IMG/VR virus record: IMGVR_UViG_3300042691_034814
Span: 1-24,899 of that record
Strand: one strand, 5' to 3'
Source: a virus
Length of the DNA: 24,899 bases
Shown here: positions 1 to 24,899 of the stretch, piece after piece
How positions within the stretch are numbered: the first letter of the stretch is position 1
Layout: each line of letters opens with the position of its first letter
Translations under genes and position numbers: made by a program
The notes under the pieces: model-generated
Databases searched by the model: none
What the model saw: the letters and a program-made list of their open reading frames with translations, nothing else
What the model was told of the DNA's origin: nothing

Positions 1-283
1 CTGCAATTGCAATCAAACCTACTGTGTAAGGAGTCATAGCAACTGTATCAAGTACGCCTGCTACTGCCTCAGCGTCTGTAGCAATTCTGATTTTACCTTT
101 AACAGTATCAGTTGCATCGGGAATAAGAAGATCGCCCGCAGCGTCTAAAGTTGCCGGTGATATAATAAGATCGTCTCTGTCTCCAGCATCGGCTTCAGCA
201 ACTGTTGCAAAACGTGCTTGTCCTAAACTTGTTGTTGTAGCTTTTGGGCCTGTGTATCCTACTGGACTCTGAAATTTTGGCAT
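1..283 (-). CDS. Tail fibre / receptor-binding protein, N-terminal part (cut by window edge)
   Basis: The open frame starts at ATG 283 behind an AAGAAGGT ribosome site and runs off the left edge, so only about 94 residues are visible. It begins MPKFQSPVGYTGPK and contains two copies of a roughly 35-residue repeat. The first carries ARFATVAEADAGDRDDLIIS followed by PATL. The second carries IRIATDAEAVAGVLDTVAMT followed by PYTV. This A-x-A-T-x-x-E-A-x-A-G...(T/S)P-x-T pattern is typical of the shaft repeats of phage tail fibres. It follows the ejection and tail genes on the same strand but is separated from them by the small plus-strand unit at 350-1227. The role in host recognition is inferred from family and position; the receptor-binding tip lies outside the window. 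Confidence 0.75.
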   Translation of the reverse strand, partial: MPKFQSPVGYTGPKATTTSLGQARFATVAEADAGDRDDLIISPATLDAAGDLLIPDATDTVKGKIRIATDAEAVAGVLDTVAMTPYTVGLIAIA

Positions 284-349
284 AAATTACCTTCTTGTTT
301 AACTAAATTTAGATTCGCAATCCCCTATCAAAAATGCAAATAAATTCGT

Positions 350-378
350 TTGTTAAAATGCGAATTATATGTTAAAAT
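350..378 (+). promoter_or_regulatory. Sigma70-like promoter for the RHH/membrane-protein unit
   Basis: TTGTTA (350-355), a 17-base spacer and TAAAAT (373-378) form a good promoter. Both boxes lie inside a direct repeat, TGTTAAAAT at 351-359 and 370-378 (19-bp period). This suits autoregulation by the ribbon-helix-helix protein encoded just downstream, which is an inference. Predicted transcription starts near 385, so the in-frame ATG at 385 is unlikely to be used. Confidence 0.6.
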
Positions 379-408
379 ATAGGTATGCTAATATGGAGAT
401 ATGTTTAT

Positions 409-570
409 ATGGATACCAACTCACGTACTACAGTAATACTTCCTAAAAAGCTAAAAAAAGAAATGCAACTTATGTGTGTAATGACAGATAGACGACCAAG
501 TGATTTCATCCGTATTGCCATTCAAGACAAAATAAAAGAGCTAAAAGAGAAAAGAAATGATGTTACTTGA
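409..570 (+). CDS. Small ribbon-helix-helix (CopG/Arc-type) DNA-binding protein
   Basis: 53 residues from ATG 409, which has GGAG ten bases upstream; an in-frame ATG at 385 coincides with the predicted transcription start and is rejected. The protein starts MDTNSRTTVILPKKLKKEMQ, where TTVILPKKL is a typical RHH beta strand. Two helices follow, with RRPSDFIRIAIQDKIKELK matching the RHH helix-turn-helix pattern of a small residue, D/E and hydrophobics. RHH proteins bind operators as dimers through the paired strand. It is first in a plus-strand unit before three micro membrane proteins and lies beside a promoter with a direct repeat, so autoregulation is likely. No toxin partner is evident nearby. 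Fold confidence is good; the target is inferred. Confidence 0.7.
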   Translation: MDTNSRTTVILPKKLKKEMQLMCVMTDRRPSDFIRIAIQDKIKELKEKRNDVT

Positions 571-591
571 AATTTAAAGTTTTTGTTCGTA

Positions 592-620
592 TTTTCAATA
601 ATTGTGTACTTATGTATACT
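592..620 (+). promoter_or_regulatory. Candidate promoter before the membrane-protein genes
   Basis: TTTTCA (592-597), a 17-base spacer and TATACT (615-620) precede the GGAGG ribosome site of the next gene by about 20 bases. It may drive the three membrane proteins separately from the RHH gene. Confidence 0.45.
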
Positions 621-649
621 GTATGACAAAACAAAACATGGAGGTTTGC

Positions 650-880
650 ATGGACAAAACAACATTAATTTCAATGGCTGTATTTATTTTCACAAACATA
701 GGAACGATTATATCGATGTTCTTATGGGTAAGATCAGAGGCTAACTTGGATCGACGAGAAAGTTTAGATTTATTGAGAGCTATACAAGCAGATTCTAAAG
801 CATTTCAAAACGCTATGATGACAGAGGCAAAAGACTTCCACGGAAGACTTTGCGCAATCGAAGAGAGGAACAAAAAATAA
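650..880 (+). CDS. Small one-helix membrane protein with cytoplasmic coiled coil (holin-like, unknown)
   Basis: 76 residues from ATG 650, preceded by GGAGG at five bases; an upstream in-frame ATG at 602 has no ribosome site and overlaps the promoter. Residues about 5-26 are a hydrophobic membrane segment ending in MFLWVRSE. The rest is charged and helical with the ending KDFHGRLCAIEERNKK. A protein at 17413-17604 has the same plan (membrane helix ending LFLW plus charged helix). Size and topology resemble holin or antiholin-like proteins encoded near tail genes, but no lysis enzyme is in the window, so a lysis role is only inferred. The stop codon overlaps the next ATG (TAATG), indicating translational coupling. 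Confidence 0.65.
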   Translation: MDKTTLISMAVFIFTNIGTIISMFLWVRSEANLDRRESLDLLRAIQADSKAFQNAMMTEAKDFHGRLCAIEERNKK

Positions 881-1101
881 TGGACTTAGCACTTTTCATA
901 ACGATAGTCGGTACAGGTATGGGCGTCATTGCTTTTATGTACACGTTCTTTCGAAATTTTAAAATTGATATGCACAACGAGATTGCAAATATAAAAACCG
1001 TAACTGACAAGTTGCACCAAGATCACCAGAACGCAATCATACGCATCGATCATTTATACAAGGTGATCATAGACATGCTTAAAAAAGATTATAGGGGGTA
1101 A
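880..1101 (+). CDS. Small one-helix membrane protein, coiled-coil tail
   Basis: 73 residues, starting at ATG 880 that overlaps the stop of the previous gene and follows GAGAGGAA. Residues 2-24 (DLALFITIVGTGMGVIAFMY) form one membrane helix; residues 25-73 are an amphipathic, charged helix with regularly spaced hydrophobics. This is an N-in or N-out single-pass protein with the same plan as its upstream neighbour but little sequence identity. Together with it and the 40-residue protein downstream it could form a holin/spanin-like set; this is inferred from size and clustering only. No lipobox or signal peptidase site is visible. Confidence 0.6.
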   Translation: MDLALFITIVGTGMGVIAFMYTFFRNFKIDMHNEIANIKTVTDKLHQDHQNAIIRIDHLYKVIIDMLKKDYRG

Positions 1102-1104
1102 AAA

Positions 1105-1227
1105 ATGGTTACACTCACAATATTTATATTACCATTTATTGGATTAATATGTTATTTCATCGATACAAAAGATGATGATGCAGAAACACGCTATTCTTCC
1201 GAGGATATGCCCAGCGGTTATTTTTAA
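1105..1227 (+). CDS. 40-residue membrane microprotein
   Basis: ATG 1105 follows AGGGGG at a good distance. The product is 40 residues: hydrophobic helix MVTLTIFILPFIGLICYFID, then a polar acidic tail with KDDDAETRYSSED. It is the last gene of the unit and its stop overlaps, tail to tail, the end of the minus-strand gene at 1224-2564 by four bases, with no visible terminator between them. The strong ribosome site and tight packing argue for a real gene. Function unknown; it may work with the two preceding membrane proteins. Confidence 0.55.
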   Translation: MVTLTIFILPFIGLICYFIDTKDDDAETRYSSEDMPSGYF

Positions 1228-2564
1228 TTTTTTGGGGCCTGTTTATCTAATGCATTTAAATGCTTTATAACTCCAGGAAGATTTTCGTTACCTGCTTCAA
1301 AAATTGCTTTCATGTAATGCTCCCTAAGTTTTGGACTTTTTGCAATCCTTGTTAAGAGCTCACCGCTCTTTAATAATCCATAACCAACTGCTGTACCAGC
1401 TGCCGCTTGCGGATAACCTAGCATCAATTCTAAAGCGGCTGATCCAATCAAATGTTTTGGCAGCGAACCTATTTTTCCCTCTAGATAATTTTTTACTTTT
1501 TTGCTATTTGCAATAGCCCCATATGCTTGATTAGCTTCAGTCCAAGTCTTATAAAATTTTGGATTTGCTTTTCCAAGTTTAGCTACTTCTTGATGCAATT
1601 CATTTTTTACTAAATCAAATCTAGACTTCAGAAGTTTTCTTTCTGTAGTATTTAACTCATCAAATAGTTTTTTTGAATTCATTATTTCATTAATGTCATG
1701 TACAGATTGTACAACCTCATCCGCTTCCATCAAACCATTAGCTGCTTTAGCTTTAAGTTCACTCAATGAAGTACGTACTTTATCTTTAGTAGGAGTTGAA
1801 ATACCCTTTGACAATCTAGATTCAACATCTTCTAAAGCAAAATACATATCAGTTGTATCAAGTAGTGTTCCTCTAGGAATTTCAGCTCTAGCTTTCTGAT
1901 ATTGATCGCTTACAAATTTATCAGCAGTTTTTCTACCAAGAAGTCCAGTCAAAAATAAAGTACCGAGTTCAACAGCATTTTGCTGTCCTTCGGTAGCACC
2001 AAGTAATTTTGAACCCTCTCCAACACCTTTAACAGCTGCTGATTTTCCAAAAGCTTTACCAATAGTGCTGAGTAACTTAGGAAATGATTCAACGGCCTTT
2101 GCAGGTTCTAAAAGAATTGTTGCTAAAGATGTTATTTCATCTCCAATTTCTTCATAAGCACTTTGTGGATCAGTGAAACCAGAAGTCAGATAACTCGAAA
2201 CTTTTTTAAGTTCTTCATTTCCTGGGATCTGTTCTATTGCCTGTCTACCAAGCTTTTTTAATTTTGAAGGTTCTTTTCGTAAAAATTCTGGAGGTTTAGG
2301 TAGAGATTCTGCAATATATTTGCTGAATTTAACCATATCTCCAGGAAAACCTAGGATAGCTTCACTAACTCTTGCTCCTGTACGAGTTAGATGTCTTCCT
2401 ACTTCTTCTTCAGTTGTAGGTGGCTCTTTTACTTTGTACGCACTAAAATCAAAAGGTGTACTTTCATTAGTATCTGTAGGACGCGATGGCGTCGTTTCAG
2501 GCTCTATGCCTTCAACACGATATTGCGAAAAATTAAAAGGCTCATTATCTACATCTGGGTTCAT
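1224..2564 (-). CDS. Probable DNA-ejection / internal virion protein (last of three)
   Basis: 446 residues. The N-terminus is polar and probably disordered and holds a repeated motif, PFNFSQYRV (about residues 9-17) and PFDFSAYKV (about 37-45). The middle is helical and charged, with a hydrophobic stretch near FPKLLSTIGKAFGKSAAVKG. A more hydrophobic Gly/Ala segment, LIGSAALELMLGYPQAAAGT, lies at about residues 368-387. Size, helicity, hydrophobic patches and position as the last of three genes after the tail hub match P22 gp7/gp20/gp16-type proteins, which leave the virion during infection and form a conduit for DNA. Its ATG overlaps the upstream stop by four bases (ATGA). The assignment is by order and composition, not by a recognised domain. 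Confidence 0.5.
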   Translation of the reverse strand: MNPDVDNEPFNFSQYRVEGIEPETTPSRPTDTNESTPFDFSAYKVKEPPTTEEEVGRHLTRTGARVSEAILGFPGDMVKFSKYIAESLPKPPEFLRKEPSKLKKLGRQAIEQIPGNEELKKVSSYLTSGFTDPQSAYEEIGDEITSLATILLEPAKAVESFPKLLSTIGKAFGKSAAVKGVGEGSKLLGATEGQQNAVELGTLFLTGLLGRKTADKFVSDQYQKARAEIPRGTLLDTTDMYFALEDVESRLSKGISTPTKDKVRTSLSELKAKAANGLMEADEVVQSVHDINEIMNSKKLFDELNTTERKLLKSRFDLVKNELHQEVAKLGKANPKFYKTWTEANQAYGAIANSKKVKNYLEGKIGSLPKHLIGSAALELMLGYPQAAAGTAVGYGLLKSGELLTRIAKSPKLREHYMKAIFEAGNENLPGVIKHLNALDKQAPKN

Positions 2565-3763
2565 TTAAATCGCGCCCCTGCTTTTAAAGCTGCTTCTATT
2601 TTATTTGGGGGTATATCTACAGGATTTCCTTGAGGATCAAACATGCGTATAGGTTGCTGAAATTTATCAACGCCTTCATTGATGTTATTTATATATCTAT
2701 CTTCGATATCCATTAATTTTGGAGCCGTTCTCTCTTCGAGCAAAACGCCAAGGTTTTGAGGCTTTTTCCCGTTGTTCTCCCCCAAGATCTGCTTATAAGC
2801 ATCATAGCGCACTCGCTTAGCTTCATTCATAAGCTTTCTGTTTGCAATTATCTGTTTTCTTCCTTCAGGGCTATTCATCAAGCTTGGAATTGTCTTTAAA
2901 TAAGCTCCAATTTCATAATTTGTAATCCTTCCACCTGGAAAAACCTTGCTAACATCACGTACATAGTCGGCTTCAAGTTTTCTAAATTCTTCAGTGGCTG
3001 GATTGCCAAGGACTCCAATTGGCACGCCAAAGGTATCCATAATTTTTATTAATGCAGGAGTTGAAACATTACCCTCTTTGTCAAGCTGTAACTGTCTTTC
3101 CAGACGCATGTTTTCATTTGTTGCTGATTGGAATTCTTTCTCTACTTCAGTTGCTAATTCATTTACTCTTTTAGCTTCTAATTTATCAGCTTCGGGCTCA
3201 AACTGAGATTGGGCAGCTTTAGCTGCTTCTTGCCTTCTTCTCAATTCTGTTTTAGCTGGTTCTGAAATCTCTCTATCTGGCGCACCTGTAAGAGCAACTA
3301 ATTTGTCATCGCTAAACTGTGCAAAAGGGTTTTCGGAATTGGTACCTTGCCCTTGACTAGTTCCTTGCGGTTGTTCGCCAAAAACACTTGCTATTCTCTT
3401 ATCTTTCTGCTGTGTCTTAAAAGCTTCTTTAGCTAGAGGTGTTGGCAAATCTGGGTCAACACCCATTTTAATTTTAGCCTGGCGTTCTCTTTGGTCTATT
3501 GCTAGTTTTTGTTGCTTCTCAATATTATCCTGAATAAACTTCTGCTTTTGCTGCAAAAGTCCAAGAGCCACCTGCTGTCTCTCCGGTGATACACGCTGTA
3601 GGATTTGACCCATGACATCATTGATAACGTTTGGATCCTGTGTGCGTGAAGCCTTCTCAAGAATATCATCCAAAGCGGTCTTATCTTGATACGCAGTAAA
3701 GCCTTTGGCAATGTTTGTACCAACAGCTTGTCCTATCTCAAAGGGGGACGGTGCACGATTCAT
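2561..3763 (-). CDS. Probable DNA-ejection / internal virion protein (second of three)
   Basis: 400 residues, almost entirely charged and helical. It begins MNRAPSPFEIGQAVGTNIAK. A Gln/Lys-rich coiled coil spans about residues 55-130 (QQKQKFIQDNIEKQQKL), followed by a low-complexity Q/G/T linker around 130-145 and a second coiled coil near residues 175-225. The rest looks globular. There is no signal peptide or enzyme motif. It overlaps the neighbouring genes on both sides by one to four bases, so the three genes 4380-1224 form a tightly coupled block. By position it corresponds to P22 gp20, one of three ejected proteins; the sequence alone would not identify it. Confidence 0.45.
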   Translation of the reverse strand: MNRAPSPFEIGQAVGTNIAKGFTAYQDKTALDDILEKASRTQDPNVINDVMGQILQRVSPERQQVALGLLQQKQKFIQDNIEKQQKLAIDQRERQAKIKMGVDPDLPTPLAKEAFKTQQKDKRIASVFGEQPQGTSQGQGTNSENPFAQFSDDKLVALTGAPDREISEPAKTELRRRQEAAKAAQSQFEPEADKLEAKRVNELATEVEKEFQSATNENMRLERQLQLDKEGNVSTPALIKIMDTFGVPIGVLGNPATEEFRKLEADYVRDVSKVFPGGRITNYEIGAYLKTIPSLMNSPEGRKQIIANRKLMNEAKRVRYDAYKQILGENNGKKPQNLGVLLEERTAPKLMDIEDRYINNINEGVDKFQQPIRMFDPQGNPVDIPPNKIEAALKAGARFK

Positions 3764-4380
3764 TAATATCCTCCCTGCCAGTTATTGCGGTTTTGCTCAT
3801 AGCCTACACGACCTGACATAGTATCATTTTGATTGCTTGCAAACCAGTTTCCAATGCCTTCAGCCGCTTTACCAAAACCTGGGCTTGCAAAATATCCGGC
3901 CGCTCCTTGTGCTGCTGCCTGTCCTGTTGACATTGGATTAGCTGCACCTTGGTCAGAGCTACCTAAAATACCTCTAAGCAGATCATTTTTACGTCCTTGG
4001 CCTTGCTGATAAAAATCACCATAGAGAGCGTTTAGATCATTTTGTAGATCGACACCGGCTCTAGTTAATGTATCATCAAGTCCCGTACCTCTTTGCATGC
4101 CAGAAGCAATAAATTCTTGCTGGATCTGTGGAGCTATACGATTACTGAAACGACTCATTGCGGGCTCAACATAAGCCTTATTAAACATCTCTTCATCAAC
4201 ATTAAATAGGTCTGAAAATGCTCCGGAACCTGATTTCAAAGATCCAAGAAGCTCATCAATAAGTTTACGTCTTTGCCGTTGTAATTTGGTCTCTTGGTTG
4301 CCTTGGTTTCCCATGATACCGCCCAAGATCGAACCACCTGCGCTTATAGCTGCGCTTGCTACTGGTGCCGCCCATCCCAT
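3763..4380 (-). CDS. Probable DNA-ejection protein (first of three, gp7-like position)
   Basis: 205 residues. I place the start at ATG 4380, which overlaps the upstream stop (TAATG) and has AAGGAG eight bases before it; an in-frame GTG at 4398 lies inside the previous gene. The N-terminus MGWAAPVASAAISAGGSILG continues GIMG and is a Gly/Ala-rich hydrophobic helix with a glycine-zipper look, as in phage proteins that insert into membranes during DNA delivery. The middle is helical (FNKAYVEPAMSRFSNRIAPQ), and the C-terminus is Gly/Asn/Gln-rich. It directly follows the tail hub and a small gene, as gp7-type proteins do in P22-like phages. Ejection is inferred. Confidence 0.5.
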   Translation of the reverse strand: MGWAAPVASAAISAGGSILGGIMGNQGNQETKLQRQRRKLIDELLGSLKSGSGAFSDLFNVDEEMFNKAYVEPAMSRFSNRIAPQIQQEFIASGMQRGTGLDDTLTRAGVDLQNDLNALYGDFYQQGQGRKNDLLRGILGSSDQGAANPMSTGQAAAQGAAGYFASPGFGKAAEGIGNWFASNQNDTMSGRVGYEQNRNNWQGGY

Positions 4381-4646
4381 TAAATCAACTCCTTCCACGT
4401 AACGGTTGTTTGCGTTGGATGCGCTACCAGCATCTCAACCTTATTTGTGTTACTGTTAATATTTATATCACCAATAGACAAAAATGTATCGCTTGCTTGT
4501 CCGTCCGTATCTCTAACATACACCTCAGGCTTCTTATTAAGCGCTTCGGCTATATCCATGTACATTTCTTCTAAAAGGAGTAACAAACGTTCTAGGGTGA
4601 TGTTATTCTTATCACCTATGTTAAATCTTTCTGCTATGCGTGCCAT
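4380..4646 (-). CDS. Small virion-module protein of unknown function
   Basis: 88 residues starting MARIAERFNIGDKNNITLER behind AGAGGAT at a normal distance. The first half is helical (LLLLLEEMYMDIAEAL). The second half looks like beta strands (PEVYVRDTDG, FLSIGDININ, VEMLVAHPTQTTVTW). It lies between the tail hub and the first ejection gene in the same transcript, eight bases after the hub stop and overlapping the next start. The mixed helix-beta layout and position suggest a small tail or head-tail accessory, but I recognise no family. Confidence 0.5.
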   Translation of the reverse strand: MARIAERFNIGDKNNITLERLLLLLEEMYMDIAEALNKKPEVYVRDTDGQASDTFLSIGDININSNTNKVEMLVAHPTQTTVTWKELI

Positions 4647-4653
4647 AAATCCT

Positions 4654-6576
4654 CTAGTAACTGGTTGGTGCTGCTGGTGAGCAATGTATTCTCATAGATG
4701 TGATCTGTATTTGCTGACCAGGACTATTTTGATTCATAATAAAAGTAAAGAAATTCGATTCTTGATCAACGCTAACACTAATCCACTCACGTTTCGCCTG
4801 TGTATTTGTCGGTTGTAATCTGACATTCTGTATAAATGGTGTTTCGTCTTCATCGGCCACGACAGAAAATAGCACTTCACCGCCATCTGTATTTATAAGC
4901 AATTCGACAAAGTGACAGTAACATTTGAGACCCTCAGAACGCCACGGATTAAAGGGGATAGTCTCAGCTGTAAAATTGATCGTCTTAGATATAGTCCCAC
5001 CGGAAACATAAGCTCCAAAAAGCGATGAGTCAACGTCGATTGTGATCTGATTCAGGCCTGCATTAACAGCTACGACATTATAAAATGGTGTTGTCTCAAC
5101 ATCTTCTTCAGGGTCATAATTGTTAATTTCAGTCATGCCTAAGACGCCAGATATAGCAACTTGATCACCAACAATAAAAGGGATACCTGTAGATATAGTA
5201 ACAACGGCCTGTTGCGCATTTGTGATGCCGGTTATGTCTATAAAATAATCGTCATAGTCTACGTTTATCTCCCAGATGTTACCGTAATTATCACCTGCAA
5301 TCGTTTTTGTGGTTGTCTCGCCAAGTCCTAAACGATCCCAAATGTCTTCCGTTGTATCCCATTCGGCCCACTCTGGAAATTCTGGGTGATCTACAGCGCT
5401 GACATTGTCCCAGACTATATCTGTTCCGTTTGTGATTTCACAAAAACAGGTAAAACGATAGTCATAAACTGACCACGACTGTTCTTCATAGTTATTAACT
5501 AAGCATCTATCTTGGCTATCTACACCAAAATTTTCAAAATCACTAAGGTAGCTAAAGAGAAACTGGGCGTTTCTTCTATCAAATCCACCTGAAATAAGAT
5601 TAAAGTACTTTTGATCTATGTCGTCACGTGTGAAAAATGGTATTTTATCATCAACTCTCTGTGATTGCCTTCCGTCAGTAGACACAATGCCAGTTTTGCC
5701 CAGCGATCTAACAATATCCATCCAAGAGACAAAAGAAAAGTCTGCGTCTGTACCTACAACACCAGGAACTTTTCGCGGATAATAAGGATTAAAAGCGTCA
5801 CGAGTCTTTTCGACTGTCCAATTAGATCGGGATAGGTTAAGAGCAAGCACATTACCCAGAATTGATGCTCCATTGATATACTCCTGCGTATCTAAAATGA
5901 TGAGGCCACTACCAGAAAAAGCAAAATTATCACCGTTTCCGGATGCAGTGCGTATGGCACTAAAAAGATGTCCTTGTGGATATGGAGTGCCACCTATAAT
6001 GGGATAAAATAGATTTAGCCTCTCACCAAAGTATATAATATATTTAGAATTTGTGATCTGTCCTTGTGGAGGCTGTACATATGTTGGGTTATCAGCAGCA
6101 TTAGTATAGTCCGTTACAGTTCCATATGCGCCGCTATTTGGGTCATACTGGTAAACATGCGTCATACCTTTTGAAGTAAATACAAAACGATCTGATCCAT
6201 CAGGAAATGGGTACGTTGTACCTGACACGTAATCGTCATTTGCAGCTATACCAAACGTGTGACCAGCACCAAGGGAACCACCTGTAGGCACTTCCACATA
6301 AGCATCTGTAACCACATCATAGACATAAAGATGATCGAGTGTAACCGCTAAAGATTGTATCGTGCCATCTCTACGGTAATTATTAAATAGACCCATTACG
6401 CGCAAACCGTCTGTTAATTTAGACGTAGAAAATCGTCTAAAACCCTGACGTGATTGGACAACTTGTCTATATATGTATCCGTTGAATAAATTTTGATATG
6501 AATCTTTTGGTTGAAGGAAATTAACCCCCTGCCTAGATATACCCGTAACATTACCTGTAATCTCAAAAACTTGCAT
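4654..6576 (-). CDS. P22 gp10-like tail hub / DNA stabilisation protein with E1-FCCH-like insert
   Basis: 640 residues, the largest tail protein here. It begins MQVFEITGNVTGISRQGVNF and continues with repeated beta-rich segments (LAVTLDHLYVYDVVTDAYVE, FVFTSKGMTHVYQYDPNSGA) that read like a beta propeller, as in gp10-type hub proteins closing the head-tail channel. Residues about 447-532 hold a separate beta module starting DITGITNAQQAVVTIS and ending FGAYVSGGTISK, resembling the E1-FCCH-like domain found in many phage structural proteins. The same kind of module occurs in the products of 9181-9948 and 8753-9100. It lies downstream of the adaptor-like gene and upstream of the ejection genes, matching P22 order. 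The start overlaps the previous stop by one base. Confidence 0.65.
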   Translation of the reverse strand: MQVFEITGNVTGISRQGVNFLQPKDSYQNLFNGYIYRQVVQSRQGFRRFSTSKLTDGLRVMGLFNNYRRDGTIQSLAVTLDHLYVYDVVTDAYVEVPTGGSLGAGHTFGIAANDDYVSGTTYPFPDGSDRFVFTSKGMTHVYQYDPNSGAYGTVTDYTNAADNPTYVQPPQGQITNSKYIIYFGERLNLFYPIIGGTPYPQGHLFSAIRTASGNGDNFAFSGSGLIILDTQEYINGASILGNVLALNLSRSNWTVEKTRDAFNPYYPRKVPGVVGTDADFSFVSWMDIVRSLGKTGIVSTDGRQSQRVDDKIPFFTRDDIDQKYFNLISGGFDRRNAQFLFSYLSDFENFGVDSQDRCLVNNYEEQSWSVYDYRFTCFCEITNGTDIVWDNVSAVDHPEFPEWAEWDTTEDIWDRLGLGETTTKTIAGDNYGNIWEINVDYDDYFIDITGITNAQQAVVTISTGIPFIVGDQVAISGVLGMTEINNYDPEEDVETTPFYNVVAVNAGLNQITIDVDSSLFGAYVSGGTISKTINFTAETIPFNPWRSEGLKCYCHFVELLINTDGGEVLFSVVADEDETPFIQNVRLQPTNTQAKREWISVSVDQESNFFTFIMNQNSPGQQIQITSMRIHCSPAAPTSY

Positions 6577-7265
6577 TATTGCGCTCTATAAGTTAGATAC
6601 CATGTCCAGTTACCATTTACATCACCAGAAGTTCCATCACCTTGTCTGCATCTTAAATTTAATCCACCAACAGCATCATTTAATAACTCAATGACGTAAT
6701 CGAAAGAACCGAAACCAGATGAAGAAGACCTTACCCTTGAGGTAAAACCCCTAGTTTGTGAAGCACTTGAACTGACTATCCCTTCGCATGATAAACTTTT
6801 ATCTGCATCATATACCATGAAAATATGTCCATACACATTTGCGGGCAACGCTACAATCGTTTGTATTGTATTTCCTGCAATTGTAAATGTACCCGTTTGG
6901 TAAGATGGCCCTACTTGGTAAATTCCTTGACCGTTACGGTAAAACATCTCTACCCGTGCGACAGATGTGCTTGCAGTTTTGAGATACATAATGCCGTCTA
7001 TGCTTGTACCCAATCCACCATCACCCGGATCTCCTGGATTAGTAGGGACACCCCCTACAGTAAATCCAGGTGCTTTAAAAAATCTATGGTGTCCAGATAG
7101 ATCTGCGCCCTGGTTCCAGAAATGATCTTTTGTAGCTGTAGTATAAGCGATGTTGTTAGCTGTTCCGCCCATATTGGTCTCAATATAGGTAGTATTTTGA
7201 TTACCAGGTGTTCTGTTAGCTTTTACAGATATGTTTCCTATGGGCCAAGTACCATTCCAGACCAT
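6576..7265 (-). CDS. Beta-rich tail protein, unknown family
   Basis: 229 residues, Gly/Thr/Ser/Asn-rich and without charged helices. It starts MVWNGTWPIGNISVKANRTP. A Gly/Pro-rich turn region (GGVPTNPGDPGDGGLGTSID) lies near residues 70-90, and a run of beta-strand-like segments follows, such as SVARVEMFYRNGQGIYQV, GTFTIAGNTIQTIVAL and NVYGHIFMVYDADKSL. The C-terminus (NGNWTWYLTYRAQ) is aromatic and compact. This composition is usual for tail knob, needle or fibre-associated proteins. It sits between the tiny basic genes and the tail hub and overlaps the hub start by one base. A tail or adsorption role is inferred. Confidence 0.5.
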   Translation of the reverse strand: MVWNGTWPIGNISVKANRTPGNQNTTYIETNMGGTANNIAYTTATKDHFWNQGADLSGHHRFFKAPGFTVGGVPTNPGDPGDGGLGTSIDGIMYLKTASTSVARVEMFYRNGQGIYQVGPSYQTGTFTIAGNTIQTIVALPANVYGHIFMVYDADKSLSCEGIVSSSASQTRGFTSRVRSSSSGFGSFDYVIELLNDAVGGLNLRCRQGDGTSGDVNGNWTWYLTYRAQ

Positions 7266-7266
7266 C

Positions 7267-7464
7267 TTATACCTTCTTCTGGGCTTTTGGTTTCACAAGG
7301 GTATTTTTTTTACCCATTTGCTTTTGTGCTTTTTTAAATGCAGTTGCAATACCAGCCGTTTTCATGGATTTCATTTGATCCATGTCGCGTTTGCGGTCAT
7401 GCTTCTCATCTTTTTCCATGTATTTTTTATCGCCACGGTCTTTTGACATCTTAGAGCACTTCAT
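7267..7464 (-). CDS. Very basic, Lys/Met-rich small protein
   Basis: 65 residues from ATG 7464, with AAAGG at a good distance and a four-base overlap (ATGA) with the previous stop. It is dominated by Lys, Asp and Met (for example DKKYMEKDEKHDRKRDMDQM) and ends KKNTLVKPKAQKKV. No hydrophobic core is visible, so it is probably disordered or a nucleic-acid or partner-binding peptide. Similar tiny Lys-rich genes are often found among podovirus head-tail genes. Function unknown. Confidence 0.5.
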   Translation of the reverse strand: MKCSKMSKDRGDKKYMEKDEKHDRKRDMDQMKSMKTAGIATAFKKAQKQMGKKNTLVKPKAQKKV

Positions 7465-7616
7465 TTTGCACCTTTCTTTTTTGGTTTGTAACCTGATTTT
7501 TTAGCAACATTTAGAGCAATTGCCACAGCTTGACGCCTTGGTTTATTTCCTAATCGCATTTCCGTCTCAATATTTTGCCGTATGTCGGCTTTCGATTTAC
7601 CTTTTACTAATGGCAT
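7461..7616 (-). CDS. Small basic conserved phage protein (51 residues)
   Basis: ATG 7616 follows AGGAG seven bases upstream and the frame closes at 7461 inside the next start codon. It reads MPLVKGKSKADIRQNIETEM and continues RLGNKPRRQAVAIALNVAKK to a Lys-rich end. The plan (M-P-x-x-K-G-K-S, then N-I-x-T-E-M, then K-x-x-x-Q-A-V-A-I-A-L) is a recurrent small protein in phage structural modules. It is helical and basic, so nucleic-acid binding is possible, but no function is established that I know of. Coupling to both neighbours supports it as a real gene. Confidence 0.65.
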   Translation of the reverse strand: MPLVKGKSKADIRQNIETEMRLGNKPRRQAVAIALNVAKKSGYKPKKKGAK

Positions 7617-7624
7617 ATGTGCTC

Positions 7625-8314
7625 CTAAAATCTTGGCATGCAGCGATTTGTTTTTGCTTGGTTATGCCGTCTTGTTAATAATAACTTTCGCTCGTGTGAA
7701 TATCCGTCTTTAATCAAAGCTAGCTGATCAGGAGGATATCTGAAGTCCCTTGCATAGTTTGATGCAGCTAAATAGGCTAAATAACGCAGCCAATAATCGA
7801 ATGGAAGGTCGCCTGATTGATCTGGGAAATCTGATATTTGCTTATACCCATAAATATGCACTAGATATTCGCGATCAGGTAGTGTCCTAAATACAAATTC
7901 ATTGCCGTAATAAAGCATCATCGTTGGGTATCCACGGACTAGGATAAGGCTATTGTTAATACCCCATATAGAGTAGAACTCGCCTGGATCCTCATAAATC
8001 TGTAGACTATTCCAGCTTGTGCTTCGGTTGACAGGATCTTCAAACGATATAAATGCCTCAATGCCTATATTGACAAACTGATCTGCTGCGCCTACGTCAT
8101 TAAACGTATAAACACCATTAATCGTGCTGTCGTCAATCGTAAATGAGAGTGTACCGTAGTTTTCAAAAACCTTTACATCATCAGACATGGTAAGGCTGAT
8201 AGCATCGTTGAGGTAGCTTAAAAGAATTTCCGGTGAAGCATCAGGATCGTTAACGTTTTTACGTCCTAAGGCTCGTCTCATTATAGTTAGGCATTGAGTC
8301 ACTGATCTAGTCAT
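7625..8314 (-). CDS. Head-tail adaptor, P22 gp4-like by position
   Basis: 229 residues starting MTRSVTQCLTIMRRALGRKN. The N-terminal helices with LLSYLNDAISLTMSDDVKVF are typical of phage connector/adaptor proteins. A beta-rich middle follows (GTLSFTIDDSTINGVYTFND, SLQIYEDPGEFYSIWGI), then an aromatic, helical C-terminus (PFDYWLRYLAYLAASNYARD). It lies downstream of the capsid genes and upstream of the tail hub, where P22-like phages keep the gp4 adaptor that binds the portal and starts the tail. Its start overlaps the previous stop (TAATG). The assignment rests on order plus the helical N-terminus, so it is moderate. Confidence 0.5.
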   Translation of the reverse strand: MTRSVTQCLTIMRRALGRKNVNDPDASPEILLSYLNDAISLTMSDDVKVFENYGTLSFTIDDSTINGVYTFNDVGAADQFVNIGIEAFISFEDPVNRSTSWNSLQIYEDPGEFYSIWGINNSLILVRGYPTMMLYYGNEFVFRTLPDREYLVHIYGYKQISDFPDQSGDLPFDYWLRYLAYLAASNYARDFRYPPDQLALIKDGYSHERKLLLTRRHNQAKTNRCMPRF

Positions 8315-8772
8315 TATGTACCTGTGTAAACAGTTCTAACGGAAAATCTAGGCGTTTTATGATCGTAAAATGTTTCTTTAGAGCCGTCAGCCTTATTTCT
8401 CCATTTCCATTGTGGGTTTCCTAAAGAAGCTATATGGTGTATGACACATTCAGGCAAGTCATATTCAACACCAGGTTGCAACTTTTTATCAAAATGGATT
8501 AGATCATTGCTCAAATGCACCGGAACCGGATTGTTTGGTTGCTGGTTATTGTGCACTGTAACTCTTTGCTTAGGATGTAGCTCTTCAGGACATTGCTTAA
8601 TCTGGTATATACCTTCTTTCAAGCTTTTGTCTCTCTGTTTAGCAAGCTTATTAAGCCTACGCACTTCTTCATTGTATAGACGATAATCTCTTATTGAGTT
8701 TAAAGGCATATCTTCTAAAGGTACTCTCTCAGCTGCTTTATCTATAACTTCGTCAAGTGACTTCTTGGTCAT
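8314..8772 (-). CDS. Virion-module protein of unknown function
   Basis: 152 residues from ATG 8772, six bases after a GAGGAG ribosome site; the longer in-frame reading to 8832 has no ribosome site and begins in the previous gene. The N-terminal third is helical and charged (KSLDEVIDKAAERVPLEDMP, YNEEVRRLNKLAKQRDKSLK). The C-terminal part looks beta-rich (KQRVTVHNNQQPNNPVPVHL, LQPGVEYDLPECVIHHIASL). It overlaps the upstream gene by 20 bases. The position suggests a head completion or decoration component; I recognise no family. Confidence 0.5.
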   Translation of the reverse strand: MTKKSLDEVIDKAAERVPLEDMPLNSIRDYRLYNEEVRRLNKLAKQRDKSLKEGIYQIKQCPEELHPKQRVTVHNNQQPNNPVPVHLSNDLIHFDKKLQPGVEYDLPECVIHHIASLGNPQWKWRNKADGSKETFYDHKTPRFSVRTVYTGT

Positions 8773-9100
8773 TTTCATCTCCTCTATAATAAAAATTGGT
8801 CGGTACACGATTGACCGAACCCCCCGACACATACGGTGTGTAACCTGTCGAGTCTATATATTCATAGGTCGTGGCATCTTGCAAATCGAACGTGAATGGG
8901 CTTGTCACGATTATGCGATACCGATAATTGTTTATCTGATCTTGTCCACGTGGAATGGGCATCATTCCGTTTAAGTCAGTAATGCGCACAAAATCAAATG
9001 TATCAAATCCATCCTCTAAATCATGCTCAACGCTGCATGGATAGGAATTTGTTACATTAACGATATTTGCTCTATGTACTGCTTGTCCTAACGGTGGCAT
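8753..9100 (-). CDS. Small protein with E1-FCCH-like beta module
   Basis: 115 residues if it starts at ATG 9100, the only in-frame start with a good ribosome site (AAGGA four bases before). The frame is open to a TTG at 9178, so a 141-residue form is possible. The module covers nearly the whole protein, from RANIVNVTNSYPCSVEHDLE through FDFVRITDLNGM and YRYRIIVTSPFTFDLQDA to the end YTPYVSGGSVNR. It parallels part of the 9181-9948 product (VTITDLGDVG, RYSIVVLSPTTFSLKD, PYVSGGRIAL), so the two genes probably arose by domain duplication. These modules are common in phage capsid-associated proteins; the function is not known. Confidence 0.55.
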   Translation of the reverse strand: MPPLGQAVHRANIVNVTNSYPCSVEHDLEDGFDTFDFVRITDLNGMMPIPRGQDQINNYRYRIIVTSPFTFDLQDATTYEYIDSTGYTPYVSGGSVNRVPTNFYYRGDENDQEVT

Positions 9101-9180
9101 AGTATCCTTCATATAAAAGATGGTTTCTTGCGCAGCAACCATCAAAACGCGTAGGGGGCAAACACCATGTTTTCCCAAAC

Positions 9181-9948
9181 TTAGACTAGCAAATCACCTA
9201 GGTTATAAACCTGGCCATATTTGATGACTTCAATTAAGAATACATCGCCATCAGAACCCATAACTGCCGTACCCGCTGTAAGTTTATACTCAATCGGGTC
9301 ATAAGCGTATGGATTAGGATTATATGGGTTTAGATTGCTGTATGGAGTTACTTGCGGGTTGTTTAAGCTGATAACAGCTGTATCAAGAGCAATTCTTCCA
9401 CCGCTAACATATGGTGTAAACAGTGTACCATCGATAGGCTCACCAGTGATAACATCCTTGAGAGAGAATGTGGTTGGGGAGAGCACAACGATAGAATATC
9501 TGTTGTTGTTAAGCTGTTGCATACCACGGTCAGTAACGCCAACATCGCCAAGATCGGTAATAGTGACGATCTGGTTTGTCTGGAACGTATACGCACTGTG
9601 TGTGATGACTACAGGATCAGCAGCTGTGATACCGCTAATAGTTGCGTGTCTATCAGAAACGCCCCCTTCAGTATCTGCAACAGTGAAACCGTTAGTAGTT
9701 TCAAGAACAAAGTTAAACGATGCACCTGCTGACGTATCAACAACCTGTTCCTGGTAAGCGTCACCCGTAGGCGTTTGATCTCTAAACCAAACTGAGATAG
9801 GTTTTCCTGCTGCTGTAGCTGTCCAATCGGAAAGATTATAAAAAGTAACCTTGTCCGGCTGAAAGTTGAAAGTAAATGTATGGGCTGTTCCAGCTGAGAT
9901 AAATTTAAATGCCTCAGTACAGGTTTCGCCTAATTTTAAGTCTGCCAT
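9181..9948 (-). CDS. Capsid-associated protein with central E1-FCCH-like module
   Basis: 255 residues from ATG 9948, which has GGAGG seven bases upstream, a strong site that suggests high expression. The N-terminal domain is beta-rich (AGTAHTFTFNFQPDKVTFYN). The module spans about residues 103-187, from HATISGITAADPVVITHSAY to FTPYVSGGRIAL. The C-terminal part is Asn/Pro/Tyr-rich (YSNLNPYNPNPYAYDPIEYK) and ends YGQVYNLGDLLV. It immediately follows the major capsid gene, where many phages encode decoration or head-fibre proteins. A decoration role is an inference from position and abundance signal. Confidence 0.55.
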   Translation of the reverse strand: MADLKLGETCTEAFKFISAGTAHTFTFNFQPDKVTFYNLSDWTATAAGKPISVWFRDQTPTGDAYQEQVVDTSAGASFNFVLETTNGFTVADTEGGVSDRHATISGITAADPVVITHSAYTFQTNQIVTITDLGDVGVTDRGMQQLNNNRYSIVVLSPTTFSLKDVITGEPIDGTLFTPYVSGGRIALDTAVISLNNPQVTPYSNLNPYNPNPYAYDPIEYKLTAGTAVMGSDGDVFLIEVIKYGQVYNLGDLLV

Positions 9949-9959
9949 GTCGCGCCTCC

Positions 9960-10898
9960 TTAAGCTGCTGCTTTAGTTGATAAAAGAGTAACCATATGCG
10001 AGTCATCGAGTATGGCGGCATTAAACCAGGCTGTAAAACCCATAGACTGGAATCTATTGAGGTAGTCATTAAAGCCAAGTGGCTTCAAGATCATCTCAGT
10101 AGACACTTGATCTAATCCAACGTATCCATAAGCATTAGCGCCGATGAACGTGTTATAGTAGACTGGTGGGTTAGCATCAGTTTTAGTAACGAGTGTAGAT
10201 GTTACCCATCTTGCTTCGTCTGTAGCTCCATATTCCGCTTGCAATACTGGCTCTTGTGATCCGTACTGTGAAGTAGGTACAAAAGCTGCAAGAGAGCGAA
10301 TGTCTGGTTTTAAGTTTACGTGAGCAGTAACCCAGAAACCAGCTTCTACGGGTCCTGTACCAAATTTGGATGTACCTTCGATTGTCGGTGTCATCTTTTC
10401 AGTGTTGTTATCATCAAGATACTGTATAGCTCTGTTGACGTCTGTCTGTGTGAGTTCTGTAATCGCGTTACCATTCACACCATTAAGACATGAAATTTGA
10501 GGTACAGCAGCTGCCCAAACGTCTCTAGTTACCTTGTCAAGCATTGTATGCATACATTGAGAGAGGTTATCTGCTGTTTCAGAAGCAGTATCATCTTCAA
10601 CGACAAGCAAAACTTTACGGGAAAGAAGTACAACCTTACCAAATTCTTGAATGGTAACGTTGATGTCAAATTTTTGGATTTGCTCAGGTGCTGGATCTGC
10701 TCCTTCTGGCAAAACTACTGGATCAGAATCAAGGTTTTCTTGTCTTCTGAACGCCATTGTATCGGTATTCTTTTGCGGTAAAGTAAATGCTCTACCAAAT
10801 AAGTTGTGGACGTTTTGAGGCTTGCTTCTCTGAAGCAAAGCTCTATGCGCCCAGCGGTCGGACATTGAACCGTATCCGCTAGTGGTTGTTACTGACAT
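9960..10898 (-). CDS. Major capsid protein, N4-gp56 family-like
   Basis: 312 residues from ATG 10898, seven bases after GAGGAG. It has the layout of N4-gp56-type HK97-fold capsid proteins: an N-terminal arm (RALLQRSKPQNVHNLFGRAF), the strand TMAFRRQENL, then LPEGADPAPEQIQKFDINVT and IQEFGKVVLLSRKVLLVVED. A spine helix with TADNLSQCMHTMLDKVTRDV follows. The C-terminal half carries the characteristic GFWVTAHVNLKPDIRSLAAF target-plus-helix segment. It follows a scaffold-like gene and precedes a decoration candidate, the normal capsid order. At 312 residues it is on the short side for the family. The fold is known for the family; the call is from pattern reading. Confidence 0.75.
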   Translation of the reverse strand: MSVTTTSGYGSMSDRWAHRALLQRSKPQNVHNLFGRAFTLPQKNTDTMAFRRQENLDSDPVVLPEGADPAPEQIQKFDINVTIQEFGKVVLLSRKVLLVVEDDTASETADNLSQCMHTMLDKVTRDVWAAAVPQISCLNGVNGNAITELTQTDVNRAIQYLDDNNTEKMTPTIEGTSKFGTGPVEAGFWVTAHVNLKPDIRSLAAFVPTSQYGSQEPVLQAEYGATDEARWVTSTLVTKTDANPPVYYNTFIGANAYGYVGLDQVSTEMILKPLGFNDYLNRFQSMGFTAWFNAAILDDSHMVTLLSTKAAA

Positions 10899-10919
10899 TA
10901 GTGTCTCCTCGTTGTACTC

Positions 10920-11534
10920 CTATCGACGTACACGTTTAGACTCTCTATAAGCGCGGTATTCAGCATCAGTCATGGCCATGAAATCTTTAACTTCATTTAT
11001 TGCACTAGCCTTAGGTACAGAAGTTGGCGAATTTGGTGCATCCCTTCTTTTCTCTACAGGCTTAGCAACTTTGCGTTCTTTAGTTGAGAGCGCGTCCATT
11101 AACTCATAAGCTTCTTCCCAGCGATTAGGAGCGTGCTTTAACGCTTCTGCCAAATAGGGTTTTTTTTCTAAAAAATCCTCTAAGTTAGCTTGCAGACGCT
11201 CGTATTTTTCAGGATTGTTTCTAGCCCATTGGCGTTCTTCCACAATCCGTATAATCACATTTTGCGTTTGTCCGAGATCGGCTCTTGTTGCGGACTCATA
11301 TTGTGAATGATCCTCAACTTGTTGCTTCTGCTTCTCGAACTGCATAGCCCTTTGTTCTGCTTCTTGCCGTTTCTTTCGCTCTTTAATAAACTTAGAAAGT
11401 GGCACGTGGTCTTCTTTTGGAAGATCATCTTGAGCTATCTCATTAGCGATCTCGATCTTTTGATCTTGGATCATCTCTTGAGCAAGCTCTGTTCCTGCGT
11501 TTTCTTGAGGTGTTACTATTTCCTCGTCTGGCAT
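10920..11534 (-). CDS. Capsid scaffolding protein
   Basis: 204 residues starting MPDEEIVTPQENAGTELAQE behind AGGAGGG. It is acidic at the N-terminus and then almost wholly helical and highly charged, with coiled-coil runs such as LSKFIKERKKRQEAEQRAMQ and FEKQKQQVEDHSQYESATRA. The C-terminus is basic (AEYRAYRESKRVRR), as in many scaffolds that bind the coat through a basic tail. There are almost no cysteines or hydrophobic cores. Position directly upstream of the major capsid gene and composition both match scaffolding proteins, which guide procapsid assembly and then leave. No protease domain is fused to it. Confidence 0.7.
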   Translation of the reverse strand: MPDEEIVTPQENAGTELAQEMIQDQKIEIANEIAQDDLPKEDHVPLSKFIKERKKRQEAEQRAMQFEKQKQQVEDHSQYESATRADLGQTQNVIIRIVEERQWARNNPEKYERLQANLEDFLEKKPYLAEALKHAPNRWEEAYELMDALSTKERKVAKPVEKRRDAPNSPTSVPKASAINEVKDFMAMTDAEYRAYRESKRVRR

Positions 11535-11574
11535 AAATGCCCTCCTTTTACGTAACTAGCATGAGATTATCCGA

Positions 11575-11946
11575 TCATGACGGCATTGCGCCTTTTGCTT
11601 GTAGGTAGGCTACACCGTTTTCATTAAATATCGGCTTTGGCTTTTGTCCAGGTTTTTTGGCCGGAACCATCCAAAGTAGTTCACAAATTGATTTCCTATT
11701 GCAGACCCAGAATACAAAGCTATTTGTCATGAACTGAGGCAGTTTATACGTGATATAAGGCGGACTGATGCAGAATTCTCCCTTATCATTAAACTTGGCG
11801 TGTAATGTTAGAAAGTATGTCTGATCCAAATGCTGGTGTTGCATAACAGTTTTGTCCACGACGTCATCTATAACTTTTTTCAATGAAGCTTTCTCATCTA
11901 TGACATCTTCGGGCAAAATTAATCCGCTGGCTGCGTCAAATTTCAT
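11575..11946 (-). CDS. Virion-module protein of unknown function
   Basis: 123 residues starting MKFDAASGLILPEDVIDEKA. A helical, acidic N-terminus is followed by beta-like strands (FLTLHAKFNDKGEFCISPPY, FVFWVCNRKSICELLWMVPA). The Pro/Lys linker KKPGQKPKPIF leads to a short C-terminal end. The ribosome site is weak (AAAGCGG), and the gene lies between two small or structural genes in the late transcript. No signal peptide or catalytic motif is visible. It is likely a minor head gene by location. Confidence 0.45.
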   Translation of the reverse strand: MKFDAASGLILPEDVIDEKASLKKVIDDVVDKTVMQHQHLDQTYFLTLHAKFNDKGEFCISPPYITYKLPQFMTNSFVFWVCNRKSICELLWMVPAKKPGQKPKPIFNENGVAYLQAKGAMPS

Positions 11947-11957
11947 GTAAAACCGCT

Positions 11958-12173
11958 TTACATCCCTGCTTTTCCACGCATAGAATCATTTTCAGCATGC
12001 GCTTTTTGCAAAAGCCTGTTAGCTTTATTTTGCTGTGGATTCATTCCAGGCCCACACATAGGTGATACTCTTGACGCAGCAGACATTGGGTTTGAACCGT
12101 ATGAGCACATGCCTTTTCCTGATTGCAGAAGACCTTTTTTCCCACCGCTTCCGCTTGATTTATCGTATGCCAT
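11958..12173 (-). CDS. Small Gly/Ser/Met-rich protein of unknown function
   Basis: 71 residues from ATG 12173, seven bases after AGGAG. Low complexity: GSGGKKGLLQSGKGMCSYGS, then Met/Pro/Gly/Ala-rich, ending in a short basic helix (NKANRLLQKAHAENDSMRGK). It is the first minus-strand gene after the HNH insertion and would be reached by transcripts from the portal promoter only by crossing that gene antisense. Function unknown. Confidence 0.45.
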   Translation of the reverse strand: MAYDKSSGSGGKKGLLQSGKGMCSYGSNPMSAASRVSPMCGPGMNPQQNKANRLLQKAHAENDSMRGKAGM

Positions 12174-12185
12174 AATTAACTCCTA

Positions 12186-12194
12186 TGGTATAAT
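12186..12194 (+). promoter_or_regulatory. Extended -10 promoter of the HNH gene
   Basis: TGGTATAAT is a perfect -10 box with the extended TGn motif; no good -35 box is present. Transcription would begin near 12201, only one or two bases before the ATG at 12203, predicting a leaderless mRNA. Confidence 0.5.
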
Positions 12195-12202
12195 GGTTGA
12201 TA

Positions 12203-12748
12203 ATGGATAGAATTTGTAAAAATTGTAAAAAAAACTTTCTTAAAACGCGGAAAAACCGCGGCAACTGGATGTATTGCTCTAGAAAATGCTACAGTGAAGA
12301 TCACCATGTTTTGACAAATTGCGCGGTATGTAACACTGAGTTTAGACACCACAAAACCAAAAAAAGAAGATTTTGCGGAATAAGTTGCTCTAACAAATCG
12401 AGATATGAAATTATTTTGATTCCTTGCAAGGTTTGTGGAACTAATTTCAGAAAATCTAATGATAATTCGTTTTTTTGCTCTAATGAATGCTACAACAAAT
12501 CTGGAAATCGAAGTAAAAATAAAGTCAGGGATAAAAACCCCAATTTTATTAGAGGTAAGTTTAGCTACAGAAAATATGCTCTCCGCGAACTTCCAAATGA
12601 ATGTATTATTTGCAAAAAAACCGAGAAGCTTGATGCTCATCATATTGATGAGAATAGAGAAAACAATGAACTCTATAATCTTGCTATTCTTTGTCATTCT
12701 TGCCATATGAAATACCATCATAATACCTTAGAGTTTACTGAACTCTAA
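12203..12748 (+). CDS. HNH endonuclease with three N-terminal zinc motifs (free-standing homing type)
   Basis: 181 residues on the strand opposite to all neighbours. Three Cys-rich modules come first: C5-x2-C8...C25-x3-C29, C40-x2-C43...C58-x3-C62 and C75-x2-C78...C92-x3-C96. The C-terminal nuclease has C134-x2-C137, then LDAHHIDENRENNELYNLAI and C164-x2-C167-H168, a complete zinc-stabilised HNH motif. Such genes are usually selfish homing endonucleases that cut phage genomes lacking them; zinc modules help target binding. The start is ATG 12203 with no Shine-Dalgarno site; an extended -10 box lies just upstream. Its stop overlaps the portal stop by four bases, tail to tail, which suggests a precise insertion between late genes. 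Confidence 0.8.
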   Translation: MDRICKNCKKNFLKTRKNRGNWMYCSRKCYSEDHHVLTNCAVCNTEFRHHKTKKRRFCGISCSNKSRYEIILIPCKVCGTNFRKSNDNSFFCSNECYNKSGNRSKNKVRDKNPNFIRGKFSYRKYALRELPNECIICKKTEKLDAHHIDENRENNELYNLAILCHSCHMKYHHNTLEFTEL

Positions 12749-14913
12749 GAGCCTCCTTCTTGCATTGTTTGCATATTTTGGCGAGCAAATTGCTCCATTT
12801 GTTGCTGGGCTTCTAGCTGCATATTCTCAGCAGAGCCCTGCGTTTCTGTATTAATTTGATCTGATTGAGCATGTATTTTCTGGTCAATATTTTCACGATC
12901 CCCAGCTTCTTGCTGCTCAAGCATATTCACAAACTCCAGTACCTTGATAATTCTATCATCGCGAAGGGCTGCAATTTCGGTGATGGTCTTAGCTCTTGCA
13001 AGGGCTGCTTGTGCTCTATTTTCTTCAGCTTCTGAAGCTCTCTCAGAGGCCAGAGAAACATTTGCAATGACTCTTGCTCTTCTCTCTTGCGCGAGAGATA
13101 GCATTTGCTCTTTCTGGGCATTTGCAAGCTCCAGCGCTAATCGTTCTTGCTCATCAATTTTTGCTTGCTGCTGTGCCATATTTTGTTCTTGAGCCTTGAT
13201 AGCTTCTTGCAGATCGCTTAAACCAGACATTTGTAGCGCACGGACAATTTCAGATTGCGGAACATCCACCACTTGGTCTTTTTTAAGCTGTACAAGCTCG
13301 TAATAGTAAGCATCCTTCTGAGATTTGCTGCGTACACCCTCTTTGATGACTGCATCGTATTGCTCAAAATCTTTGTCATAGAACTGCTGTGTTGGCTCTT
13401 CACCTAAGATTCTAGCTACTTTCCCAGGACTATAGGTACTTTGCATACACTTCAAAATCAGTCCGCCAAGTATTTGCTGGGCTGTCTCAATATTATCAAA
13501 CAGTTTTCTATTGCCACGTAGACCTTGTGCTATTCTAACCTCAGCTAAACGACCAGAAACTTGTGTGTTACCTTTTTCATCAACACCTAAGACGGATTCA
13601 TTGACGTTTGAGAGAGTTAGAGAAAGCTGATCTAAAACTTTTTGGTATTCAATTAAAGCTGGATTACATCCACCCCCTTGGAGCTGCTGTACAGAGTCCA
13701 TACCGGCAGGAGCATTTTCTGGGTCGATACCGATTAGCTTATTTTGTCCTGACTGTTGCAAATCGTTTACATCAGCGACAGACCCTATCATGTATTTGAA
13801 ACCGGTTGAAATGTCAGAATCCATCATGTCAACGATTTTCATGTGCCGCTTGTTAAATTGTCTTTGCATAGACCAGTTACAAGAAGCAATACCTTGGACT
13901 CTTTGTGATGGCATCCATATTGAAGGCTCAAAGTATCCTAAGACTGGAACAAAAGGATAGGTTTCAACAATTCCAGTTTTGTCCTCTCCACAATAAAAGG
14001 GTATGCCATTGAGAAGTATGTGCAATTCAATATATGGACGATCAACATTCATGATCTCGACATTGGGCAGATTTTCGGAATCAATGCCTTCGCCTGAATA
14101 TTTAAGCCTTTCTATTCTAGATAGACCTAGTTTAAGGCGATCAAGTTCATCTTTGTCTAGATCCGTGATATCTCTGTAATGTGAGTTATTTAGATCAACT
14201 AGCATCTTACGCTTTCGCGATGTGCGCTTATAGTATTGGTCATAAGCTAACAGGTTGCGCTTACGCGAGAATGTCGTAAATTCTGGGTGATATTGCATAA
14301 ATTTGTCGTCACGATATGACATTTGCAAATCATCAATTTCTTTAGGATCAATAAATGGTAGCAACTGTTTAGCAACATTTTTATCGACTAAATCTCTTGT
14401 GATGGCAAAAGAGCAATCATTAAGAGAGATATTTTCAAAAGTTGGATCAAGCACAAATGAATTATATGTACGCTTAAAAAACGATATGTCGCCATTAATA
14501 AAATCTTTTGAGTAGTCCATCTGGATACCGCAAAGGGACATGCCAGATTTAAACATCTCATCACAGGCATCTAAGAAAATAGGAAATCCTTGTCCTTTAT
14601 CCCAAATGTAGTAGCCAAGTTTAGTGAATTGATCAGCTGTTTTTTGGTCGGATCCTTCAACAGGCCCATAGATGATTTCATTGATGTTGTCGCGTAGATA
14701 CCCGGAGAAAAACTGAAGAGGGCGACGAATGATATTGAATTCAAGAGGTTCACGGCCCTCTTTGATAAGAGATTTGCGCTCGTCATCAGACCATGTATAA
14801 CCTGACGCTGCTAGAGTATAAACTTGAGCATCTTTAAAATAGGGTGCCCAGAAATCACTAGCATAGCGGTAGTTTTCTTGAAACTCGCCTCTTATTTCGC
14901 AGTCAGTATACAT
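12745..14913 (-). CDS. Portal protein, P22-like, with long coiled-coil C-terminus
   Basis: 722 residues, close to P22 gp1 in length. It starts MYTDCEIRGEFQENYRYASD behind GAGGTG. The head of the protein has the P22-type opening with WSDDERKSLIKEGREPLEFN and PLQFFSGYLRDNINEIIYGP. The core continues to IASCNWSMQRQFNKRHMKIV, a helical segment typical of portal stems. About residues 580-690 form a Gln/Glu/Ala-rich coiled coil (AQEQNMAQQQAKIDEQERLA), equivalent to the barrel helix. The portal dodecamer forms the DNA entry vertex. It follows large terminase and has its own promoter at 14933-14962. At the 3' end it meets the HNH gene tail to tail. Confidence 0.8.
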   Translation of the reverse strand: MYTDCEIRGEFQENYRYASDFWAPYFKDAQVYTLAASGYTWSDDERKSLIKEGREPLEFNIIRRPLQFFSGYLRDNINEIIYGPVEGSDQKTADQFTKLGYYIWDKGQGFPIFLDACDEMFKSGMSLCGIQMDYSKDFINGDISFFKRTYNSFVLDPTFENISLNDCSFAITRDLVDKNVAKQLLPFIDPKEIDDLQMSYRDDKFMQYHPEFTTFSRKRNLLAYDQYYKRTSRKRKMLVDLNNSHYRDITDLDKDELDRLKLGLSRIERLKYSGEGIDSENLPNVEIMNVDRPYIELHILLNGIPFYCGEDKTGIVETYPFVPVLGYFEPSIWMPSQRVQGIASCNWSMQRQFNKRHMKIVDMMDSDISTGFKYMIGSVADVNDLQQSGQNKLIGIDPENAPAGMDSVQQLQGGGCNPALIEYQKVLDQLSLTLSNVNESVLGVDEKGNTQVSGRLAEVRIAQGLRGNRKLFDNIETAQQILGGLILKCMQSTYSPGKVARILGEEPTQQFYDKDFEQYDAVIKEGVRSKSQKDAYYYELVQLKKDQVVDVPQSEIVRALQMSGLSDLQEAIKAQEQNMAQQQAKIDEQERLALELANAQKEQMLSLAQERRARVIANVSLASERASEAEENRAQAALARAKTITEIAALRDDRIIKVLEFVNMLEQQEAGDRENIDQKIHAQSDQINTETQGSAENMQLEAQQQMEQFARQNMQTMQEGGS

Positions 14914-14932
14914 CTCACCTCAAATAAATTTC

Positions 14933-14962
14933 ATATTATTTATTCCTAAGATGACATGTCAA
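14933..14962 (-). promoter_or_regulatory. Strong promoter with palindromic operator before the portal gene
   Basis: Read on the minus strand: TTGACA (14962-14957), 18 bases, TAATAT (14938-14933), or 17 bases to the shifted box ATAATA. The perfect 10-bp palindrome TGACATGTCA (14952-14961) overlaps the -35 box and is a candidate operator. The 14914-15023 gap holds no gene, but has another dyad with arms GATATG/CATATC, upstream of the promoter. Confidence 0.6.
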
Positions 14963-15023
14963 AGTATTATATTTGTTTTTATAAGAAGACGGTGTTTTTA
15001 TATGCAGATATGCTTTTACATAT

Positions 15024-16532
15024 CTAGATAACTCTTTTATACCGAGCTTCTGTGACAGCTTTATGTTTTGCAAGAGCATCGCCTTTGCCACCAGCTGCTT
15101 CAAGATGTCCTACGGCCTGCATTGCGTACATAAAAGCGTCTGAGTAGTGAGAGGCGGTATTATGGTAGGGATCCTCGATATACGCACCGATTTGCTCCAC
15201 CCATTTTTTTCTGTATTTGCATAGCTGATCAACGAGTGGTTTAACTTTAGCCAAGTTAAATACACAGCGACTAAGTTTGACTTTAGCGTATGAGATGCTT
15301 TGTTGTTTGTCCTGGCGTGGTAAGACATAAAATTTCGAATTGGTTCCGGAAAATAAACGACGGAAATCCCTCTCGTAGGAATTCTGTACATCCAGCGGAT
15401 CTCGCTTAGTGCTATCGTGAGGCAAGAAAATCGTATGATAGAGATAAGGTTTATCCTGAAGCAAGAACTTTGCATAGAAGTCCACATCCTTATTTTTATC
15501 CTCGTAGTAATCAACGATTCGTATTTCACCATGGCATATCTGAAAAAATACTATAACGGTCAGGTCATTTAAACCAATATCCATCGCAACATATAAAGGC
15601 GAAAGTGAATCATAAATATTTGCATATAAGCAACGTTTTTCTTCATTTGCTTTTTGGATACCCTCAGCAAAATAATACGCGTCAGATTTTGATAGGAAGG
15701 CTTCTTGTATTGTGCTTGGATATTCTTGTTTTAACTTATCTCCTAAGACTTTCTCTTGTAGGACATACCATTTTTTTTGCTGATCATCAAGTTTGATTGA
15801 GTATTCTTTTTCAAGCTTCTTAAAATAATCAGACATTTTTGTGTCTAGATCTACCGTTCCTTGAAGCCTGTAATGTTCTTCTTGGAACCACGGACAAAAA
15901 CATAGGTAATAGTCTAACGGTGTTAAATCATGGTTTTTGTGAAGTTCAGCACTAAGCACCATGTCTACAAAATAACCGTCGCTACCTTCTCCAGTGCTTT
16001 CTATGATAAGTTTACCTTGTACACCTACTGCCTGCAAAGTTCCCGTAACGATTTCCTCCGCTTTCTGGGGTGACCGCGCGCATGTTTTTCCGAATTCTGA
16101 GACAAGAACGTTTTGATATGATCCACCCCTAAGTGTCGTGTCGACTCGTATTGAGGAACCGTTGCTAAAGGAAATCTCTCGTGCACTGCGAGCAGTGATA
16201 CCGACATAAGGGCGTATCGCAACTGGTAGGGTATCCAACGCATGACCGATAATCTTTTTAAAGATATGCTGCGCATGCTCAAGTGAGTAGCTCACAATAC
16301 CGCATGATAAATTCTCCGTAAAAATAGCATCATCGACTAGATCTAGGACGGCAAACGTTGACATGCCTAGCTGGCGGGCTTTAAGTATAATTTTACGCTT
16401 ATGATCAATTGCGAGTACTTGCGCTTGCACAGGATTGAGCTTGAAAGGAATTGAATTTCCTTCTTTATCTACGATCCGATATAAATGATTTAGACGCCAT
16501 AATTTTGATTTTAATGCCTCTTTTATGATCAC
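15024..16532 (-). CDS. terL: Terminase large subunit
   Basis: 502 residues, the normal size. It cuts and translocates DNA into the procapsid through the portal. ATPase half: adenine-binding region FKLNPVQAQVL (30-40), Walker A variant KARQLGMST (51-59), Walker B NVLVSEFGK (141-149, catalytic Glu146) and the coupling motif IIESTGEG (176-183). Nuclease half (RNase H-like): AMDIGLND with Asp318, PHD at 371-373 and the late Asp465 in SHYSDAFMYA. The start is a GTG that overlaps the stop of the small subunit (GTGA). No canonical GKS/T Walker A is present, which is usual for this class. The assignment is very secure. Confidence 0.93.
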   Translation of the reverse strand: MIIKEALKSKLWRLNHLYRIVDKEGNSIPFKLNPVQAQVLAIDHKRKIILKARQLGMSTFAVLDLVDDAIFTENLSCGIVSYSLEHAQHIFKKIIGHALDTLPVAIRPYVGITARSAREISFSNGSSIRVDTTLRGGSYQNVLVSEFGKTCARSPQKAEEIVTGTLQAVGVQGKLIIESTGEGSDGYFVDMVLSAELHKNHDLTPLDYYLCFCPWFQEEHYRLQGTVDLDTKMSDYFKKLEKEYSIKLDDQQKKWYVLQEKVLGDKLKQEYPSTIQEAFLSKSDAYYFAEGIQKANEEKRCLYANIYDSLSPLYVAMDIGLNDLTVIVFFQICHGEIRIVDYYEDKNKDVDFYAKFLLQDKPYLYHTIFLPHDSTKRDPLDVQNSYERDFRRLFSGTNSKFYVLPRQDKQQSISYAKVKLSRCVFNLAKVKPLVDQLCKYRKKWVEQIGAYIEDPYHNTASHYSDAFMYAMQAVGHLEAAGGKGDALAKHKAVTEARYKRVI

Positions 16533-17050
16533 TTTTGCTCGATTGTTTCGGCTTTTTGGTTCATGAGCTGTTGCATGCTCATAGCCGTGGTTTCAGCTTC
16601 TTTTTGTCTAAGACCCGATTCAAACGCTTTCTCTTCGCGATCAAACGTACGCTTATCAGAGTCAAAGTTCCCGACATGTCTTAAAAAGATGGATTTGTCC
16701 AGTGCTTTTTTGCCAGTCAGAAGAGATTCTTCTTCACTAACTCTAGTTGCATTAAATCTATTAACTCCGATATATTCTTTAGCTTCTTTATATTTTCGGG
16801 AAAACACAGGGTCTTCACTTGCCCATTCTACTAAAGTATGAGTACTATATCCGTTACTAGTAGTAAAGTGAGGAACGGTAAGACAATCAGGATGAGTTTT
16901 AGCCCATTCAATCATCTCCTCAGCAATTTCTAGCCTTCGCTCGCGTGTATATTCTATTGGTCTGCCCCCATTATTTCCAACCGCGTACTTATTTCCTAGT
17001 GGCGGCCGTGGAGGTGGTTTTAGATTAGATTTTGTTTTTTTCTCGCTCAT
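16529..17050 (-). CDS. Terminase small subunit
   Basis: 173 residues from ATG 17050, which follows GAGAGGG closely; a TTG at 17101 would extend it by 17 residues but has a poor site. The opening NKYAVGNNGGRPIEYTRERR is typical of small terminases. A helix-turn-helix region follows in HFTTSNGYSTHTLVEWASED, then charged helices for oligomerisation and a Gln/Lys-rich end. It would recognise the packaging site and hand DNA to the large subunit, whose start overlaps its stop. Being first in the late transcript also fits. Confidence 0.75.
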   Translation of the reverse strand: MSEKKTKSNLKPPPRPPLGNKYAVGNNGGRPIEYTRERRLEIAEEMIEWAKTHPDCLTVPHFTTSNGYSTHTLVEWASEDPVFSRKYKEAKEYIGVNRFNATRVSEEESLLTGKKALDKSIFLRHVGNFDSDKRTFDREEKAFESGLRQKEAETTAMSMQQLMNQKAETIEQK

Positions 17051-17103
17051 AACCCTCTCTGTGTTAAGTTTCACGATATCACCCAACGGTTTACGTTGCA
17101 ATA

Positions 17104-17114
17104 AATTGTCAATT
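17104..17114. repeat. Short palindrome AATTGTCAATT before terminase
   Basis: AATTG-T-CAATT, a perfect 11-bp dyad in the divergent gap between small terminase and the plus-strand operon. It contains TTGACA on the minus strand, but no -10 box lies at a proper distance, so it may be an operator or an activator-dependent promoter element. Confidence 0.35.
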
Positions 17115-17137
17115 CTTTCTTTTTTTTCATGTTTTTA

Positions 17138-17166
17138 TTGCGTTAAATTATGAGCTTATTCATAAT
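17138..17166 (+). promoter_or_regulatory. Promoter with embedded inverted repeat for the 17200-17958 operon
   Basis: TTGCGT (17138-17143), 17 bases, CATAAT (17161-17166). A 7-bp inverted repeat, ATTATGA-6 bases-TCATAAT (17147-17166), covers the spacer and the -10 box, so a repressor dimer bound there would block transcription. The XRE-type regulator of the operon is one candidate ligand. Confidence 0.6.
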
Positions 17167-17199
17167 CATGTACATAAAACAAGACAAATGGAGGTAAAC

Positions 17200-17373
17200 A
17201 TGCACATCATAGAATCGAACGATTTTCAAATACAACGCATCATGCAACGCGAATCATTAGATTACGAAGAAGCCCGAGAGTTTCTTCGAGATCTTATGGA
17301 GGAAGGTGATGATTATGACTACGATTATGACGAGCGTTGCGGTCTTGGTGACTGTTTCGGGGATGCACAATAA
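17200..17373 (+). CDS. Small acidic protein, paralogue of 22682-22858
   Basis: 57 residues from ATG 17200, five bases after GGAGG. It contains FQIQRIMQRESLDYEEAREF then LRDLMEE, and ends with an Asp/Tyr-rich stretch (GDDYDYDYDERCGLGDCFGD). The protein at 22682-22858 has the matching segment IHEIMQKHNMEYEEADELLR. Shared pattern: I-x-x-I-M-Q-(K/R)-x-x-(L/M)-(D/E)-Y-E-E-A-x-(E/x)-x-L-R. Each is the first gene of its plus-strand operon. Two helices are predicted by eye. The acidic character could suit a DNA-mimic or a protein-binding inhibitor; that is speculation. Function unknown. Confidence 0.6.
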   Translation: MHIIESNDFQIQRIMQRESLDYEEAREFLRDLMEEGDDYDYDYDERCGLGDCFGDAQ

Positions 17374-17412
17374 ACAGGGGCGATAAGCCCGTTTAACAAA
17401 GGAAAAAAAATA

Positions 17413-17604
17413 ATGGACTGGACACAAGTTTTAACAATACTTGGCGGCAATATGGCTTTGTTTCTTTGGGCCACACGTCAAGCGCGCTCGGACTTTTTAC
17501 ATTTAGATAAAAAGATGGATGAACACCGCAAGGAGACACAAAATATTTTGAAAGAAATTAAAGATGAAAATCGAGCTTTTTATGAAAGAATGGTGGCTAA
17601 ATGA
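17413..17604 (+). CDS. Small one-helix membrane protein with charged helix (holin-like, unknown)
   Basis: 63 residues behind AAAGGA. It begins MDWTQVLTILGGNMALFLWA, a single membrane helix, followed by a charged helix (LDKKMDEHRKETQNILKEIK) ending RAFYERMVAK. The architecture and the LFLW turn at the membrane edge match the protein at 650-880 (MFLWVRSEANLDRR). A short hairpin AAACAGGGGC/AGCCCGTTT lies in the gap before it (about 17372-17394). Its stop overlaps the next ATG by four bases. Placement before an XRE regulator is odd for a lysis gene. Function unknown. Confidence 0.6.
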   Translation: MDWTQVLTILGGNMALFLWATRQARSDFLHLDKKMDEHRKETQNILKEIKDENRAFYERMVAK

Positions 17605-17798
17605 AACCAGAAGAAATCTTAGCTTTACGTAAACGAACTGGACTTTCGCAAGAAAGATTTAGTGAAAAGGTTGGCGTCAGCACCCGCACTATCCACATGT
17701 GGGAACAGGGCAAAAATAAACCAAACCAGCTTAGTTGGAAATCATTGCAAGCACTGGATTTTGAAACAAAACAAAGAGACGAAATAGATGGAAAGTGA
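17601..17798 (+). CDS. XRE-family (Cro/CI-type) DNA-binding regulator
   Basis: 65 residues beginning MKPEEILALRKRTGLSQERF; the helix-turn-helix follows in full: LRKRTGLSQERFSEKVGVST then RTIHMWEQGKNKPN, with the classic S-Q-x-x-(F/L)-(A/S)-x-x-x-G-V-S-x-x-T/R-I-x-x-W-E-x-G-x-x-x-P pattern. It lacks any C-terminal protease or oligomerisation domain, so it resembles Cro or a small repressor rather than CI. Its ATG overlaps the previous stop (ATGA). Likely targets are the dyad at 17147-17166 upstream of its own operon and perhaps the divergent terminase transcript; that is inferred. Confidence 0.8.
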   Translation: MKPEEILALRKRTGLSQERFSEKVGVSTRTIHMWEQGKNKPNQLSWKSLQALDFETKQRDEIDGK

Positions 17799-17958
17799 AT
17801 ACACGTTTATTGAACTGCAACACAGGCTCGAAAAGATAAAAAAAGATGGTACTGGTGAGTTTAGCGCTCCTAAAGCGACCATGACTTTATGTCATGAGAT
17901 CGTGAGACTACAACTTGAAATTAAAAGACTGCAAGAGATGATTGACAAAAAAAATTGA
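17788..17958 (+). CDS. Small coiled-coil protein of unknown function
   Basis: 56 residues from ATG 17788, overlapping the end of the regulator gene by 11 bases. It reads MESEYTFIELQHRLEKIKKD, then a short linker GTGEFSAPKA, and a second helix with heptad-like spacing, HEIVRLQLEIKRLQEMID. It is the last gene before the strong terminator at 17998-18030. It may bind a partner (for example the upstream regulator); nothing more can be read. Confidence 0.55.
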   Translation: MESEYTFIELQHRLEKIKKDGTGEFSAPKATMTLCHEIVRLQLEIKRLQEMIDKKN

Positions 17959-17997
17959 CGTGCTATGGTAAGATTACTTGTCATTTTTGTATTGGGT

Positions 17998-18030
17998 GGG
18001 TATCGAAGAGGTTTCGATGCCCTTTTTTTT
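17998..18030 (+). terminator. Strong rho-independent terminator
   Basis: GGGTATCGAA (17998-18007) pairs with TTCGATGCCC (18013-18022) over ten base pairs (one G-U), with a five-base loop and eight T's (18023-18030). It ends the 17200-17958 operon. Confidence 0.9.
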
Positions 18031-18100
18031 GGCCATAGTGGGATTCGAACCCACATCCCGCAGCGTTAAAGCTCGATTCTACCTTTTGAACTACATGACC
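18030..18100 (-). tRNA. tRNA-like element, probably degenerate
   Basis: Read on the minus strand, the 71 bases fold as a cloverleaf. Acceptor GGTCATG pairs with TATGGCC (two G-U pairs). The D arm is GTTC-AAAAGGTA-GAAT with the GG of the D loop. The T arm is perfect, GTGGG-TTCGAAT-CCCAC. The anticodon arm is poor: CGAGC can pair with GCT(G)CG only with a bulged G, leaving a six-base loop TTTAAC, and base 26 or part of the variable loop is missing. The anticodon is therefore ambiguous (UAA, Leu, is one reading). No CCA is encoded; the discriminator is followed by a run of A. It could be a decayed tRNA, an att-site remnant of a tRNA gene, or an unusual functional tRNA. Confidence 0.5.
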
Positions 18101-18117
18101 TGTAAAGCAGCTTTACA
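18101..18117. repeat. Perfect 8-bp inverted repeat beside the tRNA-like element
   Basis: TGTAAAGC-A-GCTTTACA. It directly abuts the 5' end of the tRNA-like element and overlaps the stop codon of the lipoprotein gene. No T run follows on either strand, so it is not a standard terminator; it could be an RNA-processing hairpin or an operator. Confidence 0.55.
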
Positions 18118-18277
18118 TCGGCAGTTTTACTGGAGCGCTTACATCTGCGCGGACGTTAGCCGTAGGTGTAGCGTTGTCGTCAATAACATCAGAATTAGTA
18201 CCCTGCACACATGCCATCGAAACGTTATACGTACATGATGTTAATAGAGGGAAAATAAGCAGTAGTAGGAATTTCAT
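18113..18277 (-). CDS. Small lipoprotein
   Basis: 54 residues from ATG 18277 behind AGGCGG. It has a short signal peptide, MKFLLLLIFPLLTSC, with a lipobox LLTSC in which Cys15 would be lipidated. The mature part (TYNVSMACVQGTNSDVIDDN, then a Thr/Ala/Pro/Val-rich end) is only about 40 residues. Phage lipoproteins of this size act in superinfection exclusion or as the outer-membrane spanin subunit; neither can be proven here. The lipobox implies a host with a lipoprotein pathway. Its start overlaps the upstream zinc-ribbon-like gene by 53 bases in another frame. It is last in the leftward early operon. Confidence 0.7.
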   Translation of the reverse strand: MKFLLLLIFPLLTSCTYNVSMACVQGTNSDVIDDNATPTANVRADVSAPVKLPM

Positions 18278-18434
18278 ATCCGCCTGTATTTTTGTATTTT
18301 TCGTAGTTGTTTTTGTGATGATCTTTAATTTTGATGTCATAGTAGCATATCTCGCAGACGCACTTTCCATCTTTAGTTTTGTACTCTTTGTATCCCCTGT
18401 CACAACTGCAACGCTCCTTATGTGCGATATACAT
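18225..18434 (-). CDS. Small Cys-rich (zinc-ribbon-like) protein
   Basis: 69 residues from ATG 18434, eight bases after GGAG. It has Cys pairs in ERCSCDRGYKEYKTKDGKCV then CEICYYD, giving C-x-C and C-x-C-x2-C spacing typical of a short zinc ribbon. A Lys/Asn/Tyr-rich helix follows and the end is IPTTAYFPSINIMYV. The last 53 bases are shared with the lipoprotein start. It probably binds zinc and a nucleic acid or protein partner; no family recognised. Confidence 0.5.
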   Translation of the reverse strand: MYIAHKERCSCDRGYKEYKTKDGKCVCEICYYDIKIKDHHKNNYEKYKNTGGYEIPTTAYFPSINIMYV

Positions 18435-18485
18435 CGTAATATCTCCAAAATAAAGATATTTAGCATCGCTAGATTTTATGCGCAA

Positions 18486-18698
18486 TCACTTATTTTCCAG
18501 CTCTTTGATTCTTTTCTCCATTTCCTCAATCGTGTCGCATATGAGACTCATGGCGTCCTCTATTTTCCCGGACTTTGCCATGTCGGAAATGAGAGTTCTA
18601 AGGAGAGTTTTTTCATTCTGTGGAATTTCGTTAGGTGTCAAGTGTACGCTATTGCCGTACATTTGGTATTGAGCTTTATTGTTGTCTATATGGTTCAT
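18486..18698 (-). CDS. Small helical protein of unknown function
   Basis: 70 residues. I use ATG 18698 (MNHIDNNKAQYQMYGNSVHL) with GGAAACC upstream; the frame is open to a TTG at 18746 inside the previous gene. The second half is helical and ends in a coiled coil, LICDTIEEMEKRIKELENK. It overlaps the upstream gene by 23 bases, as usual in this early operon. No function can be read. Confidence 0.5.
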   Translation of the reverse strand: MNHIDNNKAQYQMYGNSVHLTPNEIPQNEKTLLRTLISDMAKSGKIEDAMSLICDTIEEMEKRIKELENK

Positions 18699-18876
18699 CT
18701 GGTTTCCATTCTGGGTTAGGTACGTTTCGTATATTTTCTTTGACAAAATTGTCTATTATTTCAGTTAGATTTTTTTCACCGCCTTCATTCATTTCTCGGA
18801 CAAGGTAGGACGTATAGAGGCGTAACATCTTCTTAACGGTCTTTATGTGTTTTTGGTGTAACTCGTCTCGGTTCAT
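18676..18876 (-). CDS. Small helical protein of unknown function
   Basis: 66 residues starting MNRDELHQKHIKTVKKMLRL behind GAGGT, with a four-base overlap (ATGA) with the RusA-like gene upstream. Charged helices cover most of the length and the end is polar, ENIRNVPNPEWKPDEPYRQQ. It is soluble, has no cysteines and has no recognisable motif. Confidence 0.5.
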   Translation of the reverse strand: MNRDELHQKHIKTVKKMLRLYTSYLVREMNEGGEKNLTEIIDNFVKENIRNVPNPEWKPDEPYRQQ

Positions 18877-19247
18877 TTTACCTCAATCTCTATCCTAAAA
18901 CTTGTGCCATCGCCTTTTTTTTGGTAATACTCAAACGCTATTCCCCTATCCTCGTTATCAGCTTGACCAGCTGCTAAACCTGGAAGGATTAAATTTGACA
19001 GCTCATCACGTATTCCTTTGCACGCAGCAATAAAATTATCAGAATCAAAGAGTCTTTCCCATTTGCTGGGGTTATAAATCCTAGTGATTTTGACTGTACA
19101 GGGGGTTTTTATAAGCGTTCCGATCTTTTCCTTACGCCAAATGCTAATTAGACGCAGATAATTATTCTTGTTACGCCTATGTGCTTTTGACCAATGCTCT
19201 TTGACATTCGGTGACTGAATTTTAAAATCAACGTAAAATTGGATCAC
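18873..19247 (-). CDS. RusA-like Holliday-junction resolvase
   Basis: 124 residues, the size of RusA. The start is a GTG at 19247, six bases after GGGG; no in-frame ATG lies near. RusA-type features read in order: an N-terminal strand (IQFYVDFKIQSPNVKEHWSK), PCTVKITRIYNPSKWERLFD, then the acidic/lysine core D-x-D-N-F-I-A-A-C-K-G-I-R-D-E-L, and the distal acidic cluster GQADNEDRGIAFEYYQKKG. RusA enzymes cut four-way junctions as dimers using clustered Asp residues. The distal motif (DNED rather than adjacent DD) is slightly divergent. Position in the replication operon of a phage that also carries Bet fits a branch-resolving role. Confidence 0.6.
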   Translation of the reverse strand: MIQFYVDFKIQSPNVKEHWSKAHRRNKNNYLRLISIWRKEKIGTLIKTPCTVKITRIYNPSKWERLFDSDNFIAACKGIRDELSNLILPGLAAGQADNEDRGIAFEYYQKKGDGTSFRIEIEVK

Positions 19248-19256
19248 GCCATTCCC

Positions 19257-19553
19257 CTACACAACTTTTTTCATATAAACTACAAAAATCCCACTTCTAT
19301 TCGTTTTAATAAACGGCTTTCTTCCTTTTGTATCAGGAGACATAGGTTTCCAATATTTAATCCCGTAGCCTTTTTTAGACCAATCCCTCTCATCCATTCC
19401 TTCAGATGTCCAAAATCCGCCTGTATCGTCTTCCCTATATACTGCAAAATCTCTTTTGAGATGTGTTATGTTAGTGTCATCAGGGTAAATCACCTCAACA
19501 AACTCGCCGATGGGTGGTAGTTTATCTTTAACTTTAATCCATTCATTTTTCAC
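19257..19553 (-). CDS. DUF551-like protein
   Basis: 98 residues from a GTG at 19553 that overlaps the previous stop (GTGA). It begins MKNEWIKVKDKLPPIGEFVE, the W-I-x-V-x-D-x-L-P opening of DUF551, and has the family's Trp-Lys-Pro near the end of the domain (GIKYWKPMSPDT). A beta strand VEVIYPDD and the middle DFAVYREDDTGGFWTSEG complete the small domain. DUF551 proteins are common in phage early regions; their function is not known to me. Confidence 0.65.
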   Translation of the reverse strand: MKNEWIKVKDKLPPIGEFVEVIYPDDTNITHLKRDFAVYREDDTGGFWTSEGMDERDWSKKGYGIKYWKPMSPDTKGRKPFIKTNRSGIFVVYMKKVV

Positions 19554-19882
19554 GCCATCCCCCTAAAAAGAATCACCGCAAACTGGTTGATTAACATTCC
19601 TGTATATAAACACCCACAAAGTCCTACGGAGATCGTAAAGTGTAGCAAAGACGGGTCAAAAATGCACGATATAACAGCAAAGCCGAAAATAACTGCGCAG
19701 AGGAATAAGTTCAAGAATATCTGCTTTTGGAGCTTGCTAACAGTGATCTCCTCAACTTGCCTGCCATTCCATGCAATAGCTGCAAGATTAGCTTCTACGG
19801 CCATAACGTTTCTATCTACGCGATCAAAGCGAGAGACAATGCTTGGGTGTATGACAAGATTGCCGTTAGGGTCTGGTATCAT
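19550..19882 (-). CDS. Two-helix membrane protein of unknown function
   Basis: 110 residues. The N-terminal half is soluble: MIPDPNGNLVIHPSIVSRFD, then RVDRNVMAVEANLAAIAWNG. Two membrane helices follow, around residues 57-75 (FLNLFLCAVIFGFAVISCIF) and 81-105 (HFTISVGLCGCLYTGMLINQ). The N-terminal region resembles a coiled-coil anchor. The gene is tightly packed with its downstream neighbour. A membrane role in the early operon, such as exclusion, is possible but unproven. Confidence 0.5.
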   Translation of the reverse strand: MIPDPNGNLVIHPSIVSRFDRVDRNVMAVEANLAAIAWNGRQVEEITVSKLQKQIFLNLFLCAVIFGFAVISCIFDPSLLHFTISVGLCGCLYTGMLINQFAVILFRGMA

Positions 19883-19901
19883 GATATATCACCGGATTTT
19901 G

Positions 19902-20090
19902 TTATAGTTCGCTATCATCTTTTTCCTCCAAGGCTTTGATTAAAGCATCTATGTACCATTTAGTCTGTTCATGCGCAAACTGTCTAGCCATACAAGCTAT
20001 TTTATCAGCTTTCATGGCATCGGGCATAGCATTCATCGCGTCTTTCCATTCTTTGTTAAGTATCACAAACTTGCCGTTTTCGTCAAACAC
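19902..20090 (-). CDS. Small helical protein, start uncertain
   Basis: 62 residues from a GTG at 20090, behind GGAG. It reads MFDENGKFVILNKEWKDAMN, then a helix with MKADKIACMARQFAHEQTKW and an acidic end EEKDDSEL. An ATG at 20103 in another frame has a stronger site (AGGGGG) and runs only seven codons to a TGA at 20083; removal of one base would fuse MEKDS to FDENGK. The true start may therefore be 20103 through a frameshift, or the short frame may couple translation. Function unknown. Confidence 0.45.
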   Translation of the reverse strand: MFDENGKFVILNKEWKDAMNAMPDAMKADKIACMARQFAHEQTKWYIDALIKALEEKDDSEL

Positions 20091-20157
20091 TGTCCTTCTC
20101 CATTCTTAAACCCCCTTTAATTCGCACATAAACCTATCGCCATTGCGTGATCTATGC

Positions 20158-20379
20158 TTAAACAACTTTCTGCTCATATCTACATTTTGCGCACTCCCAA
20201 ACGTAACCACCACTTAAACTTTGCCCTGACCAATCCAGATATGTTTTGCCTTCAGTATCAGTATAGCTTTGCCCATCATACGGTACTTGGCAGAAAGTAC
20301 ACCTGCATCTTTGCCAAGGATTCTTATGGGGATTAAAAGGTTGAATGCGGATTTCTGGTTCTTTTTTCTCAAATCTCAT
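20158..20379 (-). CDS. Small zinc-ribbon protein
   Basis: 73 residues starting MRFEKKEPEIRIQPFNPHKN. Metal ligands are visible in WQRCRCTFCQVPYDGQ (C-x-C-x2-C) and, near the end, WECAKCRYEQ (C-x2-C), with a beta-rich loop between them (YTDTEGKTYLDWSGQ). It follows the DnaC-like gene by five bases without a clear ribosome site, so it is probably translated by coupling. Zinc ribbons of this kind often bind DNA or replication partners; no family assigned. Confidence 0.55.
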   Translation of the reverse strand: MRFEKKEPEIRIQPFNPHKNPWQRCRCTFCQVPYDGQSYTDTEGKTYLDWSGQSLSGGYVWECAKCRYEQKVV

Positions 20380-20384
20380 TTTTT

Positions 20385-21032
20385 TTAGTATCCAAGTTGT
20401 CTTAGATCTGGTGCATTAAAATTCTCAAATATTGTGTTTTCTTTTGCAAAAAGTCTACTATGCATTCTATCTCCATATGTTTTGAAAAAAGAGTCTCTAT
20501 TTAGATTGCTTGTAAAAATAGTGGGCTTATTGCTGCTGTATCTGTAATCCACTATTGCAAACATTAACTCTCTTCTATACTCCATTTTTGTAGCAGTTGG
20601 AGGATCATACATATCTCCGTACTTATCGGCATTGATCCAAGATCCTACATCGTCAAGCATGATTAAATCATCGTCAACCGTTCTTAATGCATCAGAAAGA
20701 TAATCTCCCATACCTGAAGCAATAATGTTCCTTGATCTGCTTAAAACATCTTCTTCTTTGTGCATTCTTACTGATTCAAAATTTCTTATTGCCCAATCTG
20801 CTAAAGCAGAACAAAAATAAGTTTTTCCAACTCCTGCATTTCCTAAGTACACGAAAAGATGTTTAGGTTTTTTTATGTACGCTGAAATGATTGAGGCACC
20901 CCGTTCACAAACTTTGAGTTTAGAAATGGTTGCCCCAACGTATTTATCTTCGAAGTTTCGTTTTTGGAACTCTCTGACTGCTCTTTCGGCTTTTCTTTCT
21001 CTTTCTCTTTCTGGTGATTCGTTTTCTTCCAT
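20385..21032 (-). CDS. DnaC-like helicase loader (AAA+ ATPase)
   Basis: 215 residues. It would load the host replicative helicase at the origin. Motifs: a charged N-terminal arm (MEENESPERERERKAERAVR), Walker A GNAGVGKT at 64-71, Walker B LIMLDD at 123-128, sensor-1 TSN at 174-176 and an arginine-finger region RMHSRL at 189-194, all in DnaC/IstB order. Its ribosome site (AAAGGGAAAG) and the first 160 bases lie inside the end of the initiator gene, in another frame. Gene order initiator-loader is the same as in lambda O-P and in DnaD/DnaC-type phages. Confidence 0.85.
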   Translation of the reverse strand: MEENESPERERERKAERAVREFQKRNFEDKYVGATISKLKVCERGASIISAYIKKPKHLFVYLGNAGVGKTYFCSALADWAIRNFESVRMHKEEDVLSRSRNIIASGMGDYLSDALRTVDDDLIMLDDVGSWINADKYGDMYDPPTATKMEYRRELMFAIVDYRYSSNKPTIFTSNLNRDSFFKTYGDRMHSRLFAKENTIFENFNAPDLRQLGY

Positions 21033-21751
21033 TCTTTCCCTTTTTCTCTAAGATTTTGTATATTTTTTTTAGCTATGAAGTTTTTCATGATGCCTTCGCA
21101 ATAGGCGAACCAGTCATTAAGAGGATGCTCATAATCAACAACACACTCCCAACATTTTTGAATTTCGTCTAGACTCCAATTTTTTCCGGCAAGTATAGCC
21201 CTTGTCACGAGATCTTGTCGAGAAATAAAAAACTTATTTCCTTTACTATCAATCTTTTGAATTTTATCCCAAGGCTCTGTAACCGCCGGCGAAGCCGAGA
21301 CAAGCGGTGAAAGAGCACAGAACAACTTATCTTGTTTAGCATCTTGTATAGTATTTGGTATTGGTTGGGCACTTTTGCCCATCGAGAGGGCACTTTTGCC
21401 CTCTCCAAGGGCATTTTTGCCCTTCGTGAAACTTTTTTTAATTCCTATCATTTGTTCTTCATTTACAAAGGCATACCACAGTGTCTTGTCAAACCCCTTT
21501 TTATTAAAATTATTGGTTTCGAGTACTCCAAGCGACACAAGCTTCTCGCAAAGATATTTGACTTTGTCATATCCCCAATAGGTAAAATGAGCTGCCATTT
21601 CTCTCCGAGTCTGATAAGTCCAAGTCTTTCCGTCTCGAAAATTAGAGCCGTTTTGCCGATTAAATCTTATCCAGTGTTGAAAATGGTGAATTAAAATAGC
21701 TTCTTCAACGCCATATTTTTCGGCTAAAAGGATATCGAATGAATGATGCAT
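20873..21751 (-). CDS. Replication initiator / replisome organiser with winged-helix N-terminus
   Basis: 292 residues starting MHHSFDILLAEKYGVEEAIL. The opening through residue about 95 (HHFQHWIRF, GKTWTYQTRREMAAHF, KVKYLCEKLVSLGVLETNNF, LWYAF) matches the winged-helix domain of phage replication proteins that pair with DnaC-type loaders. Residues 111-131 are three heptapeptide repeats (GKNALGE, GKSALSM, GKSAQPI) created by 21-bp iterons. A second domain (SRQDLVTRAILAGKNWSLDE, DWFAYCEGIMKNF) is DnaD-like. A Lys/Glu-rich tail ends with VNGVPQSFQRT and overlaps the loader gene by 160 bases. As with lambda O, it probably binds the iterons within its own gene to open the origin. Confidence 0.8.
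   Translation of the reverse strand: MHHSFDILLAEKYGVEEAILIHHFQHWIRFNRQNGSNFRDGKTWTYQTRREMAAHFTYWGYDKVKYLCEKLVSLGVLETNNFNKKGFDKTLWYAFVNEEQMIGIKKSFTKGKNALGEGKSALSMGKSAQPIPNTIQDAKQDKLFCALSPLVSASPAVTEPWDKIQKIDSKGNKFFISRQDLVTRAILAGKNWSLDEIQKCWECVVDYEHPLNDWFAYCEGIMKNFIAKKNIQNLREKGKEWKKTNHQKEKEKEKPKEQSESSKNETSKINTLGQPFLNSKFVNGVPQSFQRT
21367..21422. repeat. Three 21-bp iterons inside the initiator gene: candidate replication origin
   Basis: Copies of GGGCA-4 bases-TGCCC at 21367-21380, 21388-21401 and 21409-21422, exact 21-bp period. Each is a dyad, and the flanks stay symmetrical while changing sequence (TG..CA, GA..TC, AA..TT). The placement copies lambda, whose origin iterons lie within gene O. 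The period of two helical turns puts the sites on one face of the DNA. Confidence 0.8.
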
Positions 21752-21783
21752 GGGGAATTCCTCATTAAAAATTTTCCTGTTAT

Positions 21784-21811
21784 TGCGAAAAATTCTCTAG
21801 TGAGGTATAGT
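21784..21811 (+). promoter_or_regulatory. Candidate plus-strand promoter upstream of the initiator gene
   Basis: TTGCGA (21784-21789), 16 bases, TATAGT (21806-21811), with one operator copy (21797-21810) in its spacer and -10. Transcription would start near 21818 and meet the terminator at 21878-21913, giving a short non-coding RNA. Confidence 0.4.
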
Positions 21812-21862
21812 CGAAGCAACATTTCAGATTTTGTTGCTTGTTTTATGACTAGACCTCATTAG
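21797..21862. promoter_or_regulatory. Inverted pair of 14-bp operator-like sites
   Basis: CTAGTGAGGTATAG (21797-21810) and, inverted, CTAGACCTCATTAG (21849-21862); 12 of 14 positions agree. As RNA the arms could also pair around an inner hairpin AAGCAACA/TGTTGCTT (21813-21838). Each lies between the -35 and -10 boxes of a promoter on its own strand. Confidence 0.5.
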
Positions 21863-21870
21863 AAAAGCAA
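21842..21870 (-). promoter_or_regulatory. Promoter for the replication operon
   Basis: Read on the minus strand: TTGCTT (21870-21865), 17 bases, CATAAA (21847-21842). Transcription would start near 21835, giving a leader of about 84 bases before ATG 21751. The spacer contains an operator copy, so the Cro-like regulator may control it. Confidence 0.55.
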
Positions 21871-21877
21871 ATCGCCT

Positions 21878-21913
21878 AAAACGCCCGAACTCCAAGTCGG
21901 GCGTTTTGTTTTT
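21878..21913 (+). terminator. Strong hairpin terminator with no gene upstream on its strand
   Basis: AAAACGCCCGA (21878-21888) pairs perfectly with TCGGGCGTTTT (21897-21907), followed by GTTTTTA. On the minus strand it is followed by only four T's, so it works best rightward but may also end the minus-strand gene at 21969-22211. Confidence 0.75.
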
Positions 21914-21968
21914 ATAGAGTATACCCTTAAAACCCGATTAGCTCAAGCGAAACTCCCCACACTGAACC

Positions 21969-22211
21969 TCAAGGCTTTTTTTTGCTATAATTATTTTTAC
22001 GATAAAATTCATTTATGCGCAGCTGCCTCAATTGGTCAAATGTGAAATTGTCTGGATCAAGTACATATTTTTCCTCATAAAGGGTTGCAAATTTCTGTGC
22101 TTCTTCTTCCGTTGCAAAGGTCGTGATGAAAGATTTCATGCCTTTTCTGCGAAACATCAATCGCCACATAACGATGCCATTTTTTAACGGCCTTTTAAAA
22201 ATACTCGCCAT
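21969..22211 (-). CDS. Small arm-type DNA-binding-like protein
   Basis: 80 residues from ATG 22211; an in-frame ATG at 22235 adds eight residues and also lacks a clear site. It reads MASIFKRPLKNGIVMWRLMF then RRKGMKSFITTFATEEEAQK. This three-stranded-sheet-plus-helix pattern (K-x-x-x-G-x-x-x-W-R, then T-F-x-T-x-E-E-A) resembles the N-terminal arm-binding domain of tyrosine integrases and related small AP2-like DNA-binding proteins. No catalytic domain follows, so it is a stand-alone binder, perhaps excisionase-like or regulatory. It lies between the Cro-like and replication genes. Family call tentative. Confidence 0.5.
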   Translation of the reverse strand: MASIFKRPLKNGIVMWRLMFRRKGMKSFITTFATEEEAQKFATLYEEKYVLDPDNFTFDQLRQLRINEFYRKNNYSKKKP

Positions 22212-22264
22212 TTTTCTTGATCCAATTTTTGGCATTTTGTATAGTCAAACCAAACTGAAGCATT

Positions 22265-22306
22265 TTGCCTTACACTGGTTTTTAAGCATAATTTCGTTTT
22301 TTTCAA
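22265..22306. promoter_or_regulatory. Two overlapping promoters of opposite direction
   Basis: Plus strand: TTGCCT (22265-22270), 16 bases, CATAAT (22287-22292). Minus strand: TTGAAA (22306-22301), 16 bases, TAAAAA (22284-22279), which would serve the gene at 21969-22211. The rightward one leads only to the terminator at 22321-22350. Confidence 0.4.
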
Positions 22307-22320
22307 TTTTTTCTGACTGT

Positions 22321-22350
22321 ACCCTCGGTCTCCATTCCGGGGGTTTTTTT
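22321..22350 (+). terminator. Rho-independent terminator, rightward, no gene upstream
   Basis: ACCCTCGG (22321-22328) pairs with CCGGGGGT (22337-22344, one G-U), eight-base loop, then T run to 22350. It abuts the stop of the Cro-like gene. No plus-strand gene precedes it. Confidence 0.7.
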
Positions 22351-22555
22351 ATATCTTCTTCTCATATTTAGCGTCTAAAAGTTCAGCCACCGTAACCTGC
22401 CCTTCAGTAATATGCTCTATGGATTCAGCTAATCTTTTGCTAGGCTTTTGATGGAAAGAGGCTACACGGCAAATATATGCGTAGTTGTAACCTACTTTTT
22501 GCGCGAACTCCTTGCGTCTCACATTGTTAAAATGAAAATAATCTCTAAGCTTCAT
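22349..22555 (-). CDS. Small Cro-like helix-turn-helix regulator
   Basis: 68 residues from ATG 22555, seven bases after AGGAG; the frame is open to 22582 without a ribosome site. It begins MKLRDYFHFNNVRRKEFAQK, and the helix-turn-helix is RRKEFAQKVGYNYAYICRVA followed by SFHQKPSKRLAESIEHITEG, with the (E/A)-F-A-x-x-V-G-x-x-x-x-x-I-x-x-(V/I) spacing of Cro/YdaS proteins and the usual PS-x-x-L-A-x-x-I-E helix. It ends VTVAELLDAKYEKKI. It sits at the divergence of the recombination and replication operons, with an inverted repeat TATACTTT/AAAGTATA beside its promoter. It is probably the early switch regulator. Confidence 0.8.
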   Translation of the reverse strand: MKLRDYFHFNNVRRKEFAQKVGYNYAYICRVASFHQKPSKRLAESIEHITEGQVTVAELLDAKYEKKI

Positions 22556-22605
22556 GGTGTTCTCCTTGTGTTTTAGCAACATGCTAGCCAGATCATTCTT
22601 TTTTT

Positions 22606-22633
22606 TCTATACTTTTTGATAAACCTTGCACAA
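22606..22633 (-). promoter_or_regulatory. Promoter of the Cro-like gene
   Basis: Minus strand: TTGTGC (22633-22628), 16 bases, TATAGA (22611-22606). Confidence 0.5.
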
Positions 22634-22657
22634 ATTCCCAAAATGTACTAAAGTATA
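22608..22657. promoter_or_regulatory. Divergent operator region
   Basis: TATACTTT (22608-22615) and its inverse AAAGTATA (22650-22657) frame the gap between the Cro-like gene and the recombination operon. A smaller dyad TACT-AA-AGTA (22646-22655) overlaps the second arm. The rightward promoter is poor by consensus (TTGCAC 22626 is too close to TACTAA and too far from TATAAA), which suggests dependence on an activator. Confidence 0.4.
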
Positions 22658-22681
22658 AACATATCAAAAAAGGAGATCCAC

Positions 22682-22858
22682 ATGTGCAAGGAATTATGGA
22701 TAGAGGCCTATGACTCAAAAATACACGAGATTATGCAAAAGCATAATATGGAATATGAAGAAGCTGACGAACTTCTCAGGGAAGTGTTAGACTCTAACCC
22801 CAGATATCTTGATGGATATATGGGCGATCTTATCGATTTTTACGCAACAGTATATTAA
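22682..22858 (+). CDS. Small acidic protein, paralogue of 17200-17373
   Basis: 58 residues from ATG 22682 behind AGGAG. It reads MCKELWIEAYDSKIHEIMQK, then HNMEYEEADELLREVLDSNP, and ends YMGDLIDFYATVY. The core IHEIMQKHNMEYEEADELLR matches IQRIMQRESLDYEEAREFLR in the protein at 17200-17373; the ends differ. Both are the first gene of a plus-strand unit with strong ribosome sites. It is acidic and helical. Its duplicated position suggests an immediate-early function, for example regulation or host takeover; this is inference. Confidence 0.6.
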   Translation: MCKELWIEAYDSKIHEIMQKHNMEYEEADELLREVLDSNPRYLDGYMGDLIDFYATVY

Positions 22859-22868
22859 AGGAAAAACC

Positions 22869-23141
22869 ATGAGCGATAGGGAATTAATTGACGAATATCA
22901 AAAAATTGTAGGAATTTCCTACGGAAAATTTGACGAACATATCGAGAAGCTTATTAAAGACTTATTCAATAAAGAAGAGATATTGGATGAAGTAAGGCAT
23001 AGTTTTATGCTTGGAGTAAACACTTTCTTTGAAGAACTTTTAGAAAAAGATGACTTCTATAGAAAACTTATTGATTGCCTGGCTGAAAAGATATTAGAAA
23101 ACAAATCAATCAAAATTACCATAGAAAAGGAAAAACCATGA
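22869..23141 (+). CDS. Small helical protein of unknown function
   Basis: 90 residues from ATG 22869 behind AAAGGA; a longer in-frame reading from 22809 runs through the previous gene and has no site. It begins MSDRELIDEYQKIVGISYGK and is highly charged and helical (EKLIKDLFNKEEILDEVRHS, FFEELLEKDDFYRKLIDCLA), ending ITIEKEKP. Its translation-start region, AAAGGAAAAACCATGAGC, is repeated exactly before the bet gene. Its stop overlaps the bet start. It may be an accessory to recombination, on position only. Confidence 0.5.
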   Translation: MSDRELIDEYQKIVGISYGKFDEHIEKLIKDLFNKEEILDEVRHSFMLGVNTFFEELLEKDDFYRKLIDCLAEKILENKSIKITIEKEKP

Positions 23142-23962
23142 GCAACGAATTAGTAAAACATGAAGCAAGAGAAATCTCACCATCTTCTCACTTCACACAA
23201 GAACAAATTGAGACTATCAAAAGCATTTATTGCAAAGGCGCTTCAGACGATGAGTTTAAGGTATTTTTATATACTTGCCAGCGTACAGGATTAGATCCTT
23301 TCGCTCGCCAGGTTTACTATATCAAGCGCGGTAATCAAATGACCATTCAAACTTCAATTGATGGATACCGTTTAGTCGCAGATAGAACTGGAAGATACGC
23401 ACCAGGTCAAGAGCCATCTTTTGTGCATGATGCAAATGGCAAACTTTTGTCTGCTACTGCTTATATCAAAAAACGCACATCTGATGGGACTTGGCACATT
23501 GTTCCCGCGACTGCTCATTTTGAAGAATACGTTCAGGTTTTCCAAGGCAAACCATCTGGACTATGGCAAAAAATGCCTAGGACGATGCTTGCTAAATGTG
23601 CCGAGGCTTTAGCTATTAGAAAAGCGTTTCCAGCTGAGTTGAGCGGTATTTATACAAAAGAGGAAATGGATCAAGCGGATAGCGTTGAGGTTGAGGTAGT
23701 AGGTCAGTCTGTTAAGCCTATTGAGTACATAACAGCCGAACAAGCCGAAGAACTCACAAAAATCATCTCAGAATGCGATCCTTCAAAGCTTGATGTGATG
23801 TTAGAGCATGTACGCAAAAAATGCAATGGCGGCGATATTAGACAGCTTCCGGCCAAATGTTATGGCAACATGCTTTCGCTTTTTCAGGACAGAAGAGCGC
23901 AGTATCTAGCTCAACAGATCGAAATGAAGATGAATGGAGATATAGACGATGCAAGCGAGTAA
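23138..23962 (+). CDS. bet: Bet-type single-strand annealing recombinase (RecT/Redbeta superfamily)
   Basis: 274 residues, close to lambda Bet (261). The core is very typical: KSIYCKGASDDEFKVFLYTC, then QRTGLDPFARQVYYIKRGNQ, MTIQTSIDGYRLVADRTGRY and the later WQKMPRTMLAKCAEALAIRK with AFPAELSGIYTKEEM. The C-terminal part (about residues 190-274) is helical and less conserved, as in the family, where it contacts SSB and exonuclease. It binds single strands made by the partner nuclease and anneals them to complementary DNA. The ATG overlaps the previous stop and the next gene begins within its last 14 bases. Confidence 0.92.
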   Translation: MSNELVKHEAREISPSSHFTQEQIETIKSIYCKGASDDEFKVFLYTCQRTGLDPFARQVYYIKRGNQMTIQTSIDGYRLVADRTGRYAPGQEPSFVHDANGKLLSATAYIKKRTSDGTWHIVPATAHFEEYVQVFQGKPSGLWQKMPRTMLAKCAEALAIRKAFPAELSGIYTKEEMDQADSVEVEVVGQSVKPIEYITAEQAEELTKIISECDPSKLDVMLEHVRKKCNGGDIRQLPAKCYGNMLSLFQDRRAQYLAQQIEMKMNGDIDDASE

Positions 23963-24392
23963 TTACGACACTGATTTTTATGCATGGTCTGCTGAGCAAG
24001 CAGACCTTTTGAAAGAAAGGAAATTTGAAATGATTGACTGGGAAAATGTGATTGAGGAGATTGAATCGTTGGCAAGAAGAGATAAACGCTCCGTAAAAAG
24101 CTTTTTAGAGAATATTTTTATGCATTCCTTGAAGCTAAAATTTCAACCTGAAAAACAAATAGACTCGCATTCCTGGCAGAATTCCATAAGAACATCTTTT
24201 AGGCAATTGCATATCATATTAGACGATAGTCCTAGTTTAAAAGCGCAACTAGAAGAATTTATTACTGAATGCTATTCACGCGCAGTAAAAGAAGCTTCTA
24301 AAGAAACAAATATAAATATAAATGTTTTTCCTAAAGAGTGTCCTTGGACAAAGGAACAAATTTTAGATGGAGAGTGTCCTTATGAATGCTAA
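23949..24392 (+). CDS. DUF29-family protein
   Basis: 147 residues from ATG 23949, nine bases after GGAG and inside the end of bet. It has the DUF29 layout: YDTDFYAWSAEQADLLKERK, then FEMIDWENVIEEIESLARRD (D-W-x-N-x-x-E-E-I-E-S-L), HSLKLKFQPEKQ, SWQNSIRTSFRQLHIILDDS (P-S-L follows) and the family's CPWTKEQILDGECPYEC close. It is all-helical. DUF29 proteins are widespread but without a settled function. Sitting between bet and the exonuclease gene with overlaps on both sides, it is likely co-translated with them. Confidence 0.85.
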   Translation: MQASNYDTDFYAWSAEQADLLKERKFEMIDWENVIEEIESLARRDKRSVKSFLENIFMHSLKLKFQPEKQIDSHSWQNSIRTSFRQLHIILDDSPSLKAQLEEFITECYSRAVKEASKETNININVFPKECPWTKEQILDGECPYEC

Positions 24393-24899
24393 CAGAATTA
24401 TGCTCGATCAAGGAAGTGAAGAATGGAAACAGTGGAGAAAAGGTAAGATTTCAGCAAGCAAGGTCGCTGCAATTTTAGGAATTTGCCCCTATCGTTCTTG
24501 TTTAATGTTATACGAAGAAGAAATGGGTCTTCGCGAACCTCAAGCATCAAACCCTCATATGCAACGCGGTTTAGATGTTGAGGATCAAGTAAGGCAATGG
24601 TTCTTCGATCAATATCGTATAGAAGTGCAACCATGCGTTTTGCAAAGTAAAGAAAATCCGTTGTTTATCGCATCGTTAGACGGAATCAATTCAATAAATA
24701 CTTGTATAGTTGAAATAAAAAACAACAATAAAGAGTATCATGAAATGGCACAATCTGGTAAGCTACCTGAGCATCACAGGGCTCAAGTTCAATTTCAGAT
24801 GTTTGTCAGTGGTTTAGATGTTTGCTACTACATCAGCCATAGACAAGGTGACTATGCTTTAGTTGTTGTTCAGCGCGATCAAGCTTACATAGACGACAT
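24382..24899 (+). CDS. YqaJ / lambda-exonuclease-type nuclease (cut by window edge)
   Basis: 172 residues visible from ATG 24382, which overlaps the DUF29 gene by 11 bases; GGAG lies nine bases upstream. It begins MNANRIMLDQGSEEWKQWRK. YqaJ motifs: the G-K-I-S-A-S-K-V-A-A-I-L-G segment (21-33), RGLDVED with Glu67, Asp100 in ASLDGI, Glu111 and Lys113 in VEIKNN (the D...E-x-K metal site), and the HRAQVQFQM helix (132-140). Only the C-terminal end is missing. It should resect double-stranded ends 5' to 3' and feed single strands to Bet, as lambda Exo does. Confidence 0.85.
   Translation, partial: MNANRIMLDQGSEEWKQWRKGKISASKVAAILGICPYRSCLMLYEEEMGLREPQASNPHMQRGLDVEDQVRQWFFDQYRIEVQPCVLQSKENPLFIASLDGINSINTCIVEIKNNNKEYHEMAQSGKLPEHHRAQVQFQMFVSGLDVCYYISHRQGDYALVVVQRDQAYIDD

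Follow-up and report, generated by a model that had tools for sequence, protein, structure and literature searches.

Symmetric repeats within a family of phage initiator genes, a probable replication origin, covary with the predicted recognition helix of the encoded protein

Three symmetric DNA repeats (dyads) within a phage initiator gene are almost certainly, judging from the comparison of related genes, docking sites of the replication-starting protein which that same gene encodes. They lie in the linker-coding part of the gene, and there is every reason short of certainty to regard them as three iterons of the phage origin, with binding and origin activity both deduced from sequence. Alignment of 82 diverse phages shows that the 5-bp arms of the dyads stay complementary while their base pairs change. 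Arm sequence varies in step with residues 62, 65, 66 and 69, which share one face of the recognition helix predicted by AlphaFold. From three or four amino acids of the protein, the docking sequence is partly predictable in a set of about 170 related phages. A lambda- or RepA_N-type origin is the simplest account of the array, and that architecture is itself already known.

A dyad array in the initiator gene linker

The window analysed here is the 24.9 kb stretch of DNA formed by positions 1-24,899 of IMG/VR virus record IMGVR_UViG_3300042691_034814 (24,899 nt). A sequence-only reading of the window had described three GGGCA-N4-TGCCC dyads at 21-bp spacing, all in the same codon frame and giving three heptapeptides, and we found each of these features. 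The three dyads, separated by 21 and 21 bp, are located in the linker of the initiator gene (Table 1). The plus strand reads GGGCACTTTTGCCC at 21367 and 21388 (GGGCA-CTTT-TGCCC, twice) and GGGCATTTTTGCCC at 21409 (GGGCA-TTTT-TGCCC, once). In the coding sense each dyad is GGGCA-AAA(A/G)-TGCCC, translated as G-K-(N/S)-A, and the in-frame heptads in the 292-aa minus-strand ORF are KGKNALG, EGKSALS and MGKSAQP. Exact matches to GGGCANNNNTGCCC in the whole window were confined to these dyads. Allowing one mismatch gave 4 matches against 0.37 expected, a count reached in none of 100 shuffles.

The bases outside the arms had also been described as complementary. This was correct for AA/TT in dyad 1 (two extra pairs) and for GA/TC in dyad 2, where pairing in fact runs to GAGA/TCTC (four extra pairs) and produces a perfect 9-bp stem. 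The TG/CA reported for dyad 3 is really T/A, a single pair. Seven extra pairs over three dyads have a probability of about 0.001 for random flanks (hand calculation, uniform bases), so the remark on symmetry has some basis even in this window alone.

Promoter and terminator scans picked out nothing on the array but the dyad itself, in antisense orientation to the gene, and an RNA family search returned none at the array site. GC skew across the window tracked gene strand and marked no origin, and was thus uninformative.

Table 1. Positions of the dyads, the initiator and loader genes and other features in the window.
Feature	Position	Strand	Remarks
Initiator gene, 292 aa	20873-21751	-	N-terminal winged-helix domain, linker with dyads, C-terminal region
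Predicted N-terminal DNA-binding domain, aa 1-97, winged helix	21461-21751	-	AlphaFold2 model
Predicted recognition helix, aa 61-73	21533-21571	-	Arm-covarying residues D62, K65, Y66, E69
Dyad 1 in coding order, GGGCA-N4-TGCCC	21409-21422		Symmetric span 21407-21424
Dyad 2 in coding order, GGGCA-N4-TGCCC	21388-21401		Symmetric span 21384-21405
Dyad 3, last in coding order	21367-21380		Symmetric span 21366-21381; centre 12 nt before conserved ATACC
Candidate unwinding element, A/T-rich tract	21323-21363	-	Family consensus CTATACCAGATAyTAAA, 12-nt periodicity
DnaC/IstB-type helicase loader gene	20385-21032	-	Directly downstream; 5' end overlaps initiator gene
ORF with zinc-finger-like CxxC pairs and HNH-like HHIDENRENN..CHSCH motif	12197-12748	+	
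tRNA-Leu gene, anticodon taa	18030-18100	-	ARAGORN and Rfam both

The initiator protein and its neighbourhood resemble known origins

The initiator protein matched phrog_11233 'replication initiation protein' (E 9.5e-28) and phrog_6493 'DnaD-like helicase loader' (E 1.5e-14), in both cases over the N domain, and all 76 of 76 aligned relatives matched both. These are sequence families whose descriptions contain no origin. No Pfam family matched the protein at E 1, and comparing its sequence with PDB chains yielded nothing of use. An AlphaFold2 model, built for the N domain from a 76-row alignment, had a mean pLDDT of 92.5, with helices at residues 49-53 and 61-73 followed by two strands, the order of a winged helix. 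The best solved folds were the RepA_N initiators 4pql, 4pt7, 5kbj and 4pta (Z 9.9-8.8), with 90-95 residues aligned at 3.1-3.6 A; other winged helices followed at Z 8-9, and Foldseek E-values for the fold matches were above 0.01. Since many other winged helices score close behind, the fold alone is no proof of kinship with RepA_N.

Lambda iterons are 18-bp inverted repeats, each bound by an O dimer (PMC6022878, PMC7466680). In lambda O, included as a positive control, we found an iteron spacing of 20-24 bp. As with the lambda ori in gene O, the array in the window consists of inverted-repeat iterons located where the initiator gene encodes its linker, beside an A/T-rich tract, and as in lambda a loader gene comes next, P in lambda and DnaC-type here (PMC6022878, PMC7466680). 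Unlike in lambda, the iterons have 5-bp arms, a 4-bp centre and a 21-22 bp period, their sequences differ from those of lambda, and conserved 12-mers of the CAGATAyTAAAA type are present. The Phage_rep_O domain (PF04492) was absent from the initiator protein at Pfam E 1, whereas lambda O itself scores 5.7e-36, and hhalign of the initiator family profile against lambda O (E 0.46) found no sequence similarity in the DNA-binding domain.

The RepA_N systems provide the second comparison. Their iterons are semi-palindromic direct repeats converging on an A tract (PMC7145576, PMC5703833), and the window likewise has semi-palindromic iterons, GGGCA-AAA(A/G)-TGCCC, inside the initiator gene and converging on an A tract. 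The best-studied RepA_N origin, that of pSK41, lies at the centre of rep, and the linker encoded there is dispensable (PMC5703833, PMC7145576). In PLE satellites the RepA_N domain and the origin covary as a module (PMC8263062). The modelled N domain may have a winged-helix fold like that of RepA_N initiators (pSK41, pTZ2162) and PLE satellite RepA. At E 1 the RepA_N domain (PF06970) had no Pfam match in the initiator protein and, unlike in RepA_N plasmids, the context is that of a phage with a separate DnaC-type loader. Contrary to the earlier remark that symmetry covariation is unusual for iterons, inverted-repeat iterons are usual in lambda O and RepA_N origins (PMC7466680, PMC6022878, PMC7145576).

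Directly after the array most relatives carry the consensus given in Table 1, followed by more copies at a 12-nt period; identity at lag 12 was 0.53 compared with about 0.3 at most other lags. We checked codon use at this element, choosing codons by the protein motif alone. Ile was encoded by ATA in 78/79 cases (99%) versus 33% elsewhere, Pro by CCA in 96% versus 31% and Asp by GAT in 100% versus 60%. Such constrained codon choice is, on this comparison, a DNA-level constraint. The tract has an AT content of 68%, against 61% for the gene. It sits at the position of lambda's unwinding region, and its position and composition suggest an unwinding role. The product of the loader gene matched IstB_IS21 (E 7.5e-9) and phrog_50, DnaC-like helicase loader (E 1.2e-26). 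The initiator and loader ORFs share 160 nt (20873-21032) in different frames, provided the listed loader start is right.

The main alternative is that the dyads are operators by which the protein regulates transcription through its own gene and that the real origin lies elsewhere. Autoregulation is frequent among plasmid initiators, and the covariation of arms and helix set out below would show binding, not replication. We nevertheless consider operators improbable. The sites are mid-gene and not at a promoter, the window has no further good copy, and the conserved A/T-rich 12-nt repeats at a fixed distance, together with the adjoining helicase-loader gene, fit an origin. The same layout is the origin in both lambda and pSK41 (PMC6022878, PMC5703833).

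Arm symmetry is maintained across phages

Symmetry was assessed in 82 non-redundant initiator genes, aligned on the conserved ATACC (Ile-Pro codons) that follows the array, an anchor independent of symmetry. As a control, 3' bases were exchanged between phages in 1000 rounds. Around the centre at -12, arm positions k=3-7 were complementary in 44-63 of the 82 phages versus 23-39 after shuffling (0/1000). All four Watson-Crick types occurred at k=3, 5 and 6, and three at k=4 and 7. Centres -34 and -56 gave like results. At k=8, outside the arms, there was no effect in the last dyad and a modest one in the upstream dyads. Covariation is thus much stronger in the arms across the 82 phages, and that of the flanks, noted in the sequence-only reading, is weak and a minor part of the effect. 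In two linkers (L035 and L040) alternating half-sites could pair across an 8-nt gap as well as a 4-nt gap; the half-site pair spanned by one dimer may differ between subgroups.

Residues on the recognition helix track the arm bases

Using the residue numbering of the initiator protein in the window, the variable columns that best tracked half-site similarity, with overall identity regressed out, were residues 62, 69, 65 and 66 (z 9.5-4.0). Their spacing of i, i+3, i+4 and i+7 on helix 61-73 places them on one face. Residue 62 was associated with arm base 3 (z 18), residue 65 with arm bases 4 and 5 (z 9 and 12) and residue 66 with arm bases 1-2 (z 3.6 and 4.4). The covariation of helix and arm gave a partial Mantel r of 0.42, with 0/2000 permutations reaching it. 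When the nearest phage was chosen by residues 62, 65, 66 and 69, the fraction of shared arm bases was 0.615, compared with 0.437 when chosen by the rest of the domain and 0.417 by random residue quartets (maximum 0.476).

To control for relatedness we used 40 disjoint sister pairs. Arm bases 4-5 were the same in 13/17 pairs sharing residue 65 and different in 23/23 pairs in which it differed (p 2e-7). For residue 62 the sister-pair result was modest (p 0.022), and 2/70 control residues also gave p <0.02. The case for residue 62 therefore rests mainly on the residue-base tables (D to C 21/22, E to C 9/9, R to T 13/15, K to G 10/11) and on held-out sets.

Prediction from the helix was applied to 41 held-out genes lacking the anchor. 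The predicted dyad ranked first in the whole gene and lay in the linker in 35/41 versus 12.4 expected, and the protein's own helix outperformed swapped helices 37 to 4. With the code frozen, 44 further new genes had the top predicted dyad in the linker in 23/44 versus 14.3 expected. Own helices prevailed over swapped ones 33 to 11, and the residue-62 rule was right in 25/33. The code, as judged by these predictions, holds in the 44 further genes, less sharply than in the 41-gene set.

These results probably reflect a widespread family of phage initiators with the target array in their own gene and a simple recognition code. In that probable code, residue 62 would read arm base 3 (D/E/H to C, K to G, R to T), residue 65 bases 4-5 (R to CA, K to CC, E to GA, G to AC) and residue 66 bases 1-2. 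We did not find a residue-to-base code of this kind in the open literature searched, an absence that is weak evidence given that subscription papers fell mostly outside its scope.

The same data bear on whether the dyads act as folded nucleic acid. RNA hairpins in the initiator mRNA, serving translation control or stability, would suit the good folding of the array stretch as RNA (z -6.8), but any dyad array would fold. Arm mismatches across phages had G-T to A-C ratios of 31:31, 25:39 and 22:40. G-T is thus not preferred over A-C, which speaks against an RNA hairpin, and hairpins would give no place to the covariation between arms and recognition helix. We rejected RNA hairpins on these two grounds as highly unlikely. 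Extrusion of the dyads as cruciforms, with the cruciform as the recognised form, has an equally slight chance of being correct. For lambdoid origins, a part played by hairpins or cruciforms has been discussed (PMC7466680), and the 9-bp stem of the middle dyad is perfect, but most arms in the family are only about 5 bp, and the base-specific residue code fits a winged helix reading duplex DNA. The hairpin extrusion put forward in the sequence-only reading is hence unneeded, its single-strand (RNA) version being disfavoured by the absent G-T preference.

The dyads are kept as DNA

Comparison of the linkers of related initiators revealed dyads at the same linker position. These are other dyads, such as GGGGATATCCCC, GGCGAAATCGCC and CCGCGAGATCGCGG, commonly 22 or 20 bp apart. 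Across 58 anchored arrays (106 steps) the spacing was 22 bp in 78 steps, 21 in 17, 20 in five, 23 in five and 24 in one, and 31/58 arrays used all three codon phases. At 22-bp spacing successive dyads fall out of codon phase and no longer encode a repeated peptide, indicating that the DNA is the thing kept. The sequence-only reading had named retention of the peptide with loss of the dyads as the pattern that would count against it; relatives show the reverse, keeping the dyads and losing the peptide repeat.

A combined 'dyad plus direct repeat' score was also computed over the whole of each initiator gene, and its highest value was compared with synonymous-codon shuffles. The highest-scoring site fell in the linker in 40/44 genes, lambda O included, versus 17.5 expected from shuffles, and 27/44 reached p 0.05. 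The initiator gene in the window had a score reached by 0/500 shuffles. Scoring palindromes alone, with no repeat term, lacked power (p <0.05 in 13/44 genes), and a substantial share of relatives' genes had no clear array under the scoring used. That the G-K-N/S-A heptad is the selected feature, with the dyads a mere by-product of repeated codons, is the least credible account: heptads do repeat in frame at the 21-bp spacing of the window, but the shuffles of this gene argue against it and the out-of-phase arrays of relatives rule it out. Together with the arm-helix covariation, the retention of linker dyads as DNA supports the earlier proposal that the phage origin lies within the initiator gene and is bound by that gene's product as a dimer.

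A model for initiation and its implications

We propose that a dimer of the initiator would sit on each dyad, with one recognition helix per half-site. At a spacing of 21 bp, two helical turns, the dimers would stack on the same face of the DNA, and could strain and open the neighbouring A/T-rich repeats. The C-terminal part of the initiator and the DnaC-type loader from the next gene would then bring in the helicase. Replication would in this way start within the gene encoding its own starter.

One curious repeat has here led to a rule that applies across the family and can be tested. For many uncharacterised phage initiators, some of them annotated as hypothetical or tail proteins, sequence may suffice to read off where the origin lies and which residues chiefly set specificity. 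Origins would, if the rule is true, be predictable from protein sequence. As protein and site share one gene, origin specificity could then be changed by coupled changes within about 200 bp. The roughly 170 matched protein-site pairs form a natural set for the study of joint specificity change of initiator and origin. To our knowledge, work on such joint change has so far relied mainly on swapping modules in lambdoid phages and PLE satellites.

Relatives and genome context

The loci of the relatives are mostly metagenomic contigs. A first scan of genome contigs found no relatives, and a second found one (L215), in a Chlamydiota MAG contig, too little for host assignment. One relative, in Bacteroides phage C3_41T2LP (L060, 1501-2349), is annotated as 'preneck appendage protein', probably a misannotation. 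By eye, the C-terminal pattern of lambda O (FW......SP..LR) apparently occurs in L006, L015 and other relatives, with an N domain unrelated by sequence; module exchange with a lambda O-like C-terminal part is possible in these proteins.

The window also carries a P22-type portal gene, terminase, major head protein and a RecT gene, and the tRNA-Leu gene listed in Table 1. The ORF with the HNH-like motif runs against the minus-strand structural genes around it and, from its motifs, looks like an inserted HNH endonuclease.
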